A stretch of 64,000 bases of DNA. Source: Candidatus Ozemibacter sibiricus. Its GTDB lineage: Bacteria; Muiribacteriota; Ozemobacteria; Ozemobacterales; Ozemobacteraceae. The position numbers and the translations under genes were made by a program. The notes below the pieces were generated by a model that did not search any database, had not been told where the DNA came from, and was given only the letters and a program-made list of their open reading frames with translations. Below, piece by piece: positions 1 to 64,000 of the stretch. The stretch is from NCBI GenBank assembly GCA_003327425.1, contig QOQW01000017.1:62001-126000 (forward strand), written 5' to 3'. The number at the start of each line of letters is the position of its first letter. Position 1 is the stretch's first letter.

Positions 1-859
1 GGCCGGGGGCGATGGCGCCCAGCACTTCGCGCAGGCGCGTCCGGGCCTCGCGCTCCACGCCCTCGACCGGCACCCGATCGAACCAGGCCAGCAGGGTGTC
101 GCGCACCACGGTCTCGGGGGGCACGACCGGGGCGGCCGGGGCGGCCGGCTCCGTCGGCGGAAGAGGCGAAACGAACGGCGGGAACGGACCTGTCGGGGTG
201 GGCCAGGCAGGGGTGGGCCCCGCGGGCCCCGCCGCCGTTCCCAGCCCTGCTCCCGTCCCCACGACCTGCACCCCGCCACCGCCGCCCCCGGCCGAAACGC
301 TCGCGGCCGCGGGCCACGGCGGCAGCTCGACCGCCACCGCGGGGGCGGGCCCGGTCGGAGCCGCGCTCTCCTCCGCCCCCACCGCGGGGCCGCGCAGGGG
401 CAGGCCCCCTTCGGCGACTCGCTGCAGCCAACGGGGCCCGAACAGGTTCAACAACCGCCGCAGATCGGCCACCTCTTCGTCGGTCAACGGCTCGGCCCGG
501 CTCGACCCCGGCTGGCCCGCGACCTGGACGGCCGTGGCACCGCCTACGCCATTCGCCGTCAAAGGCGGCAGCGCTGGTTCGTCCCGGCGGTGGGCCGGGG
601 CTCCCTGCTGAGGGGCCACCGCCACCGAACCGGGCGCGAACGGGGGCCAGGCCCCGCTTTCTTTCGCGGGCCCTGGCGAGGTCGGCAATGGCGGCACCGC
701 GGGTTCGGGCGCCGGCGCCCCTCCCGTCGGCATCGGGATCTCGATGGCCGGAAAGGCCGGCAACCCCTCATCGGATAAGGGTTTCGCTTCCGCCCCCGCG
801 GGCTGTTCGTCCTCCTGCCCCGGGAAGGGAAAGGGAAACTGGTCATCGGGCCCGATCAT
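1..859 (-). CDS. Pro/Ala/Gly-rich protein of unknown function, 3' end outside window
   Basis: An open frame begins at an ATG at 859 and continues without a stop through the left edge, giving at least 286 residues. The product is low-complexity, rich in Pro, Ala and Gly, with two short non-repetitive stretches that look helical: one around residue 130 (LTDEEVADLRRLLNLFG) and one near residue 260 (VRDTLLAWFDRVPVEGVERE). No signal peptide or known domain is visible. It is the last visible gene of the minus-strand srfB operon, 206 bases after srfB, in the place that srfC holds in enterobacterial srfABC, but I see no SrfC-like GTPase motif in the visible part. The purely compositional frames on the opposite strand here are antisense shadows. 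That it is coding is likely from the clean frame and context; its function is unknown. Confidence 0.6.
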   Translation of the reverse strand, partial: MIGPDDQFPFPFPGQEDEQPAGAEAKPLSDEGLPAFPAIEIPMPTGGAPAPEPAVPPLPTSPGPAKESGAWPPFAPGSVAVAPQQGAPAHRRDEPALPPLTANGVGGATAVQVAGQPGSSRAEPLTDEEVADLRRLLNLFGPRWLQRVAEGGLPLRGPAVGAEESAAPTGPAPAVAVELPPWPAAASVSAGGGGGGVQVVGTGAGLGTAAGPAGPTPAWPTPTGPFPPFVSPLPPTEPAAPAAPVVPPETVVRDTLLAWFDRVPVEGVEREARTRLREVLGAIAPG

Positions 860-1065
860 ACCTGTCGCCTCCTTCGCACGGCTCGGCGCTGACGCACGGC
901 ACCGAACGCGTCGCCATCATCATCGCACCTCGCCCCTCTCCTGGCACCAGCGCTCGCTCGAGCCATCCCAGCCCCCCTCGCGACCCGACGGCCACCCACC
1001 GCGACGATCGCCTCCTGGCTTCTACCTGCCGACGCATGTCTGCGCGCGCGACCTCGCCGAACCGC

Positions 1066-3840
1066 TCAGGTCAGGTCGAAGGTGCCGGTGTCGAGCCAGT
1101 AGCGCTCGGTGGCCAAGGTCCGCAGCCGCAGCTCGGCCAGTCTCGACTCCAGGCGCGCCCCTTTCTGGTCTTCGACCTTGGCGACGGTCAGCACCTCGCG
1201 GGCCTTGGCATCCTGCTGCAGGGTCACCCGCAAGGGGCCCCGCTTCTCGACGTCGGCCGGATTGACCCGCAGCTCGTAGAGCGGGTTCAGCAGATCGACC
1301 GCCACGTCGATGCGCCGGGCCCCCAGCAGCACCGGCCCGGTCAGCTCGATGACGGCCTGCGGCTGGCCGCTGGGCGTCGGGAAGAGCTGCCGATCGATCT
1401 GCATGACCTCGGGCCGGTAGGTGCCCAGGAAGCAGTCGCGATGCCGCACCGCGGCGTCATCGGTCTGCAGCGTCAGCCCTTCGAGCTGTCGCAACTGCTC
1501 GGCGAACAGCCAGACGGCGCCGCCGACCACGCAGGTCGTCTTGGGATCGGCGATGCCGCCGCTCCGCTGCGAGAACGGGTACCACGCACCGACCGGATAG
1601 CCCTTGAGGCCGATGATGCGATCGGGCGGCACCGGCATCAACCGCACCAGGATGTCGCGGATGACGGGCAGCGAGCTGGGCTTGCCGCCCAGGATCAACG
1701 CGTCGCAGTCGAACTGGACGATGATCTCCGAGAACAGCCGCAGCACCGTCTCGAGCACGTTGCGCACCACCTCATTGATGCGCCGCCGCGACATCTGCCA
1801 CGGGATCTCGGGCAGGGTCAGCGCCACCCCGAGCTCCTTCTGCATGATCTCGGCGAAGAAGTCGAGCACGTTGCCGCCCGGCAGCCGCGTCGGGAAGAAC
1901 CGATCGAAGCTCAGCTCGAGGGTCGGCTCTTCGGTCTCGAGTTCGGCGAACTCGAGGTGCCGGTGGGCCATGGGAATCCAGACCTGCCGCGCCAGCTCGG
2001 CCTTGAGATCGAGGAACCGCTTGTCGCGTCCGCCCCGCCCCGGCCCGAACAGCGCGTTGAACTCCTCGCGCGCCAGCCCGGGGTTCTGGCGGACCGCCGC
2101 CGCGAACACCTGCGGCAGGATGAGCTTCTCGATGACCCGCTTGGCCACCTCGTCGCCGGCCACCGCAAAGCCCTCCGAGAAAAGCATCGTCTGGGCCACG
2201 CCGGCCACATCGAAGCTCGACGGGGCGTACTCGGCCACCATCAGATCGGTGGTGCCCCCGCCGATGTCGATGCTGGCCAGGCGCAGGGTCGGCTGCCGCT
2301 GCCCCTGGGCGGTGGTGCGCTCGCGCCCGAGCACGGTCAGCATCTCGCGGGCGTTGCCGAGGTAGCGGTGGCGCACCTCGCCATAGATGTAGGTGAGCTG
2401 CACCGCGGTCGCTTCGTCGAGGTCCATGTACAGGCGCGGCTTGGCTTCGCCGGCCGCGGCCCGCCCGGTCACATGGAAGTACAGGTCGATGGCATCCTGC
2501 ACCCGCTTGCGGTAGCGCTCCTTCTCGAGGGGCGACATGCCGTTGGGCGTGGTCAGCACCAGGCTCTGCAGCACGCGCCGGGCCAGGCGGTGGCCCCGAT
2601 GCTTGCGGTAGGCGAACGAGTTGATCTGGGCGTAGGCATGGTTGAGCAGCTCGGTGATGACGAAGGTCATCATGGCGGCCGGCGGATAGAGCGGCTCGAA
2701 GGACGGCTGCGCCTGGGCGCCGCCGAACCCGCCATCGGCATTGAGGAAGCTCAGGAACGGCGCGGCGACCTTCTTCCCCAGCCCGCTGCCCGGCAGATGG
2801 AAATACCACGGGAAGGGCCGTTCGCGGTCATCCCACAGGTACCGTTTGGGGCTCGACATGCCGGTATCGCCCAGATCGCACGGGTCGAGCCGCGCCGCCT
2901 CGTGGCCGAGCCGCACCACGCTCGGCCAGCGGAAGCCGGCGCCGGCATGCGGCACAGGATTGTCAGGATCGAAGAACAGCGGCGGCTGGAATTTGAAGCT
3001 GGTGTCGAACGGCTCGGTATAGGCCTCGGCCGGTTCGCGCAGGTTCCGGATCTCGAGCTTGCGACACTCATCGAGGCTGATCGGTTTGCCCGGCTCGGTC
3101 TCGGCGATGATGCCGCAGGCGCGGCTGTTGCCCAGATCGAGGATGAGATGGGTGGGAATCTCGGCCCCCTCGGGATTGAGGAAGGTGACCTCGGGCAGGA
3201 GTTCAGCCTGGCGCAAGCCGTCGATCAAGCTCATGAAAGCGGCCAGGGGCAGGGCCCCGCGCGGCACCTGCTCGCCCCCGGTGGCCAGCACCTCGCGGAA
3301 GATCGACTGCAGCCAGGCCAGCAGGGTCGGCGACTGCCAGAACCCGGTCGCAGCCACATCAGGAACGAACGGCAGGCCGATGTCGTCGGCGAAGAAGCCG
3401 AAGCAGTCCTGGGTCGGGGCATCGGGCGGCAGGGCCGGCTGCACGGTGGTATCAACCACGAACGTGAAGCGATGGAGCTGATCGTCGGTGGCCAGCGGCG
3501 GGCGGCTGATGAACAGGCGGATCCAGTCCTTGCTGCGCGACGAGGCCGCCCCGATGCCCGATTTGCGCGAATAGGGCAGCGGGATCCATTTCCGCAGGCA
3601 GGCGCGCAAGGCATCGTGGAACCGGATGACCACGGCGCCGGTATCGGTCAGGGGCTGCCCGGTCGCGCTCAAGGCATGGTGGATGGGCGCCTCCCCGAGC
3701 TGCAGGCTGATGCTGCCCCCTGGCGCGGTCAGGACGCGGTAGGTCCAGGTGCGGGACAGCAGAGCATCGGTGAGGCGGACATCATGTTCAGGCGTATAGA
3801 ACGAGACGCCGGTGCCGGCCAGGAATTCGATCTGTTCCAT
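1066..3840 (-). CDS. srfB: SrfB-family actin-like ATPase
   Basis: A 924-residue homologue of the virulence factor SrfB family. It keeps the actin/Hsp70-type nucleotide-binding signatures: phosphate-1 LILDLGNSRACG at 232-243, phosphate-2 ASIDIGGGTTDL at 522-533, and the adenosine motif DALILGGKPSSLP at 713-725. Also typical of SrfB are WPSVVRLG near 305, SSPKRYLWDD near 329-338, and a C-terminus ending in a YWLDTGTF-like segment. Length is close to the enterobacterial protein (about 990). A GGAGA sequence sits 8 bases before the ATG. Upstream in the same direction are a two-helix membrane protein and a Sel1-repeat protein; downstream is a Pro-rich protein. No signal peptide, so it should be cytoplasmic. 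The biochemical role of SrfB is not established even in enterobacteria; ATP binding is inferred from the motifs. Confidence 0.88.
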   Translation of the reverse strand: MEQIEFLAGTGVSFYTPEHDVRLTDALLSRTWTYRVLTAPGGSISLQLGEAPIHHALSATGQPLTDTGAVVIRFHDALRACLRKWIPLPYSRKSGIGAASSRSKDWIRLFISRPPLATDDQLHRFTFVVDTTVQPALPPDAPTQDCFGFFADDIGLPFVPDVAATGFWQSPTLLAWLQSIFREVLATGGEQVPRGALPLAAFMSLIDGLRQAELLPEVTFLNPEGAEIPTHLILDLGNSRACGIIAETEPGKPISLDECRKLEIRNLREPAEAYTEPFDTSFKFQPPLFFDPDNPVPHAGAGFRWPSVVRLGHEAARLDPCDLGDTGMSSPKRYLWDDRERPFPWYFHLPGSGLGKKVAAPFLSFLNADGGFGGAQAQPSFEPLYPPAAMMTFVITELLNHAYAQINSFAYRKHRGHRLARRVLQSLVLTTPNGMSPLEKERYRKRVQDAIDLYFHVTGRAAAGEAKPRLYMDLDEATAVQLTYIYGEVRHRYLGNAREMLTVLGRERTTAQGQRQPTLRLASIDIGGGTTDLMVAEYAPSSFDVAGVAQTMLFSEGFAVAGDEVAKRVIEKLILPQVFAAAVRQNPGLAREEFNALFGPGRGGRDKRFLDLKAELARQVWIPMAHRHLEFAELETEEPTLELSFDRFFPTRLPGGNVLDFFAEIMQKELGVALTLPEIPWQMSRRRINEVVRNVLETVLRLFSEIIVQFDCDALILGGKPSSLPVIRDILVRLMPVPPDRIIGLKGYPVGAWYPFSQRSGGIADPKTTCVVGGAVWLFAEQLRQLEGLTLQTDDAAVRHRDCFLGTYRPEVMQIDRQLFPTPSGQPQAVIELTGPVLLGARRIDVAVDLLNPLYELRVNPADVEKRGPLRVTLQQDAKAREVLTVAKVEDQKGARLESRLAELRLRTLATERYWLDTGTFDLT

Positions 3841-3959
3841 GTCTCAGGTCTCCAAGGTGCTGGTTGGGCGAGAAGGGAAGGCCAGGACGAGCCAGGGAAG
3901 GCCATGCCGCCGCTCGCCGCGTCGCCACCGCGACCGCGGGCCGGCCCAGGCGGCCCGAG

Positions 3960-4211
3960 TCATGACGAGGGCGGGGCGGGCGGCGGCGCGGCGGGGCCGC
4001 CTTCCCCCGGTTTCGGCGGGGGAACGGGCCAGTTCAGGGCGTCCCGCACCGGCCACCAGATGATCGGCACGATCGCCACCAGGGCCAGGAAGCCGACGAA
4101 ACCGGAGGTCAGCACGAAGATGACCATCAGCTCGATGACGACAAGCACCGACCAGCACAGCAGCTCCTGATTGATCGTGGTGGGGCGGGCTTGGGCTTGG
4201 GTCTGGCTCAT
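3960..4211 (-). CDS. Small two-helix inner-membrane protein
   Basis: An 83-residue protein with a short polar N-terminus, two closely spaced hydrophobic segments (about residues 18-36 and 39-55) and a Pro-rich cytoplasmic or periplasmic tail. AAGGAG lies 8 bases before the ATG. It sits 16 bases after the Sel1-repeat gene and 119 bases before srfB, so it is almost certainly cotranscribed with them. I do not recognise a family. Its position suggests it may tether the SrfB or Sel1 protein at the membrane, but this is only an inference from gene order. Confidence 0.72.
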   Translation of the reverse strand: MSQTQAQARPTTINQELLCWSVLVVIELMVIFVLTSGFVGFLALVAIVPIIWWPVRDALNWPVPPPKPGEGGPAAPPPAPPSS

Positions 4212-4227
4212 GGCGGCGGCTCCTTGT

Positions 4228-5790
4228 CTACGGCAGTTTTTTCAGGCGGGCGGCGGCTTCGGGATGGCCCTTCTGGGCGGCGGCGGCGAACCAGCGACGG
4301 GCCTCGAGGAAGTCGATCGGCACCCCCCGGCCTGATTGATATAAAATGCCAAGCTGTACCATAGCATCGGCATTGCCGGTCTCGGCCGACTTGCGAAACC
4401 ATTTGGCCGCCTCGGCCGGGTCTTCCTTCTGGCCGTAGCCGCGCAGGCAGACCATGCCGAGCGTGTACCAGGCCGGCACGTGGTCGTGCAGGGCGGCCAG
4501 CCGCAGCAGCCGCACCCCTTCGCTCAGGTTGACCGGCCGCCCCACCCCTTCGAGGAGGTCGCGCGCCAGTTGGTACTGAGCTTCGGGCGTGGCCGGCGTC
4601 GGCACCGGCCCCGCCGGACCGAAGAATTTCTCGACCGGCGGCGGGGCAGCCGGAGGCGCCCGCCCGGAGGAGAAAGCGGCGCTGGCTGCCGCACTCGACG
4701 GCCCCCCGGCGCGACCAGCGTCGAGGCCAGGCCCGGCCGCTGAGGTACCCGGGCGAGGGGAGGGCTCAGGACCGCGCGCCGACGCTGCCCCCTGGGAAGA
4801 AGCGCCAGGCGGGGCCGGCGCCCTCGGCGCCTCTGGCTGGTTCGGCGTCGGCGACGCCGGTCCGGCCGACGGCGCGGCTGAAGTCGACCCCGACGACGCG
4901 GCGGGAGGCGCCGATTTCCCCGCTCCCGGCGCCGGTCGTGGCGGCACGGCCGACACCGGCAACGGCCGCGGCAGGAAGTCCTCGGCTTTGACCGGCTGGG
5001 CCAGGGCCAGGCCGCGCGGCCCGGGCATGGCGTCAGGATCGCTCCAGACCCGCGCCACCCGGAACAACCCTGCGGCGCCGCCGGTCTGGAACTCGATGCC
5101 CAGCGGCGTCGATGGCGGAGGCACCACGCCCGAAGCACGGCCGGCGTCCCCGCCGGCGGAAGCTGCGCTGGGCGTCGACCCCACCGGCGCCCCAGTTCGC
5201 GAAGAGGCGCCCGCGACGGGCCCGGCCGACCCGGCCGGCCCACCTGCGGACGGCGGCGGAGCACCCGGCCGGCTGCCCGGCTGGCCCGCAGGGCGGGTGG
5301 ACGAGACTCCGGCGGGGCCGGGCGGGCGCGGCACGCCGCCCGCTTGAGCCGCAGGTTGAGCGGGCACGCCGCCCGCCGCCCCCGGCGCCGCGCGCGGACT
5401 CGCCGACGGCGGAGGAGGCGGGGGCGGGGGCGGCGGCGGTGAGGGCGGCGCGGCCGGGGCCGGGACCGCCGCCGGATCGGCCGGGCGAGGCGGCAGGGTG
5501 ATGACCAGGGCGTAGGCCCAGGTCTCGATCGCCCACCAGGCCTGTTGACGAGGCAGGCCATGGATGAGTTCGAGTTCGTCGGCCAGGTGCCCGAGGCTGG
5601 TGGAATCGGTCGCCTTGCGCAGCGTCCAGGGAAGACGGGCTTCCAGACCGATCGCGAGCGCCTCGATCTCGGCGGCCGGACCGCCGACCAGGGCTTCCAT
5701 CTCTCGCGAGAAGCGGTCGGCGCTCTGGAACACAGCAGCATCCTTGCGCGCCACCAGTTCCGCCAACGCCTGCCGCACATCCTTGGCCAT
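4228..5790 (-). CDS. Sel1-repeat protein with Pro-rich linker
   Basis: About 520 residues. Residues 1-95 form a predicted helical domain ending in a WWAIETWAYAL-like segment; a very long Pro/Ala/Ser/Gly-rich linker follows to about residue 420. The last 90 residues contain Sel1-type TPR-like repeats, seen in LRLAALHDHVPAWYTLGMVC and AAKWFRKSAETGNADAMVQL, which usually mediate protein-protein contacts. The start at 5790 is chosen because GGAGG lies 7 bases upstream; an in-frame ATG at 5817 has no such signal. First gene of the srfB operon. The extreme composition of the linker is coding low complexity, not a DNA repeat. Likely an adaptor or scaffold; function unknown. Confidence 0.8.
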   Translation of the reverse strand: MAKDVRQALAELVARKDAAVFQSADRFSREMEALVGGPAAEIEALAIGLEARLPWTLRKATDSTSLGHLADELELIHGLPRQQAWWAIETWAYALVITLPPRPADPAAVPAPAAPPSPPPPPPPPPPPSASPRAAPGAAGGVPAQPAAQAGGVPRPPGPAGVSSTRPAGQPGSRPGAPPPSAGGPAGSAGPVAGASSRTGAPVGSTPSAASAGGDAGRASGVVPPPSTPLGIEFQTGGAAGLFRVARVWSDPDAMPGPRGLALAQPVKAEDFLPRPLPVSAVPPRPAPGAGKSAPPAASSGSTSAAPSAGPASPTPNQPEAPRAPAPPGASSQGAASARGPEPSPRPGTSAAGPGLDAGRAGGPSSAAASAAFSSGRAPPAAPPPVEKFFGPAGPVPTPATPEAQYQLARDLLEGVGRPVNLSEGVRLLRLAALHDHVPAWYTLGMVCLRGYGQKEDPAEAAKWFRKSAETGNADAMVQLGILYQSGRGVPIDFLEARRWFAAAAQKGHPEAAARLKKLP

Positions 5791-5853
5791 GCGCCATCCT
5801 CCCCAGGCCCAATCCACCCGCGGGCATGCCCGCGGTGGTCGGTCCGCGAGGGT

Positions 5854-5881
5854 ATTCTACCCTGATCCTCCGGAATTGCAA
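5854..5881 (-). promoter_or_regulatory. Promoter of the Sel1/srfB operon
   Basis: Reading leftward, TTGCAA (5881-5876) and TAGAAT (5859-5854) are 16 bases apart and lie about 65 bases before the Sel1 gene. The -35 is centred in an inverted repeat CGGAA/TTCCG (5871-5875 and 5884-5888), which could be an operator. The rest of the divergent gap (5882-6083) holds only a 7-bp inverted repeat CCTCTCC/GGAGAGG at 5934-5950 with a 3-base loop, without a T run. Confidence 0.55.
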
Positions 5882-6083
5882 AGTTCCGCACCCAACTCGC
5901 CAGGGCCGATCGCACAGTATCTCAGGACCCTAACCTCTCCTCTGGAGAGGGCACAGGCGGTGTCCACCATGGCGCGCCATGATGTCGATCGCGCTGGTGC
6001 TCCTGGTGGTGATCAGGGCATGGCTCCATCAACAACCAAAGGCTCCTGGGAGCCCACGCGGGTTTTCGTGCTACCCTGGAGGC

Positions 6084-6857
6084 ATGCCAGGACACCGCGG
6101 CCCCCACCCGGAAGACGCCCGTCTGTTCGCCCCCACCCGGCTGCCCGTCTTGCGCCAGGCCGCGGCCGATCTCGCCTGGCTGCTGACGCGCGGCTACGGG
6201 GCCGAGGCGGCCTTGCGGCTGGTCGGCGACCATTTCCAGTTGACGATCCGGCAACGCCTCGCCGTGGGGCGTTCGACCTGCGCCGACCAGACGGCGGCCA
6301 CCCGACGGCAGCGTTGCCTGGCGCTCGACGCCTGCCGCGGCCGCGGCCTGGCCATCGACGGGTACAATATCCTCATCACACTCGAAAGCGCCCTGGCCGG
6401 CGGCTACCTGTTCCGGGGGCGCGATGGCGCCATCCGCGATCTGGCCAGTCTGCACGGGTCATGGCGCCGGGTGGCCGAAACCGCCCGTGCCGTCTCGCTG
6501 GTCGCCGACGCTCTCGCCGCCATCGCCGGCGACGACCGCGCGTCTTCCGCCTCAGCTCCGCCACCCGCTCACGCCGGGTCGGGTCTCGGTCCCGTCATCT
6601 GGTACCTCGACGCGCCGGTGTCCAATAGCGGCCGGCTCGCCGCCCTCCTGCGCGACACGGCCGCCGCCCGCCGCCTCGACTGGACCGTCGAACTGGTGAT
6701 GAACACCGACCGGGCGGTCCTGGCTACCGGCCTTCCCGTCGCCACGTCCGATTCCTGGATCCTCGATCACGCTCCGGCCTGGGTGAACCTCGTCGCCGCG
6801 ATCCTGCCCGCGCTCGATCCGTCGCCGCCGCTGATCGATCTCGCCATCGATGGTTGA
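6084..6857 (+). CDS. DUF434/DUF5616 family protein
   Basis: A 257-residue protein. The N-terminal third (DLAWLLTRGYGAEAALRLVG, then RQRLAVGRSTC) matches the DUF434 pattern, and the central and C-terminal part (IDGYNILITLESALAGG, RDGAIRDL, then YLDAPVSNSGRLAALL) matches the companion DUF5616 domain. The conserved acidic residues (IDGYN, YLDAP, and a DHAPAW segment near the end) resemble a PIN/NYN-type nuclease arrangement, but that is my inference, not an established activity. The ATG at 6084 follows GGAGG by only one base; an upstream in-frame ATG at 5979 would add an unlikely hydrophobic leader. It converges on selD with 3 bases between the stops. Confidence 0.75.
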   Translation: MPGHRGPHPEDARLFAPTRLPVLRQAAADLAWLLTRGYGAEAALRLVGDHFQLTIRQRLAVGRSTCADQTAATRRQRCLALDACRGRGLAIDGYNILITLESALAGGYLFRGRDGAIRDLASLHGSWRRVAETARAVSLVADALAAIAGDDRASSASAPPPAHAGSGLGPVIWYLDAPVSNSGRLAALLRDTAAARRLDWTVELVMNTDRAVLATGLPVATSDSWILDHAPAWVNLVAAILPALDPSPPLIDLAIDG

Positions 6858-6860
6858 CGG

Positions 6861-8180
6861 TCAGGCCTCCACGATCAGGGCATGGGCGCCGCGTGGTTCG
6901 ACCGCCCCGACCACGGCGGCCTCGAGGTAGCCAGCGGCGTGCAGATCGGCCAGCGCGCTGGCGACCCGGTCGGCGGCGAAGCAGATCAGCAGCCCCCCGG
7001 AGGTCTGGGGATCGAGCAGCAGCATCTTCCGCTCGTAGGGCAGGTCGGCCGAGAACGCGGTCTCGGCCTCGACGTAGGTCTGGTTGCGGAAGGCCCCGCC
7101 CGGAATGCACCCCATCCGGATCAGTTCGAGAGCGCCCGGCAGCGCCGGCACGCGGCTCGCGGCGAACCGCAGGGTCACGTGGCTGCCGTTGGCGAGGTGG
7201 CGAGCGTGGCCGAGCAGGCCGAAGCCGGTGATGTCGGTGGCGGCGCGCACTCCGCAGGCCTGCATGATCTCGGCTCCCCGGCGGTTCAATTGCCGCATGG
7301 TGTCGATGGCCCGTCGATGATCGTCGGGACGCGCCTCGCCGATCCGCTGCCCGGCGACCAGCGCGCCGGTGCCCAGCGGCTTGGTCAGCACGAGCACGTC
7401 GCCCGGCCGGGCGGCGGCGTTGGTGATGACCTTCTGCGGATGGACGATTCCCGTCACGGCCAGCCCGTATTTGGGCGGCGCATCGGCGATGGTGTGGCCG
7501 CCCACCACCACGCCGCCCGCCTCGGCGACTTTCTCTTGGCCCCCTCGCAGAATCTCGCCCAGCACCTCGAAGGGAATGCCGGTAGCAGGGAACATCACGA
7601 GGTTCATGCAGGTCAGCACCTGGCCGCCCATGGCGAAGACGTCACTGAGGGCGTTGGCGGCGGCGATCTGGCCGAACTCGTACGGATCGGAACAGATCGG
7701 CGGGAAGAAGTCGGTGGTCTCGATCAGCGCGATCTCGTCGGTCAGCCGGTAGACGCCAGCATCGTCGCAGGTGTCGAGCCCGACCAGCAGGTTGGCATCG
7801 GCCGGGCGCGGCAGGCCGGCGATGGCCTTCACCAGCAGGTCGGCCGGCAGCTTGGCCGAGCATCCGCCGTATTCGACCGTCTGCAGCAGGTCGAAGACCA
7901 GCCGCGGCGGCCGCGCCGGGTGAACCTGGGCCGTCAGCCCGTGCTCGGCCAGGAGCCGCCGGGCGCTATCCCCTTCGCCCGGCGGCACTGCCAGGGCCAT
8001 GCCGCATTCGGGCGAGATCTCCTTGGGCACGGCCACCACCAGGATGGCCAGCCCTCGCGCCCGGCACACCTCTTCGGCCTTGATGACCGCCCGCGTCGTC
8101 GGCAGCAGCAGCAGATCGGCATTCCCCTGTTCGCAGGTGGCTGCGCCCGTCTGGGTTCGGGGGGGCAACGCATCGCTCAT
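6861..8180 (-). CDS. selD: DUF3343-SelD fusion: selenide, water dikinase
   Basis: A 439-residue protein. Residues about 20-88 match DUF3343, a putative Se/S carrier domain, with the typical PKEISPECG at 52-60. From about residue 93 it is SelD, which makes selenophosphate from selenide and ATP. The catalytic Cys is C107 followed by K110 in YGGCSAK; the second Cys of the E. coli GCGCK motif is Ala here. Also present are CDDAGVY (138-144), TTDFFPPI and an Ala/Gly-rich AIRS-type fold. The active site is Cys, not selenocysteine. The start at 8180 is set by GGAGG upstream; ATG at 8222 also reads in frame. It lies 66 bases after a cysteine desulfurase-like gene and near yedF. In most genomes DUF3343 is a separate small protein, so the fusion is notable. 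Confidence 0.93.
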   Translation of the reverse strand: MSDALPPRTQTGAATCEQGNADLLLLPTTRAVIKAEEVCRARGLAILVVAVPKEISPECGMALAVPPGEGDSARRLLAEHGLTAQVHPARPPRLVFDLLQTVEYGGCSAKLPADLLVKAIAGLPRPADANLLVGLDTCDDAGVYRLTDEIALIETTDFFPPICSDPYEFGQIAAANALSDVFAMGGQVLTCMNLVMFPATGIPFEVLGEILRGGQEKVAEAGGVVVGGHTIADAPPKYGLAVTGIVHPQKVITNAAARPGDVLVLTKPLGTGALVAGQRIGEARPDDHRRAIDTMRQLNRRGAEIMQACGVRAATDITGFGLLGHARHLANGSHVTLRFAASRVPALPGALELIRMGCIPGGAFRNQTYVEAETAFSADLPYERKMLLLDPQTSGGLLICFAADRVASALADLHAAGYLEAAVVGAVEPRGAHALIVEA

Positions 8181-8246
8181 CGCCATCCTCCAGCGCGCCG
8201 GCGGTTTTTCTCCATCATCCACGACCTCCCAGGCGGTACGAGACGA

Positions 8247-9401
8247 TCATGTCCCACGCACGACTTCCTCGAGGGCGGCAGCCAGGAACTCGAGATCGGC
8301 CGGGGAATGGTAGATCGAGGGCGCCAGACGGACGGTGCCCTGCGGGAAGGTGCCGAGCGTGCGATGGGCCAGCGGAGCGCACTGCAGGCCGATCCGCACC
8401 TCGATGCCGAACCGCTCGGCCAATCGATTCCCGAGGTCGGCCGGATCGCGCCCCGCCACCGTGATCGACGCCACTTCGCCCTGCGCCGCCGGATCGGCGG
8501 CGGCCCAGACGATCATCCCGGGCAGCCGGCGCAGCCGCTCGAGCAGGGCCAGAAAGGCGGCCAGCTCGTGGCGAGGGGCCGGCCGCTCTTCGAGCGCGGC
8601 CAGCAGGCCGCAGAGACCGGCGAGGTTGGCGGTGCCGGCCTCGAAACGATCGGGCAGCTCGTCGGGCATCTCGAAGCGATCGGACCGGCTGCCGGTTCCG
8701 CCCCAGATCAAAGGCGCCACCGTCTCGGGCCGGCGCAGGAAGAGGGCGCCCGTGCCGGTCGGGCCCAGCAGGCCCTTGTGACCGGTGACCGCCACGTAAT
8801 CGAGGTTCCACTCGTCGGTTCGCAGCGGCACCGTGCCCAGCGACTGGCTGGCATCGACCAGCACCGGCACCGCCCCCAGCCGCTCTTTGATGGCGGCCAG
8901 CGGCTGCACCACGCCGTTGACGTTGCTCATGTGGTTGACCACCGCCAATCGCACGTCGGGCGTCACCGCGGCCGGCAGCCGGTCGAGATCGACCGTCCCG
9001 TCGGCGTGGTGCGGCATCACCTCCCAGTGCAGCAGGCCCCGCCGCGCCAGCTCGGCCAGCGGCCGCATCACCGCATTGTGCTCGAGCGGCGTGACCAGCA
9101 CTTTTCCTCGGTGGTACGAGAACCCCTGCAAGACCGTATTGAGCGCGGTGGTGGCGTTGGGCTGGAAGACCACCTGCTCGGCGAGCCGCGTGCCCAGCGT
9201 CTCGGCCAGGCGGTCGCGGGTCCGTTCGATCAGTCGCGCGACCTCGCGGGCCCGCGGGTAGGCGGAGCGCCCGTACGAGCCGCCCATCTCGTCGAGGTAG
9301 CGGGCCATGGCGCGCGCCACGCCTGGGGGTTTGGGGAAGGAAGTCGCCGCGTTGTCGAAGTAGCGAGAACCCGGCGCCCCGGCGAACCGGCCTGGGGTCA
9401 T
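8247..9401 (-). CDS. Class V aminotransferase, cysteine desulfurase-like (EF2568 type)
   Basis: A 384-residue PLP enzyme of the NifS/SufS superfamily, matching the TIGR01977-like group found beside orphan selD genes. Visible features: [11 protein letters not shown] at the N-terminus, D183 in VDASQS, the PLP lysine K209 in [13 protein letters not shown], and the mobile-loop cysteine C341 in GLQCAPLAH. It probably mobilises selenium or sulfur from (seleno)cysteine for SelD. The ATG overlaps the yedF stop by 4 bases (ATGA), so the two are translationally coupled. Confidence 0.9.
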
Positions 9402-10090
9402 GGGTTGATCACCGCTCCCGCGCCGGCCAGGGTCTGCAGGATGTCATACATGTTCGAGACGGTCCCGACCTGTCGTTTCGCCTTCAGTTCGAAGAAATCG
9501 AGGCAGGTGCCACAGACCAGCAGCTTCACCCCGCGGGTTTCGAGATCGCGCAGCGCCGGTAGCACCGGCGATCCCTCGCAAGCCAGCTTGACACCCGCAT
9601 TGTAGAAGACGATGGCCGCGGGCAGCGGCTGCAGCTCTTTCAGGGTGTTGCAGCAGGCCTGGATCAGCAGCCGCCCCAACTCCTCCGATCCGGTTCCCAT
9701 GCCTTCGCGGTTGATCACTACCACCGGCGGACGCGCACCAGCCGGCGCCCCGGCCGGCGCTCCGGCGAGGCCAGCGGTAGGACCTGCCGCCGCGCCTGCC
9801 GCGGGACCTGCTACCGAGCCGGCGACGGGCGCGCACCAGGCTTCCGCCGGCCGTTCTGGCACCGTCGGGGCCGTTTTGACCGCACGCAAGGTGAAGACCC
9901 CGCCCGCTTGCGCTTCTTCCGGGCGGCTGCCGTGGTCTTGCAGGAAGCGCCGGACATTGTCGCACGCCGTCGCGTTGTCGAGCAGCACTTCGAGCGGCTC
10001 CCCGACCGCCATCTCTTCGAGGGCCTTCTTGACCAGAATCAACGGTCGGGGGCAGAGCATGCCCCGAGCATCGATCGTTTTCACCGCCAT
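9398..10090 (-). CDS. yedF: YedF: TusA-DsrE-like selenium metabolism protein
   Basis: A 230-residue protein with an N-terminal TusA/SirA domain (C13 in GMLCPRPL) and a C-terminal DsrE-like domain ([26 protein letters not shown] with a likely reactive Cys), joined by an Ala/Pro/Gly-rich linker that is longer than usual. This architecture is the selenium-associated YedF family, thought to carry Se or S as persulfide. The start at 10090 is chosen at the TusA domain boundary; an in-frame ATG at 10156 adds an unconserved leader. First gene of the selenium operon, coupled to the aminotransferase. Confidence 0.88.
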
Positions 10091-10201
10091 CGCATTCTCA
10101 TCCTCGCTTCCGGGCAGGTCGGCATCTGGCATTCCCGACCGCCGACCGCCGGTCAAGGGTATCAGGTTCCTGCTTTTCAGAAAAGCCGCCCCCGAGGGTC
10201 A

Positions 10202-10331
10202 GGAGCGAATATCTTCTCCCGCCCCAAGCACCGGGAGGAAGCCAAAAGACTTTTTCCCTGAGAACTGCGCCAGGGGCCATCGGCCCCTGGACCCCCTGCC
10301 ACGGCCCGCCGAACGCGGGCGTTCGGCGGGC
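10202..10331 (+). repeat. Twin-hairpin dispersed repeat, copy 1
   Basis: Between yedF and the glycosyltransferase. It holds a 9-bp hairpin CCAGGGGCC/GGCCCCTGG (10270-10278, 10282-10290) with a 3-base loop, then ACCCCCTG, then a 13-bp hairpin GCCCGCCGAACGC/GCGTTCGGCGGGC (10304-10316, 10319-10331). A GGAGCGAA box lies 68 bases before the first hairpin. A second copy with the same order and spacing is at 14096-14224. No coding frame is apparent. The rest of the 323-base gap shows nothing else. Confidence 0.75.
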
Positions 10332-10413
10332 GGGTCGACCGCCTGGTCAGCGGGCAGGACGCCGGCAGCGAATGCAGCGGGCCACGCGTTGGCACCAGCC
10401 CTTTCTGGTGCGA

Positions 10414-11589
10414 TCAGGCTTCGAAGCCGTGAGCAGCCAGCCTCGCGAACAACCGCAGAAACCCGCCCACCTCGTCGTCTTTGGCCAGATCGGCTTCGAC
10501 CCGCCGGCGAGCGGCCTCGCCAAGCTGGCGCCGACGAGCCGGATCGCCGAGCAACCGTCGGGCCTGGGCGAGAAAGTCCTCCTCGCCGGTGAAGAAGAGG
10601 GCCTCCCGTTCGGGCTCGGCCAGCGCGCGATGCCCGGGAATATCGGACAGCAGGCAGGGCCGCCGGCTCAGCATCGCTTCCCGCACCGCGTGCGGCATGC
10701 CTTCCGAACGGCTGGCCGCTACGAACAGATCCATCGCCCGTAGGAAGGAATCGATCTCGGCATGCGGGATCTCATCCACATGCCGCACCCAGGGCCGCCC
10801 GATGCGGAACTCGGCCAATCGCCGCACCACCGCCTCTTCCAACGGGGCGCCGGCATGCAGCCAGATCAGATCGGCCCCTTCCTGCCGCAGGCGCTCCAGC
10901 CACGGCAGCACCAGCAAGGGGCGCTTCACCTCGCGCAAACCGGCGATCGCCCCGACCACCAGCGCCCCGGGCGGCAATCCCAAGCGCTGCCGATAGTCGA
11001 CCTGCGATCGCGGCAAGGCCACGCCGTTGGGGATCACCCGCACCTTGGCCGCCCAGGCCGGCTCACGCTCGACCAGCTCTCGACGGGCCGCCTCATGGAA
11101 GACCACGATCGCCGCGCTCCGCGCCAGCACCCGCCGAATCGTCGGGCCGGTGGCGGGGTGGTCGAGCATCTCGTTGAGGTCGGTACCACGCAAAGAGACG
11201 ACCTGCGGCACCAGCCGGCCCCGCGCCGCACCGCCCCGGGCCAGCACGGCCGAAGCCCCGGCGCATCGCCAGGCATGCAACAGCAGAGCCACCGAGAAGG
11301 GCCCAGGCGGCGGGGACAGCAGAGGCGACGAGGGCGCGAGAGACGCCGCTGCCGGCCCGCCGCGCCCTTCCACCTGGCCGCCGGGAACCAGCTCGCCCGA
11401 CCCTGCCGCCACGCCAGAGGGCTCGTCCGAACCCGTTACCTGACCATCGGCCTCTTCGGCGGGAAAAGGCGGATCCCAGACGACGACGTCGTGCCCGGCC
11501 CGGAGGAAGCCGTCGCGCAGCCGGCGGGCCGCCACGCTGTTGCCCCGGGGGTCGGCGATCGGGTAGGGAACGACCAGGAGAATCCTCAC
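10414..11589 (-). CDS. Glycosyltransferase, GT4-like (GT-B fold)
   Basis: A 391-residue protein. The N-terminal half starts RILLVVPYPIADPRGNS, a classic GT-B nucleotide-fold opening with the glycine-containing loop; the C-terminal half carries the EX7E-type segment SEGMPHAVREAMLSRRPCLL that binds the nucleotide-sugar. The start is a GTG at 11589 preceded by GGAGGG and overlapping the stop of the ATP-grasp gene by 4 bases (GTGA). An Ala/Gly/Ser-rich insert interrupts the N-terminal domain around residues 75-115. Cytoplasmic; probably adds a sugar to a lipid or glycan. Together with the upstream ATP-grasp and YdjC-like deacetylase it forms a small glycan or natural-product cassette whose product is unknown. 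Confidence 0.85.
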   Translation of the reverse strand: MRILLVVPYPIADPRGNSVAARRLRDGFLRAGHDVVVWDPPFPAEEADGQVTGSDEPSGVAAGSGELVPGGQVEGRGGPAAASLAPSSPLLSPPPGPFSVALLLHAWRCAGASAVLARGGAARGRLVPQVVSLRGTDLNEMLDHPATGPTIRRVLARSAAIVVFHEAARRELVEREPAWAAKVRVIPNGVALPRSQVDYRQRLGLPPGALVVGAIAGLREVKRPLLVLPWLERLRQEGADLIWLHAGAPLEEAVVRRLAEFRIGRPWVRHVDEIPHAEIDSFLRAMDLFVAASRSEGMPHAVREAMLSRRPCLLSDIPGHRALAEPEREALFFTGEEDFLAQARRLLGDPARRRQLGEAARRRVEADLAKDDEVGGFLRLFARLAAHGFEA

Positions 11590-12395
11590 GAGCCCTCCAT
11601 CTCCCACCAGGACAGGACAGCATCGACCATCGGCCCCGCCAGGTCGACCGCCGGCAGATGCGGGTAGGTCAGACGCGGCGCCGAATTCACCTCGAGCACT
11701 TGCAGGCCATCGGCCGTCTCGATCAGATCGACCGTGCCGGTCGGCAGCCCCACCGCTTGCAGCGCCTGCCACGCCAGTTCGAGCGCCCCGGTCGGCCAGG
11801 GCACCGTTCCGACCCGGCCCTCGGCCTGCAGCCCCCCGCCGATGTCCTCGAGGCAGGCCAGCCCGCGCCCCGCCGCCACCGCCGCCACCAGGGTGCGATC
11901 ATGCGGCAGGAACGGCTGGGCGACGTAGGCGTCGAGATCGGCGACGGCCGGCCCGGGGTCGGCAGGCTGGCGGCACACGCAGCTCCCCTGGCTTCCCCAC
12001 CCCACCCGCCGCTTGAGGATGATCGGCAGCGGCAGGTGATGCGCTTCGCCGCCGAGCCGCGTCTGGGGAATGGGAACTCCGGCCTTGGCCAGCCCCTGGG
12101 CCGTCTGCCATTTGTCCTCGGCGTTCGTCACCGCGGCGGGCGCCGGAAACACCCGCACCCCTTGTCGAGTCAGCCCTTCTGCCACCTCGATGACCCGGTT
12201 CAGATCGGCTGGCTGACGCAGATCGTAGCGCAGCCAGACCTTCTCCGCCGCTAGCCGCGGCCCGGGCCCCGCCGCCGACGCCGCTACCACCTCAGCGAGC
12301 CGGCCCCGCCGCGCCAACGCCTCGACCAGCAGCCGGTTGCTGGCCACATCGTAGGGGTTGCCGTACCAACTGAAATCGAGAATCGCCACCTCCAT
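11586..12395 (-). CDS. ATP-grasp ligase, RimK-like
   Basis: A 269-residue ATP-grasp protein. It has an ILKRRVGWGSQGS loop that binds ATP phosphates, YVAQPFLPHDRTLVAAV, and the metal-binding end DLIETADGLQVLEVNSAPRL, the usual (D/E)xxE..N arrangement of RimK and D-Ala-D-Ala ligase relatives. Such enzymes join a carboxylate, through an acyl phosphate, to an amine or thiol. It starts 3 bases after the YdjC-like gene with AAGGGG upstream and is coupled to the glycosyltransferase. The substrate cannot be read from the sequence. Confidence 0.85.
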   Translation of the reverse strand: MEVAILDFSWYGNPYDVASNRLLVEALARRGRLAEVVAASAAGPGPRLAAEKVWLRYDLRQPADLNRVIEVAEGLTRQGVRVFPAPAAVTNAEDKWQTAQGLAKAGVPIPQTRLGGEAHHLPLPIILKRRVGWGSQGSCVCRQPADPGPAVADLDAYVAQPFLPHDRTLVAAVAAGRGLACLEDIGGGLQAEGRVGTVPWPTGALELAWQALQAVGLPTGTVDLIETADGLQVLEVNSAPRLTYPHLPAVDLAGPMVDAVLSWWEMEGS

Positions 12396-12398
12396 CGC

Positions 12399-13232
12399 TC
12401 ACGCCCCTTGCAGAACGGAAAATCCCACCAGAGTCGAACCTTCCCGACCAGTGGCCGGCGTCGCTCGCCCCCGCCACCGCTCGACGAGCGCCCTCCCCGG
12501 CCCGGCCGCCCAGGCCAGCCAGGCTCGTCGCTCGATCTCGCGCTCGGCCGCGTACCAGACTCCCGCCCTCGCGGCCATCGGGCGCCCCGGATGGCACATC
12601 ACCTCGGTCACCCCTGGCGCCAACCCTTCGACCAGATCGGCCAGCCGGGCCTCTGTCCAATAGCCGCCGGGGCAGACATCCCCCCGGAAATGGTCGGGGG
12701 TGGGAAGGCGCCGCTCCCGACAGCGCTGCCGCGCCAAGTCTGACCGCGTCCGCACCGGGCAGCCGAGCCGGCCCGCCAGGTCGAGGAACGCTTCGAACAG
12801 GGCGGGATGGCCTTCACCCAGGTGTTTGTGGCTCGTCAGATGGGCCGGTAAGCGGCCCGTCAGGGCCCTGAACGCGTCGACCTGCGCCGCCAGCTCGACT
12901 CGCACCTGGTCGATGACCTCTGGCCGCACCAGCCGATCGACCTGCCCATGCAGTTGCCCGGCCTCGTCGACCAGAGCGGGAACCTGGGCAACAGGCGCCG
13001 CCGGCCGACCGAGCGACAGGTTCACATGCAATCCCCACCCATCGAACCGCTCGGTAAGCGAACCCCAGCCCGCGGTGGGGCCGGAGACGCCCCCGAAGGG
13101 CGGGTTGACCAGCACCGCCACCGCGGTCACCACGCCTGCTTCAAGAAGGTCGAGAACGCCGGCATCGACCTCGGGACACAGACCGAAGTCGTCGGCGGTC
13201 ACGATCAGCCGAGTTGCTTCCTTATGTCGCAA
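12399..13232 (-). CDS. ChbG/YdjC-family carbohydrate deacetylase
   Basis: A 277-residue protein with the YdjC signature: VTADDFGLCPEVDAGVLDLL near the start (metal-binding Asp pair), GLHVNLSLG (metal-binding His), and SHKHLGEGHP (second His pair), ending with a GVTEVMCHPG segment. Members remove acetyl groups from N-acetyl sugars such as chitooligosaccharides or hopanoid-linked glucosamine. The frame opens with a TTG at 13232; no ATG is available before the ADDFG motif, so the start is uncertain by a few codons. First of a three-gene cassette with an ATP-grasp ligase and a glycosyltransferase. Confidence 0.83.
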   Translation of the reverse strand: MRHKEATRLIVTADDFGLCPEVDAGVLDLLEAGVVTAVAVLVNPPFGGVSGPTAGWGSLTERFDGWGLHVNLSLGRPAAPVAQVPALVDEAGQLHGQVDRLVRPEVIDQVRVELAAQVDAFRALTGRLPAHLTSHKHLGEGHPALFEAFLDLAGRLGCPVRTRSDLARQRCRERRLPTPDHFRGDVCPGGYWTEARLADLVEGLAPGVTEVMCHPGRPMAARAGVWYAAEREIERRAWLAWAAGPGRALVERWRGRATPATGREGSTLVGFSVLQGA

Positions 13233-13324
13233 AAAAGCCTGGCTCCCTTCCGGCTCTCACCGCAACGGTGCATCACCGACCGCCTCGACGTTCGGGCTCG
13301 CTTCGCCGCGGCTTTCCCGCTGCC

Positions 13325-14014
13325 TCACCGTCTGGTTCCTTCATAGAGGCGAGCGGTGAAATACAGACCGTCGGCATCTTCTTCGAACTCGGCCTCCCCA
13401 GCCGCTCGCCGAGCCTCGAGGTGCGCAAACATGCCGGGCGTCAGGCGGTCGAACTCCTCGACGGTGAAGGAACGTCGCTTTTCGGCCAGCTTCCGCACCG
13501 TGAAGGCCCGGTCGAACTCAGCCAGCACCCGCCGCGGATGAGCGATGCTGTTGAGATACAGCACCAGCCGTCCTCCCGGCACCAGACGCGCGGCCGCCTG
13601 CTCGATCACCGCGCGCAGCAGGTCGGTCCCGTCGAACCCGCCGAAATACCGGTGATCGAACGGCCGTGGCGCGGGTTTGTGGGGCAACAGCGCCACCACC
13701 AGATCGAGCGGGCCGGGCACCGGCTCCAGCAGCGACCCCTGCCGAAACGCCACTCGGTCCGCCAGTCTGTTGGCAAGGGCATTCTGCCGAGCCGCGGCCA
13801 ACGCCTCCTCATCGATATCGGTGCCGACCACCGAAGCCGCCCCGGCCAGGGCGCAGAACAGGCTCAGCACCCCGGTTCCGCACCCGGGTTCGGCCACGCG
13901 ATCGCCCCAGCGCACCTGCAGATGGGCCCAGGTGAAGGCCGTGGCATGGTCGGACAGAAGCCGGGGCGGCCCATCTTCGACGATGGCCCCGACCGGCGTT
14001 TGATGAATGACCAC
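13325..14014 (-). CDS. Class I SAM-dependent methyltransferase
   Basis: A 229-residue protein with motif I VAEPGCGTGVLSLFCALAGA, acidic motif II GTDIDEEALAAARQNA and, at the catalytic-loop position, VVALLPHKPAPR instead of the NPPY of HemK/PrmA relatives. The C-terminal part has a mixed sheet and a helical tail rich in Glu. The start is a GTG at 14014 with GGAGG 10 bases upstream; the open frame extends to 14287 but that extra part lies in the dispersed repeat and does not look like protein. Substrate unknown; the fold is closest to small-molecule or protein methyltransferases of the PrmA/HemK type. Confidence 0.8.
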   Translation of the reverse strand: MVIHQTPVGAIVEDGPPRLLSDHATAFTWAHLQVRWGDRVAEPGCGTGVLSLFCALAGAASVVGTDIDEEALAAARQNALANRLADRVAFRQGSLLEPVPGPLDLVVALLPHKPAPRPFDHRYFGGFDGTDLLRAVIEQAAARLVPGGRLVLYLNSIAHPRRVLAEFDRAFTVRKLAEKRRSFTVEEFDRLTPGMFAHLEARRAAGEAEFEEDADGLYFTARLYEGTRR

Positions 14015-14095
14015 TCCCGGTGTTCCTCCCTCGCGCGCTGACCAGATCTTCCAGCACCTTACACCTGGGTCCTCCCTGGCGCAACCCGAGAGCCC

Positions 14096-14224
14096 GGAGC
14101 GAAACAAACCTTGGGCAGGGAACTCCAAAGAAGGGGGGAACGCCTGCTCCCAGAGAAAACCGCCAGGGGCCACCGGCCCCTGGACCCCTTGTCTCTGCCT
14201 GCCGAACGCCTCGCGTTCGGCAGG
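14096..14224 (+). repeat. Twin-hairpin dispersed repeat, copy 2
   Basis: Second copy of the element at 10202. GGAGCGAA box at 14096, 67 bases before hairpin 1 CCAGGGGCC/GGCCCCTGG (14163-14171, 14175-14183, identical arms, loop ACC), then ACCCC, then hairpin 2 CCTGCCGAACGC/GCGTTCGGCAGG (14198-14209, 14213-14224). In hairpin 2 the outer arm base pairs changed on both sides relative to copy 1 (C-G to T-A), a compensatory change that supports a folded RNA or DNA. Confidence 0.75.
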
Positions 14225-14284
14225 AGGGGTACCGCTTCGCCAACGGCTGTCATCCCCACCAGCCAACGAACGACTGCGAGCTTC

Positions 14285-14327
14285 CAAAAGAAACCCGCCC
14301 CGGACACCAGATCGTGACCGGGGCGGG
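14285..14327 (-). terminator. Intrinsic terminator of the small-ORF unit
   Basis: Read leftward, a perfect 10-bp stem CCCGCCCCGG/CCGGGGCGGG (14327-14318 and 14303-14294) with a 14-base loop is followed directly by TTTCTTTT. It closes a transcript starting near 14945. On the plus strand no T run follows, so the direction is clear. Confidence 0.8.
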
Positions 14328-14698
14328 AGGAAAACGGGGAGAACAGGGCGGCGGCAGGGTACCAGAAGGAGGAGAACCGAGGACCACCAGAGCGGAGAAC
14401 CTCAGATCAACCGATCAGGAACCCTGGAACACCTGGTTGGAACCACTTCTGAGGACCAGACGCGGACAGACCGGGACACCCTCATGAGGCGAAAGGTCGC
14501 GAACACCGAAGGGCAGGACAGGAGAGCCAGGGTTTCAAGGGCTGCCTCATGAGAACCACCAAGACCAACGACGAGGAGGGATCACCAGAACGAACCGAAC
14601 CAGGACTCGAACGTGATCAGGACCGCGGGATCAGAACCGATCGAGGACGCCGCCGCCCAACCAAAGGACAAGGGCAGACCCCTGCGAGAAAGAAGGAT
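14328..14698 (-). other. Pyrimidine-rich transcribed tail without a recognised gene
   Basis: About 370 bases between the 50-residue frame and its terminator. The transcribed strand is strongly pyrimidine-rich and contains GGTTC (GAACC on the plus strand) eight times in roughly 310 bases. A CCTCATGAGG palindrome at 14482 has a second, partial copy near 14546. Frames here in either strand are short, highly charged and lack ribosome sites. It may be a structured 3' untranslated region or small RNA. Confidence 0.4.
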
Positions 14699-14851
14699 TC
14701 AGATGTGGGTCCAGAGGATGCGCCAGAGTTTGTGGCCTATCGACCAGAGCCACTGACACAGGGCCCGGCCACATTCGGCCCCGTGGTGAACCGCTCCCGC
14801 AGGGGAATGCCCGGATAGGAACAGATGGTCGACGGGGAAGAAGCCTTGCAT
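14699..14851 (-). CDS. Unknown 50-residue small protein, Trp/His-rich
   Basis: A short frame with a very strong ribosome site (GGAGGAGG, 7 bases before ATG 14851) and an own promoter about 100 bases upstream. The protein opens MQGFFPVDHLFLSGHSPAGA and ends CQWLWSIGHKLWRILWTHI: four Trp, two Cys and five His in 50 residues, with an amphipathic C-terminal helix. No signal peptide and no family I recognise. It is followed by about 370 bases of pyrimidine-rich untranslated sequence and a terminator. The C-terminal helix looks membrane-active, as in small toxins or membrane-binding peptides, but that is inference; the frame could also be a leader of a longer regulatory RNA. Confidence 0.55.
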   Translation of the reverse strand: MQGFFPVDHLFLSGHSPAGAVHHGAECGRALCQWLWSIGHKLWRILWTHI

Positions 14852-14951
14852 CTTGTTGCCTCCTCCAGACGGCTGGTCAGACTTGTGATCTTCATCCGTG
14901 GCGAGGATGGGTCGACACCCATGGCAACCTGAGCACCAACTTCTACCCCAG

Positions 14952-14979
14952 AATTTAATCCTACGATGAAGGTTGTCAA
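14952..14979 (-). promoter_or_regulatory. Sigma-70-type promoter of the small-ORF unit
   Basis: Read leftward: TTGACA (14979-14974), 16 bases, TAAATT (14957-14952). The transcript would start near 14945 and have a leader of about 95 bases before the small ORF, including a hairpin ATGGGT/ACCCAT with a 4-base loop (14907-14922 region). A consensus -35 in a high-GC background is a strong signal. Confidence 0.75.
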
Positions 14980-15014
14980 GTCCAGCTTCTGAACTTGTTT
15001 TGCGAGCCCGTCCC

Positions 15015-16505
15015 TCACCCGGTCAGCGCATTCATCCAGGCCGCGCGAACTTCCTCAGGCAAAGAGGCCGATTCGATCATCAATCGGCACATCTGACGCA
15101 GCTCGGCCGGCACCTCGGGCAGCCGTTCCACCGCATCGGAAGGCAGCTCCCAATCGCGGGGGAAGATCACGCCGCAGGGGCAGGCGTAGGCCACCAGCGC
15201 GTTCCGCTCCCAATTCAGGGTCCGGTCCATGAAGGCGATCCGGCCATGCACCAGGCGCGCCCCGGGAGCCACCAGCGCTAGCAGATGCGTGTTATGCAAG
15301 CCGACGAACAGGTAGCCGCGCGCCCCGGAAGGAGCGATGGGCTTCTCTTCCATGGGGGCGGGGAGTTCTTCGAGCGCCTGCCCGAGCAGGCGCGGTGCCA
15401 GGAACTCGGCCAGTCGTTCGTTCTGGGCCGGGTCGAGCACCCGCATGAACCCGCCCGCCACCTGGGGCGTGACGTAAGCCAGCTGCACCCGCACCCGAAT
15501 GAATTCCGCCCCGATCTGCAGCTCCCCTTCCAGTTCCTGACCACGGGCCAGGCCCCGCGGAAGTTCCTGCTCGGGAAGCAGCACTCCCAGCCCATTATAG
15601 CTGAGGTTGGTCACGCTGAGCGTCCCCTCGCGGTTCCGGCCGAGGTGGAATTTCACCCCGGCCTCGCCTTCTTTGAGGACGTACCGGTGGTACAACCGCC
15701 GCTCTTCCCGCGCCATGCCATTCAACAACGGATCGCGTACCCCCGGCGGCAGGGTCGCATGTTCGAGGATGACCTTGCCCATCTTCAGGGCCCGGTGCGA
15801 AGGCACCTGGAAGAACGCCACCGACGTCGGATCGATGCGGCCGTACCCCGGTTTCCCGCCACCTTCTTGCCGCAGGCGGCCGGTCTGCAGGACTTGCATT
15901 CGGTTGTCCCAGGTGATGACGTAGTCGAGGAAATAGTATTCTTCTTTTACTGTCTGGCCTTCCAGGGTTTGCCAAAGGAAGATCTGAGCGCCGTCCTCCC
16001 CCTGGAACCAGCGCAGCCGCAAGTTGGGATCACGATTCTGGATGGCGGCGGCATCGATCTCCTGCAACGAGGCGCCGATGATGCGCGGCTTCAAGATATC
16101 GCTGAGAATGCGGCTTTGCGTGGCCGACAACTTCTCGAATGCGCAGCCGACCAGGGCTCCTTGCACATTGCACACCTTGAGGGTCGCGGCCAGCTGCACA
16201 TGATGCAGATTGACCCGGGCCTCATACACCTGCCCAATGGCAAACGCCTCGCTCGCCGCTTTGCCCTCCGTCGGCGGCGCCGCCCTGGACGCCTCCCCGT
16301 CTTCAGACGCCCCGGCGTCGAACCGCAACCCACCGTAGCTCAAGTTGCTGATCGGGAACGGACCGCGATCGCCCAGGGTCACCAGCCCGTCGTTCACCTC
16401 AATGCGCTGAAACCGCCGCCGTTCGCGGACGCCCGCCACCGGCGCCCCCGCCGTCTCGGCAGGGCGCTTGCCGACGATCCAATGCAGAAGATCTTGAAAT
16501 CCCAT
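15015..16505 (-). CDS. Double PilZ-domain protein, c-di-GMP receptor
   Basis: A 496-residue protein with two PilZ units. The first has RRRFQRIEV near residue 29 and NLSYGGLRF near 54; the second has RRLYHRYVL near 269 and NLSYNGLGV near 304. Both therefore keep the RxxxR and (D/N)xSxxG motifs that bind cyclic di-GMP. Between them is a segment with several aromatic residues (RLRWFQGEDGAQIFLWQ), and the last 100 residues form a Cys-containing tail. No signal peptide or membrane segment, so a cytoplasmic receptor or effector, perhaps for the pilus or secretion systems encoded nearby. The ATG at 16505 lacks a strong ribosome site. Confidence 0.85.
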   Translation of the reverse strand: MGFQDLLHWIVGKRPAETAGAPVAGVRERRRFQRIEVNDGLVTLGDRGPFPISNLSYGGLRFDAGASEDGEASRAAPPTEGKAASEAFAIGQVYEARVNLHHVQLAATLKVCNVQGALVGCAFEKLSATQSRILSDILKPRIIGASLQEIDAAAIQNRDPNLRLRWFQGEDGAQIFLWQTLEGQTVKEEYYFLDYVITWDNRMQVLQTGRLRQEGGGKPGYGRIDPTSVAFFQVPSHRALKMGKVILEHATLPPGVRDPLLNGMAREERRLYHRYVLKEGEAGVKFHLGRNREGTLSVTNLSYNGLGVLLPEQELPRGLARGQELEGELQIGAEFIRVRVQLAYVTPQVAGGFMRVLDPAQNERLAEFLAPRLLGQALEELPAPMEEKPIAPSGARGYLFVGLHNTHLLALVAPGARLVHGRIAFMDRTLNWERNALVAYACPCGVIFPRDWELPSDAVERLPEVPAELRQMCRLMIESASLPEEVRAAWMNALTG

Positions 16506-16648
16506 AATGCCTTGAGGGCAGTTTTCCTTGAAAACCCAGCCATTCCAAGAATGGCCAGAACTTTAGCCTTTCGAAGCCCACCGTCCTGACCGAAGAAAGA
16601 TTGAAAGAATGCTCATATAGACCGTAAGCCTGGCCAATGGTAGTCTAG

Positions 16649-16690
16649 CCCCCCTTGGCCCCTTGGATTTTCTCCGGAGGCCAAGGGGGG
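16649..16690. terminator. 12-bp perfect hairpin after the repeat-protein operon
   Basis: CCCCCCTTGGCC (16649-16660) pairs perfectly with GGCCAAGGGGGG (16679-16690) over an 18-base loop, 10 bases beyond the stop of the 16700 gene. There is no T run on either side, so it may end the transcript inefficiently or protect its 3' end. Confidence 0.5.
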
Positions 16691-16699
16691 AGATCAGGT

Positions 16700-18223
16700 T
16701 CAATGCAATAGGTCCTCAGGCGTTTCGGAACTACCTTGCTCGCCCGGTGTCACCGTCGCACCTTCGACTTGAGAACCGGATGGCGACTGGGCTTGTCCGT
16801 CATCCGAACTCATACTCCCATTCTGGTTGGCCGCCGAACCTGTGCCGCTCCCTTGTCCTGCCAAGGCACCAGCAGGAGCATTCACCTGGCCGGTTCCTGG
16901 CTGGGTTGAGGCTGAGGAGGCCTCACTGGTCGAGGCTGCACCGGCTCCTCCGGCTCCGCCCTTCTTCTGGTTTTCACGCGCATCAATATCCCGGAAGATA
17001 TCCTCGAACCATTTCTCCATGTCGGCTCGACTTCCTTGGAAGCCAGTGATCTTCTTCCAGGTTTCGAAATCTTTGCGCGCCAAATCCCGCCACTTGGTGG
17101 CAATCCTCCGGGCTCTAGCAAAATTGCCCCAGTCCAGGTGCTTTGAATATCTGTTTACATCTCGATTCCAGGCCTCTGCGGTCATTCCTCCGCTCTCTTC
17201 GAATCGAACGTCTGCCAGCAATTTTTCAAGGTAGCTGAGGAACATCTCCTTGGACCCCTGATAATTGAGGGCCTTTTTCACAGCTTCAAAGTCATTCTTC
17301 ACGTAGCCCAGCCATTTTTCGACCAAGGCTTTGGCTTGTCTGAATTCTCCAACGGCCAAAGCATCAAGGAAATCTTCACTGTCTTTCTTCCATTCAAGGT
17401 AATAATCCTGAACTTTGACGCGTTGCGAACCGGTCCCAATGTTGGAAGGGGGTGAGGGCGGCATCGATGGCCCCACTGGTCCGACGCCTGTTTGATTCTT
17501 GCCAAGGCTAGACCCGGGCCCTTGGCCGACAACATTGACCTGACCAGCTTGCGCATCGATATCGGCAAAAATCTTCCGGAAGAACGCTTCCATTTCTTCA
17601 CGGGTTCCAACGAAACCTGAAATTTTTTTCCACTCTTCAAAATTGTTCGACGCCAAGCGGTACCATTTTTGGGCAATGGCTCGCGCCATTCCGTAGCTGC
17701 CAGAATTCAAATGCCTGGTATAACGGTCAACATCACGCTTCCAGATTTCGCTCGACATGCCTCCAGCCTCTTCCCAGGCGACATCGCTACGGCATTTGGC
17801 GAAAAATGCCATAGCCGCTTGCTGGTCACCAGCATACCCCGTGGCTTGCTTGAAATCTTGGAAGCGTTCTTTGGCAATAGCCTCCCATTTGGCGATCAGC
17901 GCATAGGCTTTTTGGTAGTTGCCAGCCGCCAATGCGTCAAAGTAGGCTTCCTGATCGAACCGCCATTCGGCCGCCAGCGTCGCCCCCCCATTATTGTTGC
18001 GGCGCAATCCCAGGGCTCCAGGGGCTGTCCCAATCAAAGAAACAGGAGACCCGGACTCCGATTGCGGAAGATTCACTTGGGTGGTCCCAGAACTGTTCCG
18101 CAAGCCCCTCAATTTCAACACCTCTTGCAAGTTCTGCCCATAACAGGCCACCACCGTCACCAGACTGACCACCACCATGGCCAGAACCGATCTCGCCCAT
18201 AGGCCATTCGAATGGATGTTCAC
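16700..18223 (-). CDS. Exported protein with four copies of a ~70-residue helical repeat
   Basis: About 507 residues. The GTG start at 18223 follows AGGAGG and gives a signal sequence with core VLAMVVVSLVTVVA. The body holds four related units at about residues 85-155, 158-225, 275-350 and 352-417. Each has an acidic start, an A-rich helix with a conserved KW pair, then a pattern like NFEEWKK-x2-GF-x-G and an aromatic FF/WF before an acidic stretch (examples: NNFEEWKKISGFVGTREEM and KDFETWKKITGFQGSRADM). Units 2 and 4 start D-V-x-R-Y-T/S. Linkers and the C-terminus are Gly/Ser/Pro-rich. A fifth unit is seen at the C-terminus of the gene upstream. I do not recognise the family. Last gene of the lower-GC operon with an ECF sigma and FecR-like regulator. 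Confidence 0.75.
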   Translation of the reverse strand: MNIHSNGLWARSVLAMVVVSLVTVVACYGQNLQEVLKLRGLRNSSGTTQVNLPQSESGSPVSLIGTAPGALGLRRNNNGGATLAAEWRFDQEAYFDALAAGNYQKAYALIAKWEAIAKERFQDFKQATGYAGDQQAAMAFFAKCRSDVAWEEAGGMSSEIWKRDVDRYTRHLNSGSYGMARAIAQKWYRLASNNFEEWKKISGFVGTREEMEAFFRKIFADIDAQAGQVNVVGQGPGSSLGKNQTGVGPVGPSMPPSPPSNIGTGSQRVKVQDYYLEWKKDSEDFLDALAVGEFRQAKALVEKWLGYVKNDFEAVKKALNYQGSKEMFLSYLEKLLADVRFEESGGMTAEAWNRDVNRYSKHLDWGNFARARRIATKWRDLARKDFETWKKITGFQGSRADMEKWFEDIFRDIDARENQKKGGAGGAGAASTSEASSASTQPGTGQVNAPAGALAGQGSGTGSAANQNGSMSSDDGQAQSPSGSQVEGATVTPGEQGSSETPEDLLH

Positions 18224-18330
18224 GAACGTGTTCCTCCTAAAAAATGATTTTTCCTCAACAGGAATTTGGAGATACGCTAGCTTGGGTCCAGATGGCTTCT
18301 CAGTGTAGCCAATGACCGTCCCACTCATCC

Positions 18331-19227
18331 TCAGGGCAAATCGGGCGACAACCCGCCTTCCCCCACATGGTCGGACTCAGGGTCCCTATGCTCAAAGCAA
18401 GCCACTGCGGCGACCGCGACTGGCGAATCCGCCAGGATCATTCGATAGTGGGGAAAGGCCGCGAAGAACATCCGCCATCGGTTGGCGATTCCCGCCGCCA
18501 ACCGATGCTGGCCGCGCGACTGCGCTTGCGTGTAACGTTTCAGATCGGTACGTAACGTCGCTTCCATTCTCGCAACGACAGAAAGCGAAACAGAGAGCTC
18601 AGTTGGTTCTTCTGAACCGGATGGTGCAAGGGATTGAGGGACTCCATCCTCCGAGAAACCAGGCGCCAGCATTTGCCGGATGTCAGCAGGAGAAAAATTT
18701 TTGTTGGCAGGCATCTGATTGATATCCTGCAAAGTTTCCACAGGCGTGCTTTGGCCTGTCACGGTTGGTTGCGTAAGGTCAGCAGGTTGCACCGGCCACG
18801 TCGCAGTTAACGATGACCCCCCGCCGCCGGGGAGGCTCCCCGAACCGCTGAAGGAAGAGCTCCCCGGGAGGTTCCCGAAAAGGCCCGATTCAATGGTCCC
18901 TGGTGTTGAACCAGTGGTGCCGCTTGCCAACGATCGCAGTCGCTCCAGAAATTCGCTGGCAGCCGTACTCACGCCCCCCGATGGGGCTGCCCGATTCAAA
19001 ATATCAGAGATGGGGTCGGTACGCGGTGGAGGGCTGGAGGAAGGGGCTGTTCCTGGCACAGGGAGTTGGGCCCACCCCACGGAGGAAAACCCAAGGCAGA
19101 GAAAAAGCAATAGGAGGATCGTCAAGGGTTTCGCCCGGCAGAATCCAACGGCAACCCGGAGCCGAATACCGAAGCTGGGAAAGATCAGAGTTCGTGGTTC
19201 ATGATTGAGCCCCCATGGCTTATTCAT
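18331..19227 (-). CDS. Exported Gly/Ser/Pro-rich protein with one C-terminal repeat unit
   Basis: A 298-residue protein. A long N-terminal region is followed by a hydrophobic core PLTILLLLFLCLGFSSVGWA that acts as signal peptide. The middle is low-complexity Gly/Ser/Pro. The last 80 residues read DLKRYTQAQSRGQHRLAAGI, then ANRWRMFFAAF, which aligns with units 2 and 4 of the downstream gene (D-x-x-R-Y-T, G-x4-A-x-x-I-A-x-K/R-W). GAGGAGG lies 6 bases before the ATG, and the gene overlaps the FecR-like gene by 8 bases. Family unknown. Confidence 0.72.
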   Translation of the reverse strand: MNKPWGLNHEPRTLIFPSFGIRLRVAVGFCRAKPLTILLLLFLCLGFSSVGWAQLPVPGTAPSSSPPPRTDPISDILNRAAPSGGVSTAASEFLERLRSLASGTTGSTPGTIESGLFGNLPGSSSFSGSGSLPGGGGSSLTATWPVQPADLTQPTVTGQSTPVETLQDINQMPANKNFSPADIRQMLAPGFSEDGVPQSLAPSGSEEPTELSVSLSVVARMEATLRTDLKRYTQAQSRGQHRLAAGIANRWRMFFAAFPHYRMILADSPVAVAAVACFEHRDPESDHVGEGGLSPDLP

Positions 19228-20185
19228 GGAGAACCTCCTCGATGGTTGTCAGCGATTGACCGGTGAGCTGAGCATTGCCAGAACCCACGGTATTGGGAGG
19301 ACTGTCCGGAACCGACACAGGTCCCGATACTGGTCCGGAGCGAGGGAATCCAGCCGCATCTACCACCAATTTCTGGCCAGCTTTCACCTGAGCCGCAAAT
19401 CCGGTGATGGTAGCCACCTCGACGCACCCTTCTGTGACTTCGAGTTCGATGTCCCCTGTCGACTGACACGTCACAGAAAAGACCGTTCCGCGAACACCCA
19501 GCACCGCCACCGGGGTTGAAACAGAAAATCGAATATGTCCTCCTGGGGGAACCCTCACGGTGATTTTCCCTTGGCGCAGCCGGATTTCGGAATCGACCAA
19601 CCGGAAAGACACAGCCTTTCCTTCAACTTCCACCCCATGGGTCGACCGGAGGATGATCGTTCCGCTGGCTTGATAATCCGCATGAAGAGCGAGCGAGCCA
19701 GAGATGGTGCCGATAGATCGCCCGCCAGCATCTATCACCGTACCTTGGCGCAGGTCCCAGACCGATTCGCCCACCACCCGCCTGGGAGAACCTGTTTCCA
19801 ACCGGGTAGGGCGCCACGGCCATGTCCGCCACCCCCATCCGAGGAGCCCCACGACCACGATCAAACTTGCCACCCAAGCGAGGGAGATACGCAACGGCAT
19901 CATGGCCGGAGGCGAGGTTTTTCGACCGGTGGGAGGGATAGAGGCCTGAGAAACCACGAGCCGCTCTCGAACCTCTTCCATGGTCAGCGGCACAAACCGT
20001 TTCTGGATGGCCGTTCGAAGCTGAACCATCTGGGCTTCAAATGACTGCACTCCTTCCATCGCCTGGCGACAGGACGTACAGGTTTGGCAATGGTGAAGGA
20101 TCTCGGGAGAAGGGGCGGGAATCGTTTCTTTTTCCAGAAGCTGCTTGAGCAGCTCTTCCGTGCGAGCACACCTAGAATCAATCAT
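19220..20185 (-). CDS. Anti-sigma-like membrane protein: zinc finger plus FecR domain
   Basis: About 321 residues. The N-terminus has the zf-HC2 pattern HHCQTCTSC of anti-sigma factors. A membrane helix follows (ISLAWVASLIVVVGLLGWGW), then a FecR-type domain (DLRQGTVIDAGGRSIGTISG; VSTPVAVLGVRGTVFSV). This fits a membrane anti-sigma factor with a periplasmic sensing part. The start at 20185 is chosen for GAGGTG 6 bases upstream; an ATG at 20212 overlaps the sigma stop by 4 bases and is also possible. It follows the ECF sigma gene directly and precedes two exported proteins that it presumably controls or senses. Confidence 0.85.
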   Translation of the reverse strand: MIDSRCARTEELLKQLLEKETIPAPSPEILHHCQTCTSCRQAMEGVQSFEAQMVQLRTAIQKRFVPLTMEEVRERLVVSQASIPPTGRKTSPPAMMPLRISLAWVASLIVVVGLLGWGWRTWPWRPTRLETGSPRRVVGESVWDLRQGTVIDAGGRSIGTISGSLALHADYQASGTIILRSTHGVEVEGKAVSFRLVDSEIRLRQGKITVRVPPGGHIRFSVSTPVAVLGVRGTVFSVTCQSTGDIELEVTEGCVEVATITGFAAQVKAGQKLVVDAAGFPRSGPVSGPVSVPDSPPNTVGSGNAQLTGQSLTTIEEVLHE

Positions 20186-20208
20186 AGCCCACACCTCGGT
20201 TGGAGGGA

Positions 20209-20790
20209 TCATTCTCGTGCAAGGAGATCGAGAAGTCGCCGGCGCCCCTCGAATAACAGGGCACGAACGCTTCCCGGCGTCTTGTTGCCCAGCAGATCTG
20301 CGATCTCATGCGAGCGAAGATCGAAAAAATATCGCATGACCAGAACCTCGCGCAGTTCATCAGGCAATCGACCGAGAGCGTCTTCGATATCGCGTTTGTT
20401 CATGGCGGACTGAGCCGGATCCTTGCCACCTGGCGTCGATGACATCAACGACGGCGCTTGGCCCTGTCGGTCCGATTTCCGCAAATGATCAATGACCAGA
20501 TGCCGGCAGACCTTCATCAGCCAAGCTCGTGGGTTCTCCGGCATTCCCCCTTTCTCGACCGTCTGAAGCAACCGAACAAATGTTTCTGAAACGAGATCAT
20601 TGGCCAGATCACCGGCGCACTTCCATTGCGAGCGCAGATACCAGCGCACCAGAGGCGAATACATCTGGAAAATCTCTGGCAATGAGCACTCCTTCACTGA
20701 CTCACCTTGCTCTCCTTCGCATTGGCTTCCACCCAATGAACTTGACGGTTGATGGGCAGCAACTGTTGGAAATTTTTGTGACTCAGCCAT
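20209..20790 (-). CDS. ECF-family RNA polymerase sigma factor
   Basis: A 193-residue sigma-70 family protein. Region 2 is at about 39-105 (FQMYSPLVRWYLRS, then DLVSETFVRLL and NPRAWLMKVCRHLVIDHLRK) and region 4 at about 138-190 (LGRLPDELREVLVMRYFFDL; SHEIADLLGNKTPGSVRALL). A helix-turn-helix for the -35 is clear. GGGAGG lies 5 bases before the ATG. Partner of the zinc-finger/FecR protein downstream, with which it shares 4 bases at most. It lies 45 bases after the pseudopilin gene in the same orientation, so it may be read from the upstream promoter as well as its own. Confidence 0.92.
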   Translation of the reverse strand: MAESQKFPTVAAHQPSSSLGGSQCEGEQGESVKECSLPEIFQMYSPLVRWYLRSQWKCAGDLANDLVSETFVRLLQTVEKGGMPENPRAWLMKVCRHLVIDHLRKSDRQGQAPSLMSSTPGGKDPAQSAMNKRDIEDALGRLPDELREVLVMRYFFDLRSHEIADLLGNKTPGSVRALLFEGRRRLLDLLARE

Positions 20791-20835
20791 GTCAACCTCC
20801 CATAGGATGGGTGGGGCTCCCTAGCCCATGAATGA

Positions 20836-21411
20836 TCATTTGGGAAAATCCCAGATCCAGGCAGCTAGATCGGGGGAATTTCTGAACCCTGTGGCAAGCA
20901 CGCGCTCAAAGGTGGATTTTTTGATTTTTCCCTTCATGACAGCTCGAATCCTGACGCAGGAGCCTGCGGGATCAAGAGCAGACGCAGTGAATTCATGGAT
21001 CAACCCAGTTCCAACGCGAAATCTGGACACGACTCCTCCTGTCTGATCCATTTCTTCCCGAACGACTTCCCCGTCTGGGGCGGAGAATGAATAGCGCACC
21101 CGTTTTTCCCCTGCCAGATCAATGATTGGAAACATGAAGCTCGTGGCCGCCGCAGCCGAGGGGGCAAATTCGATTCGCCCGCCCCCGGGAGCCTGACGGG
21201 TCACGATAGCCATGGGAATGCCACGAGCAAAATCCTTTCCCAACATTCGAAACAGAATCCCGATGGCATGGGAATGATCGGTGGCTTCCCGACCGAACTG
21301 AGTCCCTCGCAGCCCTTGCTGGAGAAGCCGCCAGCCCGCCGCCAGAATCAATGAAAACACGAGGATCCCCACGGCCACCTCTACCAACGTGAAACACTTG
21401 GCGCGCTTCAT
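20836..21411 (-). CDS. Pseudopilin-like protein with Cys at the cleavage site
   Basis: A 191-residue type IV pilin-like protein starting MKRAKCFTLVEVAVGILVFS. The prepilin helix with Glu5 is intact, but the residue before Phe1 is Cys where prepilin peptidase normally needs Gly. The C-terminal part has a GspJ-like mix of strands (RIEFAPSAAAATSFMFP; RVRYSFSAPDGEVV). ATG overlaps the preceding gene by 4 bases. Minor pseudopilins of this type cap type II secretion or pilus machines. Confidence 0.82.
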   Translation of the reverse strand: MKRAKCFTLVEVAVGILVFSLILAAGWRLLQQGLRGTQFGREATDHSHAIGILFRMLGKDFARGIPMAIVTRQAPGGGRIEFAPSAAAATSFMFPIIDLAGEKRVRYSFSAPDGEVVREEMDQTGGVVSRFRVGTGLIHEFTASALDPAGSCVRIRAVMKGKIKKSTFERVLATGFRNSPDLAAWIWDFPK

Positions 21412-21893
21412 TCGATCAACACTTGGGGAAACTCCAACTGGCGAGGCCGGCCAGTTCCTTCCTTCCAGCTTACGGCTAGCACCACCAGGCGACCGGCCCT
21501 GCCAATCCCATCCTGGGTTGGTGGCATGGCCAAATCATCGACCGTCAGGCGGACTGCGAATATTTGGCTATCCCAGGAGGGGAGATTGACTCGATTCATT
21601 CCTGGTGGCCCGGGTAACTCGACCCAGCCATCTGGTCCCATTGACACATCCACCGGGGTAGGAGTCGGAGGAATCAGGCCAGCCCGCAGATGGCGAACCT
21701 GCTCCAGAAAACTGCTTCCAATGCTCCATGCCTCGATCTCATGGGTACTGAGCCGCACGGACGATTGGGCCTGCCCCAAGACAACAAATATGGGGACGAG
21801 AATGAGCCCGAGCAGACCACACGCGATCAAAATTTCGACAAGGGAAAAACCCTTCCTGGATCGATCGCCATAGACCCTGCTCGACAGCTTCAT
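21408..21893 (-). CDS. Pseudopilin-like protein
   Basis: A 161-residue protein with a standard class III prepilin leader, RKGFSLVEILIACGLLGLIL; Gly precedes Phe and Glu5 is kept. The C-terminal 120 residues are a short globular part with VEL and VRL strands, close in size to GspI/PulI-like minor pseudopilins. ATG overlaps the stop of the upstream gene by 4 bases, and its own stop overlaps the next ATG by 4, so the three pseudopilin genes are translationally coupled. Confidence 0.85.
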   Translation of the reverse strand: MKLSSRVYGDRSRKGFSLVEILIACGLLGLILVPIFVVLGQAQSSVRLSTHEIEAWSIGSSFLEQVRHLRAGLIPPTPTPVDVSMGPDGWVELPGPPGMNRVNLPSWDSQIFAVRLTVDDLAMPPTQDGIGRAGRLVVLAVSWKEGTGRPRQLEFPQVLIE

Positions 21894-23962
21894 AATTCCA
21901 TTTCTTCCAGGAAGGATGGGCGCCCCAGCATGAACACGTGATTGCGGAGCAGATTTTCAGGGATCATGGGATCAAAGCCCTGGTCATAGAGGATGATGCC
22001 CCCACACCTGGCGATGCGCTGAGGATCGACCCATTTGACGCAGAGACCGCCGCTGATGGCCAGACGATTGTCCCAGAGCAGCGTTCCTTCAGGAGCCAGC
22101 AATAGAGCTTCCGCATCGCCACTGACTACCCGGATGTTCTTCCGCCGCGATATGATCACCATTCGGCCTGCGGCCGTTCCACGACGAATGGAATGCACCA
22201 CGACGTCCCCCTCTACCACCAATACTACTGGGGCATCCACCACGATCCGATCTGCGACCCTCAGATCACCCTGGACATGAATGATCGCAGGCTTGACAAA
22301 ACGCCACCCATTCTGAACTGGTTGAACCACCGACAACCGCAACAATTGGTCGCCATCCTGCACCTGGTAGGCCCATCCATCCTCGATGGCAGCAAAACCA
22401 GACGCCAGATCACACCCCGCCAGATCGGCCTGCAGACGAGGTTGGTCATCCTGTGCACTGCGGGGCAGGATAAAGTTATGCCCATCATTGGGATATTCCG
22501 AACCTCCGGCATCATGGCGAAATACATGGGGCGAGGGAAAGGACCTCATCTGGCCTTCCGAGGTCTGGTCGAAAAGACTGTCATAGAGGGCATTATAAGC
22601 AGGAAATCCGCTGGCGCGCGAAAAATCGAAAGAAAGTTTGGTCATGAATGTAATGTAGTCGTTGGCCGCCCCGCTATTATAGGTCGGCATCAGATCTGTC
22701 AAGGAGGTGGGAACCCCAGACAACCCGGCCGGATTGAGAAAGAGATCATAACCACTGGCGCTTACCAGATGCGGCGACAGCGGGGGTAGTTATAAAGAGG
22801 CCCTGGTGAGCCGAGGCAGTGGGAAGACCAACTTGTGGCTTCGCACAGCATCGGCGACCGAATCCCCATTTCCATCGTAGATCATGGTCGCATAGAGGAA
22901 AAATCTGGCCAGGACGTTACCGATAACCCGCGTGGGTGAAATCTTGGTCTTGTTGCCGTACAGCCGCAAAACGCTTGACCGCTCCATTCGAGCCGCCACG
23001 CCTGCTCCAACTACTTTCTTGAGGACCTCGCTGGTCGTCCATTCTTTCATGGCTCCAATCGGCGTGAAGCGGACGCGCAAACGAGAAGATCCTAGGTAGG
23101 GCGAGCAGGCATAAGGCAATTCTGCGTTGGGGGAGACACCGAAATACAATCGAGGCCAGAACAAAAAGGTCTCAGATTCACGGCGACTGGGGTGAGTGCC
23201 ATCAAGATTCAGGAAGATGCGGGAGCCGCCCAAATAAACCCATCCAGATTCTCTCCAGGATTCCAGAGCGGACGGGACAAAAGGCCGCATGGAATGCATT
23301 AAAAGCAGGCTGTCTTGCGGCCCGACATCTTCCTGGAACCGCTTTTCTTTGATATTGAACATTTCTGGATCATCACAAGAACGTACAAACAGCGTGAATT
23401 TCGCCGGGATCAGAGGGAGAAGACATTTGTGCACGAATGGACGGCGAATGACCCAGAAATATTTCTTCTTCCGCCACGAAAACAAAATTTCAAGGTTGAC
23501 GAACCCCTGATGAAACGCAGGCTGGCGCTTCATCAGGGAAAACACCGCTCGCATGCGCACATCGCTCAGCTCAGGAAACCGCCCGCACACCTTGGCGATG
23601 ACTTGTTCCAAGTCGGCTCGCCGGTCGAGATCGCCTGGCTCCAGAATCACTCCATCCAGGGAGGCCCCATTGCTCAAATTGAAGGGGGAATCCCCTCCTG
23701 AAGGGGGAAAGAGTTTGCGACAGCCAGCGCGCATCCGAAACGACTCTTCCAAAAAACTCCAGAATGGCTCGGCGACCGCAGCGGCCATCGCTCCGGTTAT
23801 GGTTTCCCCGACGACATCGACCGACATGCTTCTCAGATGCCGAGAGTACGAATGAAGAGAAGCAAAGAGCAAGCCCAGGAACACCAACGTCAGCAAGACA
23901 AAGACCAACGCGACACCTTCACGCAAAGAGCGTTGCCTACAGTGTACTCGCCATCGGGCCAC
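21890..23962 (-). pseudogene. PilX/GspK-like exported protein interrupted by an in-frame TAA
   Basis: One reading frame of 691 codons runs from a GTG at 23962 to the stop at 21890 but is broken by a single TAA at 22792-22790. The first 390 residues begin with a Met/Arg leader and a membrane helix (GVALVFVLLTLVFLGLLFAS), typical of PilX or GspK-like proteins. The segment after the TAA continues without a gap (LPPLSPHLVSASGYDLFLNP) and then a beta-rich part with IHVQGDLRVADRIVV and VVEGDVVV. No good ribosome site or ATG lies just after the TAA; the nearest starts are a TTG at 22723 and an ATG 11 codons later. It could be a nonsense mutation, stop-codon readthrough, a sequencing error or two genes with reinitiation. 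Confidence 0.6.
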
Positions 23963-23998
23963 CGTTGTCAGTCTCCTACGTTTCCTTGGGCCTCCACC

Positions 23999-24027
23999 AG
24001 CTTACACATAAAACCAAGCGATGACAA
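23999..24027 (-). promoter_or_regulatory. Promoter of the pseudopilin/ECF operon
   Basis: Read leftward: TTGTCA (24027-24022), 17 bases, TAAGCT (24004-23999), about 37 bases before the GTG at 23962. An inverted repeat ACCAAG/CTTGGT (24034-24039, 24048-24053, 8-base spacer) lies just upstream and could bind a regulator. GGAGA before the GTG is the ribosome site. Confidence 0.6.
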
Positions 24028-24748
24028 CAATTTACCAAGGATGGTATCTTGGTAGTGGCACGACTTGACTGATGGGCATTTCCGTACTATACCAGCTTCA
24101 TCCTCGAGACAAAGACTGGGTAGCTTTCCCCGTAAGTCCCTGTCTTTCTCTAAATCCGATTTTTCCACGAAGTGGTTCTCCTAATGTGTCTCGCACACTA
24201 CATGCACACTACAATTTGGGGCTCATCAGTTAGCGTACTGCCACTACCGGTATCTTATCAGTCAAGGCCCTTAAGTGCTTGTCGCACGAACGCCAAGAAT
24301 GAGCATTTCTTGTGCGGTCATCCAGCAGACGCGTTCCGGATCCAGAGCACTGAGTACCGGAAGCAAAAAAGCCGGATTCATGCACCAAGCTCTTCAGTGA
24401 GGTACCTGCCTCACGCCCAGAGGCATCCCCACCAAGGGGTCTGGAGCGAGGTTCGGGAATTAGCGCATCGAGTTCCCACCTCACGAGGGTTTTCACCACT
24501 ACCCGTTTGCTTCTGCGATGACAATAGGCCACCTTGGGGAGTGTCTCTTTTCGCTGCCCTCTCATGGGCCCATCCTATGCCGGAAGATGAAATTATCGAG
24601 TCTTTCTCGCTGAAGAAGGTTACAATCCCCCGCCTCATCGGGCGCCAACCAACAATCTTCAAAATAGCTGATCAACTCTTAAAATGCAATAGACACCGTA
24701 TCGTGGATTCTGCTCTATCAAACTCACTTGAGGGTACCCCCTCTCCGT
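24028..24748. other. 720-base lower-GC stretch without a recognised gene
   Basis: Between the pseudopilin operon promoter and a divergently read exported-protein gene. Frames of 80-110 codons exist on both strands but have no ribosome sites, no domain and a composition like untranslated sequence. No tRNA, terminator or transposase remnant is seen. It may be leftover sequence of a transferred segment or a long untranslated RNA. Confidence 0.5.
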
Positions 24749-24758
24749 GTGGTATCAT
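24749..24758 (+). promoter_or_regulatory. Extended -10 before the Tyr/His-rich exported protein
   Basis: GTGTGGTATCAT contains a TGG-TATCAT extended -10, about 90 bases before the ATG at 24849. A TTGAGG at 24728 is 19 bases upstream of it, too far for a normal -35, so an extended -10 promoter is more likely. The same TGTGGTAT core precedes yitT and lgt. Confidence 0.45.
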
Positions 24759-24848
24759 GTACACGTGGAGCGGCCCGCGAAGACCGACCACCGCGGTCGT
24801 GTCCGCACCAAGGAAGGGTTCTCGCACATCAACAAGGAGGTTGATCGT

Positions 24849-25418
24849 ATGCAGCGCATGTTCCAGGCGAGGGATCTGGTCGGTACCGGAGTGGCGGTGG
24901 TCGCCTGTTTCCTGCTGTTGACGCAGGCGGGATGGTGCCAGAACGCGCCCACGCCCTCCCAGCTTCCCACCTACATCTATGGATGCGGCGGCTTCCATTA
25001 TCATTGCTGCCACACGAACGGATTCTATACCACCGACGGCCGCCACGTATTCTACTTCCCCTACGGGTTTCCGCGGTCCGTCCACCGGCACAACATCTAT
25101 TCGGGGTACGGGCCCGACTTCCGGTTCTCGACCCGCTACCGCTGGACCTCCCGCCCATTGCATTGGGGCTGTCCGTGTCATCCTGCCTACCAGATGCAAT
25201 TCCAGGGCCCCTACTGGGCCCATACCACCTATCGCGCCGCGCGAGGCCTGTTCCATCGCAGCAACTGGAAGTGCGCGTGGATTCCCTATTACGTGGCCGC
25301 CATTCCGGCTGCGCCGGTGCTGGGGGTCGCCCCCACCGGTCCTGCCACCCCAGCCTATCCGGCGCCTGGCACCAGCACCCTGCCGGGGCCGGCCACCCTT
25401 CCGCCAGCCAGGAAATAG
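24849..25418 (+). CDS. Small exported His/Tyr/Cys-rich protein
   Basis: A 189-residue protein. The start at 24849 follows AAGGAGG by 8 bases and gives a clear signal peptide (GTGVAVVACFLLLTQAGWC) ending near residue 28. The mature part is rich in Tyr, His, Phe and Cys (GFHYHCCHTNGFYTTDGRHVF; YFPYGFPRS) and has a Pro/Ala/Gly tail. The paired Cys and His suggest metal binding or disulfides. No family recognised. The two downstream genes are on the other strand. Confidence 0.72.
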   Translation: MQRMFQARDLVGTGVAVVACFLLLTQAGWCQNAPTPSQLPTYIYGCGGFHYHCCHTNGFYTTDGRHVFYFPYGFPRSVHRHNIYSGYGPDFRFSTRYRWTSRPLHWGCPCHPAYQMQFQGPYWAHTTYRAARGLFHRSNWKCAWIPYYVAAIPAAPVLGVAPTGPATPAYPAPGTSTLPGPATLPPARK

Positions 25419-25439
25419 CCGACCATCCGCGACACCGGC

Positions 25440-25901
25440 CTAACTTCGGGCCGGGCCGCGCGGTCGTCGCACGAGCGGCGGCAGACCGTGCGCCCGACGG
25501 GCCCGGTCGCACATCTCGTTCGGCGAACCGTCGTCGTGCTCGGGGTTGAACTCGCGGCAGAGCGACCCACGCCGGTCATAGATCGAGCAGGTGACGAAGT
25601 GGCCGATCCGGCCCTCGAGCGCCACGCACCGGCCGGGCGGGCCCTCCGTGCCAGCCATGATCCGTACATGTTCCCCCAGGGGCACCGTCATCGCAGCGGG
25701 AACTCCCCCTGGGGCGAAATCGTCGACCTCGGTCCAGTTGAGCAGGATCCGGCAGTAGGCGCAGCAAGCGCCACAGGTCCGGCAGACGCCCGGATCGGTC
25801 GGCCAGAATCGTCCCTGCTCGTCCTGGCCGCCCGCCGGTGAGCAAGTCGGCGGGGGTGCCTTCGCCTTCGAGGTTCCTGGCGAGCCTTGACGCCGAGCCA
25901 T
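25440..25901 (-). CDS. YkgJ-family cysteine-cluster protein
   Basis: A 153-residue protein with a cysteine cluster CRTCGACCAYCRILL near residue 40, then VTCSIYDRRGSLCREFNP near 104-121. This spacing (CxxCxxCC and later Cys) fits the PF03692 zinc/iron-chelating family, of unknown biochemical role. GGAGGG lies 7 bases before the ATG. It follows the next gene by 15 bases. Confidence 0.82.
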   Translation of the reverse strand: MARRQGSPGTSKAKAPPPTCSPAGGQDEQGRFWPTDPGVCRTCGACCAYCRILLNWTEVDDFAPGGVPAAMTVPLGEHVRIMAGTEGPPGRCVALEGRIGHFVTCSIYDRRGSLCREFNPEHDDGSPNEMCDRARRAHGLPPLVRRPRGPARS

Positions 25902-25916
25902 CAGAGAGCCCTCCGG

Positions 25917-26342
25917 TCAGAAGATGCGGTGTTCCCCCTCGCAGGCGAACATCTCGCCGAAGGTGACCGCCCCGCGCTTCTGCCGGGCATACGGCAGCAG
26001 CACGACCAGCGAGAGCCCGGCCCGATGGTCGAGCGCGAAGGCGGCGCAATCGACCGGGGCCCGTTCGCCGGGCGGAGTGGCCCGAGTATCGGAGACGATG
26101 GCGGTGGCGATCGCCTTGCCGGCCGCCGCCGCCTCGCGCATCCTGTCTTCGAGGAAGCGGACCAGCGCTTCAGGATCGGCCGACTCGTCGGCCTGGACGG
26201 CGAATTTGCGCGCGCGGCGCGCCGTATCGAGGTAGGCCGCGAAGGGCAGGAAGCCTCCCGGCTGGCGCAGCAGGGTGCGCAGGGGGGCGATCAGGCGACC
26301 GATCAGCAGTTCCACATCACGACGGGCATTCTCTCTGGCCAT
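25917..26342 (-). CDS. Unknown 141-residue protein
   Basis: The start at 26342 is chosen because AAGGA lies 6 bases before it; the frame is open to 26561 but the extra part has no ribosome site. The protein is helical in its N-terminal half (DVELLIGRLIAPLRTLLRQP) with a sheet-like core (GKAIATAIVSDTRATPPG; LSLVVLLPYARQKRG) and no membrane segment. I do not recognise it. Probably cotranscribed with the YkgJ-like gene. Confidence 0.62.
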   Translation of the reverse strand: MARENARRDVELLIGRLIAPLRTLLRQPGGFLPFAAYLDTARRARKFAVQADESADPEALVRFLEDRMREAAAAGKAIATAIVSDTRATPPGERAPVDCAAFALDHRAGLSLVVLLPYARQKRGAVTFGEMFACEGEHRIF

Positions 26343-26614
26343 ACGGTTCCTTCCTGGGGTCGGATCTCGCTTGCCCTGCCACAGGCGTCGGAGCCGCCCC
26401 GCGAATGGCGACGAAGAACCGACCTTCCCGTCCATGGCGATGGCGGCAGGTTGCTTCCAGCCTAGCAGAAGTCCCATCGGCTCGCAAATCCGCGACCACG
26501 CCTCCCTCGATCGCAAAAGGAACCGCGGGAGGCGGTTTTCGTATTCAGGAATTGCCGCCAAACTGCCGATGATTGTGACGGGTTATTCCAGCTCGAGGCA
26601 GCGACCCGCAGAGA

Positions 26615-28951
26615 ATGAGGCAAACAACCGCATCCAGACGGCCTTTTGGACGCCACCTGCCCGTGGCGATGCTCCTGCTGTGCCTGATGACCCTGACCGT
26701 CGCCCCGGCCCACGCCCAGAACGGCGGCGGGACGGCCGCCTCCTTCCAGGATCTGCCCAAAGACCACTGGGCCTACAAGGATGTCGATTTCCTGATCCGC
26801 CAGGGCTACATGGAAGGGTATCCCGACGGCACGTTCAAGGGTCGCAAGGTCACCACCCGGTATGACATCGCCCTCATCCTCGCGCGCATTTTGCGTCGCA
26901 TGGAAGACAAGAAGAACGCCATCGACGAAGCCACCGAGGCCGAACGGGCCGCCCTCGGCCGTCTGACCAAGGAATTCAAGGATGAACTCGGGCTGCTGGG
27001 CGTCCGCGTCGACACCCTGGAGCGCCGGATGGGCGAAGCCGAGAGCAAGATCCAGAATCTGCAGACCAGCGTGCCCAAGGTCAAGGTCTCGGGTTTCTAC
27101 CGCGGCCGCGGCCAGTTCATCATCGAACCTTCCACCGTCACCAAGGATGAAGCTGGCTACGACGCCACCTTCACCGACCCTGGTCTACGCACCTTCTACC
27201 AGCAGATCTACCTGCGATTCACCGGGAAGCCCCTCGACGAAAAGGTCGAGGTGTTCTACGAACTGCTCGGCTACATCAGCGGCTCCACCTGGAACAAGCT
27301 CATCTACAACGACATGGGCAAGAACTTCGGCGCCAACCCGTTCGACCGCATCGACGACTATGTGACCAAGGTGCAGAACGACCGCTACGCGCAATCGAAC
27401 AAGATGCATTTCATCAGCAACGCCAAATCCATGAAGGTGCGTGTCTTCGCCGGCGAATCGATCACCGGTATCGACGACCCGCTCAACACCCTGACCGAAG
27501 ATACCAATGTCGTCTATCCGTACCAAGGGCTCGAACTGTCAGGCACCGACCGCGACCTTACCTACCAAGGCGCCATCTACCGAACCGACTTGAAATTCGG
27601 CTCGAGCGACATGCACGAAATGCTGGCGGGGCGCCTGCTCTGGAAGCTGCCCTCCAAGTTCAGCCCCGACGCCCTGACCATCGGCACCACCTACGCCGAG
27701 AAGATCAACAGCTACAAGATCCGCGGTGACTCCAACACCGTGCGCGGCGTCGACATCAGCTACACCACCGAGCGGGCCGGCAAGATCCAGGGCACGGCCC
27801 AGTTCCTGACCAGCACCGATTACCACACCGACACCCGCGACGGGAAGCAGCGCAACCTGGGCGATGAAGCCACCAAGTTCGACATCAGCATCCAGAACGG
27901 TGGTTTCACCGGCACCGTCAAGCATTACGACATGGGCAAGGACTTCCGCGCCCACATGGCCCCGATCTGGGCCTACGACATCGGCGGCGAGGACGGCAGC
28001 AGCGACTACCCCTACAACCCCGTGTTCAAGGACAACTACAAGCACGAAGGGTTCTGGGGCGAGAAGCTGACCCGCTTCTCGGCCAACTACGATTTCGGCA
28101 ACAAGCTCCTGTCGATCGCCAAGAACCTATCGATGGAGGCATCCTGGCTGAGCAAGACCTGGGAGGTCGACCCCTTCGCCCCCCAGAAGACCGACGGCTA
28201 CAGCGGCCGCAAGTTCACCTATCAACTGCTCTCCGACTTCACCGACAGCACCACCCTCAAATGGGACTTCGTTCAGAAGTTCGACGCCCTGCCCGACGAG
28301 AACGGCACCATCGAGAACACCCTCGAACTCAACCTCAAACTGAACGACTCGGTCAGCACCAAGGGCAAGATCTTCGTCCTGACCGATCACGACGAGATCG
28401 ACGAGAAGGACGGCCAACGCTACAAGTACAACGAGCGGGTCGGCTACTTCGAGGTCAACAGCAACATCAACCCCCGCGTCTTCGCCAAGGGCAGCGTCGA
28501 GCATCAAGTGCGCTGGGTCAACGCCCCCAAAGAGAACCTGCGCATCGACTACATCGGGGAAGCCACCTACAACTTCACCCCGACCACCTCGCTGACCGGC
28601 GGCATCCAGCATGTCGATTTCGAGCACCGCGGCGAGCCCGGCAAGTCGAGCCTGGCCAATGCCATCCTGGCCGAGCTGAAGAAGAACTTCACCAACAAAT
28701 TCCGGGGCCGGGCCTTCTATACCCGCGGCGTCATCGACTTCAAGGACGGCCTGACCGACACCGTCGACCGCGAGAACATCTACGGCGAACTGATCTACGA
28801 CATCAGCAAGGACGCCTCGATCAAGTTCAAGTTCGGCTACGACTATCCCGACGATTGGCGCTGGGACATCTCCAGCTACGACAACGGCCGCGACAAGAAG
28901 GACATCGCGACCCAGAAGATGCTGATCTTCGAAGCCAAGACCAACTTCTAG
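26615..28951 (+). CDS. OmpM-type outer-membrane porin with SLH domain
   Basis: A 778-residue protein. It has a signal peptide (LPVAMLLLCLMTLTVAPAHA), one SLH domain at about 43-93 (FQDLPKDHWAYKDVDFLIRQ; MEGYPDGTFKG), a coiled coil at about 95-150, and then a long beta barrel that ends in an aromatic residue (KTNF) as outer-membrane barrels do. In OmpM and its relatives the SLH domain binds a modified peptidoglycan polymer and tethers the outer membrane. It heads an operon of envelope genes: a lipoprotein starts 15 bases later. The 270-base gap before it contains a short AACCGC/GCGGTT hairpin with a TT end at 26522-26538 and no other feature. Confidence 0.88.
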   Translation: MRQTTASRRPFGRHLPVAMLLLCLMTLTVAPAHAQNGGGTAASFQDLPKDHWAYKDVDFLIRQGYMEGYPDGTFKGRKVTTRYDIALILARILRRMEDKKNAIDEATEAERAALGRLTKEFKDELGLLGVRVDTLERRMGEAESKIQNLQTSVPKVKVSGFYRGRGQFIIEPSTVTKDEAGYDATFTDPGLRTFYQQIYLRFTGKPLDEKVEVFYELLGYISGSTWNKLIYNDMGKNFGANPFDRIDDYVTKVQNDRYAQSNKMHFISNAKSMKVRVFAGESITGIDDPLNTLTEDTNVVYPYQGLELSGTDRDLTYQGAIYRTDLKFGSSDMHEMLAGRLLWKLPSKFSPDALTIGTTYAEKINSYKIRGDSNTVRGVDISYTTERAGKIQGTAQFLTSTDYHTDTRDGKQRNLGDEATKFDISIQNGGFTGTVKHYDMGKDFRAHMAPIWAYDIGGEDGSSDYPYNPVFKDNYKHEGFWGEKLTRFSANYDFGNKLLSIAKNLSMEASWLSKTWEVDPFAPQKTDGYSGRKFTYQLLSDFTDSTTLKWDFVQKFDALPDENGTIENTLELNLKLNDSVSTKGKIFVLTDHDEIDEKDGQRYKYNERVGYFEVNSNINPRVFAKGSVEHQVRWVNAPKENLRIDYIGEATYNFTPTTSLTGGIQHVDFEHRGEPGKSSLANAILAELKKNFTNKFRGRAFYTRGVIDFKDGLTDTVDRENIYGELIYDISKDASIKFKFGYDYPDDWRWDISSYDNGRDKKDIATQKMLIFEAKTNF

Positions 28952-28966
28952 GAGGAAGGACCGGCC

Positions 28967-30133
28967 ATGCGACTCGCCCGCTTCAATCTCGTTCTGCTGG
29001 CCCTTTCCCTCTTGACGCTCGGCACCGGCTGCGTCCAGGAGAAGCTGGTCATTCCGGTCGCCACCGTCACCGGCAAGATCGTGGTGCCGCCCGCCAAGGA
29101 CCCGCTCGGCGTCAAGGTCTCGGTGGCCGGCAACCCCGGCATCAGCACCTACGTCAACGAGCGCGGCGAATTCAAGCTCGAGTTCCGCACCCCCGGCCGC
29201 TATCTGCTCGTCTGCCGCGGCCAGCAGTATGACGTCGATTTCGTCTGGGTCGATGCCGTCCTCGAAGAGACGGTCAGTGTCGGCAACGTCTACCTCAGCG
29301 AGAAGATCGTCGGCGAGGCCAAATGGATCGCCACCATCGTCGACTTCCCCGACGCCACGGGGTTCAAGGTCAAGAGCCTCGACCCCAGGTGGGCCACCGA
29401 TACCATCCCGATGTACGACGACGGCACCCACGGCGACAAGATCGCCAACGACGGCATCTACACGACTCGCGCCCAGAACCTCTACACCGGCTCGCAGCTC
29501 TACTCGATCATCTGGATGAAAGATACCGAGGCCAACGAAGTGAAAGACCCCCACCGCGAATTCGAGCGGAACGGCAAATCCGAGATCATCGTCCGCGAAC
29601 CCGACATGAAGGTCGCCCGCGGCACCGTGACCAGCGCCCTGACCGGGGTCAACTACAGCGAGGTCGTGCTCGCCACCAAGATGGGCGCGCGCAAGATCAA
29701 CGTCGATTCGGACGGGAAGTATGCGATGCCCATGGAAGGCAACGGCAAAGAGTACCTGGTCTTCCGCAGCCCCTCCTTCCATATCCGCGCCATTCCGGTC
29801 GATCTGACGACCATGCCCATCTATGACGTGCCGCCCGTCACGCTGGCGGCCAAGGGCGGCGGGGAAGCCAAGTTCATCCTGATCAAGAGCGACTTCCAGG
29901 AGGTGGTCAACCCCACCGTGGTGGCCGACTTCACCAACTGGCAGCCGCAGGCCCTCTACGACGATGGCACCAACGGCGACGAGGTGGCCGGCGACGGCGT
30001 CTACACCCGCCTCTTCACCCGCGTCGCTCCCGGCTACCACAAGTATGCCTTCAACATCACCGCTACCAATCAGGTGCGCGACCCCTACCAGGAATCGGGC
30101 GATTCCCAATACTCCATCCTGCTGGTGAAGTGA
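28967..30133 (+). CDS. Lipoprotein with two DDGxxGD repeats
   Basis: A 388-residue lipoprotein with lipobox LGTGC (C22). After a carboxypeptidase-regulatory-like strand region, the motif DDGTHGDKIANDGIYT appears at 151-166 and DDGTNGDEVAGDGVYT at 332-347. These acidic loops resemble the calcium-site or hinge of the choice-of-anchor X/E-set modules. The second is preceded by VVADFTNWQP, similar to CBM48 glycan-binding domains. AGGAGG precedes the ATG. It overlaps the next gene by one base. Possibly a surface sensor or glycan-binding partner of the porin. Confidence 0.78.
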   Translation: MRLARFNLVLLALSLLTLGTGCVQEKLVIPVATVTGKIVVPPAKDPLGVKVSVAGNPGISTYVNERGEFKLEFRTPGRYLLVCRGQQYDVDFVWVDAVLEETVSVGNVYLSEKIVGEAKWIATIVDFPDATGFKVKSLDPRWATDTIPMYDDGTHGDKIANDGIYTTRAQNLYTGSQLYSIIWMKDTEANEVKDPHREFERNGKSEIIVREPDMKVARGTVTSALTGVNYSEVVLATKMGARKINVDSDGKYAMPMEGNGKEYLVFRSPSFHIRAIPVDLTTMPIYDVPPVTLAAKGGGEAKFILIKSDFQEVVNPTVVADFTNWQPQALYDDGTNGDEVAGDGVYTRLFTRVAPGYHKYAFNITATNQVRDPYQESGDSQYSILLVK

Positions 30134-31554
30134 TGAGGAACCGAACTCCCGACGGCCGCCGCGCCGCCATCCGTCTGCTGCCCATCATCCTGCTGATGCT
30201 GCTGGGCGCCACCGCCGGCGCCGGGGCCGCGCCGCGGCCGCCGACCAATTTCTTCCGCGAGACCGGCGCGTTGTTCGATCAGACCGATCCGGTGGGCGAC
30301 GACAAGGGTCCGGGATTTTACCAGTATCCTCTCGACAAGCGGATCCGCCGCGGCACCTTCGATCTCAGGCGAGTCACCGTCTACGAGGAAGGGCCGGTCT
30401 ATGTCTTCACCATCCAGACCCGCGAATACCTCATGACCCATTGGCCCGACACCCAGAGAAGCGACGAGCAGGGATTCGTCGTCAACATGTTCGACCTCTA
30501 CATCGACCTCGATGGCCGACCCCACACCGGGTACAAGGAAGCCCTGCCCGGCCGCGAGCTGGAGTTCGCCGACGACCGCGGCTGGGAGAAGGTCATCCTG
30601 GTCACCCCGCTGTCGCAATTCCGCGCCTACGACCTGCTCAAAGGCAAGACCGACGATCTCGCCTTCCAGGATCGGATCTCCGACGTCGTGCTGCCTGATT
30701 ACGTGCAGATCCAGCGCGACAAGATGGTCATCCGCATCAGCAAGAGCCTGATCGGCATGATCACGCCACAGAGCGGCTTCCAGTGCCTGGCGCTCGGCTT
30801 CGCCCGGGTCATCTCTCCCAACCGCCTGCTGAACATGGATGTCCGCGGATTCGCCACGCCGACCGATTTCGGCGGCGGCTGGGACACCTACGGCGATCCG
30901 CCCGTCATGGACCTGCTGATGCCCGAAGGCCAGGATCAATACGAGACCCTGCGGGCCTACCGCTCGCAGCCGTCGCGGTTCGACATCGTGCGGGCGAAGA
31001 TTCCCTTCCTCTACCCGAATCAGAAGGCCGCCTCGGCCATCCCCGAGGTGCCGATCCGCCCCGTCGCCGCCCCGCTTCCCCCGCCAGCGACGCTCCCAGC
31101 GCCGCCAGGGCCGGCGGCCCGTCCGGTCGCCCCGCCGCCGGCCCCCATCATCAGCGTGGAACCGGCGCCCCGACCGGCGTCCACCCAGGCCCCGGCCCGC
31201 CCGGTCCAACCCCGGCCGGCAGCGCCCCTGCGGCTGCCGGAGCCGCCGGCAGTGATCGGAGCCGCCGGCGAGGACGAGAACGACGCAGGCGACGAGAGCG
31301 TGGCCGAGGCCGGCTTCGTTCCCCTCACGCCATCCCGGTCGAAGACCACGACCGCCAAGAGTGCCGCCACGGCCGGCCAGGCCACGACAGGAACCCGGCC
31401 CGCCGCGACCGGCGCGGCCGCCCGGCCCACCGCCGGTTTCCTGCCCCTGCCCGCCAAGAAGACCTCGACCACGCCCAAGACCACGACCGCCCCCACGACG
31501 ACGGTCGCCACGGCGGGATTCGTCCCGCTGAAACCGGGAGGGAGCACCCGATGA
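30133..31554 (+). CDS. Exported protein with glucodextranase-C-like domain
   Basis: A 473-residue protein. The ATG at 30133 overlaps the previous stop (TGATG). Signal peptide LLPIILLMLLGATAGAGA. Residues about 45-270 show the PF09985 pattern: DPVGDDKGPGFYQYPLDK, then GTFDLRRVTVYEEGPVYVF, then a FDLYIDLDGRPHTG strand pair and VVLPDYVQIQ, a carbohydrate-binding module family found at the end of glucodextranases and S-layer-linked enzymes. The C-terminal 160 residues are Pro/Ala/Thr-rich with three near-identical GFVPL/GFLPL segments (AGFVPLTPS, AGFLPLPAK, AGFVPLKPG). No catalytic domain. Likely a surface or glycan-binding protein. Confidence 0.75.
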   Translation: MRNRTPDGRRAAIRLLPIILLMLLGATAGAGAAPRPPTNFFRETGALFDQTDPVGDDKGPGFYQYPLDKRIRRGTFDLRRVTVYEEGPVYVFTIQTREYLMTHWPDTQRSDEQGFVVNMFDLYIDLDGRPHTGYKEALPGRELEFADDRGWEKVILVTPLSQFRAYDLLKGKTDDLAFQDRISDVVLPDYVQIQRDKMVIRISKSLIGMITPQSGFQCLALGFARVISPNRLLNMDVRGFATPTDFGGGWDTYGDPPVMDLLMPEGQDQYETLRAYRSQPSRFDIVRAKIPFLYPNQKAASAIPEVPIRPVAAPLPPPATLPAPPGPAARPVAPPPAPIISVEPAPRPASTQAPARPVQPRPAAPLRLPEPPAVIGAAGEDENDAGDESVAEAGFVPLTPSRSKTTTAKSAATAGQATTGTRPAATGAAARPTAGFLPLPAKKTSTTPKTTTAPTTTVATAGFVPLKPGGSTR

Positions 31555-31648
31555 GCCAACGCTTTCCCACCCCCGAGATCTTACCTTTTCTGCTCCGTAT
31601 GACGAAGGAAGGAGAGAGGGACCAGCGTCCCCGACGAGGAGGTCGCCC

Positions 31649-32635
31649 ATGAACTGTCACCGCACACACCTGAAGGTGGGAGTGTTCATCTGCATCCTGA
31701 CGCTGCTCGGCACCGTCAGCGCTTCGGCGCAGTCGGCCCGGGCGCGCGGCATGGGCGGCGCCTTCCTCGGGGTGTCCGACGACGAGACGGCCACCTTCTA
31801 CAATCCGGCCGGTCTGTCCCAGATCCAGGGCCGGGAAGCCTCCCTCCAGTCGAAGGTCAACGAACGCGACATCTACAACTGGGATTCGCTCGCCTTCACC
31901 GGCCACATCTACGAAGACAACCCCAAAGACGTCTTCTCGATCACCGACTACCTCGAACACAACGTCCTGGAAGAGCCCATCGCCCGCCGCCCCAAATACA
32001 GCTACGGCTGCGCCTACACCCAGGACTACCGTTCGACCGCGCTCGGCCGGATGGTCGGCGGCGAGTTCCTCGGCATCCAGCGCGAGACCGACAACCTGCT
32101 GCTGGCCTTCGGCACCCGCTTCCCCATCGCCCGCCGCATGCTGGCCCGCGAGCAGCTCTATGGCGGCATCAAGATCCAGTCGGCCAACGTCGATCGCAAG
32201 ATCGCCACCCTCGGCACCCACGCCAAGCGCGAGACCCAGACCCTCGGCCTCGGCCTGATGTACCACTACAACGACCGCATCACCGGCGGGCTGACCGTCG
32301 ATAACGTCCTGCAGCGCGTGCGCGGCACGGGCAGCCAGCGTGATGGCGTCACCCTCAACCTGGGCGCCGCGCTGCGCCTGACCAAAGGAGTGCTGCTCTC
32401 GGCCGACGCCACCAATGTCACCAATGCCCCGCGCTCGTCCCAGCAGCAGTGGCGCATGGGCATCGAAAAGAAGTTCATCGAGAACGACTTCACCCTGCGG
32501 ATGGGCTCCTGGAACGGCACCCTGACCCTGGGGTTCGGCATGCACCTGATCCCCACCATCCGCTTCGACTACGCCTTCTACAATGGCGACATCGTCAAGG
32601 AGCACCACCTCGGTGCCCACGTCACCTTCGACTGA
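31649..32635 (+). CDS. PorV/FadL-like outer-membrane barrel protein
   Basis: A 328-residue protein with a signal peptide (VGVFICILTLLGTVSASA) and the opening RARGMGGAFLGVSDDETATF YNPAGL pattern of PorV/OmpP1/FadL barrels. The rest is amphipathic strands (LGLGLMYHYNDRITGGLTVD) ending in Phe-Asp. GAGGAGG precedes the ATG by 7 bases. Members form outer-membrane channels or act in type IX-like secretion (PorV). In the porin operon. Confidence 0.75.
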   Translation: MNCHRTHLKVGVFICILTLLGTVSASAQSARARGMGGAFLGVSDDETATFYNPAGLSQIQGREASLQSKVNERDIYNWDSLAFTGHIYEDNPKDVFSITDYLEHNVLEEPIARRPKYSYGCAYTQDYRSTALGRMVGGEFLGIQRETDNLLLAFGTRFPIARRMLAREQLYGGIKIQSANVDRKIATLGTHAKRETQTLGLGLMYHYNDRITGGLTVDNVLQRVRGTGSQRDGVTLNLGAALRLTKGVLLSADATNVTNAPRSSQQQWRMGIEKKFIENDFTLRMGSWNGTLTLGFGMHLIPTIRFDYAFYNGDIVKEHHLGAHVTFD

Positions 32636-32650
32636 GCCCTCCGCTCGACC

Positions 32651-33763
32651 ATGTCGCCCCGCGTCATCCTGCTGACCCTTCTCTTCGCCAGCCTGTGGAC
32701 GGCGGCCGCCGGTGCGACCGACCCGGCCACAGCTGCCCGCCCCCTTCCGCCCCTGACCGAAGGACCCGGGACCGCCATTCCGGCTCCGCCCAGGGCGACC
32801 ACGGCCGGGCGCCTTCGGCACCCCGATGTCCCCACCGCCTACAGCCCGGCCGCCCTTCTGCCGGCGCCGCCCCCGGTGGATTTCGACCGGCAGATCGTCA
32901 CGGTCTGGGGCCTGGCCGGCCAGCCCTGGTCGACCGAGGCCGTCTCCTTCGAGGATGAACGGGCCCGCGCCTGGATGCACGCTTTGCATCAGGCCTACGA
33001 AGCCCTGCTCGAGATCCCCTTGATGGAAGGCATCACCGTCCGGCAGGCCCTGCAGATGAACGCCGGTCTCAAAGAACGCCTCGGCATGGTGCTGCTCTCG
33101 GCCCGCCGCACCTTCTACGAGCCCGACCAGACCGGCCTGGTGCGCTGCCGGCTGGAAGTGCCGTTCAGCGGGCCGGTCAGCCTGCGCTCGGCCCTCTACC
33201 TGGCTGCCCTGCGGCCCCAGCCGCAAGAGCCGCTGGCGCTGCTGGCCTCCTGGTCGGTCCTGGCCACGGCCACCCCGCTGCCCGATCTGGCGTCGGGGCC
33301 GGCGGTGACCCGCCTCGTGCTCGATCTGCGCCGCACCGGGTTCGAACCCTCGCTCTTCCCGCGCTTCTTCTCCGAGCACGGGCATCTGCTGTTCCAGGAA
33401 GCCCAGATTCCCGGGCCCGAACGGTTCAGCCGGCCGGCCATCCGGTTCACGCAGGACATCGCCGTCGCCACGGCCGGCAAGCCGGCCGGCGAGATCGCCT
33501 ACCTCGACGCCCGCGTCGCGCCGCTGGCGCACCGCGATGTCACGATCGCCGCGGCCGAGGAGAGCCTGTTCCTCGCCTTCTGTCGGCGTCTGGCGGCCGA
33601 GCCGCTCGGCGGCCACGAGATCCTGATCGTGCATGGCAACCGCCGCTTCGAAGGCGGCCGCCTGCCCAGGAGCGCAGCGCCCACCGGTGAAAAAGCGGCC
33701 GGCACCGGCCAGCCGGCTGGCGGCGGCCGCCCCGCCGGCGGGGGCACCCGGCCCCGCCGCTGA
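32651..33763 (+). CDS. Exported LPP20/FlgT-like protein
   Basis: A 370-residue protein with a signal peptide ending near GAT (residue 23). It has a Pro/Ala-rich region, then a helical DERARAWMHALHQAYEALLE part, and a segment VRCRLEVPFSG followed by VTRLVLDLRRTGFEPSLFPR, which resembles the LPP20 family arrangement (a helix rich in Ala, then a VxVyLPLtG and GLIIDARGLGLxPAMSPR pair). The C-terminus is a Gly/Pro/Arg-rich tail. No ribosome site of note; 15 bases after the previous stop. Function unknown. Confidence 0.6.
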   Translation: MSPRVILLTLLFASLWTAAAGATDPATAARPLPPLTEGPGTAIPAPPRATTAGRLRHPDVPTAYSPAALLPAPPPVDFDRQIVTVWGLAGQPWSTEAVSFEDERARAWMHALHQAYEALLEIPLMEGITVRQALQMNAGLKERLGMVLLSARRTFYEPDQTGLVRCRLEVPFSGPVSLRSALYLAALRPQPQEPLALLASWSVLATATPLPDLASGPAVTRLVLDLRRTGFEPSLFPRFFSEHGHLLFQEAQIPGPERFSRPAIRFTQDIAVATAGKPAGEIAYLDARVAPLAHRDVTIAAAEESLFLAFCRRLAAEPLGGHEILIVHGNRRFEGGRLPRSAAPTGEKAAGTGQPAGGGRPAGGGTRPRR

Positions 33764-33813
33764 GCGCGCCGCTCTGCGTGATGATGACCACAGCCCACCG
33801 AAGGAGACAACCC

Positions 33814-34761
33814 ATGAACAACCGCCATCTCTATTTGAAGCTGGCTCTGCTGGTTCTTCTGGCGCTGGTCGCCGGGCCGGCCCTGGCCGCCACCGCCTCC
33901 ACCGGGATCGATGCCGAGCTGGCCCGTCGTCTCGATCGCCTCGAGCGCTATATCTACGGCGAGGTCCAGGGCGGCGGCGTGGCCGACCGCCTCGACCGGA
34001 TCGAGAAGGATCTGCTCGGCCGCCGCACCGGCCAGCGGCCGGCCGACAAGGCCCAGACCCTGTTCAATTTCGTATTCAAAGGCACCGGCCAATCGCCCTC
34101 GCTCGACATGAAGCTGAACGTACTCGAATGGAAGGTCTTCAACGAGACCCGCCAGGGCAAGCTGGCCGACCGCATCGCCGCCCTCGACACCTTCGTCATC
34201 GGCTCGCCATCGACCGAGCCGCTGGCCTTCCGGGTCGAGCAGCTGATCCATCTGACCATCGCCAACGGCATCATCTCGCTGCACCAGGTCCGGATCCCGG
34301 CCGGCACCGCGATCAAGGTGCGGCTGGGCAAGACGATCTCGAGCAAGGACTCGCGCCAGGGCGATACGGTGCCCATGACCGTCGTCAGCGACCTGTTCAT
34401 CGACGGCAACGTGCTGGCCATCGGCAAGGGCGCCCTGCTGTCGGGCGACCTCGAGAAGGTGCAGCGCGGCCGCCGGTTCGGACGCTCGGGCTTCGTCAAG
34501 CTCGGCATCAGCGAGGTGGCCGCCATCGATGCCACGCGGGTGCCCGTCAAGATCACCGGCCTGGGCGAGGAATTCGACAAGAAGAAGCTCGGCATGGCCG
34601 CCGGCGCCTCGGCCCTCGGCTATCTGGTCATGGGCCCGGTGGGCCTCGTCGGCGGCGCCTTCGTCAAGGGCGAAGACGTCACCGTGCCCGAAGGCACCAC
34701 CCTCGACCTGGTCGTCACTGCCGATACCAAGGTGCTCGGCGTGGTAATCAACCGCTCGTAA
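33814..34761 (+). CDS. Exported protein, possible assembly or barrel-associated factor
   Basis: A 315-residue protein. The start at 33814 follows AAGGAGA by 7 bases and gives a signal peptide (LKLALLVLLALVAGPALA). The N-terminal third has charged helices (RRLDRLERYIYG, ADRLDRIEKDLLG); the second half is strands with a Gly-rich hydrophobic stretch (SALGYLVMGPVGLVGGAFV). IPAGTAIKVRLGKTISSK with DTVPMTVVSDLFIDG resembles a periplasmic sheet domain. Not recognised. Last gene of the porin operon, followed by a terminator. Confidence 0.6.
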   Translation: MNNRHLYLKLALLVLLALVAGPALAATASTGIDAELARRLDRLERYIYGEVQGGGVADRLDRIEKDLLGRRTGQRPADKAQTLFNFVFKGTGQSPSLDMKLNVLEWKVFNETRQGKLADRIAALDTFVIGSPSTEPLAFRVEQLIHLTIANGIISLHQVRIPAGTAIKVRLGKTISSKDSRQGDTVPMTVVSDLFIDGNVLAIGKGALLSGDLEKVQRGRRFGRSGFVKLGISEVAAIDATRVPVKITGLGEEFDKKKLGMAAGASALGYLVMGPVGLVGGAFVKGEDVTVPEGTTLDLVVTADTKVLGVVINRS

Positions 34762-34790
34762 TCCTTTTCTCTGGATTTCCCTCCTGTTCC

Positions 34791-34821
34791 GGGCCGCTTC
34801 AGCGCGGCCCGCGCTTTTTTT
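34791..34821 (+). terminator. Intrinsic terminator of the porin operon
   Basis: GGGCCGC (34791-34797) and GCGGCCC (34804-34810) pair over a 6-base loop and are followed by GCGC and seven T (34815-34821), 30 bases after the last stop of the operon. Confidence 0.85.
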
Positions 34822-34986
34822 CGCCGATCGTTGGCGTCGAGGCCACCCACCCCTGACCCTCGGATCGTCGCCGTTGGACGACCGCGCATCCGATCGGCCG
34901 ACGGAACGCTTCGTCGATGGGCTGCCCGATGTTTCCTCGGCTGGCCACGCGGGGGCCAGAGGCCCGCCGACCCGGCGCGATGGCAT

Positions 34987-35015
34987 TTGCCCGCCGCTTG
35001 GAAATCTGGTAGAGT
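34987..35015 (+). promoter_or_regulatory. Promoter of the fluoride-riboswitch operon
   Basis: TTGCCC (34987-34992), 17 bases, TAGAGT (35010-35015) with a TGG before the -10. The transcript would start near 35022, just before the riboswitch. The -35 is weak, so the TG extension probably matters. Confidence 0.55.
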
Positions 35016-35021
35016 GGTGGT

Positions 35022-35106
35022 GTCCTGGGGGATGGAGTCCCCCGCTAACCGCTGTCATAGCTGATGACTCCTGCCGGTCGGCGCTCCCGACCTGCAGGAG
35101 TTTTTT
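35022..35106 (+). promoter_or_regulatory. Fluoride riboswitch (crcB motif) with terminator expression platform
   Basis: The aptamer matches the crcB consensus: GGGGG/CCCCC (35027-35031, 35039-35043) around AUGGAGU, then AACCGCU (35047-35053), a short GCU/AGC hairpin, then UGAUGACUCCUGC (35062-35074). GGAGU (35034-35038) can pair with ACUCC (35067-35071) as the pseudoknot. The same ACUCCUGC is the left arm of the terminator, so fluoride binding should favour read-through, as in known examples of the class. No crcB or CLC-F gene is in the window; the switch controls the HAD phosphatase operon. The ATG at 35194 is 88 bases after the T run. Confidence 0.93.
35067..35106 (+). terminator. Riboswitch-controlled terminator
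   Basis: ACTCCTGC (35067-35074) with GCAGGAGT (35094-35101), enclosing GGTCGG/CCGACC (35076-35081, 35087-35092), followed by six T (35101-35106). The left arm is part of the aptamer, which is the usual design of a transcription-terminating switch. Confidence 0.9.
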
Positions 35107-35193
35107 CTTCGAGCGCCGAACCGCCTCCCGCCAGGGCGACGGTTCGGGATCGGCAGACGGCTGGTCGCACGCACCGGTCACGGAGGCTGAACG

Positions 35194-35664
35194 ATGATCA
35201 CGATCGACATTCCCGGGTTCAAAACCCTGGCCCTCCAGCACCTCGTTCTGGACTACAACGGCACCCTGGCCCTCGACGGTCGGCTGCTGCCCGGCGTGGC
35301 CGACGCCCTGGCCGACCTGGCCCCCCACCTGGCGATCCACGTCCTGACCGCCGATACCTTCGGCACCGCCCGCGCCCAGTTGCAGGGGCTCGCCCTGGAG
35401 CTGACCATCCTCGAGCCCGAAGAACAGGCGCGGGCCAAACGGCAACTGGTCAGCCAGCTGGGAGCCACCACGGTGGTCGCCATCGGCAACGGCCGGAACG
35501 ATCGGCTGATGCTGGCCGAAGCCGGTCTGGGCATCGCCGTCCTCCAGGCCGAAGGCGCCGCCACCGAAGCCTGGCAGGCTGCCCACCTCGTCTGCCCCAC
35601 CATCCTGGACGCGCTGGACCTGCTGCGGCATCCCCGGCGCCTGGTGGCGACCCTCCGCGGATGA
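35194..35664 (+). CDS. HAD-family phosphatase, soluble P-ATPase type
   Basis: A 156-residue HAD protein of the COG4087-like group. Nucleophile motif is LVLDYNGTLALDG (D20; Asn instead of the second Asp, typical of the group), motif II VLTADTFG, and metal motif IGNGRNDRLMLAEA. GGAGG lies 7 bases before the ATG. It is the first gene after the fluoride riboswitch; genes of this type are recurrent neighbours of that switch. The substrate is unknown; dephosphorylation of a fluoride-sensitive or fluoride-substituted metabolite is a guess. Confidence 0.85.
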   Translation: MITIDIPGFKTLALQHLVLDYNGTLALDGRLLPGVADALADLAPHLAIHVLTADTFGTARAQLQGLALELTILEPEEQARAKRQLVSQLGATTVVAIGNGRNDRLMLAEAGLGIAVLQAEGAATEAWQAAHLVCPTILDALDLLRHPRRLVATLRG

Positions 35665-35785
35665 GGGCCGCCTTGGTTGGTTGGTGTTCACCGTCGTGCC
35701 ACCGTTGCTCACCCCTTCCTGAACCCGACCGCCCCGCGTTTCCCCTGGTGGAGCTTCCTGAGCCGTCCATGAAAGGAGTCGTCGC

Positions 35786-37750
35786 ATGACCGCCAGCACC
35801 CCCATCCCGACCAATGGCCCCGAGAAAGATCCGATGGTGATCCTGCCACCCTTGCTGGACCAGGCCATCGCCGCGCTGACCGACTTGGACCCCGATCTGG
35901 CCGCCTACGGTCCCAAGTTCGCGGCGTTGCAGGCCCGGTGGCGGGAAGGGCGGTTCCACCTGGCCGTCCTGGGCCAGTTCAAGCGGGGCAAGAGCACTCT
36001 GCTGAACGCCCTGCTCGGCGCCGAGGTCCTGGCCACCTCGGTGGTGCCGCTGACCGCCATTCCGACCTTCCTGTCCTGGGGCGAGAAGCGCCGGGCCCGC
36101 ATCACCTTCTCCGATGACAAGCCGCCCGAAGACCGGACCTTCACCGCCGATGCCCAGCTCCACGACTTCCTCAGCACCTACGTCACCGAGGCCGGCAACC
36201 CCAAGAACCGACTCGAGGTCTCGCATGTCGAGGTCTTCCTGCCGGCCGACCTGTTGCGCAAGGGCGTGGTGCTGATCGATACCCCGGGCATCGGCTCGAC
36301 CTTCCGGCACAACACCGAGGCGACCCTCAACTTCTTGACCCAATGCGACGCGGCCCTGTTCATCGTGTCGGCCGACCCCCCGGTGACCGAGGTGGAGGTC
36401 GAGTTCCTCAAGCAGGTGCGGCACAAGGTGCCCCACCTGTCCTTCGTCATGAACAAGATCGACTACCTCGACGAGACCGAACGCGCCACCGCCCTCGATT
36501 TCTTCCGCAAGGTGCTGGAAGGGCAGGGGGGCATCGCCATCGGGCCCGAGATCTTCACCGTCTCGGCCCGCCGCGGTCTGCAGGCGCGTCTGGCCGGCGA
36601 CCCCGCCGGCTGGCAGGCTAGCGGCCTGGCGCGCCTGGAAGCGCATCTGATCGACTTCCTGGCCACCGGCAAGAGCCGGACCCTGGCCCAGGCCCTTGCC
36701 CGCAAGGCCCAGACCCTGACCGACGAGGCGGTCATGTCGATCGAGGTCCGCCTGCGGGCCATGGACATCTCGATCGAAGAGCTCGAGCGCCGTCTGGCCA
36801 CCTTCGAACGCAAGCTGCAGGAGGCGGAGCAGGAACGGCTGACCTCGCAGGATCTCCTCAAAGGCGCCAATCGCCGGATGCACGAGTTCCTGGAGGAGTA
36901 TGCGGAAGAGCTGCGCCGTCGCGCGCTGGCCTACCTCGACAGCCGAGTCCGCGAGGCCATCGAACGAAGCAACGGCGACGGCATCGACGAAGACATGGTG
37001 CGCGACCTGCTGGCGCAGGTCATTCCCGGTTATTTCGAACACGAGACGGGCAAGGCGGTCAAGACGTTCGAGGCCCGCATGGCCGAAGCGCTACGCCCCT
37101 TCCAGCGCCGGACCGACGAACTGATCGGCCTGATCCGCAAGACGGCGGCCGAGCTGTTCGACATTCCCTACCGGGCGCCCGACAGCGCCGACGCCTTCAA
37201 GATGATCGAGAAACCCTACTGGGTCACCCACAAGTGGCGGGCCGGCCTGCGTTCGCTGACCGGCAGCTTCCTCGACCATTTCACCTCGGCGGCTTCCCGC
37301 CAAGCGCGAGCCCTGGCCCGCATCGCCGAACAACTGCAGCTGCTGGTCGTCGAGAATGTCGAGAACCTGCGCTGGCCCATCTTCCAGAGCATCGACCAGA
37401 CCTTCCTGCACTTCGGCTCGACACTCGATGATCGGCTCAAGGAGACCATCGCCGCCACGCACGGCGCCATGAAGGCCACCCTCGACGTCCGCCGGACCCG
37501 CGCCAGCCAGCTGGAGCCGCTACGGCAGCGGTATGCCGAGGCCGTCCATCGCCTGGTCGAGCTGAGCGCCGCCTTCGTCACGGTGGGCGGCGCCCCCCCG
37601 CAGCCCCCCGCCGCCAGCGCCACCGGCAGTGCCAGCGGTGTCACCGGCCGCGCCTCTGCCAACGCCGGGGGCAGTGACTTGGGCCGCGCTCGCCCGGCGA
37701 ACGGAGCCGAGCCGACGGCCGCCCCGCCGACGGGGCCGGGCTCGTTCTGA
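35786..37750 (+). CDS. Dynamin-like GTPase
   Basis: A 654-residue dynamin superfamily protein. G1 GQFKRGKST at 63-71, G2 region PLTAIPT near 88-94, G3 DTPGIGST at 165-172, G4 NKID at 223-226. The C-terminal half is a long helical region (LERRLATFERKLQEAEQERL; coiled coil around 330-360) typical of the helical stalk, with a helix-rich segment (FKMIEKPYWVTHKWRAGLRS) and a Ala/Gly/Pro tail. No signal or membrane segments. AAGGAG lies 7 bases before the ATG. Third element of the fluoride-switched operon; 16 bases before the MutS-like gene. Bacterial dynamins often protect or remodel membranes. Confidence 0.88.
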   Translation: MTASTPIPTNGPEKDPMVILPPLLDQAIAALTDLDPDLAAYGPKFAALQARWREGRFHLAVLGQFKRGKSTLLNALLGAEVLATSVVPLTAIPTFLSWGEKRRARITFSDDKPPEDRTFTADAQLHDFLSTYVTEAGNPKNRLEVSHVEVFLPADLLRKGVVLIDTPGIGSTFRHNTEATLNFLTQCDAALFIVSADPPVTEVEVEFLKQVRHKVPHLSFVMNKIDYLDETERATALDFFRKVLEGQGGIAIGPEIFTVSARRGLQARLAGDPAGWQASGLARLEAHLIDFLATGKSRTLAQALARKAQTLTDEAVMSIEVRLRAMDISIEELERRLATFERKLQEAEQERLTSQDLLKGANRRMHEFLEEYAEELRRRALAYLDSRVREAIERSNGDGIDEDMVRDLLAQVIPGYFEHETGKAVKTFEARMAEALRPFQRRTDELIGLIRKTAAELFDIPYRAPDSADAFKMIEKPYWVTHKWRAGLRSLTGSFLDHFTSAASRQARALARIAEQLQLLVVENVENLRWPIFQSIDQTFLHFGSTLDDRLKETIAATHGAMKATLDVRRTRASQLEPLRQRYAEAVHRLVELSAAFVTVGGAPPQPPAASATGSASGVTGRASANAGGSDLGRARPANGAEPTAAPPTGPGSF

Positions 37751-37766
37751 CCCGCCGCCCGCGCCG

Positions 37767-39128
37767 ATGATCGTCGACCGCGAGACCCTCGCCGACCTCG
37801 AGATCTTCGCCTGCCGCTCGGGCGGCCAGCCGGTCATCGCCTACCTCGACCGCTGCCGAACGGAAGGCGGAGCCGACGAGCTGCGCACGCTCATCGCCAA
37901 GGGGCCGGGCCATGACGTCCCGATCCGCGAGCTGCAGGAGGTGACGCGGTTCTTCTACGACCATGGCCAGGGCCTGACCTTCCCCGTCGACCGCAAAGCC
38001 GCCCGCGCGCTCGAACAGTATCTGGCATCGAACTTCACCGGGATCGACCTGCCCCTCTCCTGGAGCCGCCATCTCCAGTCGTTCATCCTGCGCTATCGCT
38101 GCCCCGAGATGTACCAGTTCTGCCACAGCGGGATCCAGGAGACCATGAAGACGCTCGCAGCCGCCGTCGCCTTCGTCACGGCGGTGACCGAGGCGGGCGA
38201 GAGCCCTCCGGCGGTGCGGGCGCTCGCCGGAGAGTTCCTCCGCCTTTGGCAGGAGATCGGCGGCCCCGGGCTGGCCGCCCGCTGCCAGGATCCGTCGACC
38301 ACCGAGGTCTTCGTGATCGATCATCTGCTGCGGAGCCAGAACCGGGACAACCTGCGCCGGATGCTGCGCCTGCTCTACCGCCTCGACGCGCACGTCGGCA
38401 TGGCCATCGCCACGCGGGAGCACGGCTTGGTCTTTCCCACCATCGTCGAGGGCCCCGACCGCCGGATCGAGATCGAAGGGCTGTATCATCTCTTCCTCGC
38501 CAGGCCGGTCCGCAACGATTTCCGGCTCGATGGCGCGCAGAATCTGCTGTTTCTGACCGGGCCCAACATGGCCGGCAAATCGACCTACATGAAGGCGGTG
38601 GGCATCGCCGTCATCCTGGCGCACATCGGCATGGGAGTGCCGGCTGCGGCGATGAGCGTGTCCCCGATCGATTACCTGTTCTGCGAACTCAGCATGCACG
38701 ACGACATTCGGCTGGGCATCAGCGGATTCCTGGCCGAGGTGCTGCGCGTGCAGCGGATCCTGCAGTTCTGCGCCGGCCGCTTCAAGCTGCTGGTCATCAT
38801 CGATGAGATCTTCAAGGGCACCAACGTCCATGACGCCTACGCCTGCTCCAAGCTCGTCATCACCGGACTGGCCAGGCTGCGCGATCATTTCTTCCTCATC
38901 TCGTCCCATCTGCTCGAACTGGAAGCAGACCTGCGCCCGTTCCGCAACATCCGGTTCCGCTGCTTCGATGCCGCCCTGCAGAACGGCGCCCTCTCGTTCT
39001 CCTACCGCATCGCCGACGGCGTCTCCCCGACCCGGGTCGGCCTGCAGCTCCTGGCCGAACACGGGATCATCGACATGTTCCGGGAACTGGAACGAACCCC
39101 GTCCCCGGCCGCCGCCGAACGCCCCTGA
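37767..39128 (+). CDS. MutS-family ATPase, C-terminal domain type
   Basis: A 453-residue protein with only the lever and ATPase part of MutS: Walker A GPNMAGKSTYMKAVG at 265-273 onward, a FCELSMHDDIRLGISGF segment, Walker B LLVIIDEIFKGTN at 341-353, and a DHFFLISSHLLELE switch. It lacks the mismatch-binding domain, so mismatch repair is unlikely. The start at 37767 is 16 bases after the dynamin gene; the frame is open upstream but that part lies inside the dynamin gene. MutS-like genes are known companions of the fluoride riboswitch, which supports the operon. Confidence 0.88.
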   Translation: MIVDRETLADLEIFACRSGGQPVIAYLDRCRTEGGADELRTLIAKGPGHDVPIRELQEVTRFFYDHGQGLTFPVDRKAARALEQYLASNFTGIDLPLSWSRHLQSFILRYRCPEMYQFCHSGIQETMKTLAAAVAFVTAVTEAGESPPAVRALAGEFLRLWQEIGGPGLAARCQDPSTTEVFVIDHLLRSQNRDNLRRMLRLLYRLDAHVGMAIATREHGLVFPTIVEGPDRRIEIEGLYHLFLARPVRNDFRLDGAQNLLFLTGPNMAGKSTYMKAVGIAVILAHIGMGVPAAAMSVSPIDYLFCELSMHDDIRLGISGFLAEVLRVQRILQFCAGRFKLLVIIDEIFKGTNVHDAYACSKLVITGLARLRDHFFLISSHLLELEADLRPFRNIRFRCFDAALQNGALSFSYRIADGVSPTRVGLQLLAEHGIIDMFRELERTPSPAAAERP

Positions 39129-39352
39129 GGCGCCCGCCCCTTTCTCCACCACCGCCGCCGCGAGTTCATCCCCCCGACCCTGATTGGCGATCAAGACGCC
39201 GCCAACCTGACCACCGGTGAAGCCGCCGGACGCCGGCCGAGGGCCACGTGTTCGGCCACCGGCCCCTGGCGGTAGTCGTCAAGGCAAAGTCGCTCCGCCG
39301 CGCCAGGCTCCCTGCCGCCGGCTGCTTTCGCCCTGGGCGACCGGATGGATGG

Positions 39353-39381
39353 TTCGGAGAAGCGGGCTGGTGTGGTATGCT
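39353..39381 (+). promoter_or_regulatory. Promoter of yitT
   Basis: TTCGGA (39353-39358), 17 bases, then TGTGG-TATGCT with the -10 TATGCT at 39376-39381. The start codon is 32 bases downstream. The TGTGGTAT core is shared with the promoters at 24749 and 42701. Confidence 0.5.
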
Positions 39382-39412
39382 GGCGCCCGAATTCCCGATG
39401 GAGGTTCGACCC

Positions 39413-40300
39413 ATGACCGCCACTGCGCCGCGCCCGGTGGGCGCGTTCGATCTCTTCCTGGTCGTGCTGGGCTCGGTGATTTCGACGCTGGGCCTGGTCT
39501 GCTTCACCATTCCCAACAAGATCGCCGCCGGCGGCCTGACCGGCCTGGCCACCGTGCTGTATTTCGCGGTGGGACTGCCGGTCGGCGCCGTGGTGCTGAC
39601 CGGCAACCTCGCGCTGATCGCCGCCCAGATGAAGCTGGTCGGCTTCCGGTCGGCCGGGAAGACGGTGCTGTCGGTGGCCCTGACCTCGGTGCTGATCGAG
39701 CTGCTGATGCGGGTCTGGCCCATCTCGCCGCTGGCCACCGATCCCATCCTGGCCTGTCTCTACGGCGGTATTCTGAGCGGGATCGGCGTCGGCGTCACCT
39801 TCCGTGGCGGCGGCACCACGGGCGGCGTCGACATCGTCGCCCAGATCTGTCACCATCTGTTCCACTGGCCGATCGGCGATGTCATCCTGGTCACCAATTT
39901 CCTGATCACGATCGGCGCCGGTTTCGTCTTCGGCCCCCAATTGGCGCTCTACGGCTTGATCACCGTCTTCTTCAGCGGCTGGGTGGTCGATGCCGTGCTC
40001 GAAGGCATCGCGGTCTACCGCAGCGTGCTGATCATCACCCAGAACCCCAACGAAGTGGCCTGGGCCATCATGGAGGAGCTCCACCGCGGCGTCACCTGCA
40101 TCGATGCCCGCGGCATGTACACGAGCGCGCCGACCAACGTCCTGCTGGTGGCGGTGCGCCGGATGGAGCTGCCCCAGATGCGCCAGCTGATCTACGAGTT
40201 CGATCCCAACGCCTTCGTCATCGTCGGCGACGCTCGCCAGGTGCTGGGCCGCGGCTTCCTGAGCCTCGGCGACCAGGTCAAACGGCAGACCCAGGGATAG
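39413..40300 (+). CDS. YitT/YczE-like membrane protein with DUF2179 domain
   Basis: A 295-residue protein with about five membrane helices (ISTLGLVCFTIPNKIAAGGL; PVGAVVLTGNLALIAAQM; VILVTNFLITIGAGFVFGPQ) and a cytoplasmic C-terminal DUF2179 domain (VTCIDARGMYTSAPTNVLLV, then LIYEFDPNAFVIVG). GGAGG lies 8 bases before the ATG at 39413. The family is thought to transport an unidentified small molecule. Not clearly part of the riboswitch operon because of the 284-base gap and its own promoter. Confidence 0.87.
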   Translation: MTATAPRPVGAFDLFLVVLGSVISTLGLVCFTIPNKIAAGGLTGLATVLYFAVGLPVGAVVLTGNLALIAAQMKLVGFRSAGKTVLSVALTSVLIELLMRVWPISPLATDPILACLYGGILSGIGVGVTFRGGGTTGGVDIVAQICHHLFHWPIGDVILVTNFLITIGAGFVFGPQLALYGLITVFFSGWVVDAVLEGIAVYRSVLIITQNPNEVAWAIMEELHRGVTCIDARGMYTSAPTNVLLVAVRRMELPQMRQLIYEFDPNAFVIVGDARQVLGRGFLSLGDQVKRQTQG

Positions 40301-40406
40301 GCTCAGAGCGCCCACCCCGCGAGGAAGCCGACGCGATGGCGTCGGCCGGGCGTCTTCTCGAAGGGGCCGGCCCCCGGCGGCACGATGCCGGCGGGGGCGG
40401 CCGCGG

Positions 40407-42440
40407 TCAGGACGGCCCGGCCCCCTCGCCTTTGGTCAGGCGCTGCAGCGCTTGTTCGGCCTCGGCGTAGGACTCGTAGATGTGGGGCGCCAGGCCGCGC
40501 CGCTCGAGGGCGTTCTTCAGCTTGAAGCGCAGGAAGGCGCTGGTGGTGAACCGCGTCACGTGCGAGTAGAAGCGGTCCATCAGGCGCTGGACCATGGCCG
40601 AATACGGGTCGATCAGCTCGGGGGCGATCGAGAAGTTGTCGTAGTTGACGATGGCGGGCACCCGCCGACCGACGGGGGCCAGCAGGTCGGTCACCCGACG
40701 TTCGATCTCTTCGATCTGCTTGAGGGTCTGCAGGTGCAGCCCTTCGAAGTTCACCAGCAGGACCTGGTCGCAGGCGTCGAAGACGAGGCGCGAGGCCAGC
40801 GGCACGGTCAGCAGCTCCTCGGCCAGCCCCATGGGCCCTTCGCTGAAGATGCGGGGGTCCATCAGGCGCGGCGGCGCCTCGATCACCGGCCGGAACTGCA
40901 TGTGCGCCAGGATGTCCTTCTCGAGGTCGATGCCCGGCGCGATCTCGATCAGCTCGAGCCCCTTGGCGGTGAGCCGGAAGACGCAGCGCTCGGTGATGTA
41001 CAGCACGGGCTGCCCGCGCTTGACCGCCTGGGCGCCGCTGAAGGTCACATGCTCGACCTGCGTCAGGAACTTCGGCGTGTGGCCTTCCTTGACGATGCGC
41101 AGCCGGCCGCCCTCGACCGCCACCTCGAGATCGCCGGCGGTGAAGGTACCGACGAAGACGACCTTCTTGGCGTTCTGGCTGATGTTGATGAAGCCGCCCG
41201 CCCCGGCCAGCCGGGAGCCGAACTTGCTCACGTTGAGATTGCCGTGCTGATCGGCCTGGGCCAGCCCCAGGAAGGCCACGTCGAGGCCGCCGCCGTCGTA
41301 GAAATCGAACTGATAGGGCTGGTCGATGATGGCGGCGGTGTTGGTGCCGGCCCCGAAGTTCAATCCGCCAGCCGGCAGACCGCCGATGACACCGGGCTCG
41401 GTGGTCAGCGTGAGGAACGGCAGGATCTTCTCCTCGTTGGCGACGCGGGCCACCCCTTCCGGCATGCCGATGCCGAGATTGACCACGGCGTTGGGCTCGA
41501 GCTCGAAGGCGGCCCGCCGCGCGATGATCTTGCGATCGCTCATCTCGAGCGGCGGGATCGATTCCATCGGCACCCGGATCTCGCCGCTGAAGGCGGGGTC
41601 GTACGGGGTGGCGAAGGTCTGCCAGTGGTTCTCGGGCCGGCCGACCACCACGCAGTCGACCAGCACGCCAGGAATCTTCACCTGGCGCGGCGACAGACTG
41701 CCCCGCTCGACGATCCGCTCGACCTGCACCAGAACCAGCCCGCCCGAGTTGTGGGCGGCCAGGGCCAGCGCCAGGGCCTCGAGCGTCAGGGCTTCCCGCT
41801 CCATCGAGATGTTGCCTTCAGGATCGGCCGAAGTGCCCCGCAGGAGAGCGACATTGATGGGAAACGTGCGATACGCGAGGTATTCCTGGCCATCGAAAGT
41901 GACCACTTCGACGAGATCTTCTTTGGTGCGTGCGTTGATCTTGCCCCCGGTCAGGCGCGGATCGACGAAGGTGCCCAGGCCGACGCTGGTGATCGTGCGG
42001 GGTTTATGGGCCGCGATGTCGCGGAAGAGGTGGGAAAGCACCCCCTGGGGCAGATTGTAGGCCTCGATCTCGCCGGCGAAGGCCAGCTTCTGCAACTTCG
42101 GCACCAGCCCCCAGTGGCCGCCCACCACCCGCTTCAACAGCCCGCTGTGGCCGAGATGGTTGAGCCCGCGGTCTTTCCCGTCGCCCTGGCCTGCCGCATA
42201 GACGAGCGTCAGGTCGCGCGGCTGGCCGGTCTGCGTGAACCGCTGCTCGAGGGCGATGGCCAGCTCTTCGGGGAAGCCGGTCCCGACGAACCCGCCGGTG
42301 GCCACGGTGTCGCCCGACCGGATCAAGCCGACCGCCTCGGCGGCCGAGACGACCTTGCTGCGCCCGACCTTGGGGGTCGACAGGGCCGCCAGCGCGGGAT
42401 GGATGGGGGAAGCGGACGCGGGGGCAGAGGGTTCAGACAT
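40407..42440 (-). CDS. Acyl-CoA:carboxylate CoA-transferase, YdiF-like
   Basis: A 677-residue class I CoA-transferase of the COG4670 type: the two subunit-like halves are fused. The N-terminal half has [20 protein letters not shown]; the C-terminal half carries the catalytic glutamate in [15 protein letters not shown], with [19 protein letters not shown] upstream. It is longer than the usual 520-530 residues by a C-terminal extension of about 150 residues ([20 protein letters not shown] onward) that I do not recognise. Such enzymes activate acetate, propionate or other short acids. GGAGG is 4 bases before the ATG at 42440. The promoter and operator are the same as those of the symporter gene at 45873. 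Confidence 0.88.
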
Positions 42441-42461
42441 GGTTCCTCCAACAGCGTGGCA

Positions 42462-42510
42462 TTTTTTGCTTTGCAAAAAAAACTCTACTCCACCCCTGGT
42501 CGCCTGTCAA
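42462..42510 (-). promoter_or_regulatory. Promoter and palindromic operator of the CoA-transferase gene
   Basis: Read leftward: TTGACA (42510-42505), 17 bases, TAGAGT (42487-42482), then a perfect palindrome TTTTTTGC-AAA-GCAAAAAA (42480-42462) covering the transcription start. The start codon is 22 bases beyond. The same arrangement is found at 47516-47560 before the symporter gene. Confidence 0.8.
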
Positions 42511-42704
42511 CCTTCGCCCGGCCCTCTCCGCCCTTCTTTCACCGTGGGCGGCCGGCGGGCTCCACGAGGTGGCGGGACGGACGCCCCGCGGCAGGCGGTG
42601 GCGCGATCGCCCCGCCACGGGCCCGACAGCAGGGCCCAGGCTGGCCACGAGGGGTGCCCGTTGCCGTTGGGTCCGGCGAGGTGGCACTGGGAGACCCGAT
42701 GTGG

Positions 42705-42710
42705 TATGGT
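42705..42710 (+). promoter_or_regulatory. Extended -10 of lgt, probably leaderless
   Basis: TGTGGTATGGT contains TATGGT at 42705-42710, only 7 bases before the ATG at 42718. With a start 6-8 bases after the -10, the mRNA would begin at or next to the ATG, and no ribosome site is present. A TGGCAC at 42682 is at 17 bases but is a weak -35. Confidence 0.5.
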
Positions 42711-42717
42711 GCCGGGC

Positions 42718-43683
42718 ATGTATCCGATCCTGTTCGCCTGGGGGCCGATCCGCATCGGTTCGTATGGCGTGCTGCTCGCCCTGGCTTTCGGGGCGGCCAT
42801 CATCATCACCAACCGCGAGTTCCGACGCCAGGGCCTCGACACCCTCCTCGCCTGGGACATCTACCTGCTGGCCATTCTGGGCGGCCTGGTGGGGTCGCGC
42901 GGCCTGTACATCCTCGAGCATTTCGGGGCGTTCCTGCGCGATCCAGGGCCCTTCTTGATCTCGGCCACGGGCTTCTCGGTCATCGGCGGCTACCTGCTGG
43001 CCATCGCTCTCTGCTGGATCCGGGTCCATCGGGAAGGACAGCCCTTCTTGAAGATCGCCGACCTGTGCGCCCCGGGCATGGCGGTCGGCTACGCGATCGG
43101 CCGCCTGGGCTGCATCGCCGCCGGAGATGGCTGCTATGGCCTGCCGACGCTCGCCTGGTGCGGCATGACCTTCCCCCACGGGCTGGTGCCCACCCTCAGC
43201 CATCAGAATCCTTTGCTGACCCGGCTGTTCATGCAGCGGTTCCCGGGAACGCCGGTTCCTGACGACATTCCGGTCCATCCCACGCCGCTGTATGAATCGA
43301 TCTCGGCGTTCATCCTCCTGGCCATCCTGCTCGCCGGCCGCTGGACCATCGGCCCCGGACGCCGGCTGGCCTTCTTCCTGGCCTGGTTCGGCATCTCCCG
43401 GTTCGGTGTCGAGTTCATCCGCCTCAACCCCGTGGTCTGGTGGGGGTTGACGTCCGACCAGCTCCTGTCGGTCGGGTGGGTAGCCCTCAGTCTGCTCGTC
43501 CTGTGGATCGGCCGGAACCAGTTGCCCCTCGCGCCCGAGCCGACGCCAGGCAGCCCGGCTCAGAACGGAACCGAGCGGCCCCTGGCCCACGCCGCGCCAC
43601 CCCCGGCCGATGGCGCCCGCGCCGGCCCCGCCGCCTCCTCTCTCCCGGCTGACCCCCTCCCCCCCGGGGGAACCACGCGATGA
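42718..43683 (+). CDS. lgt: Prolipoprotein diacylglyceryl transferase
   Basis: A 321-residue membrane enzyme that transfers diacylglycerol to the lipobox Cys. It has about seven membrane segments, the signature GYAIGRLGCIAAGDGCYG at 124-141 (Arg of the GRxG motif), and VHPTPLYES downstream. The Asn of the E. coli GNF motif is Cys, as in other distant Lgt proteins. After the last membrane segment there is a Pro/Ala/Gly tail of about 60 residues. ATG follows the -10 so closely that the message is probably leaderless. It overlaps the photolyase gene by 4 bases. Confidence 0.9.
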   Translation: MYPILFAWGPIRIGSYGVLLALAFGAAIIITNREFRRQGLDTLLAWDIYLLAILGGLVGSRGLYILEHFGAFLRDPGPFLISATGFSVIGGYLLAIALCWIRVHREGQPFLKIADLCAPGMAVGYAIGRLGCIAAGDGCYGLPTLAWCGMTFPHGLVPTLSHQNPLLTRLFMQRFPGTPVPDDIPVHPTPLYESISAFILLAILLAGRWTIGPGRRLAFFLAWFGISRFGVEFIRLNPVVWWGLTSDQLLSVGWVALSLLVLWIGRNQLPLAPEPTPGSPAQNGTERPLAHAAPPPADGARAGPAASSLPADPLPPGGTTR

Positions 43684-45035
43684 AGCACATCGGCGATCCC
43701 GCGCGGCGAGCCCGGCTCGCCGCCCCAGGTGCGGACCGCCCCGGGGCGGTCGTCTACTGGATGTCCCGCGACCAGCGGGTCGACGACAACTGGGCCCTGC
43801 TGCACGCTTCCGCCCTGGCCCGCGCCCGGCGCGCCCCCCTGCAGGTAGTCTTCACCCTCGATCCCGCGTTCCCCGACGCCACCCGCCGGGCCTGGGATTT
43901 CCTGCTCCGGGGGCTGATCGAAGTCGAGGCCGATCTGCGCGCACGCGGCATTCCCTTCCACCTCCTCCTCGGGGCCCCGCCCCAGAGCCTGGCGCTGTTC
44001 TGTCGACAGCAGCGCGTCGGCTGCCTGGTTACCGACTTCAGCCCCCTGCGCCACAAACGAGTCTGGCAGGCCGAAGCGGCGGCCGCCACCGGATTGGCCG
44101 TGACCGAAGTCGATGCCCACAACATCGTGCCCGCCTGGATCGCCTCGCCCAAGCAGGAGTTTGCGGCCCGTACCCTCCGCCTCAAACTCAATCGGATTCT
44201 GAGCGACTGGCTGGAGGAGTTCCCCGCCCTCGAACCCCCGCCCTCCCCCGGCCCCCTGCCGCCCCCTACCGATTGGGCCGCCGTGCAGGCGGCCGTGGCC
44301 GGCACCCGCGCCGTGCCGCCTGTCGAGTGGCTCCGCCCCGGCCCGGTCGCCGCCCGCGACCACCTGCGCCGGTTCGTGACCGGCGCCCTGCGCACTTACG
44401 CCCTGACCCGCAACGACCCCTGCCTGGACGGCACGTCCAATCTCTCTCCCTACCTGCATTTCGGTCATCTTGCCCCGCAGCGGGCCGCCCTGGCCGCCGG
44501 CGCCGCCCGCGTCGCCGAGGAATCGCGGCTGGCCTTCCTCGAGGAACTGGTGGTGCGCCGCGAGCTGTCCGACAACTTCTGCCTGTACAACCCGCATTAC
44601 GATTCGCCCGCGGGCTACCCCGACTGGGCGAAGAAGACGCTGGCCCTCCATGCCGCCGACCGCCGCGAGCATCTCTACGACGAAGAGGCCTTCGAGGCGG
44701 CCCGTACCCACGATGAGCTGTGGAATGCCGCGCAGCGGCAGATGGTCCGCACCGGCAAGATGCACGGCTACCTGCGCATGTACTGGGCCAAGAAGCTCCT
44801 CGAATGGACGCCTTCCGTCGCCGAGGCCCACCGGATCGCCCTCGCCCTGAACGACCGCTACGAACTCGACGGCCGCGACCCCAACGGCTATGTGGGAGTG
44901 GCCTGGAGCCTCGGCGGCGTCCATGACCGGCCCTGGAGCCAGCGGCCCATCTTCGGCACCATCCGCTACATGTCGTTCGGCGGCTGCCGGAGCAAGTTCC
45001 GCGTCGCCGCCTTCATCGCCCGCTGGCCCCCCTGA
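43680..45035 (+). CDS. Class II CPD photolyase
   Basis: A 451-residue protein of the class II photolyase family that repairs cyclobutane pyrimidine dimers with FADH and light. Class-typical segments: VVYWMSRDQRVDDNWALLHA near 25, FAARTLRLKLN near 160, LSPYLHFGHLAPQRAAL near 258, and the C-terminal MHGYLRMYWAKKLLEW with GRDPNGYVGVAWSLGGVHDR. It lacks the class I antenna pocket. ATG overlaps the lgt stop by 4 bases, so it is coupled to lgt. Confidence 0.93.
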   Translation: MKHIGDPARRARLAAPGADRPGAVVYWMSRDQRVDDNWALLHASALARARRAPLQVVFTLDPAFPDATRRAWDFLLRGLIEVEADLRARGIPFHLLLGAPPQSLALFCRQQRVGCLVTDFSPLRHKRVWQAEAAAATGLAVTEVDAHNIVPAWIASPKQEFAARTLRLKLNRILSDWLEEFPALEPPPSPGPLPPPTDWAAVQAAVAGTRAVPPVEWLRPGPVAARDHLRRFVTGALRTYALTRNDPCLDGTSNLSPYLHFGHLAPQRAALAAGAARVAEESRLAFLEELVVRRELSDNFCLYNPHYDSPAGYPDWAKKTLALHAADRREHLYDEEAFEAARTHDELWNAAQRQMVRTGKMHGYLRMYWAKKLLEWTPSVAEAHRIALALNDRYELDGRDPNGYVGVAWSLGGVHDRPWSQRPIFGTIRYMSFGGCRSKFRVAAFIARWPP

Positions 45036-45097
45036 AACCCGCCGAGCGGGGAGGGGCGAACCGCCGGGCCGCGCCGCTCTGGTAGCCGCTCCAGGTG

Positions 45098-45721
45098 TCA
45101 GGGCCAGCGCCAGACCAGAAGGGTGTGCAGAAACGTCGCCACCAGGATCGCCAGGCCCATCTCGAGGGGGGAAAGGCGAGGCATCCACCCGCGGACGGCC
45201 GGCGCTGGCGAGATGGCGGGTCCCGCGGTGCGCTGCCACAGAGCCGCCCAGCGCGGGGCCTCCTCGGCCAGGAAGCGGTCGGCCACCTCCGACACATGCT
45301 GGCAGACGGCCGCTTCGGGGTAGCGGTCGAGGACATACTCGACCAGTTTGCCCGCCGTGTCTTCATCCCCGGTGGTCTGGAAATGGACGGCCGCCTCGAT
45401 GAGCAGGCTGGCTGGCGCATTGCACTGCTGGGCCGCGAACTTCACCAGGTAGGGGAAGGGATCGTCACCGGCTTCTTGCTTCCCTTCCGTCTCGGAAGGC
45501 AGGAACGCCTCGGGGAATCGCTTCCGCAAGCGCCCCAGAATGGTGCGGCACCCCTGGCGGACGGTACGGTCAGGCGATTGCAGGTGCGGCACCAGCAGCG
45601 CGATCACCAGGGGCGCTTCTTCGGCGGTGATCTCCTCCCCGTTCCCGATCGCCTGGAAGGCCTGGTGAAGCTCCGCCGGTCGGTCGCTGGTGATGTAGCG
45701 ATGGAAGGCATCGGCAAGCAT
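45098..45721 (-). CDS. Unknown protein with C-terminal membrane anchor
   Basis: A 207-residue protein that is mostly helical, with HEAT-like stretches (APLVIALLVPHLQSPDRTVR; YLVKFAAQQCNAPASLLIEA), and ends with a tail-anchor-like helix (LEMGLAILVATFLHTLLVWR). AAGGGG precedes the ATG. It is convergent with the photolyase gene and lies 151 bases after the symporter gene in the same direction. Family unknown. Confidence 0.7.
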   Translation of the reverse strand: MLADAFHRYITSDRPAELHQAFQAIGNGEEITAEEAPLVIALLVPHLQSPDRTVRQGCRTILGRLRKRFPEAFLPSETEGKQEAGDDPFPYLVKFAAQQCNAPASLLIEAAVHFQTTGDEDTAGKLVEYVLDRYPEAAVCQHVSEVADRFLAEEAPRWAALWQRTAGPAISPAPAVRGWMPRLSPLEMGLAILVATFLHTLLVWRWP

Positions 45722-45872
45722 GGCGGCCGTCCCCTTGTCTCAGGTCAGAGGTGTCCGATGTTCTTGGTACTCGACCAGACGCCAGGATTTCCGAAGCCGA
45801 AAGCCGCGCGGTGGCTGACGGACAGGCCAGCCACCGCGCGGACGAGACCAGGATTCGTCGTCAGGGGAAAGA

Positions 45873-47450
45873 TCAGCCGCTGACGGTCTCGACCCCCGGC
45901 ACCTCGGCGACCGCTTCCGCTTCGCGTTCGGTGCCAGCGAGGGACGCCCGATGCATGGCGAAAGTCGCCAGCCAGCCCATGACGATGGCCATGCTGGCCA
46001 GGAAGGCCGGGTTGTTGTGCATCGCGGTCACCTGGAACCAGGCGATGCCCAGGTAGGTGAGCCCCGAGACGATCACACCGGCGAAGACCGCCGATCGGCT
46101 CATCGACGGCAGGAACATGCCGGCCGCCAGGGGGAAGAAGGTCGTGGTGAACAGGAAATAGACGCCATACATGCCGAAGATGGCGACCGACCCGCCCACC
46201 GGATTCTTGACCTGCCCGACCGAGAGCCAGATGATGACCAGCGCCGTCACCACCAGCAGCAGACGCCCATAGAACAGAGCCTGCTTGCCCAGATCGGCCT
46301 CGGCATCGGGGGGCAGCTCCGTTTTCCCACGCTTGAGCAGCGGCAGGAACATATCGGTCGAGAAGATGGTGGACAGCGAGAGCAGCAGCCCTTCCAGGGT
46401 CGACATCCCGGCGCACAGGATGCCCAGCATGATCACGACCTGCACGATCGGCGAGAAGGTGGCCGCCACGTAGGTCGGCACCACCAGATCCATGCGGTCG
46501 ATGGGCGGCAGGGTCAGCCGGGCATAGAGCCCGACGATCATCAGGAACGAAAAGACGAGCCCGACCAGGGTGGCGGTCAACAGGTAGGAGGTCACCTGCC
46601 CCTCATCCTTGAGATACAGCACCTTGGCCACGACATGCGGCTGGCAGACGATGGCGATGCCGACCAGGAAATTGCAGAAGAAGATCTCGAAGAGGTTGCG
46701 GAAATAGGGAGACGCCGGGTTGGTCACCGCCACCAGATTGGGATCGATGGCCGCCAGCCGGGTCAGGAACCCCTCGCCGCTGAAGAACAGATGCACGCCC
46801 GATCCCAGCAGGATGAGGGCCACCACGAACATGACGATCGCCTGCAGGGCATTGGTATAGGCCGAGGTGTTCACCCCGCCGATCATCATGTAGGCGAAGA
46901 CGAACCCGACCAGCACCGCGATGAGCCAGGTGAACTGCGGATTGTAGACGGTGCCCGTCCCTGCCTCGCCTGGCAGGAAGGCCGGGATGCCGAGGGCCTG
47001 CCCCAGGGCGTAGGCCAGCCCGACCACGATCAGCACGGCGAAGGCGATCAGAGCCAGCGAGATCACCGCGAAGAGGTACTGCATCATCGGCGATTCGTAC
47101 CGCTTGCCGATCCACTGTGGAACGGTGAGGGCGGCGACCCGACTGCCCACCGACAGGAAACGTTTGGAGAACAGGACCAGGCCGAGAATGACGCCCATGG
47201 GAGCCGCGAAAGCGAAGCCCAGCAGGCCGGCCACTCCGTATTTGTAGATCAGCCCCGGATTGACCACGAAGGTCGCCACGCTGGTCAACTGGGCGGCCAG
47301 CGACAGCCCGACGACGACCGGCGGAATGTCCTTGCTGCCCACCGCGAAGCTCTTCAGATCTTTCGTCTTCAGAGCTCCCCGGATGGTGAGCGCGATGGTC
47401 ACCGCCACATAGATCCCGACCGCCACCCATGCCATGGCCTGTTGCGACAT
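45873..47450 (-). CDS. Sodium:solute symporter family protein
   Basis: A 525-residue SSS-family transporter with 12-13 membrane segments. Typical motifs are SFAVGSKDIPPVVVGLSLAA near the start, GLIYKYGVAGLLGFAFAAPM, and a conserved GGVNTSAYTNALQAIVMF around residue 190. These transport carboxylates, sugars or amino acids with sodium; the neighbourhood and shared operator with the CoA-transferase suggest a short-chain acid. The ATG at 47450 follows AGGAGG; an ATG at 47474 is also in frame. Confidence 0.87.
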   Translation of the reverse strand: MSQQAMAWVAVGIYVAVTIALTIRGALKTKDLKSFAVGSKDIPPVVVGLSLAAQLTSVATFVVNPGLIYKYGVAGLLGFAFAAPMGVILGLVLFSKRFLSVGSRVAALTVPQWIGKRYESPMMQYLFAVISLALIAFAVLIVVGLAYALGQALGIPAFLPGEAGTGTVYNPQFTWLIAVLVGFVFAYMMIGGVNTSAYTNALQAIVMFVVALILLGSGVHLFFSGEGFLTRLAAIDPNLVAVTNPASPYFRNLFEIFFCNFLVGIAIVCQPHVVAKVLYLKDEGQVTSYLLTATLVGLVFSFLMIVGLYARLTLPPIDRMDLVVPTYVAATFSPIVQVVIMLGILCAGMSTLEGLLLSLSTIFSTDMFLPLLKRGKTELPPDAEADLGKQALFYGRLLLVVTALVIIWLSVGQVKNPVGGSVAIFGMYGVYFLFTTTFFPLAAGMFLPSMSRSAVFAGVIVSGLTYLGIAWFQVTAMHNNPAFLASMAIVMGWLATFAMHRASLAGTEREAEAVAEVPGVETVSG

Positions 47451-47515
47451 GCTGTCCTTCCTCCTGCGTTGCACTCTTATTCTTGGCTTTTCTGCTGCGG
47501 CTCAAAGAGCCTTTG

Positions 47516-47560
47516 TTTTGCAACGCAAAAAAGTCTAGCGTACCGCCGCCGCCGTGTCAA
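47516..47560 (-). promoter_or_regulatory. Promoter and palindromic operator of the symporter gene
   Basis: Read leftward: TTGACA (47560-47555), 17 bases, TAGACT (47537-47532), then TTTTGC-GTT-GCAAAA (47530-47516), with extra A/T on both sides, covering the start. The promoter is a perfect -35 and the same as at 42505 in layout and distance. The rest of the gap (47561-47758) shows nothing clear. Confidence 0.8.
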
Positions 47561-47758
47561 GCCCCCTCGACCGCCGACCGCCGGCCGGCTGTCATAGCCG
47601 CCGGAAGCGGGTTGTCCCGCCGCGGGCCGCCCGTCATGGCCAGTCGGCATCCACCACCGGCGCGGCCCGACCACCCTGCGGCCATCTCGGTCGGGTCGCG
47701 GACGCCTGGCCTGGCTCCTGCAGCCGTCACGAGCAGGGGCGCGGCCCGCGGCGCCGTC

Positions 47759-48565
47759 TCAGAGGTGCGGATAGTTGCTCAGAAAGCCGGTGACGTCGAG
47801 GCGGGTCAGGCGACCGTTGTTGGTCAAAAAGCCGGCCCGGTCGAGCTTGCCCAGGAAATGGACGATCATCTTCTTCCACCAGGGCCAGTCATGGGCCACA
47901 TCGTGGCCCCAGAGCTCGAACAGGTGCGGCACCCCTTTGTTGTTGAGATGGGCGGACACCGCGGCCGCTTCCCCGTTCCATTCTTCCCATGGCCCCTGAC
48001 CGGCGCAGAAGATCAACAGATCGCGGCGCAGGTTGTCGAGGTAGAAGGGATCCTGCAAGCCGGGCAGGTACATCAGCGGATCGTTGAAATAGATGTCGTC
48101 GTTGCGGAAATCGCCCACCGCGAACGCGATGCTGTAGTTGCCGCTCAGGCAGATGGCGATATCGAACAGGTCGGGATGCCGCAGGATGAAATTGCCGGCA
48201 TGGTAGGCGCCGAAGCTGACGCCGGTGACGGCGATGCCGGCCCCCGCATGCCCGTCGCCCAGGATGAAGGGCACGATGTCATGGGTGATCGCCCAGTCAT
48301 AGTCATTGGCCCGGCGCGCCTTGTCGGCGGGATGGGCATTGGCGAACCAGGTCTCGTGGTCGAGGCCGTCGACGCAATAGACCTGGATCTTCCCCGCCTC
48401 GATGAACGGCGAGATGGCCTCGATCATGGCGAAGTTCTCGAAATCGAAAAACCGCCCGCTGGAGCTGGGAAACACCAGCAGCGGCTTGCCATGGTGCCCG
48501 AAGACCAGCATTTCGAGCGGCCGGCCGATCGCTTGGCTGGGGATGGCGAGGTAGGTCCGTTTCAT
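47759..48565 (-). CDS. Esterase-like alpha/beta hydrolase
   Basis: A 268-residue protein of the COG4947-like esterase family: a nucleophile elbow GVSFGAYHAGNF (Ser in GxSxG near residue 114) and a C-terminal His in LWGHDVAHDW. ATG overlaps the ATP-grasp stop by 4 bases with AGGAGG upstream. Esterases of this type often sit beside ATP-grasp ligases; the substrate is unknown. It probably acts on the product of, or an intermediate for, the ATP-grasp gene. Confidence 0.83.
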   Translation of the reverse strand: MKRTYLAIPSQAIGRPLEMLVFGHHGKPLLVFPSSSGRFFDFENFAMIEAISPFIEAGKIQVYCVDGLDHETWFANAHPADKARRANDYDWAITHDIVPFILGDGHAGAGIAVTGVSFGAYHAGNFILRHPDLFDIAICLSGNYSIAFAVGDFRNDDIYFNDPLMYLPGLQDPFYLDNLRRDLLIFCAGQGPWEEWNGEAAAVSAHLNNKGVPHLFELWGHDVAHDWPWWKKMIVHFLGKLDRAGFLTNNGRLTRLDVTGFLSNYPHL

Positions 48566-49722
48566 GCTGCTTCCTCCTGGATGGCGGCGATCATGTCCCG
48601 CACTTCGTCTTCGCTGGGCGAGCGCACCAGGAAGGCATACTGGCCCATCACCGCGTATTCGATGGGCGTCATGGCCTGGGCATGGACGATGCGGGCTCCG
48701 AAGCGGCGCCGCAGCTCTTCTTCGGAATACCGATAGGAGCGGTCGAGCTTGCGGCCGACATAGGCGCAATGGTACTTGCGTTCGAACTGGAAGTCCCGCC
48801 GGCCCTGCACGACGATGGCGGCCCACCAGTCGTAGACATCGATATCGGCGGAATAGTTGAACATGTGGGTGGTCAGACCGCCGGGCGGGCGCATGTTGAT
48901 CTCCAGCCCGCGCAACTGCCGATCCGGCAGGCGGTAGAACTCGATGTGGAAGAACTTGCTGCGAATGCGAGCGGCTTCGACCACGCGGCGTCCCATCGCC
49001 TCGAGATCGCCGGGCACGGTGCGGAAGTTGTAGTAGGCCAGATTCTGGTTGAGCTTGACGATCCGGTGGATGTCGTTGTTGAAGAGGTGGCCCGTCCAGA
49101 ACACGATGTTGCCCTCGCGATCGGTGAGCCCATCGAAGGATTCGATGACGCCGTGGAGGTATTCCTCGATGAAATACGGATACGGCCCCCGCCCGGCAAA
49201 GAATGACCGCAGATCGTCGTCGTTGCGGATGGTGTAGGTATCGCCGGCGCCGACCCCCGAATCGGGCTTGATGAAGGCGGGGAACTTGCCCCCGATGAAC
49301 TCGCGGCACTGGTCGAGACTCTCGACCAGCGCCCCCCGCGCGGTGGGCACCTGCGCGCGGGCGAATACCTGCTTCATCAGCGACTTGCGCTTGATGAAGG
49401 CCAGATCCCCGGGCCGGGGGCCGGGAATGTCGAAGGTTTCCCGCACCGCCGCTTCCAGCTCGATCCAGGGTTCGAGGTGCGATTCGACGTGGTCGAGGCG
49501 GCCCCAGCCGTCCCGGAAGTGGCGGCAGGCCTGCAACACCTGACCGGTGTCATGGAGGCTGTCGACCCGATAGTGACAGGTCAGGTACTGGCGAAGGTCC
49601 CAGGGGAGGGCCTCGTCGGGCAGATCGGTGACCCCGAAGACCCGCGCCCCATACCCCACCAGGTGGCGGGTGAACAGAGAGTAATGCGCAGGGAAATGCG
49701 GAGACAGATGGACGACGTTCAT
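48562..49722 (-). CDS. ATP-grasp ligase, carboxylate-amine type
   Basis: A 386-residue ATP-grasp protein. The N-terminal part is a pre-ATP-grasp fold (VVHLSPHFPAHYSLFTRHLV); the ATP-grasp part has a P-loop-like AFIKPDSGVGAGDTYTIRND, FIEEYLHG, and the metal end IEFYRLPDRQLRGLEINMRP. GGAAGGA precedes the ATG at 49722. Coupled to the esterase gene. This ATP-grasp/esterase pair is a recurrent module of unknown product; it may make an amide-linked small molecule. Confidence 0.83.
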   Translation of the reverse strand: MNVVHLSPHFPAHYSLFTRHLVGYGARVFGVTDLPDEALPWDLRQYLTCHYRVDSLHDTGQVLQACRHFRDGWGRLDHVESHLEPWIELEAAVRETFDIPGPRPGDLAFIKRKSLMKQVFARAQVPTARGALVESLDQCREFIGGKFPAFIKPDSGVGAGDTYTIRNDDDLRSFFAGRGPYPYFIEEYLHGVIESFDGLTDREGNIVFWTGHLFNNDIHRIVKLNQNLAYYNFRTVPGDLEAMGRRVVEAARIRSKFFHIEFYRLPDRQLRGLEINMRPPGGLTTHMFNYSADIDVYDWWAAIVVQGRRDFQFERKYHCAYVGRKLDRSYRYSEEELRRRFGARIVHAQAMTPIEYAVMGQYAFLVRSPSEDEVRDMIAAIQEEAA

Positions 49723-49922
49723 ACGGCTTCCTTCCGGCTGACGATGCCGCGGCCGAACGATGGCGGCAGGCCCATGGTATCGAATGCCGTCCAGGATGAC
49801 AACCCCTTCCTCCCTCGCGGCGCCTTCTCTTTGACACTCTTCGCCCACCTACGGGCGACAGGCGTGGCCCCTCCCCTGGCATGTTCGGCCGGCCGCGCGC
49901 GGGGAAACATCACGAAGCGGGT

Positions 49923-49951
49923 TTGGCGGGGCCTGCCACGGGCGGTATAAT
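49923..49951 (+). promoter_or_regulatory. Promoter of the HEAT-repeat protein gene
   Basis: TTGGCG (49923-49928), 17 bases, TATAAT (49946-49951), a near-perfect sigma-70 promoter in a high-GC region. The ATG at 49962 is 10 bases after the -10, so the message is close to leaderless and no ribosome site is present. Confidence 0.8.
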
Positions 49952-49961
49952 GGCGATACCC

Positions 49962-52691
49962 ATGAGCCTGTCCGCCTTCATTCCCCAGGAACTGGAATCG
50001 CCGATCCGCTCCGCTCGCCTGCTCGCCCTGCAGAACGCCTTCTTCGAGGGCCAGAGCGAAGAGGAGCTGACCGCGCTCGAGCAGCGCGAGCCGCGCGAGG
50101 AGGACGAGGAATGCCGCCGGCTGTTGCGACAGGCGATCCAGGCCGTGCGGCGGCGACTGGGCAAGATCGACGCCGAACCTTCACCCGCCTTCGATCCCGC
50201 CGCCTTCCATCAGCGCTACCAGGCGGCCGACGCCGCCGCTCGCCTGCGGCTGCTGGAAGATCTCGACTCCCTGCAGCGCAGCGCCCTGGCCAGCCGCGCC
50301 CTCGACTGGTTCATCCACGCATCGGAACCGGCCCTGCAGGCCACCCTGATCAGGATGTTCGGCGAGTTCTGGCCGGCCGCCCGCCTCGAGCTGCTCGCCC
50401 CTCGCCTCCATGACCACTCGCTGAGCGTCCGGATGGCCGCCCTCGGGGTGCTGAGCAAGCGGGCGCCCCGCCTCATCGCCGACGACCTCGCCGCCCTGGC
50501 CGAGGCCGACGACCCCGGTCGGCGGGCCCTCGCCATCCGCGGCCTGTTCGGGCTCGAGCCGAGCCGCGCCCTGACCGCGTTGTCCGGCATGCTCCTGAGC
50601 CCGGATCCGGCGCAGCGGCGCACCGCCCTCCACGTCGGCCTGGCGCTCCCCTTCGAACAGGTCAAGCCCCTCCTGCTGCAGTTCATCGCTGTGGAAAGCG
50701 ATCCCGAGCTGCTCTGGCACGCCGGCCGCTCCTTCCAGCTCCATCCTGACGTCGATTCGCCCTATCGCCTGTGGGAGATCGCCGAGGAAAGCCCGCCCGC
50801 CAAGGCCGCGATGGTGCGGCGCATCTTGCACAGCGTCTGCGAAGCGATCAGCACCTCGAACCTGCTGGGCGAGGAGCGGAAATTCCACGAATACTATCAG
50901 CAACTGCAGGAATGGATCTACCGCAAGGCCGCCAATCGCTTCGTCCAGGACTGCATCGCCCGCCTCGCCCAGGAAGAAGACGGCGGGGAACCTCCCGAAC
51001 TCGCCGCCGCCGTCCGCAAGCATATCCGCTCGGCTCCCGTCCGGGCCGCCTTCGAGGAAGCCCTGACCTGGCCCCTGGCGGAACCGGTCCGCCACCGCCT
51101 GGAACGCTGGCTGCAGGAAACCGCCGCCACCGAGCCCGCCGCCACCGCCCCCGATTCTTCCTCTCCACCATCGGCCCGCCCCGACTCGCCCCCGCCCCCC
51201 CCCGCCACGCTCGCCCCTCCCGCGACGCGCCCCGCCCCCCCTTCACCAGCGGCCGCCAGCCCGGCTGACCCCACGCCGGGCCCCCAGGATCGCTCCCCAC
51301 CTGACTCCCAGGGGCCGACCAGCCGTGGCCAGGAGGTTTCTCCCGGTCTTTCCGAAGACAAGCCCGCTGCCCGGGCTGAACCGCCGCCGCCCGCCACCAC
51401 CTCCAGCGCCCCCGCGAGCGATCGCGGCCCCGCGGTTCCCGCCGCCCGCCCCCCCCCCTCTCCCGAAGAGGCCCTGTTCGCCCAGGCCGCCAGCTGGGAC
51501 CGCCAAGACCTGCCCCAGGCCAGGCCCATTCTGCAAAAAGCCCTGGCCGACCCCTCGCTGTCAGATCGCGCCCGCATCCTCCTGCTCCGCACCGCCCTGC
51601 GCCTGGGCGCCCGCGATTTCATCAGCACCGCGCGCGGCTGGCTGAAGCATCCCAATGAAGGAGTGGTCGCCGCCGCCATCGACTATTTGGCCTTCGCCGA
51701 CCCCGATGGACTGTTCCCGCTGATCGGCCAGTTCTTCCGCAACCCCGCCCAGCGGGTCGTCAGCGCCGCGATCAAGGCCCTGCGCCAGGTCGACCAGGCC
51801 CAGGCCGTCTCCTATCTCACCGCGATGCTGCGCGATCGACAGCCTTCCGTGCAGAAGGTGGCCCTCGGCTGCCTGGTCTTCGTCGATTTCGCCCTGATCC
51901 GCCAACCTCTGGCCGCCTTCATGGCCGGCACCCGCTCGCGAGAATGCCTGGAAGCCGCCCTCTGTCTCTTCCTGGCCAATCCCGAACCCGAGAACCTGCC
52001 CCTGCTCGACGAAGTCGCCCGGGCCCTGCCCGCCGACCTGCAGTCCCTGCTGCTGGAAGTGCGGAACAAGACCGAAGCCATGCTGGCCCGCTTCGGCCGC
52101 CGTGCCGACCCGGGACCCGCTTCCGATGCCGGTGCGATCGCGGGAACCCCGCCCGACCGGACCGCCCCGCCGCGCGCCACCGGCCCCAAGCCGGCCCCCG
52201 CGGCCAGACCGCCCGCGGTAACGACGGGCTTGCCCAAAGCCGAGCCTGCCCCGCGCCAGGCCCCCGCCGCCCCGGCCCCGGCCGCGCCCCTTCCTATCGC
52301 CCGATCCGGCCCCGAACGGCCTCGACCTCCCCACCCCGCTTCGCCGTCGCCCGGCGGGCGGCCTCCCAGTCCTCGCCCTGCCCCCCAGCATCTCGGCTCC
52401 GAGAAGAACCGCCCGCCGCGCCCATCCGCCCCTGGCGAAGTCCCTCCCCGGTGGTGGTCCACCCCCCAGACCTGGATGGCGGCCGGCGGCTTTTTCCTGG
52501 TCGGGGCGTTCTTCTATCTGCTCTCGGCGTTTCTGAGCCCATTGAACGAACGGCCGACCTCGCCCGCCTGGTCAGGCGACCCCATCATCCGCAGCGCGCC
52601 GGCCACCGACAACGCCTCCGGCCCCCTCACCACCAGCGCCGATCTGTTCGCCGAGTACCGACGCCTGAAACGGCGCGGCAAGACCCCATGA
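49962..52691 (+). CDS. HEAT-repeat protein with Pro-rich linkers and C-terminal anchor
   Basis: About 909 residues. The first 380 are HEAT-like helical repeats (LFGLEPSRALTALSGMLLSP; RLELLAPRLHDHSLSVRMAA), then a long Pro/Ala/Ser region, a second HEAT block near 500-680 (FFRNPAQRVVSAAIKALRQV; YLTAMLRDRQPSVQKVALGC), another Pro-rich linker, and a membrane helix (AAGGFFLVGAFFYLLSAFLS) near the end with a short tail. A scaffold or sensor at the inner membrane is a fair guess. The start at 49962 is chosen from the promoter position; an ATG at 49950 overlaps the -10. It is coupled to the ankyrin gene. Confidence 0.78.
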   Translation: MSLSAFIPQELESPIRSARLLALQNAFFEGQSEEELTALEQREPREEDEECRRLLRQAIQAVRRRLGKIDAEPSPAFDPAAFHQRYQAADAAARLRLLEDLDSLQRSALASRALDWFIHASEPALQATLIRMFGEFWPAARLELLAPRLHDHSLSVRMAALGVLSKRAPRLIADDLAALAEADDPGRRALAIRGLFGLEPSRALTALSGMLLSPDPAQRRTALHVGLALPFEQVKPLLLQFIAVESDPELLWHAGRSFQLHPDVDSPYRLWEIAEESPPAKAAMVRRILHSVCEAISTSNLLGEERKFHEYYQQLQEWIYRKAANRFVQDCIARLAQEEDGGEPPELAAAVRKHIRSAPVRAAFEEALTWPLAEPVRHRLERWLQETAATEPAATAPDSSSPPSARPDSPPPPPATLAPPATRPAPPSPAAASPADPTPGPQDRSPPDSQGPTSRGQEVSPGLSEDKPAARAEPPPPATTSSAPASDRGPAVPAARPPPSPEEALFAQAASWDRQDLPQARPILQKALADPSLSDRARILLLRTALRLGARDFISTARGWLKHPNEGVVAAAIDYLAFADPDGLFPLIGQFFRNPAQRVVSAAIKALRQVDQAQAVSYLTAMLRDRQPSVQKVALGCLVFVDFALIRQPLAAFMAGTRSRECLEAALCLFLANPEPENLPLLDEVARALPADLQSLLLEVRNKTEAMLARFGRRADPGPASDAGAIAGTPPDRTAPPRATGPKPAPAARPPAVTTGLPKAEPAPRQAPAAPAPAAPLPIARSGPERPRPPHPASPSPGGRPPSPRPAPQHLGSEKNRPPRPSAPGEVPPRWWSTPQTWMAAGGFFLVGAFFYLLSAFLSPLNERPTSPAWSGDPIIRSAPATDNASGPLTTSADLFAEYRRLKRRGKTP

Positions 52692-53548
52692 GCCACGCTC
52701 CGTCATCGTCTCACCAATCGCCGCCCAGACCGCCCTTTCCTGCCTCCGGCCACTGGCGACGCCCTTCGACCATGGCCTGGCCCCAGCGACCCACCACTGC
52801 TCAGAGGCCGCCCGCCCGCTCCTTCCAACAAAGAGCCCTGGTGGCGATCGCCAGCTTGCTGGTCCTGATCGCGGCGACGGCTTCCTGGTCGCCAGCCAGA
52901 GGCGCCGAGCCGCCGGCCTCCGAGGCCGATCTCCACATCCTGGCCGAACAGGGCGATCTCTCCGGAGTCAAACGATGGCTGGCCCGCCATCCCCAGGCCA
53001 TCGCCTGGCGGGATGCCCTCGGCCTCGAGCCTCTCCACCGCGCCGTCCGCAGCGGGAATCGCGCCCTGGTCGAGTTCCTCGTCCAGCGCGGCGCTCCGCT
53101 CGATACGCCCGATGGCCTGCAAGGCTGGACGCCCTTGCATCACGCCGCCCGCCTCGGCTATGTCGGCATCGTCAAAGTTCTGCTAGCCCGGGGTGCCGCC
53201 TCCTCGCCGCCCGATCGGCGAGGCCAGACCCCGCTCCACCTCGCCGCCCGCCTCGGCAAGGCCGCGACCGTGGCCGTCCTGCTCCAGCACGGCGCCCAGG
53301 TCGATCCCACCAACCTGTGGGACCGCACCCCCCTGCACGAGGCCGTGCGCCTGGGCCGCGAGGCCGACGATCCTGCCGCCGCCCGCGCCGTCGACGACTA
53401 CCTGACGGCCGCCCGGCATCTCGTGGCGGCAGGAGCCTGGCTCGATGCCCGCGACGCCCAGGGCCGCACCGTGCTGGCGCTGGCGCTCGAGGCCGGCTGC
53501 CCGCCGGCCTTCCTCGACTGGCTGCGCTCCCTCGGCGCCTCCCTGTGA
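52688..53548 (+). CDS. Exported or anchored ankyrin-repeat protein
   Basis: A 286-residue protein. A hydrophobic helix (ALVAIASLLVLIAATASW) near residue 50 works as signal anchor; then ankyrin repeats are clear: GLEPLHRAVRSGNRALVEFL, GWTPLHHAARLGYVGIVKVL, GQTPLHLAARLGKAATVAVL and DRTPLHEAVRLG. Ankyrin repeats bind protein partners. ATG overlaps the HEAT gene stop by 4 bases; the ABC ATPase starts two codons after its stop. Confidence 0.87.
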   Translation: MSHAPSSSHQSPPRPPFPASGHWRRPSTMAWPQRPTTAQRPPARSFQQRALVAIASLLVLIAATASWSPARGAEPPASEADLHILAEQGDLSGVKRWLARHPQAIAWRDALGLEPLHRAVRSGNRALVEFLVQRGAPLDTPDGLQGWTPLHHAARLGYVGIVKVLLARGAASSPPDRRGQTPLHLAARLGKAATVAVLLQHGAQVDPTNLWDRTPLHEAVRLGREADDPAAARAVDDYLTAARHLVAAGAWLDARDAQGRTVLALALEAGCPPAFLDWLRSLGASL

Positions 53549-53550
53549 AC

Positions 53551-54444
53551 ATGAACGACCTTCTACCGCCCGACCCGCCCGGCCCGCCCCACCCGCCCGA
53601 CCCCGCCGTCCCCGAACCGCTGCCGCTCGTCGTCGAGCAGCTCGCCAAGTCGTATCGCAGCAAGCATGGCGAACCGTTTCCCGCCGTGAAGGGCATTTCG
53701 TTCACGGTCGCGCCGGGGGAATGCTTCGGTCTTCTAGGGCCCAACGGGGCCGGGAAATCGACCTCCATGAACTGCATCGTCGGGTTCTACCCCCCGACCG
53801 CCGGGCGGGTCTTCCTGCTGGGCATCGATGTCCATGCCGATCCCAAGCGCGCCCGCGCCCGCCTCGGCGTCTGCTCGCAGGAAGACACGCTCGACACCGA
53901 TTTCACCGTCTTCGACCAGATGGTGCTCTATGCCTCGTTTTTCCGCATCCCCGAAGCCGAGGCCGAACGCCGCACCCGCCATCTGCTCGAACGGTTCGGC
54001 CTCGCCCACAAAGCCCAGGAGCCGGTCGAAGCCTTGTCGGGCGGCATGCGCCGCCGCCTGCAGGTGGCCCGGGCCCTGGTCGCCGACCCGCGCCTGCTCA
54101 TCCTCGACGAACCGACCACCGGGCTCGATCCCGAGGCCCGACGGGTGGTGTGGAACGTCATCGACGACTTTCGCCGCGGGGGCGGGGCCATTTTGCTGTC
54201 GACCCATTACATGCAGGAGGCTGAGCGGCTGTGCGACCGGGTGGGCATCATCCACCAGGGGCTGATCCTCGATGTGGCGCCTCCCGCCGCCTTGATCGCC
54301 CGTCACCTCGGACCGGCCACCGTGCGCGAAGAGATCAGGCCGGGCGTGTTCTGGGAACGTCCACCCAATCTCGAAGACGTCTACCTCAAGTTGACCGGCA
54401 CTTCCCTGACCAGCGGACCCACCGATGAGGAGGCCAGGGAATGA
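53551..54444 (+). CDS. ABC transporter ATP-binding protein
   Basis: A 297-residue ABC ATPase of the exporter (CcmA/NodI) type: Walker A LLGPNGAGKST, signature LSGGMRRRLQVARAL, Walker B LLILDEPTTGLDPEARR, H-loop LLSTHYMQEAER. A Pro-rich N-terminus of about 25 residues is unusual. A GTG two codons upstream (53545) also is possible and would overlap the ankyrin stop. Partner of the permease that follows with a 4-base overlap. Confidence 0.92.
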   Translation: MNDLLPPDPPGPPHPPDPAVPEPLPLVVEQLAKSYRSKHGEPFPAVKGISFTVAPGECFGLLGPNGAGKSTSMNCIVGFYPPTAGRVFLLGIDVHADPKRARARLGVCSQEDTLDTDFTVFDQMVLYASFFRIPEAEAERRTRHLLERFGLAHKAQEPVEALSGGMRRRLQVARALVADPRLLILDEPTTGLDPEARRVVWNVIDDFRRGGGAILLSTHYMQEAERLCDRVGIIHQGLILDVAPPAALIARHLGPATVREEIRPGVFWERPPNLEDVYLKLTGTSLTSGPTDEEARE

Positions 54445-55208
54445 TCGAGGGCTGGGCCATCTGGGTGGTGTGGCGACGCTATTTCGCCATCTACCGCAAG
54501 GATATCCGCTTCGGGCTGACCACGACCTTCGTCGAGCCCATCCTCTATCTGCTGTCGTTCGGCTACGGCCTCGGCACGATGGTCGGCACCATCCAGGTCG
54601 ATGGAATCGAGCTGACCTACCGCCAGTTCATCTTCGCCGGCATCGCCGCTCAGACCGTCCTCTTCCAGGGCTTTTTCGAGGCGGCTTATGGCAGTTTCGT
54701 ACGCATGTACTACCAGCGCATCTACCAGGCCATGGCCATGACCCCGATCACCCTGGCGGAAGTGCTGTGGGGCGAACTCCTGTGGGATGCCACCAAAGGC
54801 TCGATCGCCGCCGCGGCGGTGCTGCTGATCGGCGGCCTGACCGGCGACTTCCTGGCCCTGGGCGCCCTCGCCGCCCTGCCGGTGACCTTCCTCAGCGCCC
54901 TGCTGTTCGCCGCCCTGGGCCTGCTGTCGGCCGCCTGGGCCGCCTCGATCGATGAGATCTCCTATCCCCAGTTCCTCTTCATCTTCCCGATGTTCCTGTT
55001 CTGCGGGGTCTTCTATCCCCTCGACCAGCTGCCCGCCTGGCTGCAGACCTTCGTCTGGTTCCTGCCCTTGACCCCGGTCGTCTCGCTGCTGCGCAGTCTC
55101 ACCCTCGGCACGCCCATCTTCTGGCGAGCCATTCCCCTGTTGCTCATCTGGCTGGCTGCAGCCGTCCGCCTCTCGCGCCAACGCATGCTGGCCCGCCTGA
55201 TCAAATAA
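54441..55208 (+). CDS. ABC-2 type permease
   Basis: A 255-residue membrane protein with six predicted segments (GLTTTFVEPILYLLSFGYGL; GSIAAAAVLLIGGLTGDFLA; YPQFLFIFPMFLFCGVFYPL) and the ABC-2 motif FYPLDQLPAWLQ. NodJ/DrrB-like exporters move drugs, lipids or polysaccharides. ATGA overlap with the ATPase. The short gap to the subtilase gene, which converges on it, has a 7-bp inverted repeat ACCGCCG/CGGCGGT that may end both transcripts. Confidence 0.9.
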   Translation: MIEGWAIWVVWRRYFAIYRKDIRFGLTTTFVEPILYLLSFGYGLGTMVGTIQVDGIELTYRQFIFAGIAAQTVLFQGFFEAAYGSFVRMYYQRIYQAMAMTPITLAEVLWGELLWDATKGSIAAAAVLLIGGLTGDFLALGALAALPVTFLSALLFAALGLLSAAWAASIDEISYPQFLFIFPMFLFCGVFYPLDQLPAWLQTFVWFLPLTPVVSLLRSLTLGTPIFWRAIPLLLIWLAAAVRLSRQRMLARLIK

Positions 55209-55300
55209 CCCCTCGATCCACGGGGAAAAATCCGTCACCGCCACCGCCGCCTTGGTCGGCGGTTCGACTCAGCGAGGCGGTCGCGCCGCCAGACGAGCCG

Positions 55301-56830
55301 TCAGGGCAGCCACTGCAGGCGGTCGATGGCGAACCCGAAGGCGTTGACGTATTCGCCGGCTTCCAGCACCAGGGTGGCCCGATCGCCGTCGATGACTTCC
55401 GACCAGCCAGCGGCATGCACCCCGTTGATGTATTCGACCACCTCGCCGGCCCCATTCTTGATGGTGAGGCTGTCGCCGAAATGGTCGATCTCGAGGCGGG
55501 TGAAGTACACCCGGAACTTGCGAGCGCCCGGCACGGTCAGCTCCCAGGTGAGGGTCTTCTGATTCGGGTAGGGATGCGGCGATTCGAGCGGACGTGATTC
55601 TTCGCGCCACTGGCTGAAATCTTCGACCGGCAGACGGCGCCCCGGACGGCCGGTCAGCGCATTGTACAGGTTCAGGCGCCGCCCGCCGACCACATACCGC
55701 GACAAGCCGCGCACCTGATCGGCGCTGTCGAGCAGGGCCTGCTTGACCTGGCGCCAGGTCCAGGCGGGGTGCTGCATCCAGACCATGGTGGCCGCGCCCG
55801 CCACCAGCGGACAGGCCTGCGAGGTTCCAGAAAAGGAGCGATACTGCCCTTTCGGAAAGAGGGAGAACATATTCTCGCCCGGGGCCGCGAGTTCCACCAT
55901 CGAACCGAAGTTGCAGAAGGTGGACAGATCGCGATTGTTGGTCGCGCCCACGACCAGCTGGTTCTCGATCCCGTAGCAGCTGGGGTAGTCCTGTTCGTCG
56001 GGCAGGTCCATGTTCTTGCGCGAATTGCCGGAGGCACAGACGAACAGCACCCCTTTCTGCGCAGAATAGGCGATGGCCTCCTTCATGGCCTGGGTGAACG
56101 AGGGACTGCCATAGCTGTTCGACAGCACTCTGGCCCCGTTGTCGACGGCGTAGCGGATGGCTCGCGCGATCTGCTCCGAGGACAAGGTATTCCCCAGGCC
56201 GAAGATCTTGACCAGCATGATCTTCACCCCGGAACAGGCGCCGGCGATGCCGCGCCCGTTATCGGCCGGCGCGCACAACAGCCCGCCGACATGGGTGCCA
56301 TGGTAGTGGTCGTCATTGACGTCGGGACTGTTGCGAACGAAGTTCCAGCCATGCACATCGTCGACATACCCATTGCCGTCATCATCGACCCCGTTGGTGC
56401 GCTTGTCGCGCCCTTCGGCATCGAGACCGCTCTCGCCGGGGTTGACCCAGAGAACGGAACGATCGACATCAGGATGGTTCAGCTCGAGCCCCGAGTCGAT
56501 GATGGCCAGGATGATCTCGCCTTGGGGATGGAACGCGCGACGCGCCGCCAGGCCGCCGATATCGCACCCCGGCATCCCGATCTGGCCTTTGTCATCGGCC
56601 TGCCCGAAGTTGCACATCTGGTACTGCTTGTCGAGGAAGGGATCGTCGACCGCGTGGTCATGCGGACATCGGCCCCGGCGCGCCGCGGGAGCGGCGGGAT
56701 CGGCGGGGTCGGTGCACGGCGCCCCGATCTCGACCGGCTCGAACGGCCGGTAGGGGACCTCCTGAGCCAGCGCAGGAACAGCGATCGCCCCGATCAACAG
56801 AAGCGGTACCACGATGCATCTCTTCCACAT
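55301..56830 (-). CDS. Subtilisin-like serine protease (S8), exported
   Basis: About 509 residues. Signal peptide (RCIVVPLLLIGAIAVPALA). The triad is Asp112 in AIIDSGLELNHPDVD, His177 in HYHGTHVGG, Ser337 in SFSGTSQACPL, with oxyanion Asn269 in CASGNSRK. A Ca-binding-like NGVDDDGNGYVDDVHGWNF lies between them. The last 150 residues form a beta-rich CUB or P-domain-like part (FRVYFTRLEIDHFGDSLTIK). No long prodomain, only about 95 residues before the catalytic region. Cysteines suggest disulfides. The start at 56830 is chosen because the -10 is 7 bases upstream, making a leaderless message. Confidence 0.93.
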   Translation of the reverse strand: MWKRCIVVPLLLIGAIAVPALAQEVPYRPFEPVEIGAPCTDPADPAAPAARRGRCPHDHAVDDPFLDKQYQMCNFGQADDKGQIGMPGCDIGGLAARRAFHPQGEIILAIIDSGLELNHPDVDRSVLWVNPGESGLDAEGRDKRTNGVDDDGNGYVDDVHGWNFVRNSPDVNDDHYHGTHVGGLLCAPADNGRGIAGACSGVKIMLVKIFGLGNTLSSEQIARAIRYAVDNGARVLSNSYGSPSFTQAMKEAIAYSAQKGVLFVCASGNSRKNMDLPDEQDYPSCYGIENQLVVGATNNRDLSTFCNFGSMVELAAPGENMFSLFPKGQYRSFSGTSQACPLVAGAATMVWMQHPAWTWRQVKQALLDSADQVRGLSRYVVGGRRLNLYNALTGRPGRRLPVEDFSQWREESRPLESPHPYPNQKTLTWELTVPGARKFRVYFTRLEIDHFGDSLTIKNGAGEVVEYINGVHAAGWSEVIDGDRATLVLEAGEYVNAFGFAIDRLQWLP

Positions 56831-56837
56831 GCCATCA

Positions 56838-56843
56838 ATGATA
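56838..56843 (-). promoter_or_regulatory. Extended -10 of the subtilase gene, probably leaderless
   Basis: Read leftward, GCGGTATCAT gives TATCAT at 56843-56838, 7 bases before the ATG at 56830. No ribosome site is seen. The -35 position (TTCCCT) is weak. Confidence 0.45.
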
Positions 56844-56976
56844 CCGCACCCGTGCAGCGAAGGGAACTGGCACCGACAACCGTCTGGGTTCCCCTTCCCC
56901 AGGAGCCTGCCCCTCGGTTCGATGGCGAGGGGGCGAACGCCCCGCATTGGCGGCCTTTCCCCTGGCCCGCCAGGCT

Positions 56977-57001
56977 GATCGGGGGCGGATTCGCCCCGAT
57001 C
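56977..57001. terminator. Hairpin after the pseudopilin cluster
   Basis: GATCGGGG (56977-56984) pairs with CCCCGATC (56994-57001) across a 9-base loop, 20 bases after the stop of the long pseudopilin gene. No T run follows, so termination is uncertain. Positions 56844-56976 hold a smaller GGGGCG/CGCCCC palindrome and nothing else clear. Confidence 0.4.
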
Positions 57002-57021
57002 GCTTCTGGTCGGAACGCCAG

Positions 57022-58830
57022 TCAGGGTGCAGCAGGCGCCGAGGGCGACGAATCAGGAGGCGCCGGATCGGCCACCGTGGATGAATCGCCGGGGGTGGCG
57101 GTGGATGACGGCTCGGCGGTGGTCGGCGGAGGTTCGACCGGAGGCACAGCCCCGGTGGACGGTTCCGTGGGCGGTGGGCTCGCGGGGTCGCTCGTGGGCG
57201 CACTGGGGGTGGTGGTCGGATCGGGCGAGGCTCCCGTCTCGGTCGTCGGGTTCGTGGTCCCAAGATTGGCGTGCGACCGATTGGCCGAGGTGACCCAGGT
57301 GTTGTCGCGCACGGTGGCGCCGGTATCGGGCGGGGGCGCGGCCGCCGCCGCCGTCTGCAGCTCTTCGTCATCGGTGGTCGCCGGGTAGATCCTGGCGGCG
57401 GCTTGAGGGAAATCGCCCACCAGCGCCGCGACCTTTTCGGCCTGCCCCGCCAGACCGTTCCCCAGGCCATAGAATTGTTTGAGGCTGCTGACGCTCTGGG
57501 CGATCTGGCTTTCGCGGGCCAGATAGTCCATGAAGGCGGGGTTCCGCCCCTTGAACATGGCCTGGTAGGATTGGATGGTCCGTTTGAGGTCGGCCAGCGT
57601 GCGGTCGGGATCATCGCCCAGAAGAATGCGGAATTTCATCTGGTCGATGATGCGGCGGGCGATCGGCGTCTGCTTGCGGGCGGGCAGGAATTTGAGGTTG
57701 GCGGCGTCGAGCAGGCCGCGAAACTCGGTTTCCGCCGCCTTGGACAGCATCAGGATCCGGCCTGGCATGGACATGCCGCGCAGCATGGCATAGAGGATCG
57801 GCGTGCGGAACTTGCCAAGGAAGCGGCCGACCTGATTCGCGGTGATGGTGCGGTTTTTCAGGTCGGTCACGAAGGGCGCGACCCGGCTCAGCGCCTGGAA
57901 CCCGGCGGTGGCCTTGACCTCGTACAGTTCGGCGAGTTCCTCCTGGGCCTGCAATCTGGCCCGCGGGGGATCGCCCACCCGGTTCTTGGCCGCCTCGAGG
58001 GCCGCGATGTCAGAACCGTCGGTGGCGGTGGTGGCCGCATAGGATTCGACCGCGGCGAAACATTGGCCGATCGCCCGGACCACCTCTGGATCACCGCCAT
58101 TGACCTCGAGGAATCCCCGGAAGGTGGCATTGGCCGTGCGGAATTCGGGAGGAACCGTATACCAGAGCTCATAGGCGATCTGGGCCTTGGAAAACGGGGG
58201 AGGCGGCGGTTGGGCAGGATCGCGGAACAGATCTTCGTTGACGCCCGCCAGGCGCTGCGCGATCTGGTAGACCTGCTCGCCTTTGGTCCCTTCTTTCCAG
58301 GACACGGTCACGGTGACCTCGATCAGGTTCTTGGCCGGCACACCGCCCGCACCAACCACGAAAGCACTGCCGACCTGCACCTTGAAATTCTTCAACTGCC
58401 GGTAGATCGACCCGCTTTCGACCCGGATCGGATCGTCCTCGGCCGGATCGAGTTCGGAGAAATTGCGCGTGTTCTCGAGCAGCGAGAACAGTGGATGCTC
58501 CCCGTCGACCACTCCCAGCTTCGTGCCCGCCGCGAGATGGATGAGATCGGTGAAGTAATGAGGATTCTGATCGACCCGGTGATTGATGTCCTCGAGCACC
58601 TTCTGGGCCACGAACATGGCGGTGAAATGCTCGGCGCTGAAACTCTCGGTGGCATACCCGCCCTGGCGCGAGATCTGGATGATGCCGATCACCGCCCCGA
58701 CCAGGATCAGAAAAGCGATCAGCACCTCGAGCAGGGAGAAACCGCCACCGCGAACCCCGCACCGCCCCCATTGCTGATGACAGAGGCGAGACGCCTTGGA
58801 ACAGCCCTGGTCAATCGTCGTCCCGCTCAC
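57022..58830 (-). CDS. Large pseudopilin-like protein, GspI-type N-terminus
   Basis: About 602 residues with a prepilin leader ending RGGGFSLLEVLIAFLILVGA (Gly at -1, Glu5 kept). The leader is unusually long, about 30 residues, with several Cys. The next 170 residues are GspI/PilV-like; then a helical region of 250 residues (KNRVGDPPRARLQAQEELAE; IARRIIDQMKFRILLGDDPD) and a Pro/Thr/Ser tail. Most such minor pilins are only 120-200 residues, so this is an outlier. The GTG at 58830 follows GGAGGT by 7 bases and lies inside the previous gene (20-base overlap). Confidence 0.78.
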   Translation of the reverse strand: MSGTTIDQGCSKASRLCHQQWGRCGVRGGGFSLLEVLIAFLILVGAVIGIIQISRQGGYATESFSAEHFTAMFVAQKVLEDINHRVDQNPHYFTDLIHLAAGTKLGVVDGEHPLFSLLENTRNFSELDPAEDDPIRVESGSIYRQLKNFKVQVGSAFVVGAGGVPAKNLIEVTVTVSWKEGTKGEQVYQIAQRLAGVNEDLFRDPAQPPPPPFSKAQIAYELWYTVPPEFRTANATFRGFLEVNGGDPEVVRAIGQCFAAVESYAATTATDGSDIAALEAAKNRVGDPPRARLQAQEELAELYEVKATAGFQALSRVAPFVTDLKNRTITANQVGRFLGKFRTPILYAMLRGMSMPGRILMLSKAAETEFRGLLDAANLKFLPARKQTPIARRIIDQMKFRILLGDDPDRTLADLKRTIQSYQAMFKGRNPAFMDYLARESQIAQSVSSLKQFYGLGNGLAGQAEKVAALVGDFPQAAARIYPATTDDEELQTAAAAAPPPDTGATVRDNTWVTSANRSHANLGTTNPTTETGASPDPTTTPSAPTSDPASPPPTEPSTGAVPPVEPPPTTAEPSSTATPGDSSTVADPAPPDSSPSAPAAP

Positions 58831-59830
58831 GATGGTGACCTCCATGACGGTGATGGTGATAGTGGTCGTGCTTGTGCCCCTCCCACCAATTCCAGATCTT
58901 GGGTCGGCCAATGGTGGGGGGCGGTGGCGGAATGTATCGCACACCGTTGCGCACGGTCTGGATCAGCTCCTGCCCATGGGTCAACAGCGTGGTGCTGTAG
59001 TCGGGAAAATAATCGATAAAGACCGGAATGACCTCCGCATCGACCTCGTTCTCTTCCTGGACGGTCTTGCCGCCGCTCGGGTCGAACCCGTTGCTGATAT
59101 GGACCGGAGGGACCGGCGTCACCGCCGGCGGCACCGGTACGGCCTCGCCTCCTGCCGTCACCACCGGCTGGCGCACCACGCCGGCGGGCGGCACGCCGCC
59201 CAGCTGCGTGATGGCCTGGGTCACATCGTTGTTGGCCTTGATGCCGCTCTCCATGGCCCCGGCGATCGCCGCCTTGCTCTGCCGGGTGGCGATGATGCGT
59301 TCCATCTGATCGGCCAGGGCCTGATTCTGCCCGGCCGCGGTCGGCAGGCGTTCGGGCTCGATTTCCATCATGCCGACCGGAAGGTTCTGGGCCAGGCTGA
59401 CCAGCAACCCAGGCTTCATGCGAACCAGCCAGTAGAAGCAACGTCTGGCGTTCTTGTATTCGGCCCGCACGAAGATGTCGGCATGCATGGGCCGGTAGGG
59501 GTTGTCGGCGATGAAATAGTCGTATGCCCCGCCATGCAGGGGAATCAGGCTGCCCGAATCGGGCCCCGCCGCGAACCAGCGGTCATCCCAGGAGTGGCCG
59601 CTCAACCGCGCATAGAGCTGGTTGTAGGCCGACTCGCCGATATACTGGGCCCGCAAGCTGGCGTCGGCGTATTCCACCTGGCGGGTCAGCCCCCGCGTCA
59701 GATTGAACAGGACCATGCCCCCCAGCACAAAGACGGTGACGAGGCCCAGCACGAACCACAACGCCATGCCCCGCCGTTCACCATCCCTGAAGGCGGAAGC
59801 CGAAAAGCGAGGGGGCGGCCGATCAATCAT
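58811..59830 (-). CDS. PilX/GspK-like membrane protein with His-rich tail
   Basis: A 339-residue protein. After a basic start it has a membrane helix (GMALWFVLGLVTVFVLGGMV), typical of PilX- or GspK-like proteins in pseudopilin clusters, followed by a globular part. The last 21 residues are HKHDHYHHHRHGGHHRERDDD, ten His in a row of mixed acidic residues, a likely metal-binding tail. GAGGAG lies 7 bases before the ATG at 59830. Second gene of the three-gene cluster 60438-57022. Confidence 0.76.
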   Translation of the reverse strand: MIDRPPPRFSASAFRDGERRGMALWFVLGLVTVFVLGGMVLFNLTRGLTRQVEYADASLRAQYIGESAYNQLYARLSGHSWDDRWFAAGPDSGSLIPLHGGAYDYFIADNPYRPMHADIFVRAEYKNARRCFYWLVRMKPGLLVSLAQNLPVGMMEIEPERLPTAAGQNQALADQMERIIATRQSKAAIAGAMESGIKANNDVTQAITQLGGVPPAGVVRQPVVTAGGEAVPVPPAVTPVPPVHISNGFDPSGGKTVQEENEVDAEVIPVFIDYFPDYSTTLLTHGQELIQTVRNGVRYIPPPPPTIGRPKIWNWWEGHKHDHYHHHRHGGHHRERDDD

Positions 59831-59883
59831 GGCGGGTCTCCTCTTCTTCCATTGTACACCACCCAGCCCCCCTCCCGAGACGG

Positions 59884-60438
59884 TCACTCATCCGATTCGG
59901 CATTTTTCAACCGGACGAAGTTGACCAACGAGAACTCGCCTTTGCCGCCGCGCAAGGTCGCCGAGATCAGCACCCCGGTCGGACTGTGGGCCGTGAACTG
60001 CAGCCGGGCCACCTGCTGCATCACGGGAATGGGCGCCGAAGCCACGGCACTGGCCGGATCACGCACCAGAAGCATGGCCCGGTAGATGGGCTGGCCTTCT
60101 TCTTTGGTGCGGGCCGGGTCGGGTTCGAGATAGAGACAGCAGATGTTGCTCATCAGGTCTTTGTAGACGATGTAGGGAAGCGTCGTCCCCGGCGGGGGGG
60201 CGAGGACTTCGATGCTCTGCTGCAGCCGCTGGTACAGCGCCAGCAGGGCCTTGCGCGCCTCCATCTGCAGGACCAGCCGTTCCGACAGTCGCTGACTGGT
60301 CCTGCCCATGAAGATGGTCATGGCGCGGAATCCCGCTCCCAGCACCAGCGAGAACACGAACACCGCGATGGTCATCTCGACGAGAGTCAGACCGCCCCGC
60401 TCGCGACAAGATTCTGAACGACGCCACATCATTTCCAT
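59884..60438 (-). CDS. Pseudopilin-like protein, GspJ-type
   Basis: A 184-residue protein with a prepilin leader RERGGLTLVEMTIAVFVFSL; Gly at -1, Leu in place of Phe at +1, Glu5 kept. The globular part has strands and a helix (LMSNICCLYLEPDPARTKEE). Start at 60438 with GAGGT just upstream; ATGs at 60432 and 60429 are possible. First gene of the cluster; a TACAAT-like -10 precedes the next gene at 59851. Confidence 0.78.
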   Translation of the reverse strand: MEMMWRRSESCRERGGLTLVEMTIAVFVFSLVLGAGFRAMTIFMGRTSQRLSERLVLQMEARKALLALYQRLQQSIEVLAPPPGTTLPYIVYKDLMSNICCLYLEPDPARTKEEGQPIYRAMLLVRDPASAVASAPIPVMQQVARLQFTAHSPTGVLISATLRGGKGEFSLVNFVRLKNAESDE

Positions 60439-60548
60439 GATACCTCTTTTTCTTCTCCCTGGAAGGGCCTCGCGACACGAAGGGGGCAGGCCCGCTCCCA
60501 GGCCTGCGGCCAACCAGGCGCGCGGCCTCGACCAGCAACTGGGATCGG

Positions 60549-61151
60549 TCAGCGCAGCCGAGCGACCAGCCAGAACTGGAGGAGCGGCAACAGCAGGACC
60601 CGCAGCACCCCCCATCGCCACTGCCGACTGATGAACGACTTGGTCAGGAAGAAGACGATCACCCCGATGACCAGCAACGCATTGACCACGACATGGAAGA
60701 CGAAGAACATCTGCGGATCGAACCGCAGCAGCCACGGGCCGAAAGAGACCAAGGCCACCCCGAGTTCGAGCTGCCGTTCGTTGAACGGACGGACATTCTC
60801 GGGATCAGGGCAGGGCAACCAGCCCTGGCTGACCCCCCGAAACAGGAACCATTCCAACGTCACGAAGAGTCCGACCGCCGTCACCGAGCGGGCCTCCAGC
60901 GAGAGAAGGCGCAACGGCGGCAGGACCATCAGCCCGAGCACCACCAGCGGAACCAGCAGGGAATAGAGCAGGAAGGCCAGCGTATGCGCCAGCGTCACCG
61001 CCGACAACCGGTCTTCTCGTTCGCGGATGTCGAACGGCTGGTGCGGGCGCGGCTGCTCGGCGGCGCGCAGAAAGGCCAGGAAGCGGCGCTCGGCCATCCG
61101 GTCGCGCCGAACTTCGGTGACATCGAGTTCATCCGGCAGCCACCACCCCAT
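60549..61151 (-). CDS. Four-helix membrane protein of unknown function
   Basis: A 200-residue protein with four membrane segments (LAHTLAFLLYSLLVPLVVLG; VTAVGLFVTLEWFLFRGV; LGVALVSFGPWLLRF; VVVNALLVIGVIVFFLTKSF). A basic N-terminus of about 45 residues is cytoplasmic. The start is not certain; an ATG 18 codons later is also possible. It lies between the SGNH hydrolase gene and the pseudopilin cluster in the same orientation. Family unknown. Confidence 0.7.
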   Translation of the reverse strand: MGWWLPDELDVTEVRRDRMAERRFLAFLRAAEQPRPHQPFDIREREDRLSAVTLAHTLAFLLYSLLVPLVVLGLMVLPPLRLLSLEARSVTAVGLFVTLEWFLFRGVSQGWLPCPDPENVRPFNERQLELGVALVSFGPWLLRFDPQMFFVFHVVVNALLVIGVIVFFLTKSFISRQWRWGVLRVLLLPLLQFWLVARLR

Positions 61152-61277
61152 TTCCGGCTTTCCCCCGCTCCCGTCGACTCTTCATTCCTGCCGCGCGTCA
61201 GGCCACCCGCGACGGCACGGCCGGCCATTCCTCCCGGTCACCACCAGGCAGACGTCGGCCCGGCACCGCCCGCCCGC

Positions 61278-62459
61278 TCACCGCCGGCTCTTCTGAATGG
61301 CCTCGAGCACGCCGCTGGCCCAGGCCCTGGCCACACGGGTACCTTCGGGGCCGCCGTAGTGGAGACCGTCGCCCCCCGTGGCCGGATAGGCGGTGAAGGG
61401 GCGCGAATCGATGAACGTCCCTTGGTTGGCCTCGACCGTCGCTTTGATCGTCTCGCACAACCGGTCCTGGACCGCGATCGGCTTGACCGAGGCGCGAGCC
61501 CGGGGCGGCCCCACCCAGACCAGGGTGCAGCCGGCCGCCTTGGCCGTATCGATGATCCGTTGGGTCTCGCGCCGAACCACCGCCTCGGAAGCGCCGAACA
61601 GGTTGGCGCCGAGCGAGACGACCAGCACGGTCGGCTTGAACTCCTTGATCAGATCGGGCAGGGAAGGCGTGACCCGCGGGGTCCGCCAGTCGGCCGGCCG
61701 GTCGATCCGGCCCTGTTCGTCACGGCTGAAGTACCCGCATTTTGTCACGGTCCCGTTGTACCACCAGCGCGGCGAGCTGCCGGCCACTCCGTAGGTGCGG
61801 ATCTGGGCCCCGGTCGCCCGCATGGCGGCATCGATGGTCGAACCGTAGACCCCGACCGTATGCGAGTCGCCGATGTGCAGCACCCGCTGGCCCGGCCCGA
61901 TCAGGGGTTCCCCGCGTTCCGACGCAGAAGGCGCCGAGGAGGCCGGGCCAGCCGCAGGGGCGGGCGACGGTGGGTCTGGAACCACCGGGGGGGGCGCAAC
62001 GGTTCTGGGATCGCCCCCTGACACCGGCCTCCTCCCTCCGGATGCGGTCGTTGCGGTAATTCCAAGCTCGGTCAACTCCACCGATGGGATCTGGAGTTCC
62101 CACCCGACGAAAATCAGATTGGGGTTCTTGACCAGCGACGGATACCGAGCGGCATTCAGGCGGACGATCTCCCGATACCGACGCGGGTCGCCCAGCAGGC
62201 GGCGGGCGATCTCGCACAGGGTATCGCCCCGTTTCACGGAATAGAACCTGCCAGGCCTCGCCTGGCGAAAGAGGCCCGACGTTCGGGACAGGGTCGCCAA
62301 CGGCCCGGCGCCTTCCTCCTCCGGCGCCGTGCTCACTTCACGTGGCGACGGCAACGGCGCCTCGCCAAAGGGCTCCCCCACAGCCGCCGGCCCGCTGGCC
62401 ATCAGCAGGAGCACACCGACCACCCCCACCCACCGCCTCCTGCCCTGGAACCCAGCCAT
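61278..62459 (-). CDS. Exported LysM and SGNH-hydrolase protein
   Basis: A 393-residue protein with a signal peptide (VGVVGVLLLMASGPAAVG), a LysM-type domain near 70-125 (YSVKRGDTLCEIARRLLGDP; NPNLIFVGWELQIP) and an SGNH/GDSL hydrolase domain: block I IGDSHTVGVYGS, block III GANLFG, and block V DGLHYGG. LysM binds peptidoglycan, so the enzyme may deacylate cell-wall or glycan esters. AAAGGAGG precedes the ATG at 62459. A Pro/Ala linker joins the domains. Confidence 0.88.
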   Translation of the reverse strand: MAGFQGRRRWVGVVGVLLLMASGPAAVGEPFGEAPLPSPREVSTAPEEEGAGPLATLSRTSGLFRQARPGRFYSVKRGDTLCEIARRLLGDPRRYREIVRLNAARYPSLVKNPNLIFVGWELQIPSVELTELGITATTASGGRRPVSGGDPRTVAPPPVVPDPPSPAPAAGPASSAPSASERGEPLIGPGQRVLHIGDSHTVGVYGSTIDAAMRATGAQIRTYGVAGSSPRWWYNGTVTKCGYFSRDEQGRIDRPADWRTPRVTPSLPDLIKEFKPTVLVVSLGANLFGASEAVVRRETQRIIDTAKAAGCTLVWVGPPRARASVKPIAVQDRLCETIKATVEANQGTFIDSRPFTAYPATGGDGLHYGGPEGTRVARAWASGVLEAIQKSRR

Positions 62460-62690
62460 GACCGGTCCTCCTTTCGGGCGCATTCGCCCTTCATGCCATT
62501 TCTCTATCAAGTATCCGGAGGAGCCTGCTCCACTGTCAAGGCAACATGCCGCGCGAAGGCTCCTCATGCCGGTCAGCGCTGACGCAAAGCACTCCCACGG
62601 TTCCCCTGGCCGCGGCCGGCCACTCGTCGCTTCCCCCTGGCTGCCTCGAGGGCTGGTCGACAACGCAGGGGAAGTCGGTGAAAAAAGGGT

Positions 62691-64000
62691 TCAGGACGGG
62701 TAGGCCGAGATGAACTCGAAGGCGGGCAGCTTCATGCTCTGGCCGAGGTCGTTGAGCACGTCGTAGAACCGCCACTCGGTGCGGCCGGTGAAGGTGATGA
62801 ACTTCCCTTTCTCGATGAACGGGGGGAAGGCGCCGCGCGGGGCGACCAACAGGAAGACCGGCTGATTGGTGAAGGTGGGGTTGAGCCGGAAATCGGTCTG
62901 CTCACGCCCCGACCGTTCCTGTTCGTCGCGGTTGAGCACCTTGATCATCACCAGGAAATCCTGGCCGTAGCGGGTGAACCGCCGGGCCACGTAGGCCCGC
63001 CATTCGGCGACTACCGGCCCGGTGAACTTGGTCTTGAACGAGATGTCGGCCAGCTGATGGTAGAGCAGATTGATGGTGCCATAGGTGGCCCGGGTCTGCT
63101 GGAAGCCCTCGGCGGCCGGACGCGCCTGCTCCTCCTGCACCCGTGCCCGCAGACGGGCGGCCTGCACCTTGCGCTCGGCATCGCGGCGGTAGGTGGGATC
63201 GAGCCCGCGCGACGCCAGCGCCTGCTCGAACAGGGTGGCCGCCCCCGCGAAATCGTTGGTGGTGAACGCGTGGTTGGCGCGCAGATACAGATCATTGGCC
63301 ACATCGCTCTCGGATTGGGTGAGATGGACCTGCAGGTTGGGGTTGCCGGGGTTCATCGCATTGGCCTTGGCATAGAACTCCCGCGCCTGGTCCTGACGAC
63401 CCATTCTCTCGTAGACGCGAGCGATCTCGACCGCCACCCCGGCTTGCGGCCGGACGCGGAAGTAGGTCAGGTAGTTGCGGATGGCATCGTCGAGCAGGTT
63501 CACCCGCGAGTAGGACTGCGCCAGCAGGTAATAGGCCTGGTACATCCGCTCATCGACCTTGATCGCCTCTTCCAGATACTTGATGCCATTGAACAGCTCG
63601 CCTTTCAGACTGAACAGCTTGCCGAGCAGGAAGAGCACGCGCGGGTTGTCGGGATTGGCATTCAACAGCCCCTCGAGCAGATCGTAGGCCTTGGCATACT
63701 CGCCGCGTTCGATCAGCCCTTCGGCGCGACTCTCCTCTTCGTTGAAGGCCAGATCTCGACCGGGCTCCCGCCCCGTGGCCGGCAGCGGCGGCAGATTCGT
63801 CTCGGCCCCGGACAGATCAGGCGACGCCGGCATGGGCGGCAGGCTCAACGGAGCTGCCGGCGGGGTCGGGCGGGCCGCCACCGAGGCCCCCGACTGCGTC
63901 ACCAGCGGGGCCGGAACCCGAGTCGGGGGCGCCGGGGGAACCGGCGGCGACAGCGGCGGCGCGACCGGCGGCGCCGGCGGTCGCCGAGACGCCGGCAGGA
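62691..64000 (-). CDS. TPR-repeat protein, 5' end outside window
   Basis: At least 436 residues; the frame is open through the right edge, so the true start lies outside. The visible N-terminal part is very Pro-rich. TPR repeats follow (AYDLLEGLLNANPDNPRVLF; GIKYLEEAIKVDERMYQAYY; AIRNYLTYFRVRPQAGVAVE; AREFYAKANAMNPGNPNLQV; AATLFEQALASRGLDP). The C-terminal part is a separate beta-rich domain (FKTKFTGPVVAEWRAYVARR; FITFTGRTEWRFYDVLNDLG). A scaffold for the neighbouring envelope or secretion proteins is possible. A GTG at 63902 is in frame but has no ribosome site. Confidence 0.8.
   Translation of the reverse strand, partial: LPASRRPPAPPVAPPLSPPVPPAPPTRVPAPLVTQSGASVAARPTPPAAPLSLPPMPASPDLSGAETNLPPLPATGREPGRDLAFNEEESRAEGLIERGEYAKAYDLLEGLLNANPDNPRVLFLLGKLFSLKGELFNGIKYLEEAIKVDERMYQAYYLLAQSYSRVNLLDDAIRNYLTYFRVRPQAGVAVEIARVYERMGRQDQAREFYAKANAMNPGNPNLQVHLTQSESDVANDLYLRANHAFTTNDFAGAATLFEQALASRGLDPTYRRDAERKVQAARLRARVQEEQARPAAEGFQQTRATYGTINLLYHQLADISFKTKFTGPVVAEWRAYVARRFTRYGQDFLVMIKVLNRDEQERSGREQTDFRLNPTFTNQPVFLLVAPRGAFPPFIEKGKFITFTGRTEWRFYDVLNDLGQSMKLPAFEFISAYPS

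Follow-up and report, generated by a model that had tools for sequence, protein, structure and literature searches.

Why does a gene for a dynamin-like GTPase lie behind a fluoride riboswitch? The question is raised by a locus in the window (the whole 64,000-nt stretch of DNA that was analysed), where the riboswitch is followed by genes for a HAD-superfamily protein, the dynamin-like GTPase and a MutS-like ATPase. Fluoride toxicity is usually put down to enzyme inhibition and ion accumulation. The preliminary description had called HAD and MutS-like genes known companions of this switch, and the literature agrees: mutS behind the crcB-motif RNA was already described by Weinberg et al. (2010; PMC2864571), and HAD genes are common riboswitch partners together with antiporters, PPase and enolase (2024 review, PMC11139923). 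In its aptamer, pseudoknot, competing terminator and HAD and MutS companions the locus resembles the fluoride riboswitch regulon of these two papers. It differs in the dynamin-like GTPase, which is not among the genes named in either (the words dynamin and GTPase are absent from the review). Literature searches that paired fluoride with dynamin, MutS or HAD turned up no previous dynamin link; the supplement of the 2012 regulon survey lay outside their scope. That survey (Baker et al., in Science) reportedly lists the fluoride riboswitch regulon.

Rfam cmscan was run over the whole window. The single match at the gathering threshold (34 bits for RF01734) is a full-length one (model 1-64), and it confirms the fluoride riboswitch that had been placed upstream of the operon (Table 1). 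All the aptamer parts read in the preliminary description are present: the GGGGG/CCCCC stem, AACCGCU and UGAUGACUCC. The pseudoknot pairs GGAGU of the loop with ACUCC of the 3' strand, and the two covary in relatives (GGAGU/ACUCC in the window, GAAGU/ACUUC in L136 and GAGGU/ACCUC in L250). The competing terminator also holds up in RNA folding. It consists of a hairpin (35066-35102) and six T (35101-35106). The predicted fold of RNA 35062-35112 is a two-part stem with -27.0 kcal/mol (z = -6.2), a stability that none of 200 shuffles reached. A generic terminator scan did not have the 35066-35102 terminator among its results. The terminator is kept in the sister species G001 and G002, where its stem shows compensating and G-U changes. 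Expression platform and aptamer are mutually exclusive, the ACUCC strand being common to the terminator and the pseudoknot. This arrangement agrees with a fluoride-ON switch of transcription. In the absence of fluoride, the terminator would form in the nascent RNA and transcription would end; with fluoride, the aptamer pseudoknot would take the ACUCC strand and block the terminator, and the HAD, dynamin-like GTPase and MutS-like ATPase genes would be transcribed. Fluoride switching and induction of the operon are thus predictions from the RNA sequence. Directly upstream, TTGCC and TCTGnTAGAnT with 17-nt spacing are invariant across three aligned species of the genus and the flanking sequence has diverged. 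The site fits a promoter that would launch transcription at the aptamer; we infer this promoter, because the site was under the threshold of a consensus promoter scan.

Table 1. Features of the fluoride riboswitch locus (positions in the window).
Feature	Position	Strand	Basis
Candidate sigma-70-type promoter, TTGCCC - 17 nt - TGgTAGAGT (extended -10)	34987..35015	+	Conservation
Fluoride riboswitch aptamer (crcB motif, RF01734)	35019..35080	+	cmscan, 55 bits, E 1.7e-12
Intrinsic terminator (expression platform)	35066..35106	+	RNA folding; 5' arm ACUCC shared with the pseudoknot 3' strand
Small HAD-superfamily protein, 156 aa	35194..35664	+	Pfam Hydrolase_3; P-type-ATPase-like motifs, DxN, GNGxND
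Dynamin-like GTPase, 654 aa	35786..37750	+	Dynamin_N, E 9.9e-27
Short MutS-like ATPase, 453 aa	37767..39128	+	MutS_V, E 9.2e-34, residues 262-428

The open reading frame list agrees with three genes in one direction, with 88 nt from the T-run to the HAD gene, 121 nt from there to the dynamin gene and 16 nt between the dynamin and MutS-like genes. The first gene had been described as a HAD phosphatase. The superfamily assignment is correct and the phosphatase label is weak. The nearest solved structures are P domains of P-type ATPases. In the family alignment (A2) Asp20 is kept, and all nine members have Asn or Thr, not Asp, at the +2 position and GNGxND in motif IV (vs GDGxND), Asn replacing Asp. 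Assignment to the DxDxT class of phosphatases was rejected on these two positions; ordinary phosphatase chemistry is therefore not to be presumed, and an ordinary phosphatase appears unlikely from the motifs. The reduced-charge Mg site of this family might itself be a fluoride adaptation.

The third protein carries MutS domain V with intact Walker motifs. Its PDB matches pair residues 188-434 of 453 aa with MutS 541-781, the ATPase end only, and neither the domain scan nor the PDB matches detected the mismatch-recognition domain I. The NCBIfam model for KamC (a MutS-like ATPase, enzyme reactivase) matches at 1.4e-28, below its cut-off. Because the matches consist of the MutS ATPase end and this sub-cut-off KamC hit, a mismatch-repair role is unsupported, and membership among the mismatch-repair proteins was rejected. 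The preliminary description had hinted at a membrane- or DNA-linked part of the fluoride response; its DNA side is weak, since of MutS the protein shows only the ATPase end, and its membrane side is kept below as a suggestion. A single-sequence AF2 model of the MutS-like protein had a pLDDT of 39.5 and was set aside. A search of a genome contig collection with this protein returned mostly ordinary MutS1/MutS2 loci with no dynamin or HAD neighbours (the best contig locus had no riboswitch) and so yielded no named relatives, and the plasmid search with MutS found ordinary MutS.

The dynamin-like GTPase has the G1, G3 and G4 motifs (GQFKRGKS, DTPG and NKID), and in NCBIfam and Pfam only generic dynamin models match it. 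Its family profile gives Nostoc BDLP (PDB 2j68/2j69) as the best PDB match (3.3e-37). The AF2 model, made with 24 relatives, has a mean pLDDT of 78.6 and is predicted to contain a GTPase domain, four long helices (330-394, 402-457, 502-571 and 573-601) and a tip (458-501) with low pLDDT. In a fold search with this model BDLP and IniA were the top matches across most of the length. BDLP and IniA are membrane dynamins, and BDLP carries its membrane paddle at the position matching the tip. The tip is richer in Trp and Pro than the trunk in most members; its hydrophobicity varies, the tip being hydrophobic in several members (KD up to +0.63) but not in the clade of the window protein (KD -0.53). 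GTPase, trunk helices and a tip element are common to BDLP and the modelled window protein, which differs in its sequence (~18% identity), in its fluoride riboswitch control and in belonging to a fluoride clade that splits from the generic dynamins of the same genomes. For the mycobacterial dynamin IniA (PDB 6j72; E 5e-20) the inducer is a toxic compound, isoniazid, as fluoride would be for the window dynamin; the two differ in inducer, control and operon partners.

Two separate searches were made in a domain-wide sample of 382 genomes. RF01734 gave 117 matches in 88 genomes, and a dynamin profile built from nine sequences gave scores that split cleanly into full-length (at least 239 bits) and partial (at most 180 bits) matches. 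A riboswitch lies upstream, on the same strand and within 8 kb, of 13 of the 16 full-length non-seed dynamins, compared with 1 of the 45 distant, partially matching ones (Fisher p = 1.1e-9), a comparison that is conditioned on similarity to linked seeds and therefore speaks for a clade-specific link, not for a trait of all dynamins; close relatives are favoured in the count because the first-pass profile was made only from riboswitch-linked members. The riboswitch is within 200 nt for 10 of these 13 dynamins, and two of these riboswitches score slightly below the Rfam cut-off (33.3 and 32.8 bits). Counted from the RNA side, 19 of the 117 fluoride riboswitches (~16%) have a dynamin downstream in this sample, which is enriched for the window's relatives and does not give a domain-wide rate; a dynamin behind a fluoride riboswitch is therefore not rare. 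In another phylum, that of G051, a protein-only search gave seven matches at E<1e-20, all with a fluoride riboswitch nearby, and several dynamin loci there have CrcB and DUF190 downstream. The phylum of G186 added two further genomes with the link and two without it. Homologues without a detected riboswitch thus number 3 of 16, or 5 of 20 with these further genomes included; cmscan of the extended loci of G332, G176:C39 and G335 again found no fluoride riboswitch. (The dynamin start in G332 immediately follows an apparent upstream reading frame.) Generic dynamins served as controls; those checked, in the same genomes or in others, had no fluoride riboswitch nearby.

The tree places the window's dynamin in a clade of 12 rows, 11 of them riboswitch-linked; most generic dynamins group apart, and some deep joins are weak. 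Members of the clade are mostly under fluoride riboswitches, often as the first or only gene. In at least three genomes (G186, G321 and G174) the dynamin has no other sense gene close behind it, so the riboswitch seems to serve the dynamin alone. It was concluded that this dynamin clade is very probably a genuine member of the fluoride riboswitch regulon, and the earlier proposal of the dynamin as a fluoride-response gene is well supported by these counts. Frequent control of one dynamin gene by the riboswitch, in some cases of that gene by itself, indicates that cells treat the dynamin as a part of the fluoride response, and the dynamin looks like an overlooked part of bacterial fluoride survival.

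The window's genome (G000) is a 5.7-Mb draft from a small phylum (40 genomes in the collection searched). Its second fluoride riboswitch, at G000:C26:48357-48419 on a different contig, is followed by an antiporter, UspA, CrcB (PF02537, E 1.1e-24) and a DUF190-CBS gene; antiporter, UspA and DUF190 were named by sequence resemblance. The preliminary description had stated that no fluoride exporter is in the window. None was found there, and a CLC search of the genome gave no match; the statement has to be complemented by the CrcB of the second locus. With CrcB under its own riboswitch on the other contig, the window operon is therefore a second, exporter-free fluoride unit. The antiporter start codon lies ~27 nt beyond the end of the second riboswitch (L003 8358-8420), which lacks a T-run and whose ACUCC strand could pair with the GGAGGAG ribosome site; this riboswitch may therefore control translation.

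In the sister species G002 the riboswitch locus is in the same place, in the order upstream gene, riboswitch, HAD, dynamin and YitT. The conserved flanking genes are 33778-34761 (a 327-aa protein with no family assigned) and 39398-40300 (YitT family) in the window. MutS is absent from this operon in G002, which qualifies the three-gene operon supported at the window locus; the HAD-dynamin gap is ~50 nt in G002 vs 121 nt in the window. The G001 operon lacks a dynamin; behind the riboswitch come enolase, HAD, a tyrosine-phosphatase-like gene and MutS. In G021 an MFS transporter precedes dynamin, HAD and MutS, in this order. Gene order and content thus vary. G001 also has two fluoride riboswitches that converge on one antiporter-CrcB-DUF190 unit (L133; G001:C117 28189-28250 on the + strand and 32061-32124 on the - strand), the one on the + strand with no clear gene behind it. 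Across bacteria, the dynamin clade is found behind riboswitches in many unrelated families and adjoins CrcB, antiporter, Usp, enolase, PPase, HAD or MutS. HAD or MutS is again its neighbour in distant taxa, as in G337 (CrcB-DUF190-DUF190, then antiporter-Usp-dynamin-HAD), G280 (CrcB, enolase and PPase, then a dynamin-MutS pair) and G355 (riboswitch-MutS-MutS-dynamin). HAD and dynamin co-occur across genomes with p 1.6e-6, seeds excluded.

What the dynamin does in the fluoride response can be read in more than one way. Fluoride responses in the 2024 review include altered membrane structure and integrity (PMC11139923). The dynamin would be a stress-induced type like IniA or BDLP that attaches to the inner membrane and spends GTP on tethering, resealing or remodelling membrane damaged or de-energised by HF entry and by the loss of pH and ion gradients. 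Exporters and antiporters would clear ion and acid in parallel, and the HAD and MutS-like proteins would probably, in a tentative assignment, protect or reactivate fluoride-blocked phosphoryl-transfer machinery. That the dynamin is such a BDLP/IniA-like guard of the cell membrane is, taken alone, close to an even call. The whole composite (a fluoride-ON operon, a dynamin clade under the riboswitch, a membrane-acting dynamin and HAD/MutS rescue) is the account that we favour with modest confidence. Alternatively, dynamin, MutS-like and HAD proteins might all dislodge or reactivate enzymes caught in complexes with fluoride species such as MgF3- or AlFx, with no action on the membrane. The three families share Mg-dependent binding of nucleotide or phosphate, two riboswitch partners, enolase and PPase, are classic targets of fluoride, and KamC, whose model the MutS-like protein resembles, is a reactivase of an unrelated enzyme; the HAD-dynamin co-occurrence points the same way. 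Against it, the dynamin has what is modelled as a complete BDLP/IniA-like architecture, and its occurrence alone behind riboswitches shows that HAD or MutS is not required. We know of no client enzyme, and we regard a pure enzyme-rescue role as unlikely.

The varying gene order and content, and the G001 operon without dynamin, might suggest that the riboswitch operons of this lineage acquired a neighbouring dynamin and that only HAD or MutS is relevant to fluoride. However, the dynamin recurs behind riboswitches in many families, mostly as the first gene, and forms apparent units with a riboswitch and no other gene, which makes a mere passenger very improbable. The 121-nt HAD-dynamin gap could house a promoter from which dynamin and MutS would be transcribed in this organism regardless of fluoride. 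No promoter-like site was found in 34700-39450, in a weak scan that also missed the conserved upstream site; the gap shrinks in G002, and in relatives the dynamin is the first gene after the switch. Separate transcription is thus improbable, if somewhat less so than a passenger gene. PADLOC models for LeoA and LeoBC match the dynamin at 3e-17 and 5e-17, as would be expected of a Leo-like anti-phage module that is fluoride-inducible by coincidence. Yet the Leo models likely score many bacterial dynamins, these matches were judged generic and the neighbours across taxa are fluoride genes; we find this reading scarcely credible. Returning to the membrane-acting dynamin, its broadest form would make a dedicated bacterial dynamin clade a widespread fluoride-tolerance effector, in which a problem of membrane injury or topology is met by GTP-driven mechanics in parallel to export, pH control and target replacement. 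This extension is more tentative than the membrane role itself, and we would sooner doubt than assert it. The dynamin link offers a handle on two questions, the role of most bacterial dynamins and whether fluoride damages membranes at all.

Riboswitch-controlled multigene fluoride islands are known from the Enterobacter cloacae FRM operon (ppaC, uspA, eno, gpmA, crcB), which was shown to be induced (PMC5533749). Its six named genes include neither dynamin nor HAD nor MutS, and the window operon differs in turn by having no exporter. PPase and enolase are common to the FRM operon and to islands on plasmids of Burkholderia cenocepacia and B. multivorans. These plasmids carry four fluoride riboswitches, each with its own gene set (HAD-PPase, hypothetical-dynamin, a MutS pair and a formate-hydrogenlyase-like set), and enolase and PPase adjoin. 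A Lichenicola cladoniae plasmid has the dynamin in divergent orientation to riboswitch-CrcB-Usp. The tree places these dynamins of Burkholderia and Lichenicola at a distance, and they may represent separate recruitments.

Several other observations were made at the riboswitch-linked loci. In L188 (NZ_CP053712.1) the annotated coding sequence of the CrcB beside the dynamin has 1230 bases (409 aa), so that this CrcB is fused or extended. Recurrent neighbours of the riboswitch-linked dynamins include a Cys-rich DUF6062-type protein with ~216 aa (L147 8463-9110, L191, L192, L193 and L247). A 26-kb island (L256 and L257; G204:C1:3458275-3483855) has six fluoride riboswitch matches, three above the Rfam cut-off and the rest weaker or truncated, with genes for hydrogenase-4/NDH-type subunits, Usp, CrcB, MFS and several transposases. 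MFS transporters recur in riboswitch-dynamin operons and in the G204 island (L136 1026-2363, L192 9716-10930 and L257 1665-2870), and ORFs that look similar, by appearance only, are found in L193, L249, L252 and L254.
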